The notes below the pieces were generated by a model. That model made no database searches and was not told the DNA's origin. It saw nothing but the letters and a program-made list of their open reading frames with translations. A stretch of 64,000 nt of DNA from NCBI GenBank assembly GCA_902602415.1, contig CACKQW010000002.1, positions 1-64,000 on the forward strand, written 5' to 3'. Made by a program: the position numbers and the translations under genes. Of the stretch, positions 1 through 64,000 are shown piece by piece; the stretch's first letter is position 1; every line of letters begins with the position of its first letter. The DNA is from an uncultured Bacteroidota bacterium (lineage in GTDB: Bacteria; Bacteroidota; Bacteroidia; Flavobacteriales; Flavobacteriaceae).

Positions 1-2454
1 CTTGTTGCTTTTGTTACGCAAGCTCAGGATTATAATGTTACCTTTTCTGTAAATACTTCAAACATTGAAGTAGGTCCTAATGGAATGTATGTTGGGGATG
101 GCGTGTTAGGAGGCTCAGATGCCTATGCAATGTCGGATGACGATATGGACGGAGTATGGGAGGTTACTATTTCATTAGCCGCTGGAACTGAAGGAAACTA
201 TGCTTTTTTTAATAGCCCAACATCATCTTCAGATTGGGGAACTAAGGAAAATCTAGAAGGAAAATCATGCGGTGATCCTGCTAATTATTGGAATAGGATA
301 TTAGACCCGGTCAATGAAGATAAAACACTTGTTCACTGTTTTGCCACCTGTTTTGGAAATGAATCAGGACTATGTGGTTCAGAATATTATGATGTGACTT
401 TTTCAGTTAATGCTAGTGAGATTGAAGTAGGACCTAACGGAATGTTTGTGGGTGGAGGAGTACTTGGGGGATCTAACGCATATCCACTGAGTGATAATGG
501 TTCAGGCACTTGGTCAACAACAATTTCACTACTTGAAGGAACGGAGGGAAGTTATATTTTCTATAATAGTCCAAATGGAGACTCCGATTGGGACACAAAG
601 GAAAACATTGCAGGGCAACCTTGTGCAAATCCTGATAGTTTTAATGACAGATATTTAGAACCAATCTCAGCAAATACAACCTTATTGCATTGTTGGGAGA
701 CTTGTTTAACCAACGGAACTTGTGACGTTTCTTCCTTTATGGTTACATTTTCTGTAAACACTGCTAATATTGAACCAGATGAAAATGGAGTTACTGTTGG
801 TCCAAATGGAATGTATGCTGGTGGAGGGTTTTTAAATTCTGCAATGGCTGTACCACTGTATGATGATGATGGTGATGGAGTCTATGTAGGGTCAACGTTT
901 GTTAATGCAGGTCAAAGTGGAAATTATGTTTATCTAAACAGTCCAAATGATCCAGGAGATTATGACGCTAAAGAAAATTTAGCTGGTCAATCTTGCGCAG
1001 ATGCTGATAATTGGAACGACAGATTTCTACCTCCGGTAGAACAAGATACTACTTTGCTTCATTGTTTTGGAAGCTGTGCTGAAGGTGGAGAATGCCCAGA
1101 GCCGGCCGCTTTAATGCTGCAAGGAATAATGGACTTTACAACTCCTGCGCCTGGTGGAGCCGACGGGAAAGCTATTCACTTAGTTGCTCTTGAGGATATT
1201 CCCGATCTTAGTATTTTTAGAATGCAAACCTATGCTAATGGCCAATCAGTTCCTTACAACACAATTGATGGAGGAGATTTGATCGGGTTTAATTTTCCGG
1301 CAGTTAGTGCAAGTGCTGGCGACCATATCATTGTTGCGAGAGATGTCCCAGCCATGGAAATATATATGGATATTAGCAACCTTTACGATTTAGTTTTTGA
1401 TGGCGAAGGCTTTCCAACTGCTAACGGAAATGATGCGATTGAATTATTAGTCAATGACGAATCACTTGAAGTGTTTGGTGTGATTGGGGAAAACCCTGAC
1501 ACTACCGGAGATGGATGTTCAACTGATGATTGTTGGGATCATGAAGATGCATGGGCTTATAAAGTAAATGGTCAGTGGATTTATGCAGATGTAAATTGTA
1601 CCGACGGTACAGAAACGATCTGTGATGCAACTTGTGTCTATCCATTTGCATCCTGTTCCAATGAAGAGCTAGCTGCTTATTTAGTCGGTGGAGATGGATG
1701 GAGAGTAATGGTTGAGGCTGAAGGATATAGAGCAGTAGGGCCCGGAGGCGATGCAGGATTTTACAAATGGTGGGAATCCCCTGCAGAATATGATGTTAAT
1801 TACCCAGATACAGGCTATCCGACAGGACTTGTGGATGATGTGATGCACTTCAACGCAGATGGCTCCTTTAATTATGACACAGGATATGATGAATCTATCA
1901 TGGGTAAGCAAGTAGAGATTGATGCTGCATTTAATTTTGATGGATCCATTGATGGTGGGTATGTGAATACGGATCTAGAGTACACTAATTTCCCAGTTGC
2001 AGACTTTAGCGACTCCTACACTTTAGGCACTGATGGAGTGTATGATTTAATTGAGTTCTCAACAGTTGGTAATCTTGGAATGTATACCTCTACAGGAGCG
2101 GCTTCGTACAAGGTTTTAGAAACAACTGAAACTACAATGTATGTTGTTATGCAGGGATCTGAAACCCATTACTGGTACTCATTACTTACCTCTGAGGGGA
2201 CGCTTTCAACCAATGACAACGAGTTATTGGAAATGAGAGTTTTCCCAAATCCAGTGGATGCTAATTATATTTCAATTTTATCTCCAACTTTTGGCGATAA
2301 AGAAATAGAGATATATACTCTAACTGGAAGAAAAGTTTTACAAACTACAATCTCAAATTCTACTTTGAATATTGAATCCTTAACTGCAGGATTTTATATG
2401 ATTAAAGTAACAATTGATAATAAAAGTAAAACCTCAAAATTAGTTGTTAGGTAA
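1..2454 (+). CDS. Secreted T9SS-sorted protein with three tandem repeats (5' partial)
   Basis: The reading frame is open to the first base of the window, so the gene starts upstream; the ATG at 85 is internal. The first visible residues (LVAFVTQA, then QDYNV) look like the end of a signal peptide. Three repeats of about 115 residues begin at 37, 394 and 742. Each has VTFSVN, VGPNGMY-type glycine-rich, KEN-x-GxxC and NDRxLxPV-x-TTLLHC segments with conserved cysteines. A lamin-tail-like domain (about 1100-1660) and a domain beginning GGDGWRVMVEAEG (about 1675-2200) follow. The last 75 residues (VFPNPV, GRKVL, AGFYMIKV) are a type A T9SS sorting domain. It is followed by a terminator and then xylanase genes. 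I infer a cell-surface or secreted glycan-binding role; no catalytic domain is visible. Confidence 0.8.
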   Translation, partial: LVAFVTQAQDYNVTFSVNTSNIEVGPNGMYVGDGVLGGSDAYAMSDDDMDGVWEVTISLAAGTEGNYAFFNSPTSSSDWGTKENLEGKSCGDPANYWNRILDPVNEDKTLVHCFATCFGNESGLCGSEYYDVTFSVNASEIEVGPNGMFVGGGVLGGSNAYPLSDNGSGTWSTTISLLEGTEGSYIFYNSPNGDSDWDTKENIAGQPCANPDSFNDRYLEPISANTTLLHCWETCLTNGTCDVSSFMVTFSVNTANIEPDENGVTVGPNGMYAGGGFLNSAMAVPLYDDDGDGVYVGSTFVNAGQSGNYVYLNSPNDPGDYDAKENLAGQSCADADNWNDRFLPPVEQDTTLLHCFGSCAEGGECPEPAALMLQGIMDFTTPAPGGADGKAIHLVALEDIPDLSIFRMQTYANGQSVPYNTIDGGDLIGFNFPAVSASAGDHIIVARDVPAMEIYMDISNLYDLVFDGEGFPTANGNDAIELLVNDESLEVFGVIGENPDTTGDGCSTDDCWDHEDAWAYKVNGQWIYADVNCTDGTETICDATCVYPFASCSNEELAAYLVGGDGWRVMVEAEGYRAVGPGGDAGFYKWWESPAEYDVNYPDTGYPTGLVDDVMHFNADGSFNYDTGYDESIMGKQVEIDAAFNFDGSIDGGYVNTDLEYTNFPVADFSDSYTLGTDGVYDLIEFSTVGNLGMYTSTGAASYKVLETTETTMYVVMQGSETHYWYSLLTSEGTLSTNDNELLEMRVFPNPVDANYISILSPTFGDKEIEIYTLTGRKVLQTTISNSTLNIESLTAGFYMIKVTIDNKSKTSKLVVR

Positions 2455-2471
2455 TTAGAACAATTATTAAA

Positions 2472-2504
2472 TAAAATGCCAGATAAATATTATCTGGCAT
2501 TTTA
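2472..2504 (+). terminator. Rho-independent terminator after the T9SS protein
   Basis: A perfect 15-bp inverted repeat (2472-2486 and 2490-2504) with the 3-base loop ATA has a GCCAGATAA core and runs into a T-rich tract. It separates the T9SS gene from the following xylanase operon. Confidence 0.85.
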
Positions 2505-2534
2505 TTTTTATTTAAATTGAAATAAATTCATGGT

Positions 2535-3635
2535 ATGAAAAACTTTTTTATCATCTCTGCAATTGTTGTTGCTTCCTTTTTATATTTCCAAAATGAGGAA
2601 AGTTTAAAATACAAATTTGAGAATGATTTTTTGATAGGAGCAACAATTAATCAAGAGGACTACCAAATTGTAGACGAGGATGCCAAGGCTATTAAAATTG
2701 TTCAAAAAGATTTTAACGCTGTGACCCCAGAAAATTCAATGAAGTGGATGCACATCCACCCTGAATTCAATGAGTTTACTTTTTCTAATGCTGATAAAAT
2801 TGTTGATTTTGCAAAGGAAAATGAGATGTATTTACTTGGGCATACATTGGTTTGGCACAATCAAGTTCCAGATTATATTTACAATATTAAAGATAAAAGT
2901 ACTTTTCAAGACCATATTGAAAAACATATTAATACTGTTGTTAAGAGATACCAAGGTAAGGTTGATATGTGGGATGTTGTGAATGAGGCGCTCAATGATG
3001 ATGGTAGTTTAAGAAAAACGGTTTTTTTAGATATGCTTGGAGAAAACTATATTGAACAAGCTTTTTCTCTTGCTAATAATGCGGACCCAAATGTTGCGCT
3101 TGCTTACAACGATTACAATTTGTACAAACCTAAAAAGAGAAAAGGAGCTATAAGAATTATTAATTCGCTAAAAGATAAAGGAATTAGAGTTGATGCTGTG
3201 GGAATTCAAGCACACTGGGATTTACATTTTCCAAGCATCAAAGAAATTGAGCAAACAATTGAGGAGCTTGCAGCAACTGGGGTTGATGTAATGATTACAG
3301 AATTAGACATCACGGTAATTCCTAACCCTTATGAGCTAGCAGGAATAGCTAGAGAAGAATTTAAAAAGTTTGAAGGGGATAGAAAGTGGGATCCTTACCA
3401 AGATGGAATCCCAGACGATATTCAAGAAAAATTAACCAAGAGATACAAGGATATTTTTGAGTTATTCGTTAAGCACAATGATAAAATTAGTAGGGTTACT
3501 TTTTGGGGAATAAATGATAAATATACTTGGAGGAATGATAATCCAATAAACAACAGAACAGATTACCCATTATTATTTGACAGAGAATACAAGGAAAAAC
3601 CCGCTTATGAAGCATTAATTAATTTAAATAATTAG
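2535..3635 (+). CDS. GH10 endo-1,4-beta-xylanase
   Basis: This 366-residue protein has an N-terminal hydrophobic signal (residues 1-18, no lipobox) followed by one GH10 barrel of usual length. Seen motifs are TPENSMKW (64-71), GHTLVWHNQ (102-110), WDVVNE with the acid/base Glu151, and ITELD with the nucleophile Glu256. Family knowledge gives internal hydrolysis of beta-1,4-xylan, or of xylooligosaccharides. It is probably periplasmic or surface-associated, since it lacks a T9SS sorting domain. Its stop is one base before the start of the MFS transporter gene, so the two are one operon. A compact single-domain GH10 beside an oligosaccharide importer suggests it trims chains to importable size. 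Confidence 0.93.
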   Translation: MKNFFIISAIVVASFLYFQNEESLKYKFENDFLIGATINQEDYQIVDEDAKAIKIVQKDFNAVTPENSMKWMHIHPEFNEFTFSNADKIVDFAKENEMYLLGHTLVWHNQVPDYIYNIKDKSTFQDHIEKHINTVVKRYQGKVDMWDVVNEALNDDGSLRKTVFLDMLGENYIEQAFSLANNADPNVALAYNDYNLYKPKKRKGAIRIINSLKDKGIRVDAVGIQAHWDLHFPSIKEIEQTIEELAATGVDVMITELDITVIPNPYELAGIAREEFKKFEGDRKWDPYQDGIPDDIQEKLTKRYKDIFELFVKHNDKISRVTFWGINDKYTWRNDNPINNRTDYPLLFDREYKEKPAYEALINLNN

Positions 3636-3636
3636 C

Positions 3637-5064
3637 ATGAGCGAATATAGTCTTTCCATTAGAGAAAAAATTGGTTACAGTTTAGGGGATTTATCCGCAA
3701 ACCTAGTTTTTCAAACACTAATTACATATCTAGCATATTTTTACACAGATATTTATGGGTTAGAGTCTGGTGATGCAACTGCAATTATATTTATTGTTGG
3801 TACTGTTGCTGCTTTTGGATTCAATCCAATAGTTGGTGCATTAGCAGATAGAACGAATACTAAGTGGGGCAAGTTTAGACCTTGGATTTTATGGACATCT
3901 ATTCCTCTTGGCGTTACTGCTGTTTTAGCTTTTACAACTCCAGATTTTTCTTACAACGGTAAAGTAATTTATGCAGTAGTGACATATACTTTGCTATTGT
4001 TATTATATGCTGGTAGTAATCTGCCTTATTCTGCACTGAGCGGAGTAATTACTGGGGACATGAAGGAAAGGAATAGTATTTCAGCCTACAGATTTGTTGC
4101 TGTTATGTTTGCGCAATTTTTTGTGCAAGTATTTATGCTGCCAATTATTAACTATGTGGGAGGAGGAGATAAAGCTTTGGGAATTGAAATTACAATGACA
4201 TGGCTAGCAGTTATTGGTACAATACTGCTCTTAATAACTTTTATCTCAACGAAAGAAAGGATAGTGCCAAAGCCTGAACAAAAGTCTAGTTTGCAGGAAG
4301 ATGTAAAAGACTTAATTAAAAATGTACCCTGGGTGATCATGCTTTCAGTTACCATTTTGTTATTTACAACTCTAGCAATGAAGGGTGGAGCTTATGTCTA
4401 TTATTTTGAAAACTATGTTTCTAAAGAGTCATTAAGTGATTTTATCTCTCCAATTTTACAGTTCTTTTCACAAATAGGAATTAATTTTTTTGGAAATGAT
4501 CCTGTTTCAGCTGGTTTTGGCCTTTTTAATGCTGGAGGAATTATATTTATGATAGTTGGAATTGGACTTTCTAAAATGCTAGCAGACAAATATGGAAAGC
4601 GAAATATTTTTGGAATCTTTCTGTTTATATCAACTTTGTTTGTTTTGATTTTTTATATTCTTTCTCCAGAGTCTATAAATTTAATCTTTGGCGCTCAAAT
4701 TCTTCATGGGTTCTTTTATGGCATTACAATTCCTTTGCTTTGGGCAATGATAGCGGATGTTGCAGATTACTCTGAATGGAAGAATAATCGTAGAGCCACT
4801 GCAATAATTTTTTCAGCCATGATGGTAGGTTTAAAATTAGGATTGAGTATAGGCGGTGCTTTAGTTGCTCAAATTTTAGGAAATTATGGATATGAGCCCA
4901 ACAGTGTTGGAGAGCAGACAGAATCTGCGATACTTGGAACAAAAATGCTGGTGAGTGTTTACCCTTCAATTCCATTTTTAATAGCTGCTGGATTATTATT
5001 CTTTTATGTTATTGATAAAGATTTGGAGGAGAGAATTGAAAGTGAATTATCCAAAAGGAGATAG
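3637..5064 (+). CDS. GPH-family MFS sugar:cation symporter (xylooligosaccharide importer)
   Basis: A 475-residue polytopic inner-membrane protein with about 12 hydrophobic segments. The N-terminal SIREKIGYSLGDLSANL segment and the ALADRTNTKWGKFRPW loop are typical of glycoside-pentoside-hexuronide:cation symporters (MelB/XynP group). The C-terminal half contains the similar ADVADYSEWKNNRRATA segment. It lies one base after a GH10 xylanase gene and 15 bases before a signal-less GH43 gene. From this context I infer uptake of xylooligosaccharides or xylosides with H+ or Na+; the substrate is not proven by sequence. Confidence 0.88.
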   Translation: MSEYSLSIREKIGYSLGDLSANLVFQTLITYLAYFYTDIYGLESGDATAIIFIVGTVAAFGFNPIVGALADRTNTKWGKFRPWILWTSIPLGVTAVLAFTTPDFSYNGKVIYAVVTYTLLLLLYAGSNLPYSALSGVITGDMKERNSISAYRFVAVMFAQFFVQVFMLPIINYVGGGDKALGIEITMTWLAVIGTILLLITFISTKERIVPKPEQKSSLQEDVKDLIKNVPWVIMLSVTILLFTTLAMKGGAYVYYFENYVSKESLSDFISPILQFFSQIGINFFGNDPVSAGFGLFNAGGIIFMIVGIGLSKMLADKYGKRNIFGIFLFISTLFVLIFYILSPESINLIFGAQILHGFFYGITIPLLWAMIADVADYSEWKNNRRATAIIFSAMMVGLKLGLSIGGALVAQILGNYGYEPNSVGEQTESAILGTKMLVSVYPSIPFLIAAGLLFFYVIDKDLEERIESELSKRR

Positions 5065-5079
5065 ACCTAACTTAATAGT

Positions 5080-6117
5080 ATGCCGGAAGATAGTATTGAC
5101 CATATTGATTTTGAAGAGTTAAATAAAAGATCAATTTCTACCCCGATTGTCACTCACTTGTATACAGCTGATCCCTCAGCGCATGTTTTTAATAATAAAA
5201 TATTTATATACCCATCTCATGACATAGACGCTGGTGATGCCTTTGATGATTTAGGCAGCCATTTTGCAATGAAAGATTATCATGTTTTATCCATGGAGGA
5301 TATTGGGGGTAAAGTAACAGATCATGGTGTAGCCCTTTGTGTAGAAAATGTGCCATGGGCAGAGCGTCAAATGTGGGCGCCTGACGCTAATGAAAAAGAT
5401 GGAAAATATTATTTATTTTTTCCTGCAAAAGATTACGAGGGCATATTTAGAATTGGGGTTGCTATTTCGGATAAACCTCAAGGTCCTTTCACGGCAATGA
5501 AAAATCCGATTACTCATAGCTTTTCGATTGATCCTGCTGTTTTTAAAGATGACGATGGTAGTTATTACATGTATTTTGGGGGTATTTGGGGAGGACAACT
5601 TCAAAGATGGCGGACAGGAATTTTTAATGCCAATCAACCTGATAGTCCAACAGCATTTTTACCGGATGATGATGAGCCTGCATTATTACCATATGTTGCA
5701 AAAATGTCTGATGATTTACTTGAATTTGCAGAAAAGCCAAAAGAAGTGATGATTGTGGATAAAAATGGAAATTTATTACTTGCTGGCGATAACGACCGAA
5801 GATTTTTTGAAGCAGCATGGCTACATAAGTATAAGGGAAAATACTATTTTTCTTACTCAACTGGTGACACACATTTTATTTGTTATGCAATTGGTGAAAC
5901 TCCTTATGGACCATTTACTTATAAAGGTCGTATCCTCAATCCAGTCGTTGGCTGGACGTCACACCATTCGATCTGTGAATTTAAAGGAAAGTGGTATTTA
6001 TTTTATCATGATTCATCACTATCCAAAGGTGTTACTCACCTAAGGTCTGTAAAAATTGCCGAGATAAAATATAACGAGGATGGCACTATTCAAACATTAG
6101 ACCCTTACAAAAATTAA
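5080..6117 (+). CDS. GH43 beta-xylosidase/alpha-L-arabinofuranosidase, cytosolic
   Basis: A 345-residue single-domain GH43 five-bladed propeller. The three catalytic acids appear in usual contexts: Asp31 in TADPSAHVF (general base), Asp151 in SIDPAVF (pKa modulator) and Glu244 in FFEAAW (general acid). There is no signal peptide, so it should act in the cytosol on oligosaccharides brought in by the transporter encoded 15 bases upstream. The fold and layout resemble GH43 subfamily 1. GH43 enzymes split between xylosidase and arabinofuranosidase activity and motifs alone do not separate these. Confidence 0.9.
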   Translation: MPEDSIDHIDFEELNKRSISTPIVTHLYTADPSAHVFNNKIFIYPSHDIDAGDAFDDLGSHFAMKDYHVLSMEDIGGKVTDHGVALCVENVPWAERQMWAPDANEKDGKYYLFFPAKDYEGIFRIGVAISDKPQGPFTAMKNPITHSFSIDPAVFKDDDGSYYMYFGGIWGGQLQRWRTGIFNANQPDSPTAFLPDDDEPALLPYVAKMSDDLLEFAEKPKEVMIVDKNGNLLLAGDNDRRFFEAAWLHKYKGKYYFSYSTGDTHFICYAIGETPYGPFTYKGRILNPVVGWTSHHSICEFKGKWYLFYHDSSLSKGVTHLRSVKIAEIKYNEDGTIQTLDPYKN

Positions 6118-6122
6118 ATTTT

Positions 6123-6602
6123 ATGAAAATCATTAGGTCTGCTAAATTTAATACAGCGAGAACTAAAAGGTATTTTTTGCATAGAAAATGGTCTGAGAAG
6201 CCAAACGCAGTTTGGATCATGTTAAACCCATCAGTTGCTGACGAAAAGCATGATGATAAGACAATTTCAAAGTGTATGAAATTTTCCAAGTGTTGGGGTC
6301 ATGGAGGATTTTATGTCATTAATTTGTGTAGTGACATTAGTACTTGTCCCAAGAAAACAATAAAAAAATTAAAAACTAATCAAGAGGTTGATCCAGTTAG
6401 TTTAAGCTATATTAAAGATGTGATAAAAAATAATAATAATGTTATTTATTGTGCTTGGGGGTTTGGCATTTCTACACCAAGATGGCTAACGACAATTTTA
6501 AAAAATAAAACAATCAAGGCTTTAGAATTAAGTAAATTAGGAACACCTAAACATCCCCTTTATTTAGATTCTAAATTAATCCCCGTTAAATTTATTTGCT
6601 AA
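6123..6602 (+). CDS. DUF1643 domain protein
   Basis: A 159-residue soluble protein carrying the DUF1643 signature: WIMLNPSVAD near residue 31, the HDDKTISKC stretch, WGHGGFYVINL and, later, YCAWGFG. The biochemical function of the family is unknown. It starts 5 bases after the GH43 stop and may be co-transcribed with the xylan operon, but nothing in its sequence points to sugar metabolism. Its 3' end overlaps the convergent GH10 gene by 11 bases. Confidence 0.8.
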   Translation: MKIIRSAKFNTARTKRYFLHRKWSEKPNAVWIMLNPSVADEKHDDKTISKCMKFSKCWGHGGFYVINLCSDISTCPKKTIKKLKTNQEVDPVSLSYIKDVIKNNNNVIYCAWGFGISTPRWLTTILKNKTIKALELSKLGTPKHPLYLDSKLIPVKFIC

Positions 6603-7812
6603 ACTTTTTATGTTCAGCATCATAAAGAGCTCTTAAAACTGCATAATAAGCACCTTTTCTTGAATAGTCTTTATTCACCATCCATGCTTTTTGATCTTTT
6701 CTCCAACCACCATAAGGGATGTCATCTCTAAAGCCCCAATCACTGATAATTTTCACACCAGACTCTTTTGCTGTTTTAACCAAATTGTAATAAATACTAT
6801 TTTGCTCAGCAAAGAAATTTTGCCAATCCTCATCGGATTTTATGACATCTGAAACTTTTTTGTGCTTACCTCCTTGCCCCCAAAGATTTAATCCAACATC
6901 AAGCTCAGTAATGTAAACTTCAACACCCAAGTCAATAAATCTTTTTATATTTTTTTCAAGCTTTTTGTAGTCATACTTTATCCCAACATTAAGATGGCAC
7001 TGAAAACCTACGGCATCAACTCTAACTCCGGTATTTTTTAAGTGTTTTATAAGTTGATAAAGACCGTCTGCTTTTCTCCCACCAAATGCGACATTAAAAT
7101 CTCTTATTTCCAGCTTTGCGTCAGTGAGTTTTGCAGCAACATCAAAAACTCTTCTAACAAAGACAGGATGCTCGTCATTTATTTTTGCCTCACCCGACAA
7201 TCCAGATTTATCTTCTTCAAAACCCATGTCCATCCATTTACAATCTTCTTTTTCATCTCCAGAAACTCTATAATTTCCGGATTTACCCATTGCAAAAATT
7301 TCATTGATTATATTGAAAACATCAATTTTATTTTTGTTATCATTTGCAGTTAATACCTCTGATACAAATTTTTCAATGATGAAATCAAGCTCTTCTCCAG
7401 AGTAGTTGGTTTTAGAGAACCATTGAGGAAAATATTTGTTTGGAAAAATTAAGCAGTGGTGCATGATATGAAACCCGTTGTCAACCCCCCAATTTACTAA
7501 TTCATCTAAAAATTCAGTTCTTATTTCAAAGTCATCAAGGCTTTTTGGTTTCTTTTTAGGCCAAAACCCACCATCCCATGCAGGATAAATTGATGGCTGA
7601 ATACCAGTGTAGTTTTGTAGCACAAACTCTCTGTTTTTATTTGCCTCTGTTCCTCTTAATATTGCTTTATTTCTTTCTCCTCTTACCTGGGTAGTGATGA
7701 TCATATCCCCTGAATAATCTTTCAAAAATCCATCCTTATCAAATTTTTGTGCATTTGATATATTCAGAGATAATATTGTAAGAATGCCTATATAGAATAT
7801 TTTAAATTTCAT
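6592..7812 (-). CDS. Second, divergent GH10-family glycoside hydrolase
   Basis: About 406 residues with signal peptide MKFKIFYIGILTILSLNISNA. I chose the ATG at 7812 over an in-frame GTG at 7830 because it gives a compact signal. GH10 features are visible but divergent: IFPNKYFPQWF in place of the usual HTLVWHxQxP region, FNIINE with the likely acid/base Glu171, VGFQCHL, and YITELD with the likely nucleophile Glu303. A loop of about 40 residues after Glu171 (SGDEKEDCKWMDMGF) is not part of standard xylanases. It lies opposite the sulfatase gene, so the two may share a 60-80 bp control region. Substrate could be a modified xylan or another beta-glycan. Confidence 0.82.
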   Translation of the reverse strand: MKFKIFYIGILTILSLNISNAQKFDKDGFLKDYSGDMIITTQVRGERNKAILRGTEANKNREFVLQNYTGIQPSIYPAWDGGFWPKKKPKSLDDFEIRTEFLDELVNWGVDNGFHIMHHCLIFPNKYFPQWFSKTNYSGEELDFIIEKFVSEVLTANDNKNKIDVFNIINEIFAMGKSGNYRVSGDEKEDCKWMDMGFEEDKSGLSGEAKINDEHPVFVRRVFDVAAKLTDAKLEIRDFNVAFGGRKADGLYQLIKHLKNTGVRVDAVGFQCHLNVGIKYDYKKLEKNIKRFIDLGVEVYITELDVGLNLWGQGGKHKKVSDVIKSDEDWQNFFAEQNSIYYNLVKTAKESGVKIISDWGFRDDIPYGGWRKDQKAWMVNKDYSRKGAYYAVLRALYDAEHKKFSK

Positions 7813-7892
7813 GTCCTTATATTTATACACACCTAAGTTATGATAATAATTAAATTTTATGGATCTTTAACTATAACAATTAAGTTCCAAAA

Positions 7893-9791
7893 ATGAAAAA
7901 AAGAAGTTATTTAATTAGAATCATTTTTTCTTTAGCTTTTCTCCTTCCCTTTTTTCTGTCAAGTCAAGAAGACAAGCCAAATATCTTATTTATTTCTGTT
8001 GATGATTTAAAGCCAAGCATTGGAAGTTTTGGAGATGAATTTGCAATCACTCCAAATATTGACAAACTTTCCGAGAATGCCACGGTATTTCTCAATAATC
8101 AAACACAACTTGCCATTTGTGCTGCATCCCGTGTTAGTTTTTTGACGGGATTAAGACCAGATAAAACAAGAGTTTGGGATTTAAAGACTAAGATGCGTGA
8201 CATGAACCCCGATGTATTAACATTACCTGAGCATTTTAAAAATAATGGCTATCAAACAATCGGTGTTGGTAAGATCTATGACCCAAGAGCAGTTGATAGT
8301 GGGAGAGACAGGCGGTCTTGGTCGAAACCTTTTATTACTCAAAATAAGTTAACTTTTCCAGAAGGTTATAGCTTTCCAGCTGGGGGTTTTTATCAAGGTA
8401 AAGAAAATAGAGAAATTAGAGGTAAGTTAAGAAAAGAAGCGATTGCAAAAGGAGTTGATAACATCAATAAGTATGAATCCGAAAGGTATAAGCCACCTTA
8501 TGAAAAAGCAGATGTTCCGGATGGAGCTTACGTAGATGGAGCCATAGCAAATAAAGCAGTTGAGGTTTTGGAAAATATTGATACATCTCAGCCTTTTTTC
8601 TTGGCTGTTGGCTTCAAACGGCCTCATCTTCCATTTAATGCTCCTACAAAATATTGGGATTTGTATGATGAGGGTGAAATTCAATTAGCTGAGTTTCGAA
8701 CAAAATCTAAAAACCCCGTTGATATTGCATACAAGGGTGGTTGGGAAATTAATTCGTATAAGATGCCAGGGATTGAATACAACGAGAATGACGAGGGGCT
8801 CTTAATATTGCCAGATGATATCCAACGCAAATTGATTCACGGCTATTACGCAGCAACAAGTTATATTGATGCTCAGGTTGGTAAAGTTATAGCAAAGCTC
8901 AAAGAAAAAGGTCTTGAAAAAAATACCATAATTGTCTTATGGGGAGATCATGGTTTTCACTTGGGAGATCACAGTCAGTGGACTAAACACACTAATTTTG
9001 AGCAATCAACTAGATCCCCATTATTAATTAAAGATCCAACTATAAAGAAAACAGTTCAAGTCAAATCGCCAACTGAGTTTATCGATGTATTTCCAACCCT
9101 TTGTGATTTATCAAATATTGAAATCCCTGAGGTTTTAGATGGGATTAGCTTGAAACCTCAGATTTTGGGACAAGGTGTATCGTCAAAAATATTTGCAGTC
9201 AGTCAGTACCCAAGACATGGAGGTATTATGGGGTACAGCTTCAGAACAAAAAGTCATAGATATACGGTTTGGATAAAGAATAAGAAAAGTACTGAACCTA
9301 TTTACATTGAAGATATTTATGCTGAAGAGCTATATGACTATGAGAATGATCCTTTAGAAACAGAAAACAAAATTGATTATCCAGAATATAGTAGATTAAA
9401 AATGACATTTCAAACCTTGGCAGCAAGATTTTTCAATTCTCAAGTTATCAATAAGCCTGTTGTTGTTAAGCAAGAATTAAAAGCAAAAAAAAGTATTAGT
9501 AGAAATAACAAGTGGGCCAAAGAAAGATCAAAAGTAATTAGTGAATATATTGTGTCAGAAATGCTGATGAATAAAAAGCAAGCAACTTATTTAGAGCAGG
9601 TTTTATATGAAAAATATGCAAGGAATAACGAATTAACTGCCTCAAAAGATTTAACAAAAGATGAAGTCCAGATCATTTATCGAGAAACTTATTCGATTAC
9701 AAGTAAAGAGTTGTTGAGTAAATTCACAAAAAAACAATTTGAGAAGATTGTGGAACTAGAAAAAGTGAAAATGAAACAATTAAGAAATTAG
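7893..9791 (+). CDS. Family S1 formylglycine-dependent sulfatase with C-terminal helical extension
   Basis: 632 residues with a signal peptide (about 1-24). It has the alkaline-phosphatase-fold sulfatase start NILFISVDDLKP with metal-binding Asp37/Asp38. The modification motif CAASR has Cys76 as the residue converted to formylglycine, in TQLAICAASRVSFLTGLRPD. GDHGFHLGDHSQWTKHT near residue 350 supplies further metal and sulfate ligands. The layout resembles iduronate-2-sulfatase-like members of S1. The last 120 or so residues form a lysine-rich helical extension outside the canonical domain. It is probably periplasmic and removes sulfate esters from a glycan. A formylglycine-generating enzyme is encoded 5.4 kb downstream and an esterase gene starts 11 bases after the stop. 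Confidence 0.93.
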   Translation: MKKRSYLIRIIFSLAFLLPFFLSSQEDKPNILFISVDDLKPSIGSFGDEFAITPNIDKLSENATVFLNNQTQLAICAASRVSFLTGLRPDKTRVWDLKTKMRDMNPDVLTLPEHFKNNGYQTIGVGKIYDPRAVDSGRDRRSWSKPFITQNKLTFPEGYSFPAGGFYQGKENREIRGKLRKEAIAKGVDNINKYESERYKPPYEKADVPDGAYVDGAIANKAVEVLENIDTSQPFFLAVGFKRPHLPFNAPTKYWDLYDEGEIQLAEFRTKSKNPVDIAYKGGWEINSYKMPGIEYNENDEGLLILPDDIQRKLIHGYYAATSYIDAQVGKVIAKLKEKGLEKNTIIVLWGDHGFHLGDHSQWTKHTNFEQSTRSPLLIKDPTIKKTVQVKSPTEFIDVFPTLCDLSNIEIPEVLDGISLKPQILGQGVSSKIFAVSQYPRHGGIMGYSFRTKSHRYTVWIKNKKSTEPIYIEDIYAEELYDYENDPLETENKIDYPEYSRLKMTFQTLAARFFNSQVINKPVVVKQELKAKKSISRNNKWAKERSKVISEYIVSEMLMNKKQATYLEQVLYEKYARNNELTASKDLTKDEVQIIYRETYSITSKELLSKFTKKQFEKIVELEKVKMKQLRN

Positions 9792-9802
9792 GGTTTATTA
9801 CT

Positions 9803-10651
9803 ATGATTTGTAAAAGATTTTTCTCAACACTTATTTTTTTATTTGTCATAAACTTTTCATTTGCAGAAACCAACATATTTGATATAAACTCTGAAAAGAT
9901 TTTGTACAAGTCAGTTGACAGCATAGAATTGAATTTACATGTTTATCGACCAGAAAATTTTGATAGATCAAAAATCTACAACTGTATAGTTTTTTTTCAT
10001 GGAGGCGGCTGGAGATCAGGAAGCTATAAACAGTTTGAAAGACAATCAAAGTATTTTGCATCAAGGGGAATGATTGCTATTTCTGTAGAGTATAGAATTA
10101 AAAATAAACATGGCACAAGTCCAATTCAGGCCATGGAAGATGCAAAATCTGCAATACGCTACATTAGATTAAACTCCAAATCCCTATCAATAAACCCTGA
10201 AAGAATTGCAGCAGCTGGGGGATCAGCTGGGGGACATCTAGCAGCCGTCTCAGGCAATATAGAACTATTCGACAATAAAGATGAAAATTTATCGATTAGT
10301 TCTAAACCAAATTTACTAATTCTATATAACCCTGTACTTGACTTTGGACCAAAAAAATTTGACTGGATTTCTGATCCATCAATGGCATCACCAATAAAAA
10401 ATATAACTAAAGGGGCGCCTCCAACAATAATTTTGACAGGAACCGCCGATAAGCTGATTCCTGTTGAAAGTATTAATAATTATAAAGCACTCATGGAATC
10501 TGTAGGAAGTAGGTGTGATATTGTTTTTTATGAGGGAGCTGAGCATGCTTTTTTTAACTACGGAGATCACTTTATAGATACTCTTTATCAGACTGATCTT
10601 TTTTTAAAATCAAATTGGTATTTAAAGGGAAACCCTACTATCAAAAATTAA
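9803..10651 (+). CDS. Secreted alpha/beta-hydrolase esterase (HSL/BD-FAE type)
   Basis: 282 residues with signal peptide MICKRFFSTLIFLFVINFSFA. It has the oxyanion-hole motif HGGGW (66-70) and the nucleophile elbow GGSAGG with Ser141. The probable Asp216 is in GTADKLIP and His248 is in GAEHAFF, completing the triad. This arrangement is typical of hormone-sensitive-lipase-like carboxylesterases, including acetyl or feruloyl esterases in plant-polysaccharide loci. It follows the sulfatase by 11 bases, so removal of acyl decorations from xylan is a reasonable inference. Its last 4 bases overlap the convergent symporter gene. Confidence 0.88.
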   Translation: MICKRFFSTLIFLFVINFSFAETNIFDINSEKILYKSVDSIELNLHVYRPENFDRSKIYNCIVFFHGGGWRSGSYKQFERQSKYFASRGMIAISVEYRIKNKHGTSPIQAMEDAKSAIRYIRLNSKSLSINPERIAAAGGSAGGHLAAVSGNIELFDNKDENLSISSKPNLLILYNPVLDFGPKKFDWISDPSMASPIKNITKGAPPTIILTGTADKLIPVESINNYKALMESVGSRCDIVFYEGAEHAFFNYGDHFIDTLYQTDLFLKSNWYLKGNPTIKN

Positions 10652-12300
10652 GCTGTAAAGTAACTTAGAATAGATACTACGATTATTACTAGAATAATTG
10701 ACAGGATTACATCAACTGTGTCATAACTTTCACGATTCTCTTTTCTGTGGTTTACAGTAAGCGTTCCATAAGATAATCCACTAATTTTTGAATAATCAGG
10801 AGGATTCGTCAAAATACTTACGGTTATGCACAATAAAACAGAAAATATAAACATCAGAATCGCCATGTGTGAAAAATTTACTGTAGCAAATACAAACATA
10901 AAATTGTCTACAAACTGTCCAGAAGCAATCATGGGCTGATAATAAATTTCAGATCCTAGGCGAAGAATTAGTAAAATTAATCCAGCTAATAAAGTTGTTA
11001 TTGCGGCCTCTGCATTTACCCTTTTCCATATAATACCAAGTAAAAATACAGCGGTTACTGGAGGGGCTATGTACGATTGAACATTTTGAAGATATTGATA
11101 CATTACCCCGCCTCCAATCTTCTCCATTATTGGAATCCAAATTATCCCTAATATCACAATTACAGTTGTAGCAATTTTCCCAATATTTAATAATTTTTTT
11201 TCTGATTCAAGTGGCCTAAGTTTTTTATAAATATCGATTGTAAATATTGTTGAGCAGGAGTTAAATACTGATGCCAATGAGCTCATTAAAGCAGCCATAA
11301 GACCTCCTGCCACAAGACCTTTTAATCCCACTGGAAGTAGAGTTTTTACCAACATTGGAAATGCTCTATCCGCTTTTTCAATAGAAAATATTGCAGGGTC
11401 TTTAATAGAAAGTGCAAATGCGATAATTCCAGGAATTAGAAATATAAAAATTGGTAGCAATTTCAAGTATGCACCGAAAATTGCACCTCTTCTTCCAATT
11501 TTAATATTATTTGCGGCAAGTGTTCTTTGAACAATATATTGATCTGTACACCAATACCAAACACCCACAATTGTTCCGCCAAATAATAGTCCTGTCCACG
11601 GAAAGTCGGGATCAGTCATTGGTCTCCACATATTAAAATGATCTGGACTTTCAGCTATGACAATATTTCTTAACTCATTCCATCCGCCAACTTCCTGAAG
11701 TCCGAGGTAAGTAATGATTACAGACCCGAGAATCAAAACTATTGCTTGTAAAGTTTCTGTGTAAATTACCGCCTTCATTCCTCCAATCACTGTATAAATT
11801 CCTGTAAAAACAACTACTCCAATTGCTCCATACCAAAAGGGTATTCCAAGTAATTCAGAAACAACTATACCGCCAGCATAAATCGTAACAGATACTTTTG
11901 TTAATACATAAGCAACTAAAGAAAATAATGACAAAAACCATCTGGATCTAAAGTCAAATCTTTTTTCTAAAAATTCTGGCATTGTAAACGCTCCACTCCT
12001 TATGTAAAATGGGAGGAACAGCCAACCTAAAAGTAGCACAATCCATGCATGCAGCTCGTAATGTGCCATTGGCGTTCCTGATTCAAATCCAGTTCCAGCC
12101 AACCCAACAACATGCTCAGATCCTATATTAGAAGCGAAAATAGAAGCACCTATAACAAACCAACCAACATTTCTACCTGCTAAAAAATAATCTTCGGTAT
12201 TTTTATTTTTTTGAATTACTACCCAGACTGCAACAAGGATTAGGGCGAAAAAATATACCCCTAGAACAAACCAATCCAGCGTTTCTAAAACCGTTACCAA
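10648..12300 (-). CDS. SSS-family Na+/sugar symporter (SGLT-like, probable xylose uptake)
   Basis: 550 residues with about 14 hydrophobic segments. Features of the sodium:solute symporter family (SGLT branch) are TEDYFLAGRNVGWFVIGASIF near residue 35, SNIGSEHVVGLAGTG, and YTVIGGMKAVIYTETLQ near 180. It starts 5 bases after the xylA stop and is the last gene of the minus-strand xylB-xylA operon. I therefore infer Na+-driven uptake of xylose or a related monosaccharide. It differs from the GPH transporter at 3637, so the locus encodes two unrelated importers. Confidence 0.92.
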   Translation of the reverse strand: MVTVLETLDWFVLGVYFFALILVAVWVVIQKNKNTEDYFLAGRNVGWFVIGASIFASNIGSEHVVGLAGTGFESGTPMAHYELHAWIVLLLGWLFLPFYIRSGAFTMPEFLEKRFDFRSRWFLSLFSLVAYVLTKVSVTIYAGGIVVSELLGIPFWYGAIGVVVFTGIYTVIGGMKAVIYTETLQAIVLILGSVIITYLGLQEVGGWNELRNIVIAESPDHFNMWRPMTDPDFPWTGLLFGGTIVGVWYWCTDQYIVQRTLAANNIKIGRRGAIFGAYLKLLPIFIFLIPGIIAFALSIKDPAIFSIEKADRAFPMLVKTLLPVGLKGLVAGGLMAALMSSLASVFNSCSTIFTIDIYKKLRPLESEKKLLNIGKIATTVIVILGIIWIPIMEKIGGGVMYQYLQNVQSYIAPPVTAVFLLGIIWKRVNAEAAITTLLAGLILLILRLGSEIYYQPMIASGQFVDNFMFVFATVNFSHMAILMFIFSVLLCITVSILTNPPDYSKISGLSYGTLTVNHRKENRESYDTVDVILSIILVIIVVSILSYFTA

Positions 12301-12305
12301 AACAA

Positions 12306-13619
12306 TTAGATATACTGATTAATTATATTTTCAAAAAGTTCTTGCTTGCCACTTTCTAATGCAATTTCATTTGAATCTTTTGCAATATTATATAGATCAT
12401 TTAGTTCTAATTTACCATTTTCAAAATCCTTTCCTTTTCCGCTATCAAAAGTTTGATATCTCTTTTTTCTTAGCTCAGAATAGGATGAAGAAGAAATAAT
12501 TTTATCAGCTGTTATTAATGCTCTAGCGAATGTATCAGCACCTCCAATATGAGCATAAAAAATATCTTCAATATCAGTAGAATTTCTTCTAATTTTAGCA
12601 TCAAAGTTAATTCCACCTCCTTTTAATCCTCCTGCCTCAAGGAAAACAAGCATAGCCTCTGTTGTCTCTTGGATATTGTTTGGGAATTGGTCTGTATCCC
12701 AACCATTTTGGTAGTCTCCTCTGTTCGCATCGATGCTTCCCAACATACCAGCTTTGGCAGCTACAGTTAATTCATGCTGCATAGTATGTTGCGCTAAAGT
12801 GGCATGGTTAACTTCAATATTAAGTTTGAAATCTTTTTCTAAATCATATTCTTTTAAAAATCCGATAGCAGTAGCAGAGTCAAAATCGTATTGGTGTTTC
12901 ATAGGCTCCATAGGTTTCGGCTCAATAAAAAAGGTGCCGGTAAAACCTTGCGCTCTCGCATAATCTTTTGCCATGGTTAGAAATTGAGCCATATGGTCTA
13001 ATTCCCTGCCCATGTCCGTATTCAGTAGGGACATGTACCCTTCACGCCCCCCCCAAAACACATAATTTTCACCATTTAATGCAATAGTCGCATCTAATGC
13101 TAATTTAACTTGAGCTCCAGCTCTTGCAACGATATTGAAATTAGGATTTGTTGCAGCGCCGTTCATATATCTTGGGTTTGAAAAGCAATTTGCCGTACCC
13201 CATAATAGTTTGATTCCAGTGTCTGACTTCTTTTCTTTAATATATTCAACAATAGTGTTTAATCTTTTTTCTGATTCAATTAAACTAGACCCTTCCCGAA
13301 TTAGGTCATAATCATGAAAACAAAAATATTCAAATCCCATTTTACTGATAAACTCAAAAGCTGCATCGGCTTTATCTTTTGCTGCCTGGACAGGATCAGG
13401 GGATTTATCCCATTCAAAGTTTTGTGTTCCAGGCCCAAATGGATCGGACCCAACTCCACAGAAAGAATGCCAATATGCAATAGCAAATTTAAAATGTTCT
13501 CTCATAGTTTTACCAGCAACAACTTTTTCGGGGTCATAATATTTAAACGCCAGAGGATTATCAGACTCTCGCCCCTCAAATTTAATTTTGTCAATTCCTT
13601 TGTAATATTCTTTACTCAT
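12306..13619 (-). CDS. xylA: Xylose isomerase
   Basis: 437 residues, the usual length of class II xylose isomerases. Clear motifs are [15 protein letters not shown] near the N-terminus, FCFHDYDL (catalytic His), [25 protein letters not shown] (metal-ligand Glu) and [19 protein letters not shown]. It interconverts D-xylose and D-xylulose with divalent metal in the cytosol. It lies 4 bases after xylB and 5 bases before the symporter gene in one tight operon, which makes xylose the clear end product of this locus. Confidence 0.97.
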
Positions 13620-13623
13620 TATT

Positions 13624-15111
13624 TTATAGTTTGTTATTTAATATATTCAGTAGATTTTTTTTCCAATTTTCATAAGCATCTTCATACTCAGATTTATTTT
13701 TTAGTGGTAGATATGTTAATACGTGATCATTTGCAGTAAGATCTTTACTGAATGAACTTAAATCTTTGTCCTCAACAGCAGATGCTCTAGCTGCACCAAA
13801 TGCACCAGTTGTGTTATAAATTTCTATCTCATGTCCTATCAATGTCGCAACAGTATTTGAAAATATTTTTGAGCGAAATAAGTTGTCATTCCCTGCTCTC
13901 AAAACATTTATTTTAGCACCATCATCTTTTAAAATTTCCATTCCATACATAAAAGAAAATGCAATTCCTTCTAAAGAAGATCTATATAAATGTCCGTGAG
14001 AGTGTTTATTTAAATTAACATTACATATGTGGGTTCCTACATTAATATTATTAAGCATCCTTTCAGCGCCATTTCCAAATGGTATTGTATATATACCCTC
14101 TGAACCTACAGCAACTTTTGATGCAAGCTCATTCATTTTTTCATAAGAGTTACCGACGCTGTGATTTCGGAGCCATCTATATTGAATTCCTGCGCCGTTA
14201 ATACATAATAATTTTCCAAGGGATTTGTGATTGGTGTTGTGATTAACATGCGCAAAATGATTAATTCTGGAGGATTCTTTTGACTTAATATTATTGGTAA
14301 CACAATAAAGTACACCGGAGGTTCCGCCTGATGCTGCAACCTCTCCATTTTTAAATACGTTTAAAGCCAAAGCATTATTGGGCTGATCACCCGCTCTATA
14401 AGTTATGGTTGTTCCTATGGATAAGCTGGTCTCTAATGCAGCCTCTTTATTTACTTTCCCTTGTATTGAAAAATTTTCTACCAGATCAGGTGTAAGATTA
14501 GGATTAATTCCATAATATTCTAGTAGCCAATCAGCAGTTGTATCGTTTTGAAAATCCCATAGAATACCTTCTGAAAGACCGTTACATGTTGTATTTATAT
14601 CTCCAGATAATTTAAATGCAATAAAGTCTCCTGGCAACATATATTTATATATTTTTTGATAAATCTCAGGCTCATTATCTTTGACCCATTTTAATTTAGA
14701 AGCTGTAAAATTTCCAGGTGAATTTAGCAGATTTTTCATACATTTTTCTTCTCCAATTTCTGAAAATGCTTTGTTCCCGATTTCCACAGCACGGCTGTCA
14801 CACCAGATAATAGAGTTTCTTAATACACTTCCTTTATTATCAACAAGAACCAACCCATGCATTTGATAAGAAATACCTATAGAAATTATCTTTTTAGGAT
14901 CTGAATTTGATTCATGACAAACTCTTTTAATAGCATTACATGTATGTAACCACCAATCGTTTGGGTCTTGCTCTGCCCACCCATCTTTGTTAGAAATTAT
15001 CCCCATTTCATTGTTTGGCTCATGAACACTATGAATTGATTTCCCATTGGACGCATCAACCAATCCAGCTTTAACAGATGAGCTTCCAATGTCAAGACCT
15101 AAATAATACAT
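13624..15111 (-). CDS. xylB: Xylulokinase (FGGY family)
   Basis: 495 residues. The N-terminal FGGY phosphate-binding segment [18 protein letters not shown], the IWCDSRA segment, a second-domain [17 protein letters not shown] with the likely catalytic Asp, and a C-terminal [14 protein letters not shown] segment identify the family. It phosphorylates D-xylulose to D-xylulose 5-phosphate for the pentose phosphate pathway. It is the first gene of the xylB-xylA-symporter operon. The 89 bases upstream are AT-rich and I could not fix a promoter or operator there. Confidence 0.95.
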
Positions 15112-15200
15112 AGAGTAAAAAAAATCTGTTTGTTTACGTACTAAATATAAAAAATCAATAAAGAATATCAGAGAAAACGATAATATATTTAAAACAGAAA

Positions 15201-16253
15201 TTAATTGCGGTTGAGCATTTCCAATGTAGCAACAGTTCTAAAACCCATGTGATCAGATGCAGAGCCAATACTTACGCCCATTCTTGCAGAAATTCTATAG
15301 CTAGCACAATACGAATCATGGCAAAGAAATGATCCACCCTTCATAATATATTGTAATTCGTAAGGATTGCTGGGATTATAACAACTTGAAGCTCCTTTTG
15401 GGTTCTTGATTGATTTGTTTAAATCTAATTCTTTGTAGTGATTTACATTAAATAAATCACTAGTAATTTCCCACACATTTCCTATCATGTCATAGACACC
15501 AATGCTATTTGGAGGATAAGATTTAACTGCTGCAATGGATTCATGTTTATCTAGAACAGTGTTTTCAATTGGAAAGTTTCCTTGCCAAGTATTAGCATTT
15601 TGATTTAAAAATGAAAACTCATTTCCCCAGCTAAAAACAGCATCATTAAAATTTCCTTGTGCAGCAGATTCCCATTCAGCTTCTGTTGGCAGCCTTCTTC
15701 CTGCCCATTCACAATAAGCAAGCGCATCTTCATATGCAACGTGTACTACAGGAAAATTATCCATATTTACAATAGTTGACCCGGGGCCTAAAGGCTGTTT
15801 CCAATTGGCTCCAATTTTCCACTTCCACCACTGGAAATAATTACCCATATTATCAACTTTTTTAATCTCCTTGTTAAAAATTAAACTACCAGGCTGCAAT
15901 ACCGAATCTGGGGGTTTGGGTGTATTAGGGGGTAAATTCTTTTTTATTTCCTCCCATTCTATTTTTCTTTCAGCAATAGTTATATATCCAGTTTCTTGAA
16001 CAAATTTTTCGAATTGTTTATTGGTAACCTCAGTTACATCTATAAAAAAGCCATCCACATAAACTTCATGAGATGGTAATTCGCGTTCCATCGCATAATT
16101 ATCGCCAACCTTTCCCCCTTTTGTAAATGATTTTCCACTTACCCAAATCATCCCTTCCGGGGGGCTAATATTTAAGTTTTGTGTATTAGACACATCTTTA
16201 CAGCCTATAAATAATACATAAATAATTAGCAGAAATATATTTTTTTTATTCAA
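15201..16253 (-). CDS. Lipoprotein formylglycine-generating enzyme (sulfatase maturation)
   Basis: FGE-sulfatase/SUMF1-domain protein. I chose the TTG at 16253 because it gives a clean lipoprotein signal (NKKNIFLLIIYVLFIGC). An ATG at 16337 is in frame but adds an unusual second hydrophobic stretch. Domain markers include MIWVSGKSFTKGG, VTNKQFEKFV, WAGRRLPTEAEWE, MIGNVWE and MKGGSFLC. The active-site pair CHDSYC (Cys311 and Cys316 from the TTG) has the spacing found in catalytic FGE, which many GldJ/GldK-like relatives lack. It should oxidise the sulfatase CxAxR cysteine to formylglycine. The substrate is probably the sulfatase encoded at 7893. Lipid anchoring would put the enzyme outside the cytosol, which is unusual. 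Confidence 0.85.
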   Translation of the reverse strand: MNKKNIFLLIIYVLFIGCKDVSNTQNLNISPPEGMIWVSGKSFTKGGKVGDNYAMERELPSHEVYVDGFFIDVTEVTNKQFEKFVQETGYITIAERKIEWEEIKKNLPPNTPKPPDSVLQPGSLIFNKEIKKVDNMGNYFQWWKWKIGANWKQPLGPGSTIVNMDNFPVVHVAYEDALAYCEWAGRRLPTEAEWESAAQGNFNDAVFSWGNEFSFLNQNANTWQGNFPIENTVLDKHESIAAVKSYPPNSIGVYDMIGNVWEITSDLFNVNHYKELDLNKSIKNPKGASSCYNPSNPYELQYIMKGGSFLCHDSYCASYRISARMGVSIGSASDHMGFRTVATLEMLNRN

Positions 16254-16312
16254 GGTTTTATATTTTAACAGTATGTAAAAGTAACCGTTTAAATTTATAA
16301 TTAATAAGACTA

Positions 16313-16471
16313 ATGAAAAAAGATAAGCTTCATTCATACACCAAGTTAATGAAAGAGTTTTATAAAAGAACCGATATATACTCGTATCAAGAAAGAATGA
16401 TGCTTTTAAAAGATTATTTAGAATTTAATTATTCTTATATGCTAAATAAAAAAAGAAAGAAAAAGAGCTAG
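16313..16471 (+). CDS. Small basic hypothetical protein (52 aa)
   Basis: An ATG-initiated frame of 52 codons ending in TAG at 16469-16471, rich in Lys, Tyr and Met, beginning MKKDKLHSYTKLMKEFYKR and ending KKRKKKS. It looks helical, soluble and highly basic. It lies head to head with the formylglycine-generating enzyme gene if the latter starts at 16253. I do not recognise a family; coding is supported only by the open frame and plausible composition. Confidence 0.35.
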   Translation: MKKDKLHSYTKLMKEFYKRTDIYSYQERMMLLKDYLEFNYSYMLNKKRKKKS

Positions 16472-16590
16472 CCTATCTTTGTTACTTATATTTTTGGGAT
16501 TAGGCCCAATGATAAAATATAAATGGGGTTCGTTTTGATTCACAAAATATTACATTCGTTTATTATATTTGATATATATATTTAAAATAA

Positions 16591-17670
16591 TTGGAATTAC
16601 TTCTCTTATACGTTTTTTTAACCCTTAGCTTATCATTTTTATGTTCAATACTAGAAGCAGTACTTCTTAGTATTAACACTACCTTCATTAAAATTAAACT
16701 CAAGGAGGGCAAGTCATATGCAAACAAATTATTGAATTTAAAAAACTCAATTGATGAACCTCTAATTATAATATTGACTCTTAACACTATTGCCCATACT
16801 GTCGGAGCAATTCTGGTTGGAGTCCAAGCTAAAGTTGCTTATTCTGAACTTAACTATGAAAATACTTTTTTTGCTAGTGGAATTTCTGATGAACTATTAG
16901 TTGGTTTTGTATCCACAGTAATGACTATTTTGATATTACTATTTTCTGAAATTATTCCAAAAACAATTGGAGCAAAATATTCCAATAGTCTTGCTCAGTT
17001 TGCCTCTATTTTTTTAAGCTCCATTATTCCTATTTTTAAGTACTCTGGAGTTCTTTGGGTATTACAATCATTCACAAAATCAATTGGAGGGTCAAAAAAA
17101 GAATTATTTATTAAAAGAGAAGATATTTCCATTATTGCTGAAATTGCTCAAGAAGAAGGTGTTATTGAGGAGAAAGACTCACAATTTATCAAAAACATTG
17201 TTAAGCTTAGAAATGTAACATTAAAAGAAATAATGACACCTTATTCAGTAATGGTAACTGCTAGTGAGGATGTGACTATTCAAGAATTTTATACACAAAA
17301 CACGGAGCTAAATTTTTCAAGAATTCCGATTTTAAATGATAATAAAATTGAATCTTATGTTCTAAAAGATACAATTCTTGAAAGCATTATTAATGATAAA
17401 GGTCATTTCAAATTAGCAGAAATCAAACGACCAATTATTACTTCTTCAGAAAGGACAAGAATTCCAAAACTTTTTGACAAGCTTCTCAAGAAGAGAGAAC
17501 ATATTTCACTGGTGGTTGATAAGTCTGATGCGCCAATTGGACTTGTTACCTTAGAGGATATTATTGAAACAATACTTGGCTATGAAATTGTTGATGAAAC
17601 AGATGTGGTTGATGATATGCAAGTACTAGCAAAAAAAATAAGTTCCCAAAAATTAAAAAATAACAAATGA
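16591..17670 (+). CDS. CNNM/CorC-like membrane protein (DUF21 plus CBS pair)
   Basis: 359 residues from a TTG start. The N-terminal half is a DUF21 transmembrane domain (SILEAVLLSINTTFIK; EPLIIILTLNTIAHTVGA; LLFSEIIPKTIGAKYS). It is followed by a helical linker (EEGVIEEKDSQFIKNI) and a CBS pair (EIMTPYSVMV near 215 and IGLVTLEDIIETILG near 325). The C-terminal CorC/HlyC domain of longer relatives is absent. Family members are linked to Mg2+ or Na+ transport. A TATATTTG -7-like box lies at 16564-16571, but no convincing -33 TTG is at proper spacing. Its last 4 bases overlap the next gene (ATGA). Confidence 0.85.
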   Translation: MELLLLYVFLTLSLSFLCSILEAVLLSINTTFIKIKLKEGKSYANKLLNLKNSIDEPLIIILTLNTIAHTVGAILVGVQAKVAYSELNYENTFFASGISDELLVGFVSTVMTILILLFSEIIPKTIGAKYSNSLAQFASIFLSSIIPIFKYSGVLWVLQSFTKSIGGSKKELFIKREDISIIAEIAQEEGVIEEKDSQFIKNIVKLRNVTLKEIMTPYSVMVTASEDVTIQEFYTQNTELNFSRIPILNDNKIESYVLKDTILESIINDKGHFKLAEIKRPIITSSERTRIPKLFDKLLKKREHISLVVDKSDAPIGLVTLEDIIETILGYEIVDETDVVDDMQVLAKKISSQKLKNNK

Positions 17671-17882
17671 AAAAACTAAATTCTCCAAATTCTAATCATT
17701 ATGTTTTTTTTTTGGCTATCATAGCTGATGTGTTTTTATTATATAATTTGATTCAATATATTCGTTATGGGCTTGATACATATTTTAATGGATTTATCGC
17801 TTCTTTAGGAATAGGTATGATACTACTTATTTATCTTTGGAAAAATAATTACTTCACTCAAGACAAAGACAAATCATTATAA
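17667..17882 (+). CDS. Small membrane protein, 71 aa
   Basis: Starts at an ATGA overlap with the CNNM-like gene, so the two are probably translationally coupled. It has two hydrophobic segments (HYVFFLAIIADVFLLYNLIQYI and a second around residues 42-58) and a charged C-terminus (QDKDKSL). No family recognised. Its TAA stop overlaps the probable non-ATG start of the CAP gene. Confidence 0.55.
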   Translation: MKKLNSPNSNHYVFFLAIIADVFLLYNLIQYIRYGLDTYFNGFIASLGIGMILLIYLWKNNYFTQDKDKSL

Positions 17883-17907
17883 AAAAACTAATACTATTAC
17901 TAATTAC
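17876..17907 (+). repeat. Diverged copy of the dispersed leader repeat
   Basis: The segment around AAAACTAATACTATTACTA matches the leader repeat (ATGAAAAAGCTAATACTATT) seen at 20210, 20509, 20843 and 21058. ATA replaces the ATG. It encodes the signal-peptide start of the CAP protein. Confidence 0.6.
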
Positions 17908-18397
17908 TATTGTCTTGCCCTTTGGGCAAAATGACAATGATATTCAGCAAGCAGTTAAAGTTCACAATGAAGCTAGAAAAGAGGTTGGGGTTGATAAATT
18001 AATTTGGTCTTTGGAATTACAAAATGATGCAACTATTTATGCAAAAGAACTTGCAAAAAAAGATAAAGGATTAGTTCACTCTACTAACTTGGGTGATCAA
18101 GGTGAAAATTTGTATTTATCTTATGCTTCCAAAACAGTAAATAATGTCACATCTAATGTATTTTCAAAAACCCCTCTAAAAGATGCGTCAGTTGCTTGGT
18201 ATAATGAAATAAAGGATTATTCATATGCCTCAATTAAAATGGATTCTTTGTTTCCAAAAGTTGGACATTACACTCAAATGATATGGTCCACTACAAAGGA
18301 AGTTGGCATTGGAAAAGCCCGATCTAAATCAGGCAAAGTTTATGTTGTTGCTAGATATTATCCCGCAGGAAATATACTTGGTAAAACCCCTTATTAG
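17879..18397 (+). CDS. Secreted CAP/SCP-domain protein, probable non-ATG start
   Basis: CAP-superfamily domain: AVKVHNEARKEVG, HSTNLGDQGENLY, GHYTQMIWSTTKEVG (CAP1) and YVVARYYPAGN (CAP2). Bacterial members are small secreted proteins of unclear function. A TTG at 17915 would cut the signal peptide. Extending in frame to 17879 gives an excellent signal (KKLILLLITIVLPFG, then Q), but the aligned initiator is ATA, with ATT one codon upstream. The DNA matches the signal-peptide leader repeated at 20210-21342, where this codon is ATG. It may use a rare initiator overlapping the previous stop (ATAA), or be a gene whose start decayed. Confidence 0.65.
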   Translation: MKKLILLLITIVLPFGQNDNDIQQAVKVHNEARKEVGVDKLIWSLELQNDATIYAKELAKKDKGLVHSTNLGDQGENLYLSYASKTVNNVTSNVFSKTPLKDASVAWYNEIKDYSYASIKMDSLFPKVGHYTQMIWSTTKEVGIGKARSKSGKVYVVARYYPAGNILGKTPY

Positions 18398-18503
18398 TAT
18401 AATCTTAACAATGATTGCTTGTAGTAGTGATGATTCAAATTTATATTATGTTATAAAATATTTTATTTCTATTTTTAATAGCAAGAAAAATTATAATGTA
18501 TAG
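18393..18503 (+). pseudogene. Possible remnant or tiny lipoprotein frame without a normal start
   Basis: This frame encodes a lipobox-like stretch (SIILTMIAC, then SSDDSNLYY) and continues to a TAG at 18501-18503. There is no ATG before the hydrophobic core; the only candidates are ATT at 18393 (overlapping the CAP stop) and ATA at 18399. The next gene starts inside its 3' end. It may be a decayed small lipoprotein gene. Evidence is weak. Confidence 0.25.
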
Positions 18504-18681
18504 TTTATTTAATGTTGGGATTTTATATTTATGTATGGGTTCTCTTTCCATACTAGTTTATTTTAATATTCCAGAAGAAATGAATAGGTCCTCAATGGCA
18601 ATATGGATTTTAGGACTTAGTACAATTTATTTTGTTTTAGGGTTGTCTAGACTCAGAAAACATTATAAGAAAAATAAATAA
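18496..18681 (+). CDS. Small membrane protein, 61 aa
   Basis: 61 residues with two predicted transmembrane helices (about residues 3-23 and 34-52) and a basic tail (RLRKHYKKNK), giving a hairpin membrane protein of unknown function. It lies within the accessory array of tiny genes and is followed by convergent minus-strand genes. Confidence 0.5.
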   Translation: MYSLFNVGILYLCMGSLSILVYFNIPEEMNRSSMAIWILGLSTIYFVLGLSRLRKHYKKNK

Positions 18682-18718
18682 CTACATAGCATAAGATTTG
18701 AAAAAGCAAATCCTATTA

Positions 18719-19162
18719 TTATATCCATTTTCTGGTTTTACTCTTATATGTAATATATTTTTGACCAAATTTTTTAGTCAAGAAAATCTCTTCTCTTTTA
18801 ATCTGAAATCTATTTATCCAAAAATAAAAAAGGATCGGTGTAATAATTGAGAAAATATTCAAATAGTATATTGAAGTTGATATGACAATCATCAAAAAAC
18901 CTAAATACATCGGGTTTCTTGAATATTTATAGATTCCTGAAGTTATAAGTTTATTTACTTTTTTAAACTTTATTGGATTAACAGTAGTCTTAGATTTAAT
19001 AAACTTGGAAACGGGAACTATTAAAATAAACACCCCAATTAAAAGTATAATTATTGAGACTAAAGTTTGATTTGGTATATTAATTATATCAATTTTTTTT
19101 GATGATAAAAAATTAGAAACAACTAAAATTAAAACTATAACAGGCGGCGGTATTTTTAACAT
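18719..19162 (-). CDS. Isoprenylcysteine/phospholipid-methyltransferase-like membrane protein
   Basis: 147 residues with about four transmembrane segments. The C-terminal half carries the ICMT/PEMT signature: SGIYKYSRNPMYLGFL (near 75-90), then REEIFLTKKFGQKYITYKSKTRKW. These residues form the S-adenosylmethionine-binding region in integral-membrane methyltransferases of this family. The substrate cannot be told; bacterial members are mostly uncharacterised. Confidence 0.78.
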   Translation of the reverse strand: MLKIPPPVIVLILVVSNFLSSKKIDIINIPNQTLVSIIILLIGVFILIVPVSKFIKSKTTVNPIKFKKVNKLITSGIYKYSRNPMYLGFLMIVISTSIYYLNIFSIITPILFYFWINRFQIKREEIFLTKKFGQKYITYKSKTRKWI

Positions 19163-19203
19163 TTATTAAATGTTTAAATAATGGTTCTTAATTTTTACAA
19201 ATC

Positions 19204-19554
19204 CTAAACAACTTTTAAATTTTGAGAGATATGATTATTTTTCTCAACTAAATATAATTTAGTTTTTATCGAAAACCCATTAGATTTAAAATAATGTAAA
19301 GTGGATTTATTACAATATGATTCAATTATAAAATTAGGATAATTTTCTTGAACGTATTTTTCTCGTGTATTAAACAATTGTTTATATATTCCCTTACCTC
19401 TATTTATTTTTTCAATGAAAGCATCTTGATATCTTATTGAATTATTTTTCCTTACTTTAAAAGCACATTTGCCAACAACATCAGAAGAGGACATATCAAT
19501 AGCCAAAAATAGTATCATACTTTTATCAACTTCTACAATACTAATCTTAATCAT
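19204..19554 (-). CDS. GNAT-like N-acetyltransferase
   Basis: 116 residues from the ATG at 19554, chosen because it begins directly with the first beta strand (MIKISIVEVD). The GNAT motif A region is visible as INRGKGIYKQLFN (acetyl-CoA pyrophosphate loop). It is followed by IIESYCNKSTLHYFKSNGF, matching the usual beta5-alpha4 region ending in a GF turn. Soluble; the substrate is unknown. Confidence 0.68.
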   Translation of the reverse strand: MIKISIVEVDKSMILFLAIDMSSSDVVGKCAFKVRKNNSIRYQDAFIEKINRGKGIYKQLFNTREKYVQENYPNFIIESYCNKSTLHYFKSNGFSIKTKLYLVEKNNHISQNLKVV

Positions 19555-19752
19555 TATATAAATTTTTACAAATTTATTACGTGGGGGAAAAAACAAGTAT
19601 TTTTAATTTTAAATTTCCTTGAATTTTATATTAATTAATTGTTTACACAATATGTAATGTATAGAGCAACATACGACATATCAATATCCTCATTTCTTGC
19701 TTGACAATCCATAAACAACTTACTATCTTGTGGATATATTAAACTATACATT

Positions 19753-20178
19753 ATGAAAAACTTATTTTTATTATTATTTATCCCTTTATTCTTTTTTTCT
19801 TGTATTGAAGTTGAAAGAGAACTTGAAGTTGAAAGAGAACTTGAAGTTGTAATTGTTGAGTTTGGAGATTTAACAAGTCTGAGCGATAACAAACAATATG
19901 GAAACTTTGAAATTAAAGTTCCCGAAATTAATGATGATGTAATGGAAGAAGGTGCTGTACTTGCATATATTGAAAGAGCAGCAACCGAAGAAAGACCTCA
20001 AAGATGGAGTCAATTTCCTCAATACAATCCTATATGGACAGAAATCGGAGATACAACATTTTCTTATTTAAGTTATGGGGAAGGTTTTGTTAGAATTTCT
20101 TTGCAAAGTGAAACTTCTGTGGAGGGAATTGCAGAAACATTTAAGGGATTAAAATTGAAATTAGTAATATTTGAATAA
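19753..20178 (+). CDS. Small lipoprotein of unknown function
   Basis: 141 residues with lipoprotein signal MKNLFLLLFIPLFFFSC. The mature protein begins with an EVEREL tandem repeat. A compact, probably all-beta domain follows with no recognised family (GNFEIKVPE, YIERAATEERPQRWSQFP, IGDTTFSYLSYGEGFVRISL). The CAACATACGA sequence about 85 bases upstream also occurs in front of later genes of this array. Confidence 0.6.
   Translation: MKNLFLLLFIPLFFFSCIEVERELEVERELEVVIVEFGDLTSLSDNKQYGNFEIKVPEINDDVMEEGAVLAYIERAATEERPQRWSQFPQYNPIWTEIGDTTFSYLSYGEGFVRISLQSETSVEGIAETFKGLKLKLVIFE
19807..19848 (+). repeat. 18-bp tandem repeat, 2.3 copies
   Basis: The unit GAAGTTGAAAGAGAACTT occurs twice exactly (19807-19824, 19825-19842), followed by GAAGTT. 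It encodes EVERELEVERELEV directly after the lipobox cysteine, in the tether region of the lipoprotein. Confidence 0.9.
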
Positions 20179-20209
20179 GATATTTTAGCTAATTAATTCA
20201 TTATTCTAT

Positions 20210-20263
20210 ATGAAAAAGCTAATACTATTACTATTTATTTTATTGACAGATGGAAATCATTGA
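20210..20263 (+). other. Leader mini-ORF (17 aa) overlapping the next small gene
   Basis: An ATG at 20210 opens the repeated leader MKKLILLLFI, which ends after 17 residues at TGA 20261-20263. The ATG of the following membrane-protein gene (20250) lies inside it in another frame, giving a 14-base overlap. The DNA from 20208 to about 20239 is nearly identical to the 5' end of the Kazal gene at 21058. Confidence 0.5.
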
Positions 20264-20495
20264 TTACATATTTATAATTTGCTGTGTAATAGGCATTTTT
20301 GCATTATTGGTATTAATAATACGTCCATTCATTCCAAAATATATGATGCTTGAAAGTAAAGAAATTAACATTAAGAGAGGAGAAAGAATTGGTGCTGTAA
20401 TGGGGATTACTATTGGAGTTTTTATACTTTTTTATATTAACGTTAATGGTTATTATGATATGATTGTTGACTATTTAAAAAGCCTATTATCTTAA
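20250..20495 (+). CDS. Small membrane protein, 81 aa
   Basis: 81 residues with two transmembrane helices (about 5-29 and 48-65) joined by a charged loop (LESKEINIKRGER). No known family. It follows a leader mini-ORF that overlaps its start, so its translation may be coupled to that leader. Confidence 0.5.
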   Translation: MEIIDYIFIICCVIGIFALLVLIIRPFIPKYMMLESKEINIKRGERIGAVMGITIGVFILFYINVNGYYDMIVDYLKSLLS

Positions 20496-20529
20496 ACCAA
20501 CATACGATATGAAAAAGCTAATACTATGA
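20496..20529 (+). repeat. Leader repeat copy with 6-codon mini-ORF
   Basis: AACCAACATACGATATG plus AAAAAGCTAATACTAT is identical over about 32 bases to the segment starting at 21044. Here it encodes only MKKLIL and then TGA (20509-20529), ten bases before the ATG of the next small gene at 20540. Confidence 0.75.
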
Positions 20530-20539
20530 AATTTATATT

Positions 20540-20788
20540 ATGAAGAAACTATTTAAGTGGGTTTTATATGTAGCAACTACTATTTGTATCATTATGTCTG
20601 TTTTTAGTTTGATTGCTCATCGAATTGTGACAACAAGTAATGACTTTGAGAGGGGAGAACAAGTTGTTTTAAACACTTCTGAATGTCCCTGCTGGGAGAT
20701 AGCTATCCCCTTTATAGTTGCTTCAATAATTGGGCTTATATTGATTGTAACAATTAGTATCAATAATAAGAATAAGGAAAAGAGGTGA
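20540..20788 (+). CDS. Small membrane protein, 82 aa
   Basis: 82 residues with two hydrophobic segments (about 6-27 and 56-76). The loop between them contains SECPCW, and the C-terminus is basic. No family recognised. It is preceded at ten bases by a truncated leader mini-ORF. Confidence 0.5.
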   Translation: MKKLFKWVLYVATTICIIMSVFSLIAHRIVTTSNDFERGEQVVLNTSECPCWEIAIPFIVASIIGLILIVTISINNKNKEKR

Positions 20789-20836
20789 TTATTGTTAGAA
20801 TTGAAAAATCTAAACTATCATAAGAAAAGAGTAAGA

Positions 20837-20866
20837 AACGATATGAAAAAGCTAATACTATTATGA
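20837..20866 (+). repeat. Leader repeat copy with 7-codon mini-ORF coupled by ATGA
   Basis: ACGATATGAAAAAGCTAATA continues to MKKLILL and TGA at 20864-20866. The stop overlaps the ATG of the next gene (20863) as ATGA, the classical layout for translational coupling. Confidence 0.75.
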
Positions 20867-21045
20867 AAAAAGATAAAAAAATAGCGCTTATAATAATGTT
20901 TATAGTTGGCTTAATTCTAATAATGGTAGCTATAGAGTATGATAATAACACTACTGCAGAGAAGATTCGAAATGAAAGAGAAAAAATTGAAGCAAGATTA
21001 GAGGCGGTAAAAGCAAAAGATTCAATAGAAAACAAAAAAGAATAA
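20863..21045 (+). CDS. Small single-pass membrane protein with helical tail, 60 aa
   Basis: One transmembrane segment (about residues 8-25) is followed by a strongly charged Glu/Lys-rich helix (AEKIRNEREKIEARLEAVKAK) that could form a coiled coil. It starts at an ATGA overlap with the leader mini-ORF. No known family. Confidence 0.45.
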   Translation: MKKDKKIALIIMFIVGLILIMVAIEYDNNTTAEKIRNEREKIEARLEAVKAKDSIENKKE

Positions 21046-21092
21046 CCAACATACGATATGAAAAAGCTAATACTATTACTATTTATTCCAAT
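21044..21092 (+). repeat. Complete leader repeat at the Kazal gene
   Basis: This is the most complete copy: AACCAACATACGAT, ATG at 21058, then AAAAAGCTAATACTATTACT and ATTTATTCC. The coding part gives MKKLILLLFIP, an N-terminal signal-peptide start. Confidence 0.8.
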
Positions 21093-21285
21093 AGTATTTG
21101 GTTGTAAAGATGATGATGAGGATGTTCCTAATATGTGTATTGATGAATCATTAATCAACTTGGCATCACCTTGTCCTGCAGTTGTTGAACCTGTATGCGG
21201 TTGTGACGGAAATAGTTACGGCAATAGTTGTGAGGCTCTTAATTGGAATGGTGTGATTGCATTTGAAGACGGGACTTGTGATTAA
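21058..21285 (+). CDS. Kazal-domain lipoprotein
   Basis: 75 residues: lipoprotein signal MKKLILLLFIPIVFGC, an acidic tether (KDDDEDVPN), then a Kazal-type serine-protease-inhibitor fold (CPAVVEPVCGCDGNSYGNSC, FEDGTC) with the expected spaced cysteines and the VCGCDG-x-SYGNSC core. Kazal-like domains occur in many marine Bacteroidota; inhibition of extracellular proteases is a family-based inference. Confidence 0.85.
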   Translation: MKKLILLLFIPIVFGCKDDDEDVPNMCIDESLINLASPCPAVVEPVCGCDGNSYGNSCEALNWNGVIAFEDGTCD

Positions 21286-21297
21286 ATTAAAATAAAA

Positions 21298-21342
21298 TAC
21301 GATATGAAAAAATTACTGATACTATTACTATTTATTCCACTT
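21298..21342 (+). repeat. Leader repeat copy at the TonB-C-like gene
   Basis: ATACGATATGAAAAAATTAC followed by TGATACTATTACTATTTATT repeats the Kazal-gene leader with a few changes and encodes MKKLLILLLFIP. Confidence 0.7.
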
Positions 21343-21792
21343 GTGTCTTTTGGCCAATCTGAAACTGAAAATAAGGTTGAAGTGCCTATTAATGTAATTG
21401 ATAATGTTCCAGTTTATCCTGGATGTAAAGGAAGTGAGTTAAAAAAGAGAAAATGTATGTCTGATAAAATTGCAAATTTTGTTGTTAAAAATTTTAAAAC
21501 CAAAATAGCCCAACGGCGCGGACTTACAGGTAGACAAAGAATAAATGTAATATTTAAAATTGATAAAAATGGATATGTTACCGATGTTAGAGCAAGAGCT
21601 CCCCATCCAAGCTTAGAACAAGAAGCTATAAGAATAATTAATTTATTACCAAAAATGGAGCCTGGACTTGAAAATGGGGAACCAGTAATTGTCCCTTATT
21701 CTCTGCCAATTATTTTTCAGGTTAGAGAAAATACAAATAAAGAAGAAATGCCGCCCAAAAAGTCTTATAGAAATTGGCAACCCAATATTTAA
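21304..21792 (+). CDS. Periplasmic TonB C-terminal-like domain protein
   Basis: 162 residues with signal peptide MKKLLILLLFIPLVSFG. The mature part matches a free-standing TonB C-terminal domain of the Bacteroidota type: VPVYPGCKG, RQRINVIFKIDKNGYVTDV, LEQEAIRIINLLPKMEPG, VPYSLPIIFQV. It lacks the transmembrane anchor and proline-rich linker of a true TonB, so it is unlikely to transduce energy alone. Confidence 0.85.
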   Translation: MKKLLILLLFIPLVSFGQSETENKVEVPINVIDNVPVYPGCKGSELKKRKCMSDKIANFVVKNFKTKIAQRRGLTGRQRINVIFKIDKNGYVTDVRARAPHPSLEQEAIRIINLLPKMEPGLENGEPVIVPYSLPIIFQVRENTNKEEMPPKKSYRNWQPNI

Positions 21793-21793
21793 T

Positions 21794-21820
21794 ATGAAAA
21801 AGCTAAAGAGTGCCAAATGA
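21794..21820 (+). other. Terminal leader remnant (MKKLKSAK mini-ORF)
   Basis: The sequence AATATGAAAAAGCTAAAGAG repeats the start of the leader module, but the frame stops after 8 codons with no gene behind it. Three TGCCA elements (21811, 21823, 21834) follow and the tRNA gene begins about 70 bases on. Probably a remnant. Confidence 0.35.
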
Positions 21821-21891
21821 GTTGCCATATAGTTGCCACTTTTTTACTAACTTTATAATAGTGTAAAACTAATTTAACTGGTTAGGTATAG

Positions 21892-21965
21892 TGGAGAAGA
21901 TGGGACTCGAACCCACGACCTCTTGACTGCCAGTCAAGCGCTCTAGCCAGCTGAGCTACATCCCC
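21892..21965 (-). tRNA. tRNA-Ala (anticodon GGC)
   Basis: The minus strand folds as a 74-nt cloverleaf: acceptor GGGGATG/CTTCTCC, D-stem GCTC/GAGC, anticodon stem CTTGA/TCAAG with loop CTGGCAG (anticodon GGC), and T-stem GTGGG/CCCAT with loop TTCGAGT. The G3-U70 pair, the alanine identity element, is present. The 3' CCA is not encoded. One acceptor mismatch (T6-T67) is visible. Confidence 0.95.
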
Positions 21966-22030
21966 CTTACAAGAATAAAAATTAATATTTCAAAATTAAT
22001 ATTTTATTTTTGCATTAGATATTCTAGTAG

Positions 22031-25000
22031 ATGAAAAACCTATTTTATTTATTTTTTTGCTCTATAAGTATTACTATTTATTCTCAGGAATGGAAGGAAA
22101 TGGCTAATAACAATTCTTATAATTTTTATGAAGTTGTTAGTGAAGCAGAAAGATATTTTGAGGGCATAGATAAATTAAAAAAAGGATCTGGATGGAAACA
22201 CTTCCAAAGATGGGTACACGAGAATGAGCCTAAGTTTTATCCCTCTGGAAAAAGAGATTCAATTGACCCTTATCTTACTTCAAAAGAATTTAAAAAGTTT
22301 TTATCAAATCATCAGAAATCCTTGAATATAAATAACTCTTGGGAAGAACTTGGACCATACTATATCGAAGAGGTTACAGGGCATTATGCTGTAGGTCTTG
22401 GAAGGGTTGAAGCTTTTTATATCGACCCCCTAAATGATGACAGAATTTTTTTAGGATCTAGAAGTGGAGGATTTTGGAAGACAAATAATGGCGGTGAAAC
22501 TTGGACAAATTCAACTGACTTTTTGATAGCATCTGGAGTAAACACCATTGCTGTTTCACCATTTGATCCGCAAAGGATTCTAATTAATGTAAAAAACTCT
22601 CATAATGATACAACTCATGGAATATATGAGTCAGTTGACGGTGGAAATACATGGAATATCACAAATTTTAATCCGGATAATTTAGGGTGGGGAGGCTTAG
22701 GAACTAACAATAGAATACATAAAATAATGTATCACCCAACAATTGAAGATCTGGTTTTTGTTGGTACATCTGAGGGCATTTACAGGTCTGAAGATAGTTT
22801 TAATACTTTTGCTCCAGCGCAGGTAGAAAATATTTTTAATATTTCTGGTAGCTATGATTTTATTGAGTTTCATCCTGAAAATGAAAACATAGTTTATCTA
22901 GCCAATAAAAATAATTATCAAAACATATACATATCATTTGATATGGGTATTAATTTTCTAAATTCAGGACTATTGAATGGAAATGATAGTCCAATAAAGC
23001 TGTCCATTTCTAATGCTTGTAGTGATTGTGTATTTGTTGCTTCATCCTCTGGGATTTGGAAATCAGAAAATTTTGGATTGAGTTTTTCAATGGTCTCAAA
23101 CCCAGAAATAACAAATTATGGTGCTTTTGCTGTAAGCGATATTGATATTAATCATATGCTTTTGGGTGACATAGATACCCACATGTCTAATGATGGAGGA
23201 CAAACATTTGATCAGGTAACATTTTGGTCTACAGGAAATGAAAATTATGGTCAAGATGGTAAGTATGTTCATGCAGATATAAGAGGATCAAGATCTTTCA
23301 ATGGAGATTTTTGGGTAAATACAGATGGGTTTTTGTGTAAGAGCTCTGACAATGGGATAACTTGGGAAATTTTTGAAGGTCAATCGATTCGAGAAAATTA
23401 TTGTTTAGGGGTAAGTCAGTCTAATAATTTTAGATCAATTGCAGGTTCCCAAGATAACGGAACTAGTATTAAGGGAGACGCGAATTGGATTGAATTTTAT
23501 GGCGCAGATGGTATGGAAGGAATAATTCACCCACTAAATGATGATTGGATGATTGGAAGTGTTCAATTTGGAGGTAAAATTAGAACCAAGGACGGTGGAT
23601 ATTCTCATGATGGAGTCAATCCAAGTGATTTTTCTGGGGATTGGGTTACACCACTGTTTTATGATCCAAAAGATCAAATGAGAATTTACACAGCTTCTGA
23701 TACATTATATAGAAGCGATGACTTTGGATCCAGCTGGGTAGCTTTGTCTAACCCGTTCAATAGTAATGTTACGCATGCTGCAATTGCAAATAATAACTCT
23801 AACATTATCGCTCTTTCAAATTATAATGAATTGAAAATATCTTATAATGGAGGTCTAACATTTTCTACTATCTCTTCCAATTTGCCTGGCCAGTTCATTA
23901 CAGACATTGCTTTTGATCCAAAAAATGATAACAATATTATTGTCACTTATGGAACTTATTTTTCTGATAATAATAAGGTGTTTTTGTCAACTAATTCAGG
24001 TTCTTCTTGGCAAAATATTACATATAATTTAGGGAACATGCCTATAAGGACTGTTGTAATAGATAGTGATAATAATTCAACAATTTATTTAGGTGCCGAG
24101 ATTGGAGTTTATAAAAAAGAAATGGACGCAAGCTCATGGGAGTTATTTAACCAAAATCTTCCAAATACAACGATAATGGAGTTGGAAATAGTAAAAGGTT
24201 CCAATATGCTTAGAGCTGCGACCTGGGGAAGAGGATTATGGGAGTGTAAACTTCCAAATAAAGAAAATTATCCGTCGGTAGTCAAAACTAGAATTTCAAA
24301 CCAACCAACTAATACCACACCAAAAGAAGGAGTTGATCAGTTTGTTACCTCCACAATTATGAGTAATAGTGATTTGAGTAATGTATATGTTCAATGGTCT
24401 GCAGGCCTATTTGAAAACGGCGTTATACAAATGGTTAGTCAGTCTCAAGATGAATGGGTTTCAGAGACTCCAATCCCAAATTATCCAGAGGGTTCAAAAA
24501 TCTATTTTAAAGTATTTGCTGAAACAATAGACAATTTACTTACTGAGACTTTCACTTTTATGTATGAAGTTAAAGCAAATATATATTGTACTCCATCTAT
24601 GAATTGTGAGGTGTTGGATGGGTTTCAATTATTTCAGCTTGGCGACATTGATAATGAAAGTCAATGTGAAGGATATGCAGACTTTATGAATATTTCTACG
24701 GAACTATTCCAAAACTCCATTAATGAACTAACTGTGACAACTGGTTATGGAGATCAATATGTAAAGGTTTGGATTGATTTTAACGATGATTTAGAGTTTA
24801 CTAATGAAGAAATTGTAGTTGACGATTATATTTTAGCGCCTGGTCAAGGGCCTGGAACATATACAGAAACTATTGATTTGGTAATCCCTGAGAATGCGGT
24901 ATTAGGAACTCACATTTTGAGGGCAAAAACAAATTGGGCTGCAGATGTTCCTGATGACCCTTGCTCTATAACTACTTATGGAGAAACAGAGGATTATACA

Positions 25001-25282
25001 GTCATTATCGTTGAAGCTCTAATGGGGTTAAATGACAATAATATGCTTTTAACTCCAATTATTTATCCAAATCCTACAGCAGGCAAAATAACGGTAGATT
25101 TAAAAAGTAGTTACAAAGATATTTCAGTCAAACTAAATGATATTTTGGGAAGAGAACTGTTTTCAAAATCTTATACTCAAGTCTGTGAGTTGGAACTAGA
25201 AATAGATGAAGCACCTGGCGTTTATTTCCTTAGTATAATTGCAGAAAATAAAAAGGTGATTTTTAGACTCGTAAAAAATTAA
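22031..25282 (+). CDS. Large T9SS-secreted BNR/sortilin-like repeat protein with GEVED domain
   Basis: 1083 residues with signal peptide MKNLFYLFFCSISITIYS. The body has several BNR/Asp-box-type repeats (GGFWKTNNGGETWTN, IYESVDGGNTWN, LCKSSDNGITWE, FLSTNSGSSWQN), as in sortilin/Vps10 propellers. A GEVED domain (around residues 855-1000: VKVWIDFNDDLEFT, GETEDYTVII) and a C-terminal T9SS type A sorting domain (IIYPNPTAGK, GRELF, GVYFLSI) follow. It should be exported and attached to or released from the surface. Whether it binds glycans or proteins is unknown. A TATTTTTG box at 22005-22012 may be its -7 element. Confidence 0.85.
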   Translation: MKNLFYLFFCSISITIYSQEWKEMANNNSYNFYEVVSEAERYFEGIDKLKKGSGWKHFQRWVHENEPKFYPSGKRDSIDPYLTSKEFKKFLSNHQKSLNINNSWEELGPYYIEEVTGHYAVGLGRVEAFYIDPLNDDRIFLGSRSGGFWKTNNGGETWTNSTDFLIASGVNTIAVSPFDPQRILINVKNSHNDTTHGIYESVDGGNTWNITNFNPDNLGWGGLGTNNRIHKIMYHPTIEDLVFVGTSEGIYRSEDSFNTFAPAQVENIFNISGSYDFIEFHPENENIVYLANKNNYQNIYISFDMGINFLNSGLLNGNDSPIKLSISNACSDCVFVASSSGIWKSENFGLSFSMVSNPEITNYGAFAVSDIDINHMLLGDIDTHMSNDGGQTFDQVTFWSTGNENYGQDGKYVHADIRGSRSFNGDFWVNTDGFLCKSSDNGITWEIFEGQSIRENYCLGVSQSNNFRSIAGSQDNGTSIKGDANWIEFYGADGMEGIIHPLNDDWMIGSVQFGGKIRTKDGGYSHDGVNPSDFSGDWVTPLFYDPKDQMRIYTASDTLYRSDDFGSSWVALSNPFNSNVTHAAIANNNSNIIALSNYNELKISYNGGLTFSTISSNLPGQFITDIAFDPKNDNNIIVTYGTYFSDNNKVFLSTNSGSSWQNITYNLGNMPIRTVVIDSDNNSTIYLGAEIGVYKKEMDASSWELFNQNLPNTTIMELEIVKGSNMLRAATWGRGLWECKLPNKENYPSVVKTRISNQPTNTTPKEGVDQFVTSTIMSNSDLSNVYVQWSAGLFENGVIQMVSQSQDEWVSETPIPNYPEGSKIYFKVFAETIDNLLTETFTFMYEVKANIYCTPSMNCEVLDGFQLFQLGDIDNESQCEGYADFMNISTELFQNSINELTVTTGYGDQYVKVWIDFNDDLEFTNEEIVVDDYILAPGQGPGTYTETIDLVIPENAVLGTHILRAKTNWAADVPDDPCSITTYGETEDYTVIIVEALMGLNDNNMLLTPIIYPNPTAGKITVDLKSSYKDISVKLNDILGRELFSKSYTQVCELELEIDEAPGVYFLSIIAENKKVIFRLVKN

Positions 25283-25428
25283 TTTAAATTAGAAATTTGG
25301 GGATAATATGAAATATCAACTGCAGAAACTTTTTCTGATGAATTATCAAAAACAACACTATTGGAAGTGTTATCACTTTCACAAGAAAAAATAAAAAAGA
25401 AGGATATTATATAAATTATATTTCTCAT
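25279..25428 (-). CDS. Tiny lipoprotein (49 aa)
   Basis: A 49-codon frame starting at ATG 25428-25426, which overlaps the TAA stop of the upstream SDR gene as TAATG. It encodes MRNIIYIISFFFIFSC, a clear lipoprotein signal with lipobox FFSC-type cleavage at Cys16, followed by a short polar tail (ESDNTSNSVVFD). Its stop overlaps the convergent T9SS gene by 4 bases. The signal and coupling make it probably real; the function is unknown. Confidence 0.6.
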   Translation of the reverse strand: MRNIIYIISFFFIFSCESDNTSNSVVFDNSSEKVSAVDISYYPQISNLN

Positions 25429-26102
25429 TAATATTTGAGATGAATAGTTGAAAGCTTATTAATTTTTTTATTGTCAAGATATTTTTCTTTGCTTGGGTGG
25501 TAAAAGCAATTGATCATTGCTTTTCCTAGTTTACTACTGGTTGTGATATTTGGAATTAGTTTCAAAATAGGAAACAAGGGTGTAATTAAAGTATAAAATA
25601 AATTATATATTTTCGTTTTTGGTTTAATCCCATTTTCGGGAATTAAAATACCAAGCCTAATCATATAGCTGTCTTTGAGCCCTTTGTTTAAAATATAATT
25701 TTCCGCTTTCCCTTTAACATTGGCCCAAGAGATTTTACTGTTTTCTTTTGAGCTTGTACCTTCACCTGAAACATAAGTCATCATTGCATTTGGGTTAATT
25801 TCGTAAACTAAATCAGTTATTACCTTAGTCATTTCAAATGTGACTTTATAATAGTATTTGTTATTATGTCCAAATGATGTTATGCCCATACAGTGAAAAC
25901 ATGCATCACAACTTTTAATTTTAGTTTTCAGCTCACGGACCTTTAAAAAATCCCCAATAATAAATTCAAAAATTTTAGAGTTTTTTAGGCCCAAGGATGA
26001 TCTGTTTATTAGAAATATTTTATTAACTCTATCATCTTTTAAGCATTCATCTAATATAGATTTACCAACCATCCCTGTGCTGCCTGTTATCACTACATCC
26101 AT
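25428..26102 (-). CDS. NAD(P)-binding SDR/epimerase-like protein (HTATIP2-type)
   Basis: 224 residues beginning with a Rossmann strand and dinucleotide loop VVITGSTGMVGKS (GxxGxxG). IIGDFLKV, DACFHCMGIT and MMTYVSGEGTSS follow, as in atypical SDRs of the HTATIP2/YwnB group. A Lys in WANVKGKAENY fits the YxxxK position with the Tyr not in its usual place, so reductase activity is uncertain. The 3' end overlaps the start of a tiny lipoprotein gene. Confidence 0.8.
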   Translation of the reverse strand: MDVVITGSTGMVGKSILDECLKDDRVNKIFLINRSSLGLKNSKIFEFIIGDFLKVRELKTKIKSCDACFHCMGITSFGHNNKYYYKVTFEMTKVITDLVYEINPNAMMTYVSGEGTSSKENSKISWANVKGKAENYILNKGLKDSYMIRLGILIPENGIKPKTKIYNLFYTLITPLFPILKLIPNITTSSKLGKAMINCFYHPSKEKYLDNKKINKLSTIHLKY

Positions 26103-26141
26103 ATTTTTTTATCGTAAATTAGGTACTAAATATAAATTATT

Positions 26142-28352
26142 GTGGCAAAACAGCTTTATCTTTTTTTAACAATCTTTTGGCTTATTCTTTTTAGTCAAAT
26201 TGATTCATTTTCCCAGAACAGTCATAATGATTACTATAATCCCTCAGATGAAGTATTAATTTCATTTGAAAAAGAGGCCAAAAAATTAATTTTCAAGATG
26301 ACCCTTGAAGAAAAGGCGTCTCAAATGGTACATGCATCTAGATCTATTGAAAGGTTAAACATTGATCAATACAATTGGTGGAATGAAGCACTACATGGTG
26401 TAGCAAGGTCTGCAAAAGCCACTGTTTTTCCTCAGGCTATAGCAATGGCTGCTACATTTGATACAATTTTGATAAAAAATGTTGCCAATGCAATTTCTGA
26501 TGAAGCAAGAGCAATTCATAATATTTTCAGAGAGAAAGGAATGAAGAATGAATATACAGGGTTGACGTTTTGGTCTCCTAATATCAATATTTTTAGAGAC
26601 CCACGCTGGGGAAGAGGTCATGAAACATATGGGGAGGACCCATATTTAACATCAATGATTGGCCGTGCATTTGTAAAGGGCATGCAGGGGAATCACAAAA
26701 AATATTTGAAGGTTGCTGCATGTGCAAAGCACTTTGCTGTTCATTCAGGACCTGAAAATGAAAGGCATAGCTTCAATGCATTCGTAAGCAAAAAAGACTT
26801 AAATGAAACATATTTACCTGCATTTAAATCTTTAGTAGATGTAAATGTTGAAACAATAATGTGTGCCTATAACAGAACAAATAACGAACCTTGCTGTGGT
26901 AGCAATGAGCTGATTAATAATATATTGAGGAATTCATGGGGCTTTAAAGGACATGTTGTTTCAGATTGTGGAGCAATTTATGATATAAGCAATAATCACA
27001 ATTTTACAGCCTCAGATCTGGAGAGTGTTGCCTATGCAGTAAAGGGCGGAGTTGATTTAAATTGTGGATCCTTATATAAATTAATTCCTGACGCAATTAA
27101 AGCTAAATTATTGTCAGAGGAAGATGTAGATAAATCCCTGTTGAGACTTTTAATGACGAGATTGAAACTTGGAACAATTGGTAATGCAGATGATAACCCC
27201 TATTCAAAAATAAAATCTGATGTTATAAACTCAAAAAAACACAAAAATCTTGCAAAAGAAGTTGCTGTTAAATCCATTGTATTATTAAAAAATAAAAACA
27301 ATTTACTCCCTTTGAAAAAAGAGATAAATACCCTCTTTGTCACAGGACCGAATGCAGCAAATACTAACACACTTCTTGGGAATTATCATGGTTTGAGCTC
27401 AGAAATCGTTACCCCTCTTGAAGGTATTGTAAAACAAATTTCTAAAGGGACAATGGTTAGATACAAGATGGGAGTAGGAATTAATGATCAGCAAACAAAT
27501 AGAATAGAGTGGTCAGCATCCTTGGCAGGAAACTCAGATGCTACAATTGCAGTAATGGGTATTTCAGCTTTGATTGAAGGAGAGGAAGGGGCCGCAATTT
27601 CCTCAGATGCAAATGGCGATAGGTCTGAAATAGACCTCCCAAAATCACAAGTTGATTATATAAAAACTTTAAGAGATAAGGCTGGGAGTAAGCCAATAAT
27701 ATTAGTTGTAAACTCAGGATCTGCCTTAAATTTAACAGCGGTTGAGCCATATGTAGATGCTATTTTATATGCTTGGTATTTAGGAGGACAGGGTGGAAAT
27801 GCGATAGCTGAAATTATTTTTGGTGATGTAAACCCCTCTGGTAAACTTCCTTTCACCATTCCAAAATCTTCTGATCAACTACCTGATTATAAAAATTATA
27901 GCATGAAAAATAGAACCTATAGATACATGCAATATATCCCAATGTATCCTTTTGGTTTTGGCCTTAGTTATTCTCAATTTAAATATTCTGATCTGAATTT
28001 TAGTGAAGATGTTTTTCATATTGGTAAAAAAATGACGGTAAGTATTCAGGTAGAAAATCTTAGCAACAAAGATGCTGAGGAGGTTATTCAGATGTATATT
28101 ACCCAACCTGAGTCAGATCTTATCAGCCCAAAATTTACATTAAAACGATTTAAAAGAATTTTTTTAGCTCCGGGAGAGAAAAAAATTATTAGATTTTCAT
28201 TAAGTACAAAGGTGCTCGAATCATTTGATATAAATGGTGATCGTAAAATTGAGAGGGGAACTTACAAAATTACTATTGGTAATTCCTCGCCAGGCTTAAG
28301 GAGTAAACAGCTTGGTGCTACCCTATTATCAGCAGAATTTGATGCTATTTAA
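26142..28352 (+). CDS. GH3 beta-xylosidase/beta-glucosidase
   Basis: 736 residues from a GTG start, with signal peptide MAKQLYLFLTIFWLILFSQI. N-terminal GH3 domain: NWWNEALHGVARS, FWSPNINIFRDPRWGRGHET, AKHFAVHSGPENERH (195-209), HVVSDCGAI with the nucleophile Asp275. The alpha/beta sandwich domain (from about 370) and a C-terminal fibronectin-III-like domain (from about 625) complete the usual three-domain form. The WWNEALHGVAR and AKHFAVHSGPE motifs match the xylosidase-type subgroup. Periplasmic removal of terminal xylose is a reasonable inference, linking it to the xylan locus 10 kb away. Confidence 0.93.
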   Translation: MAKQLYLFLTIFWLILFSQIDSFSQNSHNDYYNPSDEVLISFEKEAKKLIFKMTLEEKASQMVHASRSIERLNIDQYNWWNEALHGVARSAKATVFPQAIAMAATFDTILIKNVANAISDEARAIHNIFREKGMKNEYTGLTFWSPNINIFRDPRWGRGHETYGEDPYLTSMIGRAFVKGMQGNHKKYLKVAACAKHFAVHSGPENERHSFNAFVSKKDLNETYLPAFKSLVDVNVETIMCAYNRTNNEPCCGSNELINNILRNSWGFKGHVVSDCGAIYDISNNHNFTASDLESVAYAVKGGVDLNCGSLYKLIPDAIKAKLLSEEDVDKSLLRLLMTRLKLGTIGNADDNPYSKIKSDVINSKKHKNLAKEVAVKSIVLLKNKNNLLPLKKEINTLFVTGPNAANTNTLLGNYHGLSSEIVTPLEGIVKQISKGTMVRYKMGVGINDQQTNRIEWSASLAGNSDATIAVMGISALIEGEEGAAISSDANGDRSEIDLPKSQVDYIKTLRDKAGSKPIILVVNSGSALNLTAVEPYVDAILYAWYLGGQGGNAIAEIIFGDVNPSGKLPFTIPKSSDQLPDYKNYSMKNRTYRYMQYIPMYPFGFGLSYSQFKYSDLNFSEDVFHIGKKMTVSIQVENLSNKDAEEVIQMYITQPESDLISPKFTLKRFKRIFLAPGEKKIIRFSLSTKVLESFDINGDRKIERGTYKITIGNSSPGLRSKQLGATLLSAEFDAI

Positions 28353-28506
28353 ATACAAAATAGAAAATTGTGTACAAAACCATAGTAATACTGATCAAGT
28401 AACTTAGTTTTATTAATCTTTTATCAGAGGGGTATTTCCTAATAAAAAACCTTAATATCCAGTTCATAACAAATAAACTAATTATAATTATCAAAGGAGT
28501 AGGCAT
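28345..28506 (-). CDS. Small two-helix membrane protein (53 aa)
   Basis: 53 codons from ATG 28506-28504 to TAG at 28347-28345. Two hydrophobic helices (PTPLIIIISLFVMNWILRFF and ITMVLYTIFYFVFK) flank a basic loop (IRKYPSDKRLIK). It begins 15 bases after the YdjM-like gene on the same strand and overlaps the GH3 3' end by 8 bases. No family recognised. Confidence 0.5.
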   Translation of the reverse strand: MPTPLIIIISLFVMNWILRFFIRKYPSDKRLIKLSYLISITMVLYTIFYFVFK

Positions 28507-28521
28507 ATATTCAAAATTAAA

Positions 28522-29574
28522 TTAAATTCCTTTTAGTCTTTCATAAAATGATCTCAATTCTTCTGAGTATTTTCTATTTTTTCTAAATGATCTTTTTTCC
28601 TGAATTTTCAAGGCATCCATTTTTTCATTTGTCTCATTTAAGAAAATTTCTCCTTTGCTAGTGTTTTTTATAATATATGACCAGATGTATGGTGAAGCTT
28701 TTTCGTCAAATCCTTTTTGTCCAAGTTTTAAATTCCAAAAAATTAACTCATTATTTTCTCTTGTCATCAAGTAGTGCTCATTTGATAAAATTATAAGTTG
28801 TCGGATTTTTTTCTCATCAATAAATGGCAGTAACATATGATGATTTTTAGGGAATTTTTTTGTAAAAACAGGCATTGACTTGTCAAACAATGAGTAGTAT
28901 GTAAACATATAAGAGTCCTCTAATTCAATTTGAGCAGACCAAAGTATACTATTAAAGTATGTGGCTCTTGTATTAATATCTTTATACTCAATTTTATTTT
29001 TCTCTAGTGCCTGAGCAATTTTGTAATGAGCTATTCCTTTAAATGCTAAAGTAGCAAGTAAATATGTCGAACTTATAATTAAGCCTAGGTAATTGTATAA
29101 CTTTCTTTTTTTGGAAAGTCTATTTTGAAATGCTGTTAATATGAGGAATATTAAAAATGGAACGGTATATATTGGGTCAATGATAAATATGTTTTCAATC
29201 GCTACACGCCATTCAAAAGGCCAAAATAATTGAGTCCCCCATGTTGTTTGTGCATCTAGTAGAGGGTGTGTTAGTAAAGCCAAAAAAAACATTTTGTTCC
29301 AGTCAAATTGACTTACATCTTCTAGATTTGAATATATTTTCTTAGCAAGGACCCCTAGGATTGGAGCAACAACAAATGGGAAAATTAAAGAATGAGAAAA
29401 GCCTCTGTGCATTACTGATGCCGTAAGATCGTCAACAAAAAACCGCATAACAATATCTAAATCAGGTATAGTTCCTGCGATAGCTCCAAGAAAGATTGCC
29501 TTATTACCAATTTTTTTTCCTAGCGCAGCTTCTGCAACTGATGCTCCTAACACTATTTGGGTTAATGAGTCCAT
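28522..29574 (-). CDS. YdjM-like membrane-bound metal-dependent hydrolase
   Basis: 350 residues. The N-terminus carries the YdjM/COG1988 signature: MDSLTQIVLGASVAEAALG, GAIAGTIPDLD, MHRGFSHS and LTHPLLDAQTTWGTQLFWP, with His/Asp residues suited to metal binding and several transmembrane helices in the first 180 residues. The C-terminal 160 residues are soluble. Cellular role is poorly defined in the family. Confidence 0.85.
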   Translation of the reverse strand: MDSLTQIVLGASVAEAALGKKIGNKAIFLGAIAGTIPDLDIVMRFFVDDLTASVMHRGFSHSLIFPFVVAPILGVLAKKIYSNLEDVSQFDWNKMFFLALLTHPLLDAQTTWGTQLFWPFEWRVAIENIFIIDPIYTVPFLIFLILTAFQNRLSKKRKLYNYLGLIISSTYLLATLAFKGIAHYKIAQALEKNKIEYKDINTRATYFNSILWSAQIELEDSYMFTYYSLFDKSMPVFTKKFPKNHHMLLPFIDEKKIRQLIILSNEHYLMTRENNELIFWNLKLGQKGFDEKASPYIWSYIIKNTSKGEIFLNETNEKMDALKIQEKRSFRKNRKYSEELRSFYERLKGI

Positions 29575-29640
29575 AAAATAAAAGTGCTAAATTAGTTTAT
29601 TTATTAAGCTAAAAACTTTAAAATCTATTAAAATTTATCC

Positions 29641-30129
29641 TTGAAAAAAATATTTGTTTTACGACATTCAAAATCTTCATGGAAAGACTTAAGTTTAGGA
29701 GATTTTCACAGGCCCTTGAACTGTAGAGGAAAAACAGACGGTCTGATGATAGCTTCGTATCTATGTGATAGAATCGAAAAGATTGATTTTCTTCACTGCA
29801 GTAGTTCTGTTAGAACATATGAAACTTCAAAATTCTTTATAGATAGAATTAAGTTTATAGAAATAAAATATGACGAATCTCTATATCATTGCTCTTCATC
29901 ACAAATAATAAATAATATTAAGCATTATAAAGAACAATATAATTCAGCCATGATTATCGCTCATAATCCAGGGTTAACCAATTTAATAAATGAAATAGCA
30001 GATGTTATATTAGATAATTTGCCTACCACAGGGCTTATTGAAATTTGTTTTGACTGTGAATTGTGGTCCGATATTTCACAAGAAAATTCAACCGTTATTG
30101 ATATAAAATTTCCAAAGCAATTAAAATAA
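29641..30129 (+). CDS. sixA: SixA-type phosphohistidine phosphatase
   Basis: 162 residues from a TTG start. Histidine-phosphatase motif LRHSKSSW (catalytic His), the SSSVRTYETS segment and AHNPGLTNLIN (second catalytic His) match SixA. It should remove phosphate from phosphohistidine of HPt domains or phosphotransfer proteins in the cytosol. There is no visible partner kinase nearby. Confidence 0.9.
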   Translation: MKKIFVLRHSKSSWKDLSLGDFHRPLNCRGKTDGLMIASYLCDRIEKIDFLHCSSSVRTYETSKFFIDRIKFIEIKYDESLYHCSSSQIINNIKHYKEQYNSAMIIAHNPGLTNLINEIADVILDNLPTTGLIEICFDCELWSDISQENSTVIDIKFPKQLK

Positions 30130-30168
30130 TTTTATATATTTAAAAAAAACTAACTCAAATTAAACACT

Positions 30169-30537
30169 ATGGAATTAATATTAATACTACAGCTTATCAT
30201 TTCGATTGGATTAATCAACGTATGGTTTTTCAGGTTTAACAAGGCTACTGAATACAGAGGAGGGGATGCAAAAAATATGCGAGAGGAGTTCCAGGCTTAT
30301 GGACTTCCTGCTTGGTCAATGTATTTAGTTGGTGGAGCAAAAGTTTTTATAGCAGTAATGTTAATTGTAAGTATATGGTTTAAAGAATTACTCGTATATA
30401 ATCTGTTAGCGCTTGCTGTTTTAATGATTGCAGCTGTTTTAATGCATATTAAGGTAAAAGATCCCATCAAAAAGTCTTACCCTGCATTATCAATCCTTTT
30501 TATGATTGCCTTGATATTATACTTTACAATGGCCTAA
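30169..30537 (+). CDS. DoxX-like membrane protein
   Basis: 122 residues with four transmembrane helices. The first-helix start, FRFNKATEYRGGD, the EFQAYGLPAWSMYLVGGAKV segment and the C-terminal pair of helices resemble DoxX/DoxX-like proteins. Function is unclear in this family. It is followed by a bidirectional terminator at 30567. Confidence 0.8.
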   Translation: MELILILQLIISIGLINVWFFRFNKATEYRGGDAKNMREEFQAYGLPAWSMYLVGGAKVFIAVMLIVSIWFKELLVYNLLALAVLMIAAVLMHIKVKDPIKKSYPALSILFMIALILYFTMA

Positions 30538-30566
30538 TAATTTAACATTTAAATTTATTGTAAAAA

Positions 30567-30590
30567 AAAACCATCCCGAAGGATGGTTTT
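30567..30590. terminator. Bidirectional Rho-independent terminator
   Basis: The 10-bp stem AAAACCATCC/GGATGGTTTT encloses a CGAA loop, with an A-run before it and T-rich sequence after it. It sits between the convergent DoxX-like and outer-membrane protein genes and can serve both strands. Confidence 0.9.
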
Positions 30591-30611
30591 TAATTTTTGT
30601 TATACTGTAAA

Positions 30612-31133
30612 TTACAGTTTGAAACCTAATGATAACATTCCGTTAACACCAGGAGCAACAGCAGTACTGTCTTCACCTACAGCTAAAGTGTAGTTAATTT
30701 CAGTACCAATGTATAAATTATCAGCGATGTAATAATTAGCACCTACGAATACTCCACCTGAAAGCGCAGTAGAATCTTCTCCAGCGATATCAGAATAAAG
30801 TAATCCAGCTTCCCAACCTGTGTAAGTTGCAAGTCTATCAGTACCATCGTGGTGTTTTTCTTTACCGTAAAATATTCCTAAAATCATATCAGCATCATCA
30901 GCACCATCAACGTCAGCATAGCTAAAATGAGCTTTCCATCTAGTTACTGAAGTAGCATCGTTAAATGTTCTTACAGCAATATGACCGTTTAAAGGATTGT
31001 TAAGAGCAAACATTTGGTTTCCATCTAAGTTAGGCGTAAACATAACTTCGTAGATAGTTCCCTCAGAGGCTTTCTCTTGTGCAAAAGTTGCACCTGCGAT
31101 AAATAATGTAATTAAAAGTATTAATTTTTTCAT
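30612..31133 (-). CDS. Small outer-membrane beta-barrel protein, probably abundant
   Basis: 173 residues with signal peptide MKKLILLITLFIAGATFA. The mature part has alternating beta strands (GHIAVRTF, RWKAHFSYADV, GWEAGLLYSDI, SGGVFVGANYYIA, LYIGTEINYTL) and ends GMLSLGFKL, consistent with an outer-membrane barrel of about eight strands. A consensus promoter and a dedicated terminator frame it, and the base composition is less AT-rich than its neighbours; these hint at high expression. Ligand unknown. Confidence 0.7.
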   Translation of the reverse strand: MKKLILLITLFIAGATFAQEKASEGTIYEVMFTPNLDGNQMFALNNPLNGHIAVRTFNDATSVTRWKAHFSYADVDGADDADMILGIFYGKEKHHDGTDRLATYTGWEAGLLYSDIAGEDSTALSGGVFVGANYYIADNLYIGTEINYTLAVGEDSTAVAPGVNGMLSLGFKL

Positions 31134-31161
31134 TTTAAATCAATTTTTAGTTAATATGACG

Positions 31162-31189
31162 CAAATATACGAAATTATTTAAAAAACAA
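31162..31189 (-). promoter_or_regulatory. Bacteroidota-type promoter for the outer-membrane protein gene
   Basis: On the minus strand TTG (31189-31187), 17 bases, then TATATTTG (31169-31162) match the -33/-7 consensus TTG...TAnnTTTG, about 30 bases before the ATG. Confidence 0.75.
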
Positions 31190-31316
31190 CTTTTTTTTTG
31201 TCAAATCCATAATTTTTTGCACTTTTTTTTATCAAGAACATATCTGTAAGATCATGGTTTTTAATGCTTTATGAAAATTTTCTATTTTTCTTAGATTTGC
31301 AGTAAAATTTAATATT

Positions 31317-32069
31317 ATGAGAAGTTCACATATTTCTTACAGAACATCCAATCCGGCCTTAAATATAAATACGTTTAAGCGTGTTTCTTCCTCCAGTCCC
31401 TTTACACTTGATCAGAAGATGACCATCAAGGGTACTGTAGATAAAACAGCTGTTTGTTTAATTCTACTTTTAATTCCTGCTTATTATGTTTTTACTACAG
31501 GAATGGTAGGATATGCCATCCCTGGAGCTATGATTGGATTCATTCTTGCTATGGTAACTATTTTTAAAAGAAAATGGGCGCAATATACTGTCCCTGCTTA
31601 CTCTGTTGCACAAGGTTTTTTCTTAGGGGGAATTTCTTACTATTACAATGAATCCTACGAGGGAATCGTTTTACAATCTATTTCCTTAACTATATTCATA
31701 CTATTTTCCCTCTTATTTGCGTATCGTTCTAAGATTATTAGACCAGATGAAAATTTTAAATTAGGGCTTTTCGCTGCTACTGGAGGTATTTTTCTATTAT
31801 ATATAGTTGATTTTATTATGAGCATCTTTGGAACTGGTATTTCATTTCTAGATGTAAATAATTCATCTAATTTTAGTATCGGGGTTTCTCTATTTATAGT
31901 TGTGATTGCATCACTAAATTTGGTAATTGATTTTGATTTTATTGAAGAAGGTTCAGAAAAAGGGGCACCAAAGTTTATGGAATGGTACGGTGCTTTTGGT
32001 CTCCTGGTTACATTAATCTGGTTATATTTAGAAATTTTAAGAATGCTAGCCAAGATGAAAAACAGATAA
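31317..32069 (+). CDS. Bax inhibitor-1/YccA-like membrane protein
   Basis: 250 residues: a polar N-terminus (SSHISYRTSNPALN) and seven hydrophobic helices. The NPALN, GMVGYAIPGAMIGFIL, YSVAQGFFLGGIS and SLNLVIDFDFIEEG segments match the YccA-like Bax1-I subgroup. Related proteins act as calcium leak channels or modulate FtsH; the role here is unknown. A TAGATTTG box at 31292-31299 is a -7 candidate, without a good -33. Confidence 0.88.
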   Translation: MRSSHISYRTSNPALNINTFKRVSSSSPFTLDQKMTIKGTVDKTAVCLILLLIPAYYVFTTGMVGYAIPGAMIGFILAMVTIFKRKWAQYTVPAYSVAQGFFLGGISYYYNESYEGIVLQSISLTIFILFSLLFAYRSKIIRPDENFKLGLFAATGGIFLLYIVDFIMSIFGTGISFLDVNNSSNFSIGVSLFIVVIASLNLVIDFDFIEEGSEKGAPKFMEWYGAFGLLVTLIWLYLEILRMLAKMKNR

Positions 32070-32071
32070 AA

Positions 32072-33451
32072 TCATATAACTAATTGTTCGTATTTTCCCA
32101 TTAGTTTTATAAATTCTACTGTATTATTACAATTATTTACAGAATATTCAGCAATATTCATTTCTAGCAATATTGAAATTTTATTATTGCATATTGCTAT
32201 TAGCTCATTCAGCTTTAGCTTTTCATATACTTTGTTTTCTGAAAGTTCTATATTTTCTCTTATTTTTTTAAATTCTACAGACTGAATAATTGTCTCTGTA
32301 GGTAAATCCCCAAACATTATTTGGCTTGTTATTCTACTCATTTCAATTTCTTCAAGAGCATCATAGAATATTGGCTTTGCACTGGAAAAAGTATAATTTG
32401 ATATTTCTCCTAACTTCTTTTGATAAAAATTCCAGAAATTTTTGTAAAAATTATAGTTTTCATTGATTTCAAAATCAAATATTTTGTTTTTTTCAGTAAA
32501 CGGAGCAAGCATTTCTGAGTATTTTTTAAAATGAGTAATATGAAATAAAGATTTTAACGTGGATAAAAGTCTCAAAATTTGATAATTAATCTTTACATAT
32601 TTTATTGATTTTCCTTTCTTTGACTTTTTAAAAAAAAGATAATTATATTCATTATCAAGTATTAATGATTTTATAACATTGCTTTTATTTTTATTAAGTA
32701 TTTGATAATCAATTAAATTACTCGGGTTCATTCCTTGATTAGCAATAAGAAAAATAAAAATTATTAAAGATTGAAGTTGATATATGTTTTTGCATTGATT
32801 TACTGATGATATAATTTCATCAATATTATAATCTGGTTTAACGGCAACCTTACTTGATTTCTCAATAACATATGTAGGAAACACGAATCTTGTACTAATA
32901 ATGCCGTCTTTTTTTGCTTGAGACATTATTATCTTCATTTTTTTTAGATAAGAATTAATCGAAGTTTGTTTCACATTCTTTTTTTGTGCGTTAAACTTAA
33001 ATTTTAAAACATTTTGAGGGTCAAGTAAAAAATCGAATGTAATAGTATTTTTCTTTAAGTATTTTTTAAAAACGTTTACTACATTTAAATAGTCTTTACT
33101 GGTTATAATTGTTCTCGACTTATTAAAAACCTCACTTACATAGTGTTCAACTGAGTATTTATAAATAGGCTCTTTAAGAAAGTTTTCTAATTCAATATAT
33201 TTCCAACCAAGATCATGATATTTTCTTATTGCACTTTTTGCCTTTTCAAAGAGCCTCTTGAGAAGTATTTTTTTTTCAAATGAAAAGTCGTCAAGTTCGT
33301 TCTCTCTTAATCTAAGCCCAATTTGTTGAAAGTTTTGAACTTTGACTCTTGTATCTATTTTTTTTCTGTACTTATTTTCACTGCAATCAAACAAAACCTT
33401 GGATTTTCCATCCTGATTTATATAGTTTGAAATCACTAATCTAATGTTCAT
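32072..33451 (-). CDS. Tyrosine-recombinase-like protein apparently lacking the catalytic residues
   Basis: 459 residues, very AT-rich and lysine-rich. The architecture follows Bacteroidota tyrosine integrases: an N-terminal Arm-like part, a SAM-like core-binding domain (SINSYLKKMKIIMSQAKKDGII, about 165-186), and a catalytic-domain-like half. The usual box I (GMRxSDL type) reads GMNPSNL, so its Arg is missing. In the box II region the expected RH, LGH and Tyr read AKPIFYDA, MFGDLPTE and a serine. I infer an inactive, possibly domesticated, recombinase; a DNA-binding role is possible. It could also be a decaying gene, although the frame is intact over 1.38 kb. Confidence 0.5.
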   Translation of the reverse strand: MNIRLVISNYINQDGKSKVLFDCSENKYRKKIDTRVKVQNFQQIGLRLRENELDDFSFEKKILLKRLFEKAKSAIRKYHDLGWKYIELENFLKEPIYKYSVEHYVSEVFNKSRTIITSKDYLNVVNVFKKYLKKNTITFDFLLDPQNVLKFKFNAQKKNVKQTSINSYLKKMKIIMSQAKKDGIISTRFVFPTYVIEKSSKVAVKPDYNIDEIISSVNQCKNIYQLQSLIIFIFLIANQGMNPSNLIDYQILNKNKSNVIKSLILDNEYNYLFFKKSKKGKSIKYVKINYQILRLLSTLKSLFHITHFKKYSEMLAPFTEKNKIFDFEINENYNFYKNFWNFYQKKLGEISNYTFSSAKPIFYDALEEIEMSRITSQIMFGDLPTETIIQSVEFKKIRENIELSENKVYEKLKLNELIAICNNKISILLEMNIAEYSVNNCNNTVEFIKLMGKYEQLVI

Positions 33452-33579
33452 AACTTTACAAAAATTATTACATATAATTATTAAATATTAATATATTTAA
33501 CTGTGTAATAATTTTGTAAATTTAATATAAATAATTTAATATCTTGAATAAAGTTCAAGCATTTTTTATATACAAAAAA

Positions 33580-36252
33580 TTAAAATTTTTCATCTTTATT
33601 TTTAATTTCCTCTATAATTTCTAAAATATATTTTTTCCCTTGATCGATTATACTATTGTTTAAATATCTCTCCCCTTCAATCTGAAGTATATTTTTATTG
33701 TTTATTCTGTCTCTTGATGAAACTATTTCTCCGTAGATGTCCTTTTTATATTTTTCTCTGATACCTATGGCATACAACAAAAGTTGTAATGCATATATTC
33801 CATTTTCATTTTTTATATCTTTCAATGATCTTATGTTAATTTTGTTCTTTTCGATTAATTTACCTGTTTTGTAATCAACCATTCTAATTTTACCGTTATA
33901 TAAATCTATCCTATCTATCTTCCCCCTTATTTTTATCGTTCTCTTTCCACTTGCTATTTCATTTGTGAAGTTTTTCTCAACCTCTAATATTTTTATTTTA
34001 TTACCCTTGTTGCATGAATGTATGTCCTTTTCTATAAGTTTTTTTACATAGTTAATTGCTGTGTTGGTAATGATAATGTTCTTTCCTCTTTCTAGGCTTT
34101 TTTTGTTGATATATTTTTCAATTCTTTTTCTAACTGTTTTTCTAACTGTTTTTTTAATTTCTTTTAATTCTTTTACATTTAGTTTTTTATTAAGTAATGG
34201 GGTATATAATTGCTCAATTGTATCATGAACAACATTACCTAGTGTGTTTGCTTTTGCAATCTCTTCAATATTATCATCTCTAATTTCTAAAACATATCTC
34301 TCAAAAAATTTTTTCTTATCAATCAAAAATAAATTTAACATTGACGCAGTTATCCCTTGTCCTAAAATTTGATCTAATTTATTTAATACAAGATCTGTTT
34401 TATCGTAATCTCTAGTCTTAACTGAAATTTTCTTTTTACTATTTATTGTTTGAAAATTAATTTTGTGAATTCCCTCAGCTTCAATCTGTCTTACAAACCT
34501 GCTTATTTCACCTCCGCCTTTCATGTCTGGCTCTGTGTTATAACTTATAATAACCTTTCTTGCATTTTTGATTAGGCGAAAGAAATGATATGAAAAAATT
34601 GCATCTTTCTCAAAGTGTGTCTGAAGTCCAAATTTCTTTTTTACCTCAAAAGGAATATAGCTATTATTAACTTTACCTTTTGGCAGTATTCCTTCATTCA
34701 TTGATATTATAAATATATTCTCAAAATTTAATAACCTTGTTTCTAGCATACCCATTATCTGAATTCCTTCATCATTTGGAGATTGAAATGGAGATTTACA
34801 TGATTTTAATAATTCAGTGTAAATAAAATCTAGGCTTTTTACTGATCGGATGAAATCATACACTTTTGTATAATTCTCCAATTGAAGAAAAATGGTTTCA
34901 ATATGATAGATTAAATTTGCACGTATTTTGTCTTTATTTTTTAGCTTTTCTTTAATTTCTTTTATTAAGCTTAAACAGTTTTTTATCGCCACCTTAGGAG
35001 TTCCCCATTGAGCGAATAATAAATTATATAATTTTTCATTTTGTTTATCTAATTCTGTTAAGTCTTTGCCGGAAATGTATATTAAATTATTTTTTTTAAC
35101 TAACTCTAGAATATTAACGTTTTCGTCAAAAAAAGAGTCTAATAACTCGTTTTGTATAATCGATATTATGTCTTTATAGTAAAACTCTTTTCTTTTTGAA
35201 TAGTGAAGTTTAAACAGTGACTTAAACAATGAATTTGTTGTTGTATTTTCTATGGGGTATCCCATGGTCACATTTACATTACCAAGAGTTGATGGAAGCG
35301 AATTAAGCATAGGAATAAGTAAATTCTCATCTGCAAGTATAATAGCAGTCTTATTTTGTTCTTCTTTACTCATTTTTTGTATGAGACTACCTACATACTT
35401 TAACTGAGTAATTCTTTTAGCTGATCCAAGAACTGAAATGTCTTTTTCTTTTTGATATTCATCTGAAACGAATTCTTTTTTATTGGATTTATAATAATTC
35501 CAGTTTTTAAAATAATATTTTATAAAAAAAGATGAATTATTAAAATCAGAATTAATTAATGTCTTATCAATATCCCAAAAAATTAAATTGCTTTGATTTT
35601 GCTCAATTATATATTGAATAACATTTGATTCTGATTTACTAAGTGCATTGAAGCCTAAAAATATGTGATTAACAATATTCTTTTTTTTGATAAATTCGTC
35701 TATTGATTTTGTAGCCTCACGGTATATTTTGCCTTGGTAGGCCCTTTTTTTTGCTATTAATTTTTTGGTTAATAAATTGTAATAGGGTTTTAAATTTTTC
35801 CAAAATAAGATATATTTTCTCAGCAGCTCTGTTTCTTTTTCTTTATAAGACCAATGGTTTAATTCTTTAAATGCATTTACATAATCAAAGAGCTTTTGTG
35901 TTTCGCATAACTCCCTGTCTATTTCATTAAAATCTACAAGCATTAATTTAGCCCAAGAAATAAATTCATCAAATGACTGGATTTCATCTTCTTTAGAATT
36001 ATTTTCGAGATAGCATTTATAAAAGTCAAAATACAACTCAGAATCTTCTATTTTTTCAAGCCCAGAGATATATTGCATAAATTCGTCAATTTCAAAAATT
36101 TTAGGACTGATGATATCTGCATTATGAAAACGAGAAATTTCTTTTTTTAAAAATAACGCAGATCTTTTATTTGGAAGGATAAACGTATATTTTGAAAATG
36201 GAATTTTTGAGCGAGAAAGTCTTTTAACTACTTCTTTTATAAAATAATGCAT
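33580..36252 (-). CDS. AddB-like PD-(D/E)XK nuclease (recombination-repair)
   Basis: About 890 residues from the ATG at 36252; the upstream in-frame ATG at 36279 lies in the loop of a terminator hairpin and is rejected. The N-terminal half is an inactivated helicase fold (FILPNKRSALFLKKEI; AIILADENLLIPMLNSLP). The central ILPKGKVNNSYIPFEVKKKFGL and the C-terminal RecB-type nuclease (VVHDTIEQLY; GKIDRID; IRMVDYKTGK) are visible. Family knowledge places it as the B subunit of an AddAB/RexAB-like double-strand-break-processing complex; the A-like partner is encoded at 38532. Confidence 0.85.
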   Translation of the reverse strand: MHYFIKEVVKRLSRSKIPFSKYTFILPNKRSALFLKKEISRFHNADIISPKIFEIDEFMQYISGLEKIEDSELYFDFYKCYLENNSKEDEIQSFDEFISWAKLMLVDFNEIDRELCETQKLFDYVNAFKELNHWSYKEKETELLRKYILFWKNLKPYYNLLTKKLIAKKRAYQGKIYREATKSIDEFIKKKNIVNHIFLGFNALSKSESNVIQYIIEQNQSNLIFWDIDKTLINSDFNNSSFFIKYYFKNWNYYKSNKKEFVSDEYQKEKDISVLGSAKRITQLKYVGSLIQKMSKEEQNKTAIILADENLLIPMLNSLPSTLGNVNVTMGYPIENTTTNSLFKSLFKLHYSKRKEFYYKDIISIIQNELLDSFFDENVNILELVKKNNLIYISGKDLTELDKQNEKLYNLLFAQWGTPKVAIKNCLSLIKEIKEKLKNKDKIRANLIYHIETIFLQLENYTKVYDFIRSVKSLDFIYTELLKSCKSPFQSPNDEGIQIMGMLETRLLNFENIFIISMNEGILPKGKVNNSYIPFEVKKKFGLQTHFEKDAIFSYHFFRLIKNARKVIISYNTEPDMKGGGEISRFVRQIEAEGIHKINFQTINSKKKISVKTRDYDKTDLVLNKLDQILGQGITASMLNLFLIDKKKFFERYVLEIRDDNIEEIAKANTLGNVVHDTIEQLYTPLLNKKLNVKELKEIKKTVRKTVRKRIEKYINKKSLERGKNIIITNTAINYVKKLIEKDIHSCNKGNKIKILEVEKNFTNEIASGKRTIKIRGKIDRIDLYNGKIRMVDYKTGKLIEKNKINIRSLKDIKNENGIYALQLLLYAIGIREKYKKDIYGEIVSSRDRINNKNILQIEGERYLNNSIIDQGKKYILEIIEEIKNKDEKF

Positions 36253-36263
36253 TGTATAAAAAT

Positions 36264-36296
36264 AAAAAACGCCTCGCATTTAGCGAAGCGTTTTTT
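36264..36296 (-). terminator. Rho-independent terminator after ompA-like gene
   Basis: Stem CGCCTCGC/GCGAAGCG (one mismatch) extended by A6/T6, with loop ATTTA, is followed on the minus strand by a U-rich tract. It ends the OmpA-family transcript before the AddB-like gene. Confidence 0.85.
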
Positions 36297-36317
36297 ATCA
36301 TAGTTGTAGAAGCGTTT

Positions 36318-37712
36318 TTATTTTTCAAAAACAATTTCTACTCTTCTATTTTTTGATCTACCGTCAGGGTTAACATTTGTATCAATTGGACTATTTTCTC
36401 CAAACCCAACAGGATTCATTCTGTCTGCAGAAATGTTTCTTGAAACAAGATAGTCAACTACAGAATTTGCTCTAGCCTCAGAAAGAGATTGATTAAATCC
36501 TTTGGTCCCAATACTATCTGTGTGGCCTTCAACAGAAAAACTTGCTGTAGGATATTTCTCTATTACTGAAACTATTTTATCAAGAACAGGAGGAGTTCCG
36601 TCAGTGAAAACACTTGCACCAAATGCAAACTTAATACCTCTAGATAATTCAGTAATTAATACTTTATCTTCGGCAGAGGGGCCTTCTGGACAGCCATCAT
36701 TAGTTGCAGGACCTGGTAATTCAGGACATTTATCATCTTTATCAACAACACTGTCACCATCAGTATCTGGCCATGGACAACCTTTGTTTGCCAACGGACC
36801 TGCCTCATCAGGACATTTATCGTTTTTATTGATTACCCCATCGCCATCATCATCAGGACAGCCACCCATTCCTTCTGAACCAGCACTTTCAGGACATTTG
36901 TCTTTATTATCTGGCAGACCATCACCATCAGTATCTGGACATCCATTAAATTCAATTAAACCAGGTGTTAGAGGACAATCATCTTCACTGTCTTGTACGC
37001 CATCGCTATCAGAATCTGGACATCCATCAAATTCTTCTAAGCCAGGAACATTTACACACTTATCGTGTTGGTCGTAAATACCATCACCATCAGTATCCGT
37101 TCCTCCAAATTTTACTGAAAACGTAGCTGACCATCTCATGGTACCACCCTCATCATACATTAAGTTTTCTCTAATATCGTCATAGTTGTTTTTAAAATCT
37201 GCCATTAAGGAGATTCCAAAAAAATCACTAAACCAATAATTGGCACCAACAGAAAGATTCCCAGTGAAATATTTTTGATCTTCAAACCACGTATAACCGG
37301 GGCCAACACCTATAAAAGGCTCAAAGTTAAAAACAGTAAAAACGTCAGATAAATCGTATTTGAACATAGCATCTACAGCTAAAAACTCATTGGTTGGATT
37401 CCCATTATTTGCTGGGGGAATATCGTAATTTGATGAATATTTAGAAATTGTACTAAAAGATCCACTTAATCCAAAAGATATGTTATTCTCTAAATACTTA
37501 GAAAGTGAAACATAAGAAACTGGTGATTTGGAAATATTCCAGTAGCTATCAGCATCAAAGAATTCAGGTATTTTAGTTTTAGTATCTGCGTCAAGATCAA
37601 CAGCATTCACACCAAAGCTAAATTGCCAATTGTTATTTTTATCTTGAGCATGTATAATAGTAACACTAAATAATAAAAGTATTACTAAGTTTATTGTGTA
37701 AAATTTTTTCAT
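36318..37712 (-). CDS. OmpA-family outer-membrane protein with TSP3 repeats
   Basis: 464 residues from ATG 37712 with a signal peptide ending near HAQD. Residues 23-205 are a beta-barrel-like domain ([34 protein letters not shown]). Next come five calcium-binding thrombospondin type 3 repeats (DTDGDGxxDxxDKCP pattern, about 208-345), and a C-terminal OmpA peptidoglycan-binding domain ([34 protein letters not shown]). It should tether the outer membrane to the cell wall. A TATTTTTG -7-like box lies at 37748-37741. The neighbouring gene is a truncated copy of its barrel. Confidence 0.93.
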
Positions 37713-37815
37713 AATCAAAATTAACTTATAAGATTTTTCGCAAAAATAGGTTATTAAACTGTAAAACTACAGTAATTTGTTTTAAAATTTGGTTATAATA
37801 TGCTAAAAATAGCTA

Positions 37816-38418
37816 TTAAAACTTCATTGACAGCATCGCAGACCATCTCATTGTTCCCCCTTCATCATATTTGAGAGATTCTCTAATATCATCATAATTA
37901 TTTTTGAAGTCAGCCATAAAAGTAAGTCCAAACACCTCACTAAACCAGTAATCCATCCCTAAAGAAAGGTTTCCAGTCAAGTACTTTTGATCTTCAAACC
38001 AAGTATAACCAGGACCAATTCCTAAAAAAGGCTCAAACTTTCCAACTGTAAACACATCTGAAAGATCATACTTAAACATTGCATCAAGAGCTAAAAATTC
38101 ATTGGATGGATTTCCCCCATTATTTGGAGCAGCTGTTGCAACGTATTTCGAAATTGTACTAAATGATCCACTTAATCCAAAAGAAATATTATTTCCAATA
38201 TATTTTGAAAGTGAAACAATAGAAACTGGGGATTTAGAAACATTCCAGTTATTTTGAACATCAAAAAATTCTGCCAGTTTTGTAGATGAGTCAGCATCTA
38301 AATCAACTGCATTCACTCCAAAACTAAATTGCCAATTGTTTTCTGAATCTTGTCCATAAATATGTATGCTTGCAAGCAGAAAGCAAAATATTGTAATTAA
38401 GACATTAATTTTTTTCAT
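37816..38418 (-). CDS. Truncated paralogue of the OmpA-family barrel domain
   Basis: 200 residues with signal peptide MKKINVLITIFCFLLASIHIYG. It aligns nearly residue for residue with the N-terminal barrel of the next gene ([56 protein letters not shown]) but stops at SMKF, exactly where its neighbour continues into TSP3 repeats. It ends in Phe, as outer-membrane barrels commonly do. A tandem duplication followed by loss of the TSP3-OmpA part, or a gain in the other copy, would explain this. Confidence 0.85.
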   Translation of the reverse strand: MKKINVLITIFCFLLASIHIYGQDSENNWQFSFGVNAVDLDADSSTKLAEFFDVQNNWNVSKSPVSIVSLSKYIGNNISFGLSGSFSTISKYVATAAPNNGGNPSNEFLALDAMFKYDLSDVFTVGKFEPFLGIGPGYTWFEDQKYLTGNLSLGMDYWFSEVFGLTFMADFKNNYDDIRESLKYDEGGTMRWSAMLSMKF

Positions 38419-38531
38419 AATAATTTGTTTAATTCTTTGTAAAACTAGTAATAATCAGTCTAATAAAGTAAAATAGTTAATTAAAAATCAAGAAATTAGA
38501 TGTTTTAATAGAAAATAAAACAAAATATAAT

Positions 38532-41500
38532 TTAAAAAATCTCTACCTCAATTTTTTTATCTGTATAAATTAATACCTTTTCAAGGGTTATTATACCCAT
38601 GTTCTTTAAGTACTTTTCATAAATGTCTAACTGCTTTTTGTGAGTGTTATTTTTTCTACCAGTTTTATAATCTACAATACCTACTTTGTTTTCTTCAAAG
38701 AAAACTAACTTATCCGGAATGAGAATTTTTCCAGAACTGGTTATTATTTCTCTCTCATTGAATGACTGATATTTTGGATCAAAATATTTTTTTAGCTTTT
38801 TATGGTTAAATATTGACTTAATTTTTGACTTGAATTCATCTCTTTGAATATTAGTAATTTTTCCTTGTGTATAAAAGCTATCTAAAACATTTAATATTTC
38901 AGATTGGCATGTAATTTTTGAGATAATATTGTGAAATATTGTTCCATCATTAGTTAGCGAGTCAATATCATTAAGCCATCTGTTAAAATTTTTCTCTGAA
39001 ATATCAATTTTGTTCTTTGATCTGGCATTGAAAAAATATGTTCCATTAGGTATTAATTCCTCATTTTCTTTTTTACCCGAAACTTTCTTTTTTAAGACAC
39101 CAAATTCAAACAAATTCTTCTGTTGATCATAATTTTTAATACTTTTCAAATAGTTAATTATTTGTCCTGAAAAATAATTTAAATTTTCACCCCCCTTTCT
39201 TGTTAGCTTCTCATTTGCAAGGATATAAAGTTCTTCTTTTGCCCTTGTTAATGTTACGTACAAAATATTCAAATTGTCAATTTCAACTAAATCTTTGTGC
39301 TGTTGATAGATTTCTGAGTTTATTTCTTTTATATCAGCATTCAAATTAATTATTGCTCTATTCAAACTTGATTCTTGATTTGAATGAACATCAATCCAGG
39401 CTTTTGGTTTTAAATCTGAATTAATTAAAATATCAGCGTATGGAAAAATTACAATAGGAAATTCCAACCCTTTTGATTTGTGAATTGTTAAAATCTCAAC
39501 AGCATTTGTATTCTCAGATGAAATTACATTTAAACTTTCCTCTTTAGATTCATAAAGCTCTAAGAAAGAACCAAAATTATTATTATGACGATAGGTGTAT
39601 TCATTAACAAAGTCTAATAGGGAAATTATATAAGTTGTACCATTTGTTTCTAAATTAAAACAGTGAATTATGTATTCAACTGCCTCATATATTGAGAGGT
39701 TTTTGAATTTATTTAATTCAAAATCAATTTTTTGATTCTTTAAAATCTTGGAAAGATTCTCTTCAGCATTTAAAATCAAAAAATCTTCTTTACAATAATC
39801 AATTACTTTTAAATCCAGTAACAAAGCAAGAATTTTCATTTTTGAACTCTTTGAGTTATCACAAGTAAATCTGAAAAGTTCAATTATCAAATTCACCTCT
39901 TTACTTGAGGAAATATTCAGAGTATCTGATGATATAACTTCAATATCATTTTCAATTAAATATTTGCTTATTATTAACCCTTCCTTCTTTTTTCTGACAA
40001 GTATGCAAATATCTTTAAGGGAGAACCCTCTAGAAATTACATTCTTTATAATTTCAAGAGTTTTTAAATTATAAAAATCTTTTAGTTCATCATTTACCTT
40101 TGTTTTTGCCAAAATAACTTGAACAAATCCCTCAAATTTTGTTTTGTTAGTTTGCACAGAGTCTTTATAAATCTCTTGAACCAATTTGTTTTCAGGAAAA
40201 TTTTTACAAATATTTTTAAAGAGCCCATTATTGAATTCCACTATTGCTTCACCACTTCTGTAATTTGATTTAAGAGAGATGTTTTTTTGAAGACATTGAA
40301 ATAAATTCTCGGATTTTATGATATTTAAAAATTCATTTACTTCGCTTCCTCTCCATCTGTAGATTGATTGTTTAGGATCTCCACTGATTAACAACATTGA
40401 ATTTTCAGAGGCAAGTGAATTTTCTATTAATGGTTTTATGTTATTCCATTGCAATTTTGAAGTATCCTGAAATTCGTCGATAAAAAAATGTGAAAATTTT
40501 GATCCTATTTTCTCATATATAAAGGGGACGGGTTGATTCTTTATTTCTTTATGAATAATTTTATTAAATTCTGATATTGGGATTAAATTCTCTTCTTTTT
40601 TAATTTTTTCAATTTCATCTTTTAATAAATTAAGTACAGAAAGAGGGATTAAATTATTTAAAATGTTTTCACATAAAAGGGCCTTGTGTACGTGTAACTT
40701 TGAATTATTGAAAGCTTTGATAATTTTCGGTTTAATTTTTTCAATTTTTTCAATTTCAATTTCATTAACTTTTGAGTGGTAAAGTTTAGTTTCATTTAAT
40801 TTTTCAAATATTTTGCTTTTGTAAAGGTTTTTTATTTCACCCGATATTATTTTCTTGAAATGGTTAGGAATTGTTTGTCTAGAAAATGCTAAAAAACTAA
40901 TTTTCTGTTCTGAAATATCATTTAAAATTTCATTTGCAATTTCCTTGGCTTTCATTTTATGAAAAGCAAAATCAGATTTTAGCTTTTTTTCTAATTTTTT
41001 GAAATCTTGAAGATTGAATTTATCAAGATTTTGTATCTCAGAGAAGTTTTGCTCATTAATTAATAGACGTGCTGTGTTTTGCAAATCAGCGACTACATCC
41101 CAGCTTTTCTGATTTTCAGATTTAAATTCAGAATAGGAAATAATTTTATCTAGAAGTTCTTTGTTCTCTTTGATCCCGTCAATTAAGTTGTCCACAGCTC
41201 TGTCTAAGAATTCCTTTTCATCTAGTTCTATTTCGTAATGATTACTTATTCCCAATTCATAGTTAAATCCTTTGATAACCTTTTGTGTGAATTTGTCAAT
41301 GGTTGATATCTCAAAGGAGTTATAATTTTTCAAAATATTTTTTAATATTAGAAGAGATTTTTTTTGTACTTCATCTTTATTTAAACCAGTCTCTGAAAAA
41401 ATTAAACTAGCCATATTTTTATCAGAGAAATTACCTTGAGAAAAATCAGCTAAATAGTCTAATATTCTACGTTTTTTTTCTTTTACAGCTTTATTTGTGA

Positions 41501-41639
41501 ATGTGATTGATAGAATGTTTCTGATGAAAAAAATATCTTCTGAATTTAATAAGAGTACTAAATATTCTTTAACTAGATTAAATGTTTTACCACTACCAGC
41601 TGAAGCATTAAATAACTTAAAAAGACTAGATTTATTCAT
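38532..41639 (-). CDS. AddA-like UvrD-family helicase with C-terminal nuclease
   Basis: About 1035 residues from ATG 41639 (an in-frame TTG at 41657 is less likely). Superfamily 1A motifs: Walker A FNASAGSGKTFNLVK, ITFTNKAVKEKKRRI (Ia), FFIDEFQDTS (II), LLISGDPKQSIYRWRG (III), LTIHKSKGLEFPIVIFP (V) and YVTLTRAKEEL (VI). The C-terminus has a RecB-like nuclease motif, GIVDYKTGRKN. It should unwind and degrade double-strand ends together with the AddB-like protein encoded two genes on. The two intervening outer-membrane protein genes are on the same strand. Confidence 0.9.
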   Translation of the reverse strand: MNKSSLFKLFNASAGSGKTFNLVKEYLVLLLNSEDIFFIRNILSITFTNKAVKEKKRRILDYLADFSQGNFSDKNMASLIFSETGLNKDEVQKKSLLILKNILKNYNSFEISTIDKFTQKVIKGFNYELGISNHYEIELDEKEFLDRAVDNLIDGIKENKELLDKIISYSEFKSENQKSWDVVADLQNTARLLINEQNFSEIQNLDKFNLQDFKKLEKKLKSDFAFHKMKAKEIANEILNDISEQKISFLAFSRQTIPNHFKKIISGEIKNLYKSKIFEKLNETKLYHSKVNEIEIEKIEKIKPKIIKAFNNSKLHVHKALLCENILNNLIPLSVLNLLKDEIEKIKKEENLIPISEFNKIIHKEIKNQPVPFIYEKIGSKFSHFFIDEFQDTSKLQWNNIKPLIENSLASENSMLLISGDPKQSIYRWRGSEVNEFLNIIKSENLFQCLQKNISLKSNYRSGEAIVEFNNGLFKNICKNFPENKLVQEIYKDSVQTNKTKFEGFVQVILAKTKVNDELKDFYNLKTLEIIKNVISRGFSLKDICILVRKKKEGLIISKYLIENDIEVISSDTLNISSSKEVNLIIELFRFTCDNSKSSKMKILALLLDLKVIDYCKEDFLILNAEENLSKILKNQKIDFELNKFKNLSIYEAVEYIIHCFNLETNGTTYIISLLDFVNEYTYRHNNNFGSFLELYESKEESLNVISSENTNAVEILTIHKSKGLEFPIVIFPYADILINSDLKPKAWIDVHSNQESSLNRAIINLNADIKEINSEIYQQHKDLVEIDNLNILYVTLTRAKEELYILANEKLTRKGGENLNYFSGQIINYLKSIKNYDQQKNLFEFGVLKKKVSGKKENEELIPNGTYFFNARSKNKIDISEKNFNRWLNDIDSLTNDGTIFHNIISKITCQSEILNVLDSFYTQGKITNIQRDEFKSKIKSIFNHKKLKKYFDPKYQSFNEREIITSSGKILIPDKLVFFEENKVGIVDYKTGRKNNTHKKQLDIYEKYLKNMGIITLEKVLIYTDKKIEVEIF

Positions 41640-41663
41640 ACAACTACAATTTAACAATACTTG

Positions 41664-41693
41664 TTGTTATTTAATATAAATATGTTAAATTTG
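41664..41693 (+). promoter_or_regulatory. Bacteroidota-type promoter for sodA
   Basis: TTG at 41664-41666, 19 bases, then TAAATTTG at 41686-41693 match the -33/-7 consensus. It ends 12 bases before the ATG at 41706, so the transcript starts too late for any upstream start codon. Confidence 0.75.
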
Positions 41694-41705
41694 AATAAAA
41701 AAAAA

Positions 41706-42311
41706 ATGAGCTTTACTCTTCCAAAATTAAACTTTTCATACGATGCCCTTGAACCTCACATTGACGCAAGAACAATGGAAATTCATCATTCAAAACATCA
41801 TCAAGGCTATACTAATAAGCTAAATTCCGCATTAGAAAGTGCTGGTTTGGCTTTTGATTCAATCGAAGATTTACTTGCTAAAATTGATATGAAAAATATG
41901 GCTTTGAGAAATAATGCCGGGGGATTCTATAATCACAAGTTATTTTGGGAAATTATGACACCTAGTTCGAACAGTGAAATGTCCCCAGAGTTAAATGATG
42001 CAATTGAAAAATCTTTTGGTACTTTTCAAGAGTTTAAAAGTCAATTTTCAAGTGCAGCTGCATCAAGATTTGGTTCTGGATGGGCTTGGCTATGTGTCAA
42101 GGATGGAGAACTAGAGATATGCTCATCTGCAAACCAAGACAATCCTTTAATGCCAATGATTGGCTGTGGAGGAATACCGATTCTTGGAATTGATGTTTGG
42201 GAACACGCATATTATTTAAACTACCAAAATAGAAGGCCAGATTATATTAATGCTTTCTTTGAAGTAATTAATTGGGGTGTGGTTTCAAATAAGTTTGATA
42301 TGGCAAAATAA
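41706..42311 (+). CDS. sodA: Mn-type superoxide dismutase
   Basis: 201 residues from ATG 41706; an upstream in-frame start at 41661 lies within the promoter. Metal ligands are His27 (MEIHHSKHH), His77 (FYNHKLFW), Asp163 and His167 (DVWEHAYY). The NNAGG and ANQDNPLM segments place the second-shell glutamine in the Mn-type position. It converts superoxide to hydrogen peroxide and oxygen in the cytosol. The gene ends one base before the convergent purF. Confidence 0.96.
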   Translation: MSFTLPKLNFSYDALEPHIDARTMEIHHSKHHQGYTNKLNSALESAGLAFDSIEDLLAKIDMKNMALRNNAGGFYNHKLFWEIMTPSSNSEMSPELNDAIEKSFGTFQEFKSQFSSAAASRFGSGWAWLCVKDGELEICSSANQDNPLMPMIGCGGIPILGIDVWEHAYYLNYQNRRPDYINAFFEVINWGVVSNKFDMAK

Positions 42312-44207
42312 TTAGTAAGCTCTCTTTTTATTTCCCTCGTAATAATTCACAAATGCTGTATTTACTACTCTATTTCCACCATCTGTTGGATAGTCTCCAG
42401 TAAAATACCAGTCACCCTTGGAGTTTGGACATGCTTTATGTAGATTTTCAATGGGTTGAAAAATAATTTTGACTTCACTTTCAATTATATCAGAGCTAAG
42501 AATTTCAGTAATTTTTTTTGAAATTTCATCATAAGAAAATTGATTATAAATTTTCTTAACTTGATTTTGCATTTCGGCATCTTCAAGTTTAAGTTCCTCT
42601 TTGCATTTTAGATAAATATCCTTAATCAATGAAGATTTATTTTTTTCTTTTAATAAAGCTAGAGCAGCATTGAATGCGATAAGGCTTTCAAGATTTGCCA
42701 TATCTATTCCATAGCAGTCTGGATACCTAATTTGAGGAGCAGATGAAACTATAATAATTTTTTTTGGGTTCAAACGATCAAGCATTTTTAATATACTTTT
42801 TTTCAAAGTTGTACCTCTAACAATACTATCATCAATAATCACTAAAGTGTCTTCTTTTTTAACAACTCCATATGTAATATCATACACATGTTCCACTAGG
42901 TCATCTCTGCTATTATCCTCTGTTATAAAGGTTCTTAATTTAACATCTTTGACTGCAATTTTCTCAATTCTTGGTCTTTGTGATAGAATTTTGCGAATTT
43001 TATCTTCCGATAAATTCTTCTTGTTGATTATCTCTTCAGTTTTTTTTGCATTTAAAAATTCTTCAACGCTTTCGATCATTCCAAAAAAAGATGTTTCAGC
43101 TGTATTGGGAATGTAAGAAAAAACTGTATACAGCGTGTCATAATTTATTTCCTCTAGTACTTTTGGCATTATATATTTTCCAAGGTTTTTTCTTTCCTGG
43201 TAAATATCTGAATCATTTCCTCTTGAAAAATATATCCTTTCAAAAGAACATGATTTCTTTTCATCTTTCTTGATTACAGATTTAATTTTTACTTTACCGC
43301 TACATTTTATTACAATTGCATTACCAGGGTTGAGTTCTTTAATTTGATTTAACTTTAAATTAAATGCAGTTTGTATTGCAGGTCTTTCAGATGCTACCAC
43401 AACGATTTCTTCATCTTTATAATAAAAGGCAGGCCTGATACCGTTAGGATCTCTGAAAACAAAAGAATCGCCATGCCCAAGGAGACCTCCAATTACATAG
43501 CCTCCATCCCAGCTGTTGGAAGCCTTTTTTAGGATTTTAAAGACATCTAATTTTTCAGAAATTTTAATAGTGCATTCTTGCTTTGAAAGACCATCTTTTT
43601 TAAACTCTTTATATAATTTTCTTACTGCGTCATCTAAAAAGTGTCCAATTTTCTCCATTATGACCACTGTGTCTGTATATTCTTTTGGATGTTGGCCCAA
43701 TTCAATTAAGCTATTAAACAACTCTCTTGAATTAGTCATATTAAAGTTTCCAGCTAGTATTAGGTTTCTATGCTTCCAATTGTTTTGTCTCAAAAATGGA
43801 TGCACATTTTCAACGCTATTATTTCCAAACGTTCCATATCTCACATGTCCGAGCATAACCTCAGCTAGGTAGGGAACTTTGGTTTTTAATTTTTGAATAT
43901 CCTCAAGAATATTTTTATTAGACCCAATTTCACTATTGATGCGCAAGTTAATTTTAGAAAATACATCCTGAATTGGCTGTTTCTCTTTTGATCTAATTCT
44001 GCTTATAAATCTGTTTCCAGGCTCTACATTAAGTTTTATACTCGCAAAGCCAGCACCATCTTGGCCACGATTGTGTTGTTTTTCCATTAACAAGTACATT
44101 TTATTTATTCCATAAAATGCACTGCCATATTTTTTTTTGTAAAATTCTAAAGGTTTAAGTAACCTAATGTGACCGATTCCACATTCGTGTTTTAAAGCAT
44201 CACTCAT
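42312..44207 (-). CDS. purF: Amidophosphoribosyltransferase, long form
   Basis: 631 residues, longer than the usual 470-510. The N-terminal Ntn glutaminase begins MSDALKHECGIGHI with Cys9 as probable nucleophile; unlike B. subtilis-type PurF there is only a short propeptide. Further motifs are NRGQDGAGFAS, GHVRYGTFG, GNFNMTN and FRDPNGIRP. The phosphoribosyltransferase domain has the PRPP loop VIIDDSIVRGTTLKKS. It performs the first committed step of purine synthesis. The extra length lies in insertions in both domains. A second, standard PurF may exist elsewhere. Confidence 0.88.
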   Translation of the reverse strand: MSDALKHECGIGHIRLLKPLEFYKKKYGSAFYGINKMYLLMEKQHNRGQDGAGFASIKLNVEPGNRFISRIRSKEKQPIQDVFSKINLRINSEIGSNKNILEDIQKLKTKVPYLAEVMLGHVRYGTFGNNSVENVHPFLRQNNWKHRNLILAGNFNMTNSRELFNSLIELGQHPKEYTDTVVIMEKIGHFLDDAVRKLYKEFKKDGLSKQECTIKISEKLDVFKILKKASNSWDGGYVIGGLLGHGDSFVFRDPNGIRPAFYYKDEEIVVVASERPAIQTAFNLKLNQIKELNPGNAIVIKCSGKVKIKSVIKKDEKKSCSFERIYFSRGNDSDIYQERKNLGKYIMPKVLEEINYDTLYTVFSYIPNTAETSFFGMIESVEEFLNAKKTEEIINKKNLSEDKIRKILSQRPRIEKIAVKDVKLRTFITEDNSRDDLVEHVYDITYGVVKKEDTLVIIDDSIVRGTTLKKSILKMLDRLNPKKIIIVSSAPQIRYPDCYGIDMANLESLIAFNAALALLKEKNKSSLIKDIYLKCKEELKLEDAEMQNQVKKIYNQFSYDEISKKITEILSSDIIESEVKIIFQPIENLHKACPNSKGDWYFTGDYPTDGGNRVVNTAFVNYYEGNKKRAY

Positions 44208-44257
44208 CTTATAATTGTATGCCTACAAAAAAACAAATAAAAAATTAAAATTGACAT

Positions 44258-45166
44258 TTAAATATTGTGATTTTTTATAAAGTTTATTCTTTTCTCTAAC
44301 TCGTTTTTATTTATTTCTAGCATGTTTTCAACTCCAAATTTTTCAACACAAAAAGAAGCTACCCCATTTGCATAGATAATTGCAGATGAAATTGATGAAA
44401 AATTAATATTTTCCTCTTTTGCTAAGTAGCCAGCTAAAGCTCCAGCAAAAGAGTCACCTGCGCCTGTCGGATCAACAACTTTATTTACTGGATAGCTTGT
44501 ACATTCAAATTTGTCATTTTCCGAGAATAAAATAGCACCTTTTTCTCCATTTTTCATAATTAAATATTCTGGCCCCATTTTTAAAATTTTTTGTACGGCT
44601 TGTTGTAAATCATTACATTCAGAAAGCTGCAAAACTTCCTCATCATTAATACAAATAAGATCTACTTTTGAAATAACATTTTTCAGATCATTAATACTAT
44701 TATCCATCCAAAAATTCATGGTATCCAAAACAATGAATCTTGTCTTTCTGATTTTTTTATTAATAACAGACAACTGTACTTTAGGATCAAGATTTCCTAA
44801 AACTAAAACATCACTCGCAACAAAATTCTTTGGAATATTCGGATTAAATTTCGAAAGTACATTTACTTGAGTTTCTAAAGTATCCCTGGATTTCATATCT
44901 GGATGATATTTACCAGACCAAAAAAATGATTTTCCAGACTCATCAATTTGAACCGCGGACATATCAATATTTCTGGATCTGAAAATTTCAAGGTATTTTT
45001 CAGTAAAGTCATTTCCAATTATTGAAATTATTGCACATTCTATATCTTTTGTCAATGCTGAAAGACTGGCATATGGCGCTGAACCCCCTAGGATATTTAC
45101 TGCATTTCCATAAGGAGTTTCAATTGAGTCAAATGCCAGTGTACCAACAATAATTACTTTGCTCAT
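44258..45166 (-). CDS. PfkB-family sugar/nucleoside kinase
   Basis: 302 residues. N-terminal IVGTLAFDSIETPYG and ILGGSAPYAS glycine motif, and the C-terminal PfkB signature VDPTGAGDSFAGALAG with catalytic Asp and anion hole. The family phosphorylates sugars or nucleosides; the substrate is not identifiable here. Its start overlaps the stop of the upstream membrane protein gene by 4 bases (ATGA), in the series purN-rnhA-small membrane gene-pfkB-purF. Confidence 0.9.
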   Translation of the reverse strand: MSKVIIVGTLAFDSIETPYGNAVNILGGSAPYASLSALTKDIECAIISIIGNDFTEKYLEIFRSRNIDMSAVQIDESGKSFFWSGKYHPDMKSRDTLETQVNVLSKFNPNIPKNFVASDVLVLGNLDPKVQLSVINKKIRKTRFIVLDTMNFWMDNSINDLKNVISKVDLICINDEEVLQLSECNDLQQAVQKILKMGPEYLIMKNGEKGAILFSENDKFECTSYPVNKVVDPTGAGDSFAGALAGYLAKEENINFSSISSAIIYANGVASFCVEKFGVENMLEINKNELEKRINFIKNHNI

Positions 45167-45393
45167 TTTTTTAAAAATTGAAATATAATAATGATTACTT
45201 TAATAACGAAAATTAATGTACATATAAATAAAAAAAACCACGCAACAGGAATAAAACCAAAACATGGTTCTATTACCCATCCATTTTCATTAACATAATT
45301 TGGGCATAATGAGCTGATGACAAAAGAAACTAAACTAGCAATCCCAGCAAAAAATGCTATTTTCTTCCAAAGTCTGCTGGAATTTCTCCCCAT
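45163..45393 (-). CDS. Small membrane protein, 76 aa
   Basis: 76 residues with two transmembrane helices (about 11-28 and 48-72) and a short loop with PNYVNENGWVIEPCFGFIP. It starts 37 bases inside the 3' end of rnhA and its stop overlaps the start of the PfkB gene. It may belong to a DUF3955-like group, but I am not certain. Confidence 0.55.
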   Translation of the reverse strand: MGRNSSRLWKKIAFFAGIASLVSFVISSLCPNYVNENGWVIEPCFGFIPVAWFFLFICTLIFVIKVIIIIFQFLKK

Positions 45394-45968
45394 AACTTAG
45401 TATCCCATTTTAAAATATTAATATTATATTTATTTTCATTCAACCATTTAATAGCTCTGCCAATAAGCTCAAAAACTTCTTTGTTTTCAGAATTTTTTTT
45501 CAGCGTAGTTTTACATTTTTTTTTCTTCACCCAACTAATTGCAGTTTTTGAGTCGGAGTAGATAATTTTACTTTTTTTGGTTTTTTTTAAATAAGCAATT
45601 CCATGAACTAAAGCTAAAAACTCTCCAATATTATTTGTTGCATTTTTATAAGGTCCCTTTTTAAAAAGGACTTTTTTTGTTAGCATTTCAACTCCTTGGT
45701 ATTCCATAATTCCTGGATTTCCACTTGACGCTGCATCCACACAAATAGCATCATTTTCGGGAATAGAATCGTTATAGTCAGAATAATTTTTTTTATTGTA
45801 ATAAACCTCATAACCCTCAAGAAATGCTTTTTCAGCCTCATTTTTTTTAATAAAACTCTTATATTTTGAACCTTTATAGTTCTTAACAGCTAGCTGACAC
45901 TCTACCCAACTTTCAAAAACCCCGGTTTTATTTCCAACCCAAACAACGTAAAATTTATTTTTTTTCAT
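45357..45968 (-). CDS. rnhA: Ribonuclease H1 with N-terminal hybrid-binding domain
   Basis: 203 residues. Residues 1-50 form the Cauli_VI/RNase H1 hybrid-binding domain (KFYVVWVGNKTGVFESW; YKSFIKKNEAEKAF). The catalytic domain has the four acidic residues: Asp in CVDAASSGNPG, Glu in NNIGEFLAL, Asp in IYSDSKTAISWV and Asp in GEIPADFGRK. It degrades RNA in RNA:DNA hybrids. Its start overlaps the purN stop by 4 bases. Confidence 0.92.
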   Translation of the reverse strand: MKKNKFYVVWVGNKTGVFESWVECQLAVKNYKGSKYKSFIKKNEAEKAFLEGYEVYYNKKNYSDYNDSIPENDAICVDAASSGNPGIMEYQGVEMLTKKVLFKKGPYKNATNNIGEFLALVHGIAYLKKTKKSKIIYSDSKTAISWVKKKKCKTTLKKNSENKEVFELIGRAIKWLNENKYNINILKWDTKLWGEIPADFGRK

Positions 45969-46522
45969 GAAATAAGTTTTTCAATAATCAGTGGAAAGTA
46001 TTTCATTTCTAATTTATGAATTTGATTAGCTAAACTATCACTCGTTTTGGGCTCTTTAATTTCTATGTCCTTTTGAAAAATTATTTTACCCTCATCATAT
46101 TTTTCATTTACAAAATGAATAGTGATTCCACTTTTTATTTCTTTATTTTCAATAACTTTTCTGTGTACAAATTGCCCATACATCCCTTTTCCGCCATATT
46201 TTGGTAACAGTGATGGGTGAATATTTATTATTCTATTATTAAAATTTTTAATAAAATTTTCAGGAATTTTTAAAAGGAAGCCTGCTAAAATAATAAGTGC
46301 AGGCTTCAAACCAATTATTGAATGAATAAAAATTTCTTCACCCAAATCATTTTTGGAAATAATTTTAATTTTTGCCCCTAGTTTTGTGACTTTTTCAATA
46401 ACCCCAGCATGCTTGTTGTTAGTTACAGTAAGCCAATTAATATTATATTTTTTTTTATTAAAATATTTAATAATGTTTTCAGCATTTGAGCCATTCCCTG
46501 AAGCAAAGATGATTATATTCAT
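45965..46522 (-). CDS. purN: Phosphoribosylglycinamide formyltransferase
   Basis: 185 residues from ATG 46522, which puts IIIFASGNGSNAENI right at the N-terminus as in the family; an ATG at 46546 adds only eight unneeded residues. Catalytic residues are in INIHPSLLPKYGG (Asn, His) and EKYDEGKII (Asp). It transfers the formyl group of 10-formyltetrahydrofolate to GAR in purine synthesis, consistent with purF nearby. It is divergent from acpP. Confidence 0.95.
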   Translation of the reverse strand: MNIIIFASGNGSNAENIIKYFNKKKYNINWLTVTNNKHAGVIEKVTKLGAKIKIISKNDLGEEIFIHSIIGLKPALIILAGFLLKIPENFIKNFNNRIINIHPSLLPKYGGKGMYGQFVHRKVIENKEIKSGITIHFVNEKYDEGKIIFQKDIEIKEPKTSDSLANQIHKLEMKYFPLIIEKLIS

Positions 46523-46621
46523 AAAGCCATTCACGTCTGTGTTCACAAATTTCCATTTGTTTTGGTTAAATTAAAATAAACTTTTTTTATTTTTGCCATC
46601 AAACTAAATAAATATAAAATT

Positions 46622-46852
46622 ATGTCAGATATCGCACAAAAAGTTAAATCAATAATTGTTGATAAACTAGGAGTTGAAGAAAGTGAAGTTGTAAATGAAG
46701 CTAGTTTTACAAATGACTTAGGAGCTGATTCCCTTGATACAGTGGAACTAATAATGGAGTTTGAAAAGGAATTTGATATCCAGATCCCAGATGATCAAGC
46801 TGAAAATATCTCTACTGTTGGTCAAGCGATCTCATACATTGAAAATTCATAA
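46622..46852 (+). CDS. acpP: Acyl carrier protein
   Basis: 76 residues with the phosphopantetheine attachment motif [10 protein letters not shown], Ser37. Acidic, helical, standard length. It carries acyl chains in fatty-acid synthesis. It is followed at 9 bases by fabF, the usual pair, and leads the plus-strand acpP-fabF-rnc-pyk cluster. Confidence 0.98.
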
Positions 46853-46861
46853 AAAATTTTT

Positions 46862-48112
46862 ATGGCTTTAAAACGAGTAGTTGTTACTGGTCTTGGAGCT
46901 CTCACCCCTATTGGTAATAACCTTAAGGATTTTTGGAGTGGACTAATTGCTGGTAAAAGCGGTTCAGCTCCTGTCACTTATTTTGATACTGAGAAATTCA
47001 AAACAAAATTTGCTTGTGAATTAAAGGGTTTTGACCCATTGGAATTTCTGGACAGAAAACAGCAAAGGAAAATGGATCGTTTCACTCAGTATGGCATGGT
47101 CTCAACAGATGAAGCTATTATTGATTCAGGTATTGATTTAGAAAAAATAGATAAATTAAGAGTAGGTGTTATTTGGGGCTCAGGAATTGGAGGATTGGAA
47201 ACTTTCCAAAATGAAGTTTTAAATTATGCTCAGGGAGATGGCACTCCAAGATACAACCCTTTTTTTATTCCCAAAATGATTGCAGATATTACTCCTGGAT
47301 ATATTTCGATAAAGTATGGGTTTATGGGACCAAATTATACTACTGTTTCAGCTTGTGCCTCTTCAGCGAATGCCATGGTTGATGCATTAAACTATATACG
47401 TTTGGGACATTGCGATGTAATTGTTACTGGAGGAAGTGAATCTGGAATTAATATTTCTGGAATGGCAGGGTTCAATGCCATGCATGCTCTTTCAACAAGA
47501 AATGATTCACCAGAAACTGCATCCAGACCCTTTGATGCAACTAGAGACGGTTTTGTTTTGGGAGAAGGTTCAGGAACTTTAGTTCTAGAAGAGTACGAGC
47601 ATGCCAAGGCAAGAGGAGCAAAAATATATGCTGAATTTTTAGGTGGAGGATTATCATCCGATGCCCATCATATTACAGCGCCTCACCCTGAAGGAGATGG
47701 TGTTAAAGCAGTAATAAAAAATTGCTTAAAAGATTCAAAAATTAACATAACTGATGTTGATTTGATAAATACTCATGGTACATCAACGCCTTTGGGAGAT
47801 ATAGCTGAGCTGAAAGCTATTGATACTGTCTTTGGAAATCACGCTGAAAAAATAAATATTAACTCAACAAAATCAATGACTGGACATCTGCTTGGAGCTG
47901 CAGGAGCAATTGAAGCAATTTCTACCATACTATCCCTAAAAGAAGGTATAGTTCCACCTACTATAAATCACACTAATGTAGACGAAAATATTAATCCTAA
48001 ATTAAATCTCACTTTGAATAAAGCACAAGAAAGAAGTTCTTTGATTGGAATGAGCAATACTTTTGGTTTTGGTGGTCATAATGCTTGTGTTTTGTTTAAA
48101 AAGTTTTCTTAA
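46862..48112 (+). CDS. fabF: 3-oxoacyl-ACP synthase II
   Basis: 416 residues, standard KAS II length. Catalytic triad Cys165 (VSACASSAN), His305 (NTHGTSTPLGD) and His342 (MTGHLLGAAGA). It elongates acyl-ACP with malonyl-ACP. Its TAA overlaps the ATG of rnc (TAATG). Confidence 0.97.
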   Translation: MALKRVVVTGLGALTPIGNNLKDFWSGLIAGKSGSAPVTYFDTEKFKTKFACELKGFDPLEFLDRKQQRKMDRFTQYGMVSTDEAIIDSGIDLEKIDKLRVGVIWGSGIGGLETFQNEVLNYAQGDGTPRYNPFFIPKMIADITPGYISIKYGFMGPNYTTVSACASSANAMVDALNYIRLGHCDVIVTGGSESGINISGMAGFNAMHALSTRNDSPETASRPFDATRDGFVLGEGSGTLVLEEYEHAKARGAKIYAEFLGGGLSSDAHHITAPHPEGDGVKAVIKNCLKDSKINITDVDLINTHGTSTPLGDIAELKAIDTVFGNHAEKININSTKSMTGHLLGAAGAIEAISTILSLKEGIVPPTINHTNVDENINPKLNLTLNKAQERSSLIGMSNTFGFGGHNACVLFKKFS

Positions 48113-48846
48113 TGCATCTAGGTTTTTTAAAGAAAAAAGATCCATTTTATTATTCAATTAAAGAACTTTTAAATTTTAAACCAAAATCTCTAAAATTTTA
48201 TAAAAGAGCTTTTACTCACAGATCTCTAAATAAAAAAGATCTTAACGGTTTGGCGGTAAATTATGAAAGACTGGAATTTTTGGGAGACTCAATCCTAAGT
48301 TCGATTATTTCTTCTTATTTATTTAAAAATATTCCAAGCGGATCGGAGGGTTATCTTACTCAAATGAGAGCTAAAATAGTTAGTAGAAATCATCTTAATG
48401 AACTGGGGATCGAGCTAGACTTATTAAAGCTTGTTCAATCCAAAATTTCTGATGAAAATTTCGGAGATAATATTCACGGAAATTTATTTGAATCTCTTAT
48501 TGGAGCAATTTTTTTGGACAGGGGTTATAAATTTTGCAAACAATTTATCCATGAAAAGGTAATTGACCCTCACGTTAATTTGGAGAGGCTAAAGAATAAG
48601 ATTATAAGCTATAAGAGTTTGTTTATAGAGTGGTGTCAAAAAACAAAGAAAAATTATCTATATCAAACACAAGAGGATAATGGTAATGAGCCAATAAAAT
48701 ATTTTTCTGTCAAGTTATTTCTTGATGATAAACTCGTTGCAAAAGCAAGGCATACATCCAAGAAAAAAGCCGAGGAAAAAGCATCTAAAAGAGCCTTTTT
48801 TATGTTCCAGGAAGATATTTTAAATTATCAAAATCAAAATTCATAG
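48112..48846 (+). CDS. rnc: Ribonuclease III
   Basis: 244 residues. The signature YERLEFLGDSILSSII and the second acidic cluster NLFESLIGAIFLD define the nuclease domain. A double-stranded RNA-binding domain is at the C-terminus (KLFLDDKLVAKARHTSKKKAEEKASKRAF). It processes rRNA and other duplex RNA. Start codon overlaps the fabF stop. Confidence 0.96.
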   Translation: MHLGFLKKKDPFYYSIKELLNFKPKSLKFYKRAFTHRSLNKKDLNGLAVNYERLEFLGDSILSSIISSYLFKNIPSGSEGYLTQMRAKIVSRNHLNELGIELDLLKLVQSKISDENFGDNIHGNLFESLIGAIFLDRGYKFCKQFIHEKVIDPHVNLERLKNKIISYKSLFIEWCQKTKKNYLYQTQEDNGNEPIKYFSVKLFLDDKLVAKARHTSKKKAEEKASKRAFFMFQEDILNYQNQNS

Positions 48847-48881
48847 AATAAGCTTATATTTATGTGTAAATAGATTTAGAT

Positions 48882-49358
48882 TTGAAAAAACTAAAATTAA
48901 ATCCTTTTCAATCCACAGAAAATTTTCATTGTTTCTCCATCTTTTCATCTTTGGAAGATTTTAGAATGGCATACTTTATTAATAAAACTTTTAATATTAA
49001 TCTTAAGAGAAAGAAATTAGATATTCATGAAAATCATAAAAATGCTCATTTTTCACACTATGAGTTTTTAGATGAAACTAACTTTCTTTCTTGGAAATTA
49101 ATTAATAATAAAGCTAAAGCAACCCTTGAGGACAAGTCTTTGTCTTCGTCACTATTTCAAGGTGACTTAAATATGAATGTCAATGTTAGTCTATATGAAG
49201 AGTTAAAAGACATAGACTACATTTTGTTAATTGAAAATATTCTTTCTGAAAATTTTGTTACTAAAGTTTTAAATAAGCTTCAAGAAATTGAAGGGTTGAT
49301 AATGGCACAAGTTTCAACTAAAAATCTAAAAAATAAAGAAAATTTAATTTTTTCATGA
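48882..49358 (+). CDS. IPExxxVDY-like family protein
   Basis: 158 residues from a TTG start. Its position between rnc and pyk, and the C-terminal KDIDYILLIEN followed by KVLNKLQEIEGLIMAQ, fit the small Bacteroidota-specific family named after IPExxxVDY, though here the motif is degenerate. No biochemical function is known. It overlaps pyk by 4 bases (ATGA). Confidence 0.7.
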   Translation: MKKLKLNPFQSTENFHCFSIFSSLEDFRMAYFINKTFNINLKRKKLDIHENHKNAHFSHYEFLDETNFLSWKLINNKAKATLEDKSLSSSLFQGDLNMNVNVSLYEELKDIDYILLIENILSENFVTKVLNKLQEIEGLIMAQVSTKNLKNKENLIFS

Positions 49359-50788
49359 CAAAAGCAAGATTTAAAAGAACTAAGATAGTTGCTACATTAG
49401 GACCAGCATGTAATTCAAAGACAAAATTAAAGAACTTAATAAGAGCTGGAGTAAATGTGTTCAGAATTAACTTCTCTCATGCTACCTATGATGAAGTTGA
49501 CCATTATATTGACATAATTAATGAACTTAATAAAGAACTTGAATCAAATGTGGCAGTTTTAGCAGATTTACAAGGCCCAAAAATTCGACTTGGAAACATG
49601 CATTCGAATGTTTCAATAAAAAAGGGAGAAATAATTTCATTTGACTGCAAAAACCATTTTATTGGTGACAAATCTAAGGCGTCAATTTCTTATCCAGATT
49701 TTGCAAAAGATGTAAAAAAAGGTGATAAAGTATTAGTTGATGATGGCAAGTTAATTTTTGAAGTTCTTTCAACAGACAAAAAAAGTATTGTGAAGTTAAA
49801 AAATATTCAAGGTGGTATCATTTCATCTAGAAAAGGGATAAATCTTCCCAATACAAAAATCTCCACACCCTCACTCACAGAAAAGGATAAAAAAGATTTA
49901 TTCTTTGCAATTTCTAAAGAGGTTGATTGGGTTGCATTATCATTTGTAAGAAATGCGAGGGATATGCAAAATCTAAGAGAAATAATTGAAAAAAAGTCGG
50001 ATGAAAAAATTCCTATAATTGCTAAAATTGAAAAGCCGGAAGCAATTGATAGTATTGAGGAAATTATTCAAAATTCAGATGGAATAATGGTTGCGCGAGG
50101 AGATTTAGGGATTGAAATTCCCTCTGAAGAGGTTCCCTTGTTACAGAAAAAAATAGTTTATCTCGCCAAAAAACATAGAATTCCTGTGATAATTGCTACT
50201 CAGATGATGGAAAGTATGATTTCCAGTTTAAAACCTAGTCGTGCTGAGGTAAATGATGTTGCAAATTCAGTAATGGATGGCGCAGATGCTGTAATGCTCT
50301 CGGCTGAAACATCTGTTGGTAAATTTCCAGTTGAAGTTGTTTCTCAAATATCAAAGATAATCTCATCTGTTGAGTTTTCTGATCAAATTAATGTACCTGC
50401 AAGCCCACCCACTATTAGAACTAACAGATATCGAACAAAATTTATTTGCTATCATGCAGCTAAAATTGCAAATGAAACGGGTGCTGCAGCAATAACTACT
50501 TTGACAAATAGTGGGTACACCGGATTTCAAGTGTCATCTTGGAGGCCGCACACTAACATAATTGTTTTTACTTCCAATAAAAGAATCCTATCTAGATTAA
50601 GTTTACTATGGGGAGTCAAAGCTTTCTATTACAATAGATCTGTTTCAACTGACAAAACAATTGATGAGATTAATAAAATCGTAAACCAAAAGGGTTTTGC
50701 AAAAAAGGGTGATATTGTAATTAATCTTGCTGCTATGCCTGTGAAAGATCAAGGAATGGTAAATACATTAAAATTGTCTGAAATTTGA
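49355..50788 (+). CDS. pyk: Pyruvate kinase
   Basis: 477 residues. N-terminal RTKIVATLGPACNSK, GVNVFRINFSHA, LADLQGPKIRLG, IIAKIEKPEAI with the catalytic Lys, and MVARGDLGIEIP, RAEVNDVANSVMDGADAVML. It transfers phosphate from phosphoenolpyruvate to ADP. The start overlaps the previous stop (ATGA). Confidence 0.97.
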   Translation: MTKARFKRTKIVATLGPACNSKTKLKNLIRAGVNVFRINFSHATYDEVDHYIDIINELNKELESNVAVLADLQGPKIRLGNMHSNVSIKKGEIISFDCKNHFIGDKSKASISYPDFAKDVKKGDKVLVDDGKLIFEVLSTDKKSIVKLKNIQGGIISSRKGINLPNTKISTPSLTEKDKKDLFFAISKEVDWVALSFVRNARDMQNLREIIEKKSDEKIPIIAKIEKPEAIDSIEEIIQNSDGIMVARGDLGIEIPSEEVPLLQKKIVYLAKKHRIPVIIATQMMESMISSLKPSRAEVNDVANSVMDGADAVMLSAETSVGKFPVEVVSQISKIISSVEFSDQINVPASPPTIRTNRYRTKFICYHAAKIANETGAAAITTLTNSGYTGFQVSSWRPHTNIIVFTSNKRILSRLSLLWGVKAFYYNRSVSTDKTIDEINKIVNQKGFAKKGDIVINLAAMPVKDQGMVNTLKLSEI

Positions 50789-50791
50789 TAT

Positions 50792-52324
50792 ATGGAAATC
50801 AAAGCATGCCTGAATATTTTAGGCCTTAATCAAAAAAATAATGGAACATCAACGGGAAAAGTTTCATTTCCAAGTTCAAAATCAATTGAGAGTTTTTCCC
50901 CTGTTGATGGCAAAAAAATTGGTTCCGTTGGTGAAACTTCTTTTCAGGATTACAACAAAGTCATTGAAACTGCAACCAGTGCATTTAAATTTTGGAGAAA
51001 GCTTCCCGCCCCTAAAAGAGGAGAAATTGTTCGACAATTTGGAAATAGTTTAAGGGAACTCAAAGAACCTCTTGGAACTTTGGTTTCCTACGAAATGGGA
51101 AAAAGTTTGCAAGAAGGATTGGGGGAAGTGCAAGAAATGATTGATATCTGTGATTTTGCTGTTGGCCTTTCCCGACAGTTACATGGCCTGACCATGCACA
51201 GTGAGAGACCAGGACATAGAATGTATGAACAATATCATCCTCTTGGAATTGTTGGGATTATTTCTGCATTTAATTTCCCCGTTGCTGTGTGGTCTTGGAA
51301 TACTGCTCTTGCATGGATTTGCGGAGATGTATGTGTCTGGAAACCAAGTGAAAAAACACCACTTTGCTCAGTTGCATGTCAAAACATAATTGCTAATATT
51401 TTAAAAGAAAATGATTTACCTGAAGGAATTTCGTGTTTAATTAACGGAGATTATAAGGTCGGAGAATTTATGACAAACGATAAAAGAGTTCCTTTGATTT
51501 CTGCGACAGGTTCAACTAGAATGGGTAAAATAGTAGCTAGTGCTGTTGGAGCTAGATTAGGAAAGTCCCTTTTGGAGCTTGGCGGTAATAATGCTATTAT
51601 TGTCACCCCTGACGCTGATGTAAAAATGACAGTAATGGGAGCAGTATTTGGAGCTGTGGGTACTGCAGGCCAAAGATGCACCTCAACTAGAAGATTAATT
51701 ATTCATGAAGATATTTATATTGAAGTTCGTGACGCAGTTGTAAATGCTTATAAGCAGATTAAAATTGGAAACCCCCTTGATCAATCTAATCATGTTGGCC
51801 CTGTTATTGACAAAGTGGCTGTTGAGATGTATTCTAAAGCTTTGGAAAAAGTAGTAAAGGAAGGCGGAAATATCATTGTTGAAGGTGGTGTTTTAGAAGG
51901 CGATGGATATGAAAGCGGTTGTTATGTAAAGCCAGCAATTGCTGAAGCAAATCCAGATTTTGAAATTGTTCAAGAAGAAACCTTTGCTCCGATATTATAC
52001 TTACTTAAATATTCTGGACCTGTAACTAATGCCATTGAAATTCAGAACAATGTTACTCAAGGATTGTCCTCCGCAATAATGACAAATAATTTAAAAGAAG
52101 CGGAGAAATTTCTGTCAGCCGCTGGCTCCGATTGTGGTATTGCTAATGTGAATATTGGTACCTCAGGTGCAGAAATTGGAGGCGCATTTGGTGGAGAAAA
52201 AGATACCGGAGGAGGTAGAGAGTCAGGATCTGATGCTTGGAAAATCTACATGAGAAGGCAAACAAATACAATTAATTATACGGATGATCTACCTTTAGCT
52301 CAGGGAATAAAGTTTGATCTTTAA
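50792..52324 (+). CDS. Aldehyde dehydrogenase, ALDH7 (antiquitin/AmaB) type
   Basis: 510 residues. GIVGIISAFNFPVAVWSWN, KPSEKTPL, SATGSTRMGK (NAD site), LELGGNNAIIV with the general base Glu and GTAGQRCTSTRR with the catalytic Cys. The overall pattern is that of ALDH7A1-like L-aminoadipate-semialdehyde dehydrogenases of lysine breakdown; substrate assignment is by family. It starts 3 bases after pyk. Confidence 0.92.
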   Translation: MEIKACLNILGLNQKNNGTSTGKVSFPSSKSIESFSPVDGKKIGSVGETSFQDYNKVIETATSAFKFWRKLPAPKRGEIVRQFGNSLRELKEPLGTLVSYEMGKSLQEGLGEVQEMIDICDFAVGLSRQLHGLTMHSERPGHRMYEQYHPLGIVGIISAFNFPVAVWSWNTALAWICGDVCVWKPSEKTPLCSVACQNIIANILKENDLPEGISCLINGDYKVGEFMTNDKRVPLISATGSTRMGKIVASAVGARLGKSLLELGGNNAIIVTPDADVKMTVMGAVFGAVGTAGQRCTSTRRLIIHEDIYIEVRDAVVNAYKQIKIGNPLDQSNHVGPVIDKVAVEMYSKALEKVVKEGGNIIVEGGVLEGDGYESGCYVKPAIAEANPDFEIVQEETFAPILYLLKYSGPVTNAIEIQNNVTQGLSSAIMTNNLKEAEKFLSAAGSDCGIANVNIGTSGAEIGGAFGGEKDTGGGRESGSDAWKIYMRRQTNTINYTDDLPLAQGIKFDL

Positions 52325-52905
52325 AAAAACCCCTTTTTTATTTTGGGATCTTTATATTTTTCATAATCAACTTTCTTGCCTAACCATGTATTCATATTTC
52401 TCATAAATAGTTCCGTTTCATAGGTATCTTCTTTTCTTTTTACATGGTTTATAAAATTAGAAAAATCAATAGATGGCTTTATTATTTTTGTTTCAATAGA
52501 TTTTGTCTTTTTATTATATTTTGACCTTCGAGTTTCATCTTTGATTTTAAAACATATTTTATCCTCAAAATCAATAAAACACAAAATATTAGAACAGCTA
52601 ATATGCCCATATTGACCTTGTGACCAAGATGAAACATGTGCCATGTGTTTTATTTCGCTCCAAGTTTTGGTTTTTTTCATCGAGGGGATTAAGTATGGGG
52701 ACTTTGTGATACCTCGACTATCTGCAGTTATTTTTTTGTACCCCAAAATTATAGAAATCAAGAATAAAATAATTGTCACATAAATATCATATTCAAATAA
52801 TCTTTGCATATCATCTTTAAAGATCTGATACCAATAACCTCCACAAACCCCACACCATATCAATGGAAAAAACCCTTCAATTTGATCTATACTTTTTTCA
52901 AACAT
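52321..52905 (-). CDS. Hypothetical membrane protein, 194 aa
   Basis: Two hydrophobic helices (about residues 9-24 and 41-57) are followed by a soluble part with a PH-like beta pattern (ADSRGITKSPYL; MKKTKTWSEI; ILCFIDFEDKICFKI). I do not recognise a named family. It overlaps the ALDH 3' end by 4 bases and is divergent from moxR. Confidence 0.6.
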   Translation of the reverse strand: MFEKSIDQIEGFFPLIWCGVCGGYWYQIFKDDMQRLFEYDIYVTIILFLISIILGYKKITADSRGITKSPYLIPSMKKTKTWSEIKHMAHVSSWSQGQYGHISCSNILCFIDFEDKICFKIKDETRRSKYNKKTKSIETKIIKPSIDFSNFINHVKRKEDTYETELFMRNMNTWLGKKVDYEKYKDPKIKKGFF

Positions 52906-52914
52906 TTTATAAAT

Positions 52915-52958
52915 GTTAAGATTAGGTTAAAAGTAAATATTTTTAACCTAATCTTAAC
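52915..52958. repeat. 18-bp perfect inverted repeat between divergent genes
   Basis: GTTAAGATTAGGTTAAAA (52915-52932) and its exact reverse complement (52941-52958) are separated by 8 bases. The repeat lies 10 bases before the hypothetical gene on one side and 53 bases before moxR on the other. Confidence 0.9.
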
Positions 52959-53011
52959 AGAAAATATTCAGTAGTTTATTCAATTTGCAATCCTATTTAA
53001 ATTTTAATCTA

Positions 53012-54007
53012 ATGGAAAATAAAATTGATGTAAAAAAAATTAATGAAAAAATTGAAAAAGAGAGTGCCTTTATTGATTTGCTTCGATCAGAAATTAACAA
53101 AGTTATTGTTGGACAAAAGAATATGGTAGATAAACTTTTAATAGGTTTATTAGCCAAGGGACATATTCTGCTAGAGGGTGTTCCCGGGCTAGCAAAGACA
53201 CTTGCAATAAACACTTTATCCAAAGCAATAAGTGGCAGTTTTAGTAGAATTCAGTTTACTCCTGATTTATTGCCTGCTGATGTTGTTGGAACACAGTTAT
53301 ATAATATTAAACAATCTAAATTTTCTGTGAAGAAAGGCCCAATCTTCGCAAACTTTGTTTTAGCAGATGAGATAAACCGAGCTCCTGCTAAAGTCCAATC
53401 TGCCTTATTAGAAGCAATGCAAGAAAAGCAGGTAACCATTGGAGAGGAAACATTTAAACTGTCTGAGCCATTTCTAGTAATGGCTACTCAAAATCCAATT
53501 GATCAAGAAGGGACTTATCCTTTACCGGAAGCGCAAGTAGATAGATTTATGTTAAAAACTGTGATCACATATCCAGAGCTGGATGACGAAAAGCTAATTA
53601 TGAGATCAAATCTTGAAAATACGGTCAGTAAGATAAAGCCTGTTGTAACACTTAAAAAAATTATGACTGCGCAAAAAGTTGTTAGGGAAGTTTATATGGA
53701 TGAAAAAATTGAGTCTTACATTTTGGATATAATTTTTGCTACCAGGTTTTCTGAAAAATATAATTTGTCAGAGTTAAAACCATTGATATCTTTTGGCGCT
53801 TCACCAAGGGGAAGTATCAACCTTGCATTAGCTGCAAAATGTTTTGCGTTTATAAATAGAAGAGGGTTTGTAATTCCAGACGATGTAAGAGCTGTTGTAT
53901 TTGATGTTTTACAACACAGGATAGGAATTTCCTATGAAGCAGAAGCTGAAAACATGTCTTCAGTTGACATTATCACAAAAATTGTAAATCAAATAGAGGT
54001 TCCATAA
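53012..54007 (+). CDS. MoxR-family AAA+ ATPase
   Basis: 331 residues from ATG 53012; a TTG at 52985 is in frame but less likely. Walker A LEGVPGLAKT, Walker B NFVLADEINRAPAKVQ, sensor motif ATQNPIDQEGTYPLPEAQVDRF and a C-terminal lid. MoxR ATPases act as chaperones for VWA proteins. It leads the Bat operon in the usual order. Confidence 0.95.
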   Translation: MENKIDVKKINEKIEKESAFIDLLRSEINKVIVGQKNMVDKLLIGLLAKGHILLEGVPGLAKTLAINTLSKAISGSFSRIQFTPDLLPADVVGTQLYNIKQSKFSVKKGPIFANFVLADEINRAPAKVQSALLEAMQEKQVTIGEETFKLSEPFLVMATQNPIDQEGTYPLPEAQVDRFMLKTVITYPELDDEKLIMRSNLENTVSKIKPVVTLKKIMTAQKVVREVYMDEKIESYILDIIFATRFSEKYNLSELKPLISFGASPRGSINLALAAKCFAFINRRGFVIPDDVRAVVFDVLQHRIGISYEAEAENMSSVDIITKIVNQIEVP

Positions 54008-54016
54008 AACTTTTAC

Positions 54017-54880
54017 ATGGATACAAAAGAGCTTTTAAAAAAAGTCAGAAAAATAGAAATCAAAACAAAAAGATTATCTGACCACATCTTTGGAGGAGAA
54101 TATCAGTCAACATTTAAAGGCAGAGGTATGGCTTTTAGTGAGGTTAGGCAATATCAGTATGGTGATGATGTAAGAGCAATTGACTGGAATGTCACAGCCA
54201 GAAATAATGATACATTCATTAAAGTTTTTGAAGAAGAAAGAGAATTGACAATGATGTTAATCATTGATATTTCTGGTTCCAATTTTTTTGGGTCTAAATC
54301 TATTTTTAAAAATGAGTATGTGACAGAGCTTGCAGCAACACTTGCATTCTCAGCTACTAAAAATAATGATAAGGTTGGTTTGATTCTATTTTCCGATAAT
54401 GTTGAATTATATATTCCACCAAAGAAAGGAAAATCTCATGTCTTAAGAATTATAAGAGAGTTATTGGAGTTTAAATCCAAGAGTAAAAAGACAGATATTA
54501 ACGTCCCCTTAAAGTTTGTTTCAAATATTTTAAAAAACAGATCAATAGCATTTATCATTTCAGATTTTATTTCTAAAGATTATTCAAATTCATTGAAAAT
54601 ATTCTCATCGAAGCATGACGTAACTGGCATAAGAGTATATGACCAGACAGAAGAAATAATTCCTAATCTCGGTGTAATAGATATTAATGATAATGAAACT
54701 GGTCAAAGATTAACTGTGAATACTGGTTCAAAAATAGTAAGAAAAAAATATGCAGAATATTACAATTTAAAGAGAATGGAGTTTACAGAAAATTTTAAAA
54801 TGTCTGGCTCGGGGATTATTGAATGTAATACACAAGATGATTATCAAAAAAAATTATTAAAATATTTCAAGAGTCGATGA
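54017..54880 (+). CDS. DUF58 domain protein
   Basis: 287 residues with the DUF58 core GMAFSEVRQYQYGDDVRAIDWN and a VWA-like DISGSNFFG stretch near residue 87. Universally found next to MoxR genes. It is soluble and probably works with MoxR. It ends with a 4-base overlap (ATGA) with the next gene. Confidence 0.92.
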   Translation: MDTKELLKKVRKIEIKTKRLSDHIFGGEYQSTFKGRGMAFSEVRQYQYGDDVRAIDWNVTARNNDTFIKVFEEERELTMMLIIDISGSNFFGSKSIFKNEYVTELAATLAFSATKNNDKVGLILFSDNVELYIPPKKGKSHVLRIIRELLEFKSKSKKTDINVPLKFVSNILKNRSIAFIISDFISKDYSNSLKIFSSKHDVTGIRVYDQTEEIIPNLGVIDINDNETGQRLTVNTGSKIVRKKYAEYYNLKRMEFTENFKMSGSGIIECNTQDDYQKKLLKYFKSR

Positions 54881-56499
54881 GGGTGTTCCTTAATATTTTA
54901 ATTATCTGCTTTGTTGCTTTACAAAGTATTACAACAAACTCACAAATTGTTACGGCTTCTATTGAATCAGATTCCATATTAATAGGAAAGGAACTTAGTT
55001 ATACAATCGAAGTTAAATCAGAAAAAGCAGAAAATATTATTTTCCCTGATTCTACCTCCTTTATTCCTTTTGAATTAATTTCAGAAACTCCAGTTGATAC
55101 AATCATTCAAGAAGATGAATTTAGGTTTTCTAAGAAATATGGAATTATATCATTTGATGAAGGGGACTTTATTATTCCTAAAATAAAGATCAAAATAGGA
55201 GGTAAATCATATTCAACGGACTCTAAAAAAGTTACTGTTAATCTGGTTGAAGTGGATACCACCAAACAAGGACTTTACGATATTAAGCCATCTTTCGATA
55301 AATTTTCAACCCTTGAAATTTTAAAACTTAGATTGCAGAATAACTATCCCATTGTTATTTTCACAATTGTTTTAATTTTTGCTACAGTTTATTTTAGAGA
55401 AAAGATAGTTAGATTTTTTAATCCGCTATTAAATATTAAACCTGCACTAAGTTCTATTGAGCTTATTCAAAAGAGAATAAGTGATTTAGAAAAAATCAAT
55501 ATTGATTCAAATGTAAACATAAAGTTATTTTATTCTAAATTGACCTATGCGCTGAGAAGTTTTTTTGAAAAAGAAGTTTATGACAAAGCTTTAGAAAGCA
55601 CAACCTCAGAGTTGATTTCAAAATTAAATACTTTAAGGGAAATAAAATCTTTTTTAATCACTAAAAACTCAATAATAAGAATTGAGGATATTTTTAAAAG
55701 AGCTGACTTGGTGAAATTTGCCAAATTTTATCCTGAAAAAAGAGTAATTCATAATGATTTAAAAATTATGAAGGAAGAGGTTGAAATTCTATCTAATTTG
55801 CTCCCGGAGCCTACAGAAGAAGAAAAATTGTTAAACCTTAAGTATCAAAAAGAGGCAGAGAAGAAATTAAGAAATGAGCGAATAAAAATAGTTTCAATTG
55901 CTGCAGCATCTTTATTTATTTTAATTTTTATTTTTTCTGGACTTGTAAATGGGTTTCAGTATACATTAGATAAAATAATATTCAATGAAAACTTAAGGTT
56001 GCTTAGTAAGACTTGGGTAAAATCTGAATATGGATCCCCCGGATTATTTGCTGAGACACCTGATGCTTTAGTAAGAGTAAAAGAAGATAATAAATTTTTA
56101 TTTGAAGAATTTCCTATTGAATCCCAGTTTTATTTTTCAAATTCAAGACGTTCCATAGAATTTTATATCTCGAATTATGTATCTGAGTCAAAAATTGATC
56201 CGCAAAATTTCCAATCTATTTTAGATTCTAATTTAGATAACTTAGAAAGTATGGGTCTTCAAAATATGCTTGTAAAGTATGACCAGTTTGAAACACCAAA
56301 TAAAGCTAATGGGATAATTATTTCGGGGTCTGCAGATTTCAATAAAAATAACAGACCAGGCGGATATAAAATCATAGGATTTTTAACGGAAACAGGATTT
56401 AAAACGGTTGTTTTATTAGTTCATGAAGGAAGATATCTAGACCAAATTGAGGATAGAATCATTAATTCAATAGAAGCCTTAAAAAATAAAAAAGAATGA
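54877..56499 (+). CDS. BatD-like membrane protein in the Bat operon
   Basis: 540 residues: a signal sequence (about 1-22), a beta-rich periplasmic domain typical of BatD-like proteins (IVTASIESDSILIGKELSYTIEV), a transmembrane helix near 155-172, a cytoplasmic helical region with ALRSFFEKEVYDKALESTTSELISKL, another helix near 343-360, then a soluble alpha/beta domain. Equivalent genes between DUF58 and batA are common in Bacteroidota. Function in the Bat system is not established. Confidence 0.75.
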   Translation: MRVFLNILIICFVALQSITTNSQIVTASIESDSILIGKELSYTIEVKSEKAENIIFPDSTSFIPFELISETPVDTIIQEDEFRFSKKYGIISFDEGDFIIPKIKIKIGGKSYSTDSKKVTVNLVEVDTTKQGLYDIKPSFDKFSTLEILKLRLQNNYPIVIFTIVLIFATVYFREKIVRFFNPLLNIKPALSSIELIQKRISDLEKINIDSNVNIKLFYSKLTYALRSFFEKEVYDKALESTTSELISKLNTLREIKSFLITKNSIIRIEDIFKRADLVKFAKFYPEKRVIHNDLKIMKEEVEILSNLLPEPTEEEKLLNLKYQKEAEKKLRNERIKIVSIAAASLFILIFIFSGLVNGFQYTLDKIIFNENLRLLSKTWVKSEYGSPGLFAETPDALVRVKEDNKFLFEEFPIESQFYFSNSRRSIEFYISNYVSESKIDPQNFQSILDSNLDNLESMGLQNMLVKYDQFETPNKANGIIISGSADFNKNNRPGGYKIIGFLTETGFKTVVLLVHEGRYLDQIEDRIINSIEALKNKKE

Positions 56500-57494
56500 A
56501 GTTAGAATTTTTAAATCCCGAATATTTTATTTTATTGGCAGTCATTCCATTTATAATTCTTTGGTATTACCTGAACAGAAACAAACTAAATAATTCTATC
56601 AAATTTTCAGACTCCAGTGCCTTTGAAAATTCAGGAAATTTTTACTCAAATTTTAAATTACTATTAAAGGTTTTTAGGCTGATATCCTTGGCATTAATTA
56701 TTACAGCTCTTGCAAGACCCCAAATCATTGATACATCAACAAGGGTTAAAACCAATAGTGGTATCGATATAATTATGGCAATAGATGTCTCTGCAAGTAT
56801 GCTGGCAAAAGATCTAAAGCCAAATAGGTTAGATGCCTTAAAAAATGTAGCTGATGAGTTTATCAAAAATAGAGTCTCCGACAGAATAGGTTTAGTTGAA
56901 TATGCTGGTGAAAGTTATACAAAGACGCCATTAACAACAGACAAGAGCATTATATTAAAATCTCTAAGAGAGATAAAATATAATAATATTATTGAGGGTG
57001 GAACAGCTATTGGAATGGGGCTTGCCACTTCTGTCAATAGGATTAAGGATAGTAATTCTAAAAGTAAGGTGATTATTCTATTAACTGATGGAGTAAATAA
57101 TGCAGGTTTTATTGATCCATTAACAGCTGCTGAGCTTGCAAAAGAATATGACATTAAAATTTATTCTATTGGACTAGGAACAAATGGTTTAGCATTATCT
57201 CCAGTGGGAATTAATGCAAGAGGTAAATTAAATTATGCTAATATTCAGGTTGAAATTGATGAGGAGCTGTTAACTCAAATTTCTGAAATGTCGGGTGGTA
57301 AGTATTTTAGAGCTACTGATAATAGTAAACTGAAAGAAATTTATGATGAAATTGACAAACTGGAAAAAACAGAAATCGAGGAATTTAAGTATTATTCTGT
57401 TGATGAAAAGTTTCGGGTTTTTCTTATTCCAGCAATAATACTAATTGTGTTTGAACTGCTAATGAAATTTACAATATTAAAAAGTTTTATATAA
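56496..57494 (+). CDS. batA: BatA, VWA-domain membrane protein
   Basis: 332 residues. N-terminal helices (LLAVIPFIILWYYLNR; FRLISLALIITALARP), VWA domain with MIDAS IMAIDVSASMLAKDLKPNR, GLVEYAGESYTKTPLT and LLTDGVNNAG, and a C-terminal helix. Aerotolerance-operon component. It overlaps its neighbours by 4 bases and 1 base. BatB is a tandem paralogue. Confidence 0.93.
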   Translation: MKLEFLNPEYFILLAVIPFIILWYYLNRNKLNNSIKFSDSSAFENSGNFYSNFKLLLKVFRLISLALIITALARPQIIDTSTRVKTNSGIDIIMAIDVSASMLAKDLKPNRLDALKNVADEFIKNRVSDRIGLVEYAGESYTKTPLTTDKSIILKSLREIKYNNIIEGGTAIGMGLATSVNRIKDSNSKSKVIILLTDGVNNAGFIDPLTAAELAKEYDIKIYSIGLGTNGLALSPVGINARGKLNYANIQVEIDEELLTQISEMSGGKYFRATDNSKLKEIYDEIDKLEKTEIEEFKYYSVDEKFRVFLIPAIILIVFELLMKFTILKSFI

Positions 57495-58528
57495 TGTATG
57501 AATTAGAAAATATTTCTTGGTCTTGGATGTTTTTACTTATTGCTTTAATAGGCCTATTATTTGTTATAGATAGATTATGGAAGAGTAAAACGCAGAAATT
57601 ATTTTTTTCAAAATCTAATCTTGAAAAATTAAGTCCAAATATTTCAATGTCAAAACCAGTTTTAAAAATTCTTGTTGCTAGTGCTGCGCTTTCCATGTTT
57701 ATTATTGCTTTAATAAATCCGAAAATTGGAACTAAGATGGAAACCTTCCAAAGACTTGGTGTAGATATTGTTTTTGCTATTGATGTTTCCAAGAGCATGC
57801 TTGCTGAAGATATAACTCCAAGCAGAATGGATAAGTCCAAACAACTTGTAAGTGAGGTGATTAATTCATTAGGTGGAGACAGAATTGGTATAGTGGCTTA
57901 TGCGGGAAAAGCATTCCCACAATTGCCATTAACTACGGATTATTCCTCTGCTAAAATGTTTTTGCAAAATATGAATACGGATATGCTTTCCTCACAAGGA
58001 ACAGCAATTGACGAGGCAATAAGATTGTCTTCAACTTACTTTGATGAAGAAGAGTTAACAGAAAGATTATTATTTATTGTTTCAGATGGTGAGGATCATA
58101 ATGATTTATCCTATGACATGGCCGATTTAGCTGCAAAAAATAATATTACTATTTATACTATTGGAGTTGGAACTGAAAAGGGTGCCCCCATTCCAATGAG
58201 AAAAAATGGAGTCTTAATGAGTTATAAAAAAGACATGGAAGGTGAGGTTGTAATAACCAAATTAAATAAAAATTATTTAGAAAATATTTCTCAGAAAACA
58301 GGGGGTAAATTTATTGCCGGTTCTGTTACAGGAGAGGTAATTGAAGAAGTAGTAGAGATTTTAAAAAATACTGAAAAGAGAGAATTCGATACACAAAAGT
58401 TTTCAGAATTTGAGGATCAATTCCAGTGGTTTATTTTTTTCGGTTTTATTTTTTTAGTAGTAGATATTCTAATGAAGGATGGTAAAACGATGTGGTTAAA
58501 AAAATTAAATTTATTCAATGAAAAATAA
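57494..58528 (+). CDS. batB: BatB, VWA-domain membrane protein
   Basis: 344 residues. Two N-terminal membrane segments, VWA domain with MIDAS VFAIDVSKSMLAEDITPSR, GIVAYAGKAFPQLPLTTDY and IVSDGEDHND, and a C-terminal helix. It resembles BatA through its whole length, pointing to tandem duplication. Overlaps batC by 11 bases. Confidence 0.93.
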   Translation: MYELENISWSWMFLLIALIGLLFVIDRLWKSKTQKLFFSKSNLEKLSPNISMSKPVLKILVASAALSMFIIALINPKIGTKMETFQRLGVDIVFAIDVSKSMLAEDITPSRMDKSKQLVSEVINSLGGDRIGIVAYAGKAFPQLPLTTDYSSAKMFLQNMNTDMLSSQGTAIDEAIRLSSTYFDEEELTERLLFIVSDGEDHNDLSYDMADLAAKNNITIYTIGVGTEKGAPIPMRKNGVLMSYKKDMEGEVVITKLNKNYLENISQKTGGKFIAGSVTGEVIEEVVEILKNTEKREFDTQKFSEFEDQFQWFIFFGFIFLVVDILMKDGKTMWLKKLNLFNEK

Positions 58529-59306
58529 AATATATTTTTTCATGGCTTTATGCTTTATTGCATTGGGTGAAATAAATGCTCAATCTGAGGATTATGTCAA
58601 ATATTATAATAAAGCAAATAGTCTAAGCGAGAGTGATTTTGAAAAAGCTGAAAAGAATTATAGGGTTGCAATTAACGATTCACTTTCTGATTTAAAAGCC
58701 ACATTTAATTTATCTAATGAATATTACACTGAAGGTTACTTTGATGATGCAATTTCAAGACAACTAGAAGCAATAAAACTCGCGAAAAATAAAATTGAAA
58801 AACATAAAGCATATCATAATTTAGGGAATTCGTTCATGAAAAAAGAAATGTGTTCAGAAGCAGTTTCAGCATACAAGAGTGCTTTGCGAAATAATCCAAA
58901 TGATGATGAAACTAGATATAATTTAGCTTTGGCTAAACAATGTGAAGATGAGCAAAGTAAGAACGATGATGATCAAAAAGATGATCAGCAAGATCAGGAA
59001 AATAAAGAAAAAGATAACAAAGATGATCAGCAGGATCAGGAAAATAAAGAAAGAGATAACAAAGATGACCAGCAGGATCAGGAAAATAAAGAAAGAGATA
59101 ATAAAGATGATCCCGGTCAGCAAAAGGATAAGAATAAAAATTCTTCTGAGGATTCAAAACCAAATGAGAATAAGAAAAGTCAATTATCTAAACAGCAAAT
59201 AAATAATTTGCTCAAAGCGATGGAAAATGCAGAAAAAAAAGTACAAGCAAAAGTTAATGAAAGTAAGCAAAAAGGTATAAAAGTTGTTTCTGAAAAAGAT
59301 TGGTAA
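58518..59306 (+). CDS. batC: BatC, TPR protein with acidic repeat linker
   Basis: 262 residues: signal peptide (about 1-21, ending NAQ), TPR units around residues 27-135 (YKSALRNNPNDDETRYNLALA), then a highly charged linker with three 14-residue repeats (DNKDDQQDQENKER) and a helical Lys/Gln-rich C-terminus. Its TAA overlaps the batD ATG (TAATG). Confidence 0.9.
   Translation: MKNKIYFFMALCFIALGEINAQSEDYVKYYNKANSLSESDFEKAEKNYRVAINDSLSDLKATFNLSNEYYTEGYFDDAISRQLEAIKLAKNKIEKHKAYHNLGNSFMKKEMCSEAVSAYKSALRNNPNDDETRYNLALAKQCEDEQSKNDDDQKDDQQDQENKEKDNKDDQQDQENKERDNKDDQQDQENKERDNKDDPGQQKDKNKNSSEDSKPNENKKSQLSKQQINNLLKAMENAEKKVQAKVNESKQKGIKVVSEKDW
58971..59113 (+). repeat. 42-bp tandem repeats in batC
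   Basis: Three full units (58971-59012, 59013-59054, 59055-59096) and a partial fourth encode the acidic repeat (DNKDDQQDQENKER). The units are nearly identical at the DNA level, so copy number is probably variable. Confidence 0.9.
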
Positions 59307-61078
59307 TGAAAAAATTTATTTTTTTACATATTGTTTCTCTTTTATCAAGTTTCTCTTTTTTTTCACAGGTTGAATTTAATGCGAAGCTTAGTAAAAATTC
59401 ATTGGGATTAAATGAGCGTGTAAAAATTGAGTTCTCAGTCGACAAAGATGGTGATAATTTTACCCCTCCAAGTTTTGAGAATTTTAGAATTGTAGGTGGG
59501 CCGAGTCAATCTATTAGAAATTCGTGGGTAAACGGCAAAAGATCCTATTCTAAGACATACTCATATTTTTTATCTCCTATAAAAAAAGGATCTTTTGTTA
59601 TCGGTCAAGCATCAATTGAGGTAGACGGTAAAATCTATAAAACCTCACCAGTTAATATTAATGTAACTGTTTCTGTTGACAAACCGGTAGATGCGAATGA
59701 TCCAGATTATATAGTAAATAATACTATCCATTTAGTTGCTGAGGTTTCAAATAAAAACCCTTTTTTAAATGAAGCTATTTCCGTTACATACAAACTTTAT
59801 GTTTCACCCGAAACAGGTGTGGATAATTGGAGAGAGTTAGATGCCCCTAGGTACGCTAATTTTTGGAGTAATAATATTGATATTAAGAATTTAAATGTAG
59901 AAAATGGCACTTTTAAAGGTCAACCTTACAGGTATGTTACACTAAGGAAGGCTTTATTGTACCCTCAAAAAACAGGAAAATTAAAAATTGAACCCTTAAC
60001 ATTGGATGTTTCTGTACAGGTTCCCTCCAATAGAAGAGATTTTTTTGGGCAATTATTTACTTCCAGTGTTAATAAGACAGTTAGCTCTGGGAGTAGTATT
60101 ATAAATGTTAAGCCATTGCCGACCTTCAACAAGCCAAACGATTTCTCAGGCGCCGTTGGGGAGTTTGATTATAAGGTAATTTCTAACAAAGAAAAACTAC
60201 TTTTGGATGAAGCACTTCAATTAAGCTTAGTTATTTCTGGTAAAGGAAATTTCAATCTTTTTGATGAGCCTAGAATTAAACTTTCAAGCTCATTAGAAGT
60301 CTATCAACCTGAAAAAGAAGAAAAACTTTCAACAAAGATTTCAGGGATCAGCGGTAAGTTAACCAATGTTTACACAATTGTTCCAAGCTCAGCGGGAAAA
60401 TATACCATCCCTCAAACTAGGTTTACGTATTTTAACCCAAAATCTGAAAAGTACTCAACAATTTTTAGCAATCCAATTTTTATTGATGTTGAGGGGGATA
60501 TCGAAAAAAAATCATTGCTGAACCAAAATTTACCAATCACAGAAGAAAGCAACAGCATTAAATTATCAAAAAATCAGTTTTCTTCTTTTAAAACAAAAAC
60601 AAAATTTTCGAAAATAAATAAGAAGCCCTTTTTTAATTCTCATTACTTTTGGATTCTGCTTTTATTACCATTTATTTTTTGTTTTTTAATTATTATAGTA
60701 GTAAAATCTCTTGCTTATTATAAGGTCAAGGGGGTAAATGAATTTGAAAAATCGAAAAAGCGGGCCTATAAATTTTTAGAAAGCTCGAGGGCTTTAATTG
60801 GGGATAAACAAAAATTTTATGAATCCCTTGAAGCTGCTTTGATAACTTATTTGAAAGCGAAGCTAAACATTGAAAATTCCGATTTAAATAAAGATGAAAT
60901 AAATGTAAAGTTAAAGCAATTGAAAGTTAAAGAGAATGCAATTACATTATTAAAACAAGTATTTGATAATTGTCAATTAGCTAGATACACCCCTATTAAT
61001 GTAGATACGATGAATGAGGATTATGAAAAAGCAAAATCATTTATTGAAAACATTGAAAACAAAAATTATGAGAATTAA
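59306..61078 (+). CDS. batD: BatD, oxygen-tolerance protein
   Basis: 590 residues from ATG 59306 (TAATG with batC). Signal peptide, then BatD beta-sandwich domains (FNAKLSKNSLGLNERVKIEFSV; FRIVGGPSQSIRNSWVNGKRS; YYLSP-type strands), a transmembrane helix near 450-470 and a cytoplasmic helical tail. Part of the Bat aerotolerance complex. Confidence 0.92.
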   Translation: MKKFIFLHIVSLLSSFSFFSQVEFNAKLSKNSLGLNERVKIEFSVDKDGDNFTPPSFENFRIVGGPSQSIRNSWVNGKRSYSKTYSYFLSPIKKGSFVIGQASIEVDGKIYKTSPVNINVTVSVDKPVDANDPDYIVNNTIHLVAEVSNKNPFLNEAISVTYKLYVSPETGVDNWRELDAPRYANFWSNNIDIKNLNVENGTFKGQPYRYVTLRKALLYPQKTGKLKIEPLTLDVSVQVPSNRRDFFGQLFTSSVNKTVSSGSSIINVKPLPTFNKPNDFSGAVGEFDYKVISNKEKLLLDEALQLSLVISGKGNFNLFDEPRIKLSSSLEVYQPEKEEKLSTKISGISGKLTNVYTIVPSSAGKYTIPQTRFTYFNPKSEKYSTIFSNPIFIDVEGDIEKKSLLNQNLPITEESNSIKLSKNQFSSFKTKTKFSKINKKPFFNSHYFWILLLLPFIFCFLIIIVVKSLAYYKVKGVNEFEKSKKRAYKFLESSRALIGDKQKFYESLEAALITYLKAKLNIENSDLNKDEINVKLKQLKVKENAITLLKQVFDNCQLARYTPINVDTMNEDYEKAKSFIENIENKNYEN

Positions 61079-61841
61079 ACTTTTAATACTTTTATTTTTT
61101 GGATTAAACTCAATTTTTTCCAATGAATCAATTGAGCAAAAATCTTTAATAGATAGCTTTGAAAAAGCTAATTTATTATATAACAATGCTCAATATGTTG
61201 AGTCACTTGAAAATTACAAGGAAATAATTGAATCTGGATACCAATCAGCTGCGATATTTTATAATATGGGGAATTGTTATTATAAAATAAATGATGTTGC
61301 AAATGCAATTTTATTTTATGAACGATCTATATTAATTAACCCTGCGGATGAGGATGTGAGGAACAATTTGCAAATGGTGAGAAATTCACTAATAGATGAT
61401 ATTGATCAAGTACCTGAGTCTTTTTTTATCTCAAAATTTAATAGCGTCTCATCGTTGTATTCCTATAATACATGGGGAATTTTTTGTATAATTCTTTCAA
61501 TCGTTTTTTTAGCACTTTTCATTGTATATTATTTTTCGAAATCACCAATAATGAAAAGATCAACTTTTCTTGGATTAATTTTTTTATTTTTAATTATTTC
61601 AATTGTATTGCGGTTAGGGTTCAATTCTTTCGAAAAAAACTATATTGAAAAATATGCAATTATTTTTGCGCAAAAAATTGAAATAAAGGAACAGCCAAAT
61701 ATGAGAAGTAATAATATTTTACAATTACACAAAGGTTCTAAGGTAAAGGTGATTGATGAATTTAATGAAGAGTGGTCAAAAATTAAATTAGCAAATGGAC
61801 AAGAGGGTTGGATCCGAAATAATGAAATTAAAATAATATGA
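61068..61841 (+). CDS. batE: BatE, TPR plus SH3-like protein
   Basis: 257 residues from ATG 61068, which gives signal peptide MRIKLLILLFFGLNSIFS; the open frame's earlier start at 61014 is not needed. TPR units (ANLLYNNAQYVESLENYKEII; AIFYNMGNCYYKINDVANAI), two membrane helices, then a bacterial SH3-like domain (KEQPNMRSNNILQLHKGSKVKV; GQEGWIRNNEI). Last gene of the Bat operon proper. It overlaps batD by 11 bases. Confidence 0.9.
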   Translation: MRIKLLILLFFGLNSIFSNESIEQKSLIDSFEKANLLYNNAQYVESLENYKEIIESGYQSAAIFYNMGNCYYKINDVANAILFYERSILINPADEDVRNNLQMVRNSLIDDIDQVPESFFISKFNSVSSLYSYNTWGIFCIILSIVFLALFIVYYFSKSPIMKRSTFLGLIFLFLIISIVLRLGFNSFEKNYIEKYAIIFAQKIEIKEQPNMRSNNILQLHKGSKVKVIDEFNEEWSKIKLANGQEGWIRNNEIKII

Positions 61842-62299
61842 TAACAAAAAATCAAATTCTGGATGCACAAAATAAATGGGGAAATGGCATTGTAAAAATT
61901 GGTACATTAAAAGATTCCCCAAAACTATGTCTCGAGTATACATCGTCTTTTTTAAATGACTCTTATGATTTTAAAAGCGGAGATGTGTTATTTAAGCCAA
62001 CTAAAGCAAGTAAACAACAATTTAGACCAACTTTCGAAATGGCTATTTCTTATTTTTTAGGCGGCAAAGATTCTTATTGCTCAGAAGATGATGGTTTTGC
62101 TATGCAACCTTGGAAAACCGTAAAATTCGAAAATCAAGGAATCTTAATCAATGAGGATTCCGCTATCGCAATGGGAAATTATTTTTTTACAGATTATAGT
62201 GGAAAAACAGTTAAGGTTGAATACACATTTGGATACAAACAAAGAGGATCTACTTTGTTCATTAATCTTCACCATTCATCCATCCCTTTCAGCTCTTAG
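61838..62299 (+). CDS. NTF2/SnoaL-like hypothetical protein
   Basis: 153 soluble residues. The pattern (DAQNKWGNGIVKIG; DVLFKPTKASKQQFRPTFEMAISYFLGG; FENQGILINEDSAIAMGNYFFTDYSG; KVEYTFGYKQRGSTLFINLHHSSIPF) suggests a cone-like NTF2 fold, and I recall similar proteins in other marine bacteria and algae without a defined function. It overlaps batE by 4 bases. Confidence 0.65.
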   Translation: MITKNQILDAQNKWGNGIVKIGTLKDSPKLCLEYTSSFLNDSYDFKSGDVLFKPTKASKQQFRPTFEMAISYFLGGKDSYCSEDDGFAMQPWKTVKFENQGILINEDSAIAMGNYFFTDYSGKTVKVEYTFGYKQRGSTLFINLHHSSIPFSS

Positions 62300-62300
62300 C

Positions 62301-62774
62301 TTAGCTTTGATTTAATATGTAATCATTTATTTTTTGGATCTTGGAAAATATTTGAGTTTCCTCAATTTTATTTGTTTCAATAAAAACAAAAAGATCATTA
62401 GCTTTTGAAAAGATAAAAGTGATGATACAAAGAATTAACAAGTATTTTAACAATCCAAAGACACTCCCAATTAGTTTATTCAATAATCCTAATGCCAAAA
62501 TATTTAATGTTTTTGTAATTACTTTTGAAAAAATTTTAGATAATATAATGGTTAAGGTAAAAATTAGTATTACAGAAATGAGTGAAACCAACTGGTTTGT
62601 TGAGTCAAAAACTGTTGTCAAATATTTATCAACTACTAGGTAGTATGTCTTGGATAAATAAATCCCAAGAAGAATTCCAAAAAAAGACAATACTTCACTA
62701 ACAATTCCATTTTTGAAACCCTTGTAGGAGCCATAAATTAAAATTATTAAACAAATAGAGTCAATTAGATTCAT
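62301..62774 (-). CDS. CvpA-family membrane protein
   Basis: 157 residues from ATG 62774. Four transmembrane helices with the CvpA start LIDSICLIILIYGSYKGFKNGIVSEVLSFFGILLGIYLS. Relatives are linked to colicin V production and envelope homeostasis. It is convergent with the NTF2-like gene and divergent from pheS. Confidence 0.85.
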   Translation of the reverse strand: MNLIDSICLIILIYGSYKGFKNGIVSEVLSFFGILLGIYLSKTYYLVVDKYLTTVFDSTNQLVSLISVILIFTLTIILSKIFSKVITKTLNILALGLLNKLIGSVFGLLKYLLILCIITFIFSKANDLFVFIETNKIEETQIFSKIQKINDYILNQS

Positions 62775-62874
62775 CCAGAATTGTTTGAAATTACAATTTA
62801 ACAAATAATAAGTTCTGATTTAGTTTATCAACTTATTGATTTTGTTTTTATAAATTTGAAATTATCTTTTTAAA

Positions 62875-63891
62875 ATGGTTGACAAAATAAATAAGAAAAT
62901 TAAAGAAATTAATTCTTTTAATCCTAAATCGGAAAAAGATATTGAGGAATTTAGAATCAAATATTTAGGTAAAAAAGGGGAGCTTACATCTTTGTTTTTG
63001 GATTTCAAAAACCTTGACAATGATAAAAAGAAAACAGTAGGAAAGTTACTTAATGAATTAAAACTATTGGCTCAGTCTAAAATTGATGATTTCAAAAAAA
63101 CTTTTTCAAAAAAAGATATAAGTCAGGCTTTAAATGATATCACCCGTCCGGGTGATCCTATTGAAATTGGCTCAAGACATCCAATTTCAATTGTGAAAAA
63201 TAGAATTATTGAAATTTTTTCCGAAATAGGTTTTTCAATTAGTGAAGGACCTGAAATCGAAGATGATTGGCATAACTTTAGTGCTTTAAATTTACCAGAA
63301 CATCATCCAGCCAGAGATATGCAGGACACCTTTTTTATAGAAAAAAATCCTGATTATTTATTAAGAACACACACAAGCTCAGTTCAAATTAGGCACATGG
63401 AAAACAACAAGCCTCCAATTAGAACAATTTCCCCAGGAAGGGTGTATAGAAATGAAGCAATCTCGTCAAGATCTCACTGTTTTTTTCACCAGATTGAGGG
63501 ATTAAGTATTGACAAAGATGTAAGTTTTGCTGATTTAAAACAAACATTAGAATACTTTACATCGCAGCTGTTTGGTAAATCAAAAATCAGGCTGCGACCT
63601 TCATATTTTCCTTTTACTGAGCCAAGTGCAGAGGTTGATGTTTACTGGGGTTTAGAAAATGAAACTGATTATAGAATGACAAAAGGGACAGGTTGGTTAG
63701 AAATTATGGGTTGCGGTATGGTAGATCCCAATGTACTTAAAAATTGTAATATTGACCCAGAAATATACTCAGGATTTGCCTTTGGTCTTGGAATTGACAG
63801 AATCGCTATGCTATTACATCAAATTGATGATATAAGGCTACTAAGTGAAAACGATATCAGGTTTTTAGACCAGTTTAAATCTTCATTTTAA
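62875..63891 (+). CDS. pheS: Phenylalanyl-tRNA synthetase alpha subunit
   Basis: 338 residues. N-terminal coiled coil, then class II catalytic motifs: [54 protein letters not shown] and [14 protein letters not shown]. It charges tRNA-Phe with the beta subunit. A TAAATTTG box at 62851-62858 may be its -7 element. Confidence 0.97.
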
Positions 63892-64000
63892 TTTATTATA
63901 TCACTTAATTGCTTAAATATTTTCCTTGAGCTTTTTTTCTCATATAAAATTTTATATACAGCATTTAAGATTGGAGTCTTGGCTATATCTTTTTTATTAT
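63888..64000 (-). CDS. gpsA: C-terminal end of glycerol-3-phosphate dehydrogenase (3' partial piece)
   Basis: The minus strand reads [20 protein letters not shown] and on to a TAA at 63890-63888, overlapping the pheS stop by 4 bases. The [12 protein letters not shown] pattern matches the C-terminal helix of GpsA (usually PIxxAVYxILYE), and gpsA is a known neighbour of pheS in this phylum. The rest lies beyond the window. It would supply sn-glycerol 3-phosphate for phospholipids. Confidence 0.75.

Follow-up and report, generated by a model that had tools for sequence, protein, structure and literature searches.

The 64,000-nucleotide stretch of DNA analysed here (the window) carries an array of small genes through which a 20-bp leader core, M1 (ATGAAAAAGCTAATACTATT), is repeated (Table 1). 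A second M1 array of the same genome, at C5, had escaped the earlier note, as had the M3 repeats and the tRNA-Ala gene at the array's end. The shared leader module that this note had described was recovered at every position it listed, in forms ranging from exact copies to a diverged one, and the identity of about 32 bases that it had reported at 20496 and 21044, before unrelated genes, was read as ~33 bases. Its CAP, Kazal and TonB-C assignments were borne out by Pfam, in which four of the ten window proteins compared had no match at all. An Rfam search of 17600-22050 (E up to 1) gave the tRNA and no other RNA element.

Table 1. Features of the cassette array in the window, in order of position.
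Position	Strand	Feature	Basis
17879..17898	+	M1 core with 2 mismatches; ATA in place of the start codon; shares the frame of the CAP gene	pattern search and direct reading
17915..18397	+	CAP-family protein	PF00188, 68.2 bits
18496..18681	+	61-aa protein, family F21, hydrophobic by eye	Pfam: no match
18698..18717	+	weak M1 copy, 3 mismatches, TTG start	pattern search
18719..19162	-	cassette gene for a PEMT/ICMT-type methyltransferase; member of family F2 (14 loci)	Pfam, family clustering
19204..19596	-	GNAT-like acetyltransferase	Pfam match under cut-off
19667..19752	+	CAACATACGA tail (at 19667) and M4/M2-type 5' leader	direct reading, pattern search
19753..20178	+	141-aa protein, family F14 (7 loci), lipoprotein-like by eye; G005 DNA 96% identical	
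20210..20229	+	M1 core, exact; mini-ORF overlaps following gene	
20250..20495	+	81-aa protein, family F31 (5 loci), hydrophobic by eye	
20509..20528	+	M1 core, 1 mismatch; mini-ORF MKKLIL* immediately ahead of following gene	
20540..20788	+	82-aa protein, hydrophobic by eye	Pfam: no match
20843..20862	+	M1 core, exact; mini-ORF, ATGA overlap with following gene	
20863..21045	+	60-aa protein	weak FtsL_2 (FtsL-like) match under cut-off
21058..21077	+	M1 core, exact; in-frame start of Kazal protein	
21058..21285	+	Kazal-type protein	PF00050, 22.4 bits (cut-off 21)
21304..21792	+	TonB-C domain protein (TonB_C) behind variant M1 leader, one extra codon	PF03544, 43.1 bits
21794..21806	+	one half of an M1 core (ATGAAAAAGCTAA), joined directly to M3	direct reading
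21805..21845	+	M3: three TGCCA repeats, spacing 11-12 bp, integrase-arm-like	
21891..21965	-	tRNA-Ala (GGC), 3' end toward array, anchor	

The module was searched for in the whole window genome and in related genomes. With CATACGATATGAAAAAG (up to 2 mismatches), 12 forward and 2 reverse matches were obtained in the window genome and none with the reversed pattern used as a control. The M1 core (up to 1 mismatch) was present in 20 of the 21 genomes of the genus sampled, all of them drafts (56-86% complete), and copies with up to 2 mismatches had a single orientation inside each array listed. The core retains codons that are uncommon over the long ORFs of the fetched loci (AAG, 0.20 of Lys; CTA, 0.14 of Leu; ATA, 0.34 of Ile), so that protein conservation alone is insufficient to explain the identity at the DNA level, in line with what the earlier note had argued.

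Homology between arrays breaks off at M1, which demonstrates shuffling at the leaders. For M1 copies with the same upstream sequence (array loci alone, 155 copies), the downstream sequence was also kept in 3 of 94 pairs, compared with 107 of 180 at +250 bp, 32 of 52 at -250 bp and 28156 of 35154 at random array points. Multi-member clusters were split at M1 in 35 of 37 cases upstream and 34 of 35 downstream when all fetched loci (L053 to L099; L072, which overlaps L071, was excluded) and the window were counted, cluster membership depending on the blastn thresholds. Left ends of homology fell at -20 to +5 of the core in 26.8% of 1396 cases (random 2.7%) and right ends at 0 to +50 in 19.8% of 1401 (random 4.8%), HSPs being counted in both directions. 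Among 173 array pieces that were at least 90% identical, the left end lay at M1 in both loci in 63, at M1 in one locus in 21, elsewhere in 83 and at a sequence edge in 6; the corresponding numbers for the right end were 26, 58, 83 and 6. The 14-mer with the most diverse context sits within M1 (99 copies with 59 contexts on each side), and M1 outranked every other short sequence for context diversity. Linkage with the upstream cassette stops at -1 and linkage with the downstream cassette begins near +19/+20, leaving an exchange interval of ~19 bp with sharp edges (71 + 105 pairs remained with a maximum of 6 pairs per cluster and the mixed cluster U0 excluded from the upstream pairs). The proposal that the leader is a homology patch for the insertion, exchange and loss of genes is supported, but the untranslated part, which had been included in the patch, travels with the upstream cassette, and what is exchanged are the 20 bp that begin with the start codon. 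A fixed, vertical gene order is contradicted by the junctions, of whose 169 upstream/downstream types 5 recur. Other plus-strand gene starts were also split, in 12 of 30 clusters upstream and 23 of 37 downstream, with 157 of 1075 pairs kept; this is in part due to array genes with an M2 or CAACATACGAT leader, which were counted among them. Junctions without an M1 core do form; one upstream sequence runs into M1 in one genome, and in a second genome a non-M1 gene follows it after just CAACATACGATATGAAAAA(G). Some junctions have only 13-15 bp in common, a length of homology that is short for RecA.

Loci with and without a small gene were aligned in two filled/empty pairs (G003/G007 and G017/G007), and the core was found at both ends of the insert: where G003 has a 175-bp cassette flanked by two cores, G007 has one core at the same place. 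Cassettes are also shared between species. In diverged genome pairs (backbone <80%), array pieces were more alike than the backbone in 76 of 77, and therefore cassettes move between species; an array piece reached 95% in 11 of these pairs, and backbone pieces never reached 90%. In closer pairs (backbone at least 80%), array pieces were not more alike in 4 of 19. Cassette and backbone identities were scored equally, and a further 43 genome pairs had backbone and no comparable array piece. The cargo is diverse: 85 array-region proteins matched 71 Pfam families (E up to 0.001), some of which overlap on one protein, and 46 PHROGs families, including tail-fibre-like and integrase matches, with each of the 25 listed among these 46 found in one member. 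A viral origin of the array was considered and rejected, as neither an exact search of IMG/VR with four patterns nor blastn of window positions 19660-21890 against phage and plasmid records gave a match.

A second leader element, M2, whose sequence is unrelated to that of M1, split all 5 upstream and all 6 downstream clusters, which are small numbers. Beside most arrays lies M3, consisting of TGCCA repeats ~11 bp apart, and TGCCA pairs were also found at the starts of 2 of the 3 F116-type integrase genes seen. Two or more M1 copies (up to 3 mismatches), with at least 1.9 kb of sequence past the last copy, were present in 20 loci; of these, 15 had an intact tRNA gene within 2.8 kb with its 3' end toward the array, 1 had a tRNA fragment, 2 had a reversed tRNA gene and 2 had none. 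F116 integrases adjoin two arrays (L076 and L065) and are also found in a sister-genus locus (L102); intact genes of F116 size occur in 2 of the 21 genomes, near arrays, and G011 contains weak integrase-like fragments. The leader-based cassette system put forward in the earlier note stands as regards shuffling at M1, with the correction that most arrays have a tRNA gene as their anchor, next to integrase-like sites.

With moderate confidence, we attribute these patterns to short-homology recombination between shared expression leaders, M1 and M2, in a tRNA-anchored cassette island. A cassette would be a small gene or gene group spanning one M1 copy to the next, and recombination inside the leader would account for the gain, loss and changing order of cassettes, both in one species and across species, with M2 acting likewise. 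The exchange would be of a general short-homology type (~15-30 bp, RecA-dependent or by annealing) and not site-specific, and F116-type integrases may have brought such islands to tRNA genes. M1 and M2 would have a role in expression, and the leader probably persists because it also supplies the start of the gene, either in the form of a signal peptide or as a mini-ORF that is translated and coupled to the following gene; in 10 of 50 short leader ORFs the overlap with the following ORF is 4 nt. The many breakpoints away from M1, the junctions with only 13-15 bp in common, the splitting at other gene starts, the 4 closer genome pairs whose array pieces are not more alike and the draft state of the genomes count against this explanation.

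Alternatively, M1 could be recognised by a dedicated site-specific recombinase, be it XerC/XerD, an F116-type integrase working in trans or another enzyme, that integrates circular cassettes in the manner of an integron. The sharp edges of the exchange interval, the top rank of M1 among short sequences, its one-way copies in each array, the clean single-cassette insertions and the F116 integrases at L076, L065 and L102 would fit such an enzyme, but the unrelated M2 shuffles too (in small numbers), junctions form without M1, and a hairpin in the M1 consensus was not above chance (z-scores for one 54-nt consensus: 0.32 on one strand, 0.71 on the other). Tyrosine recombinases (PF00589) gave one to four matches in each of the 21 genomes, the window genome having one XerC-like protein (285 bits, cut-off 335) and one XerD (341 bits, cut-off 330); with intact F116-size genes confined to 2 of 21 genomes, this too speaks against a dedicated enzyme, which we regard as rather unlikely. 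No serine recombinase (PF00239) was found in the 21 draft genomes. It is likewise doubtful, to a slightly greater degree, that the arrays represent a gene-capture system distinct from integrons, with the translated gene start as its site and some recombinase or tRNA-targeting F116 integrases in trans as its means; if this were true, a captured cassette would come with a start codon and, beyond that, with either a signal for secretion or a coupled leader peptide.

We consider it improbable that the leader is kept purely for expression or secretion, with ordinary gain and loss of genes and with breakpoints at leaders since insertions lacking one stay unexpressed. Such a role would agree with the 96 of 176 M1 copies that have no stop within 73 codons of the leader's start, and with the 17 of 50 short leader ORFs in which, or up to 10 nt past which, a gene starts. 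However, 58 of the 176 leaders are mini-ORFs of <35 codons, a start codon is absent in 10, and for 24 of the 50 short ones no plus-strand ORF of 45 aa lies nearby. The retention of uncommon codons and the core at both ends of the checked inserts also argue against it.

In integrons, small cassettes are arrayed with a repeated junction between them and are gained and lost as units. Gain and loss as units was also found here, and the small, mostly unrelated genes, the repeated junction and the common end element in most loci resemble an integron or a CALIN (a cassette array without integrase). They differ in that the junction lies at the 5' end of the gene and is often translated. No integron integrase (IntI) was found with PF00589 across the 21 incomplete genomes, or with TIGR02249 (cut-off 265 bits) on the window's Xer pair (XerC-like, 104 bits; XerD, 149 bits) and three F116 proteins (20-36 bits), and the M1 consensus showed no attC-type single-strand fold; this reading, already disfavoured, is very improbable. 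A pairing of XerC with an attI-like partner was a separate candidate and was rejected: the xerC neighbourhood is conserved, G000 and G003 lack a module there, and where isolated modules do lie near xerC (G004, G011 and G018) they precede secreted-type genes. Single-cell amplification can generate chimeras, and a few cassettes recur within one array (F65 twice in L066), but recent tandem duplication of one gene, raised as an alternative in the earlier note, or an assembly artefact, both already disfavoured, is hardly credible for mostly unrelated genes that show the same pattern in 24 stretches, drawn from many assemblies with separate names (including MED-G13, MED-G59 and NAT90; AG- names denote single-cell genomes).

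Among known systems, the promoter early stem-loop (PeSL) is reportedly treated, as regards shuffling, in Arbiol 2010 and Comeau 2014. For T4-like phages, one passage presents it as a conserved expression element, short and located between small ORFs, that is credited with mediating gene shuffling (PMC4503421). The likeness lies in a short common element at shuffling junctions, here M1 and M2 with their presumed expression role, whereas PeSL combines a promoter with a terminator stem-loop and M1 is a start-codon leader with no stem above chance in its consensus, on a bacterial chromosome and with mixed cellular cargo. In cluster K mycobacteriophages, many gene starts carry a short DNA motif that is conserved, the start-associated sequence, and the passages concerned propose a role in gene expression and do not mention shuffling (PMC12699233). 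No open-access title among the matches listed names an M1 cassette system. If our reading of short-homology exchange at shared leaders holds, a 20-bp leader would be an expression signal and an exchange point at once, and small-genome bacteria would have a source of new genes (secreted, membrane and metabolic) comparable to an integron. Reduced genomes, here those of apparently marine small-genome flavobacteria, could thus keep a fast-turning accessory gene pool, and M1 would be a marker with which to read this pool from metagenomes.

Anchoring at tRNA 3' ends in small genomes is a feature shared with additive flexible genomic islands and tycheposons. In the passages available, variable islands anchored at tRNA genes are described for small-genome aquatic bacteria, tycheposons carry a tyrosine recombinase, and the repeat of additive islands is the last 20 nt of the tRNA (PMC10872708). 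Here, by contrast, a start-codon leader unrelated to the tRNA separates the cassettes. In the fetched loci, cassettes were not separated by direct repeats of the tRNA end, and a search with the first 18 bp of the tRNA 3' end, allowing 3 mismatches, gave copies at tRNAs, at the L065 fragment and at one L068 site. In L057, a 9-bp copy of the tRNA end was seen by eye at the end of one insert.

The array of small genes sharing a leader module that the earlier note had described was confirmed: in the window it lies between a putative CorC-like gene and a tRNA-Ala gene, and contig C5 of the same genome (a draft of 1.27 Mb in 28 contigs) carries a second M1 array. The part common to the module copies, M1, is the 20-bp start-codon leader core ATGAAAAAGCTAATACTATT; CAACATACGAT stands before it in about half of the copies and ACTATTTATTCC after it in about two-thirds or more (n = 133). 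When 176 M1 copies (at most 3 mismatches) were clustered by flank, 35 of the 37 upstream clusters with at least two members were paired with more than one downstream cluster, and 34 of 35 downstream clusters with more than one upstream cluster; only 5 of 169 junction types were seen more than once. In a control analysis of upstream-downstream continuity (155 M1 copies), the downstream cluster was common to only 3 of 94 same-upstream pairs across M1, compared with 107 of 180 pairs at 250 bp to the right of M1, 32 of 52 at 250 bp to the left, and 28156 of 35154 at randomly drawn array positions, all over 150 bp away from M1. Ends of homology concentrate at M1, although many fall elsewhere: of the 173 pieces that are at least 90% identical, the left end lies away from M1 in both loci in 83, and so does the right end in 83. 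M1 parts together with M1 flanks head a ranking of 14-mers by context diversity. At other plus-strand gene starts, continuity was kept in 157 of 1075 pairs, and clusters were split in 12 of 30 cases on the upstream side and in 23 of 37 on the downstream side. Some large clusters, and array genes with M2 or CAACATACGAT as leader, fall into this set, which is therefore not a clean control; its counts nevertheless speak against M1 as the sole splitting point.

For copies with only the upstream cluster in common, agreement exceeds background as far as position -1, and for those with only the downstream cluster in common it does so from about +19/+20, so that the exchange interval is the core itself, whose near invariance leaves a fixed crossover point and exchange anywhere in the patch indistinguishable. 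A single core joins two cassettes (the small gene or genes from one M1 copy to the next) in genome G007, whereas in G003 the same two flank a 175-bp cassette between two cores, which encodes a 51-aa protein; in G017, a 495-bp insert occupies the place of the one G007 core. Sixteen pairings of this kind (A-C versus A-..-C) were found and, since several depend on a mixed upstream-flank cluster (U0), the evidence for filled and empty sites rests on the two aligned pairings G003/G007 and G017/G007.

Array and backbone identity, scored equally, could be compared in 96 genome pairs, a further 43 having no array piece to compare. With the comparison admitting only detectable, hence similar, array pieces of at least 180 bp, these showed higher identity than the backbone in 76 of the 77 pairs with backbone identity below 80% (best piece at least 90% in 35 pairs and at least 95% in 11) and in 15 of the 19 closer pairs, but not in the other 4. 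No backbone piece reached 90% in the 77 pairs. The shuffling counts, the filled and empty sites and this sharing between genomes support the proposal of the earlier note that the leader acts as a homology patch by which small genes are inserted, exchanged or lost. What is new, measured against the searchable literature, is that cassettes of a bacterial array are exchanged at a start-codon leader.

M1 with at most 1 mismatch was present in 20 of the 21 genomes of the genus and in 3 of 6 genomes of the sister genus g155. Besides the window genome itself, 17 of 20 same-genus genomes contained a 27-base pattern (at most 3 mismatches); 39 genomes from other genera had no match. An exact M1 search of 397 family genomes, into which only part of this genus' genomes was drawn, matched six: three of this genus, two of g155 and one elsewhere, the last with a single copy. 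The 24 named stretches with the module have Bacteroidetes, Flavobacteriales or Flavobacteriaceae in their titles and, judging from names such as MED-G13, are presumably marine.

Three facts favour general short-homology recombination as the mechanism. M2, a second leader element unrelated to M1 in sequence, also splits multi-member clusters (5 of 5 upstream and 6 of 6 downstream, 38 copies); certain upstream sequences that precede M1 in one genome are followed in a second genome by a gene with only CAACATACGATATGAAAAA(G) in common; and the 21 genomes yielded no serine recombinase (PF00239), with an XerC-like protein and XerD as the window genome's tyrosine recombinases and genes of the size of F116 (a tyrosine recombinase near some arrays) in two other genomes. 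Counting against it are the dominance of M1 and the shared sequence of only 13-15 bp at some junctions.

The setting was surveyed in 20 loci that contain two or more M1 copies and extend for at least 1.9 kb past the last one. Fifteen have an intact tRNA gene (Asn or Ala) with its 3' end toward the array. Of the other five, L065 contains a 3' fragment of tRNA-Asn, the tRNA of L058 and that of L074 point the opposite way, and no tRNA was found in L061 and L095. All 15 loci with an intact tRNA carry M3, a TGCCA repeat pair spaced by about 11 bp, in the stretch that separates the tRNA from the array; its distance from the tRNA is 1.9 kb in L057 and no more than about 150 bp in the other 14. In the 851,601 bases of sequence fetched, which are rich in arrays, 41 such pairs (spacing 10-12 bp) were counted; mononucleotide shuffles gave 0.8. 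A pair also stands at the start of F116-type integrase genes in L076, where it is the very pair between tRNA and array, and in L102, a g155 locus with exact M2 and M3 in which the integrase comes after a truncated tRNA-Ala; the F116-type integrase gene of L065 has no pair at its start. From position and motif we infer that M3 is a putative arm-type site of F116-type integrases, and that the arrays would be cargo of tRNA-integrated islands from which the enzyme has mostly been lost.

Judging from the reading frames of the 176 copies (96 open for 73 codons, 12 stopping at 35-72, 58 shorter than 35 codons and 10 without a start codon), the M1 leader is also a predicted expression element. Among 50 short leaders in array loci, a gene starts inside the leader ORF or at most 10 nt past it in 17 (overlapping by 4 nt in 10, several from one gene family), lies further off in 9 and is absent in 24.

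Ten window array proteins were searched against Pfam as their own set. Across the array regions, 85 proteins (cluster representatives plus singletons, one integrase included) match 71 Pfam families (E ≤ 0.001); YHYH, MscL, fasciclin, SnoaL, carotenoid synthesis, MFS and scramblase are among the matches listed (25 of the 71 families). A multi-gene block, probably of carotenoid-synthesis and methyltransferase genes, recurs in L053, L059, L064, L065, L071 and L093; about 3.9 kb of it, beginning at M1, is 93% identical between G005 and G016.

Individual features of the window and of fetched loci, with their suggested reading
Sequence	Position	Feature	Reading
Window	17879-17915	CAP gene in frame with module; module start codon ATA, overlapping stop of upstream gene	May be decayed or unusually started
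Window	19667-19752	Example of M2/M4 leader copies	Look like candidate promoter plus 5' untranslated region
L065 (G009)	13679-14865	tRNA-Asn 3' fragment, cut near anticodon, then F116-type integrase gene	Probably an integrative element of its own, next to the array
L057 (G003)	12568-14601	1.9-kb insert between M3 and tRNA-Asn; 9-bp copy of tRNA end on far side (by eye)	Same tRNA was probably used for a later integration
L088 (G002, contig C19)	6645-7049	TGCCA pair of the M3 kind beside tRNA-His; one module copy; near contig end
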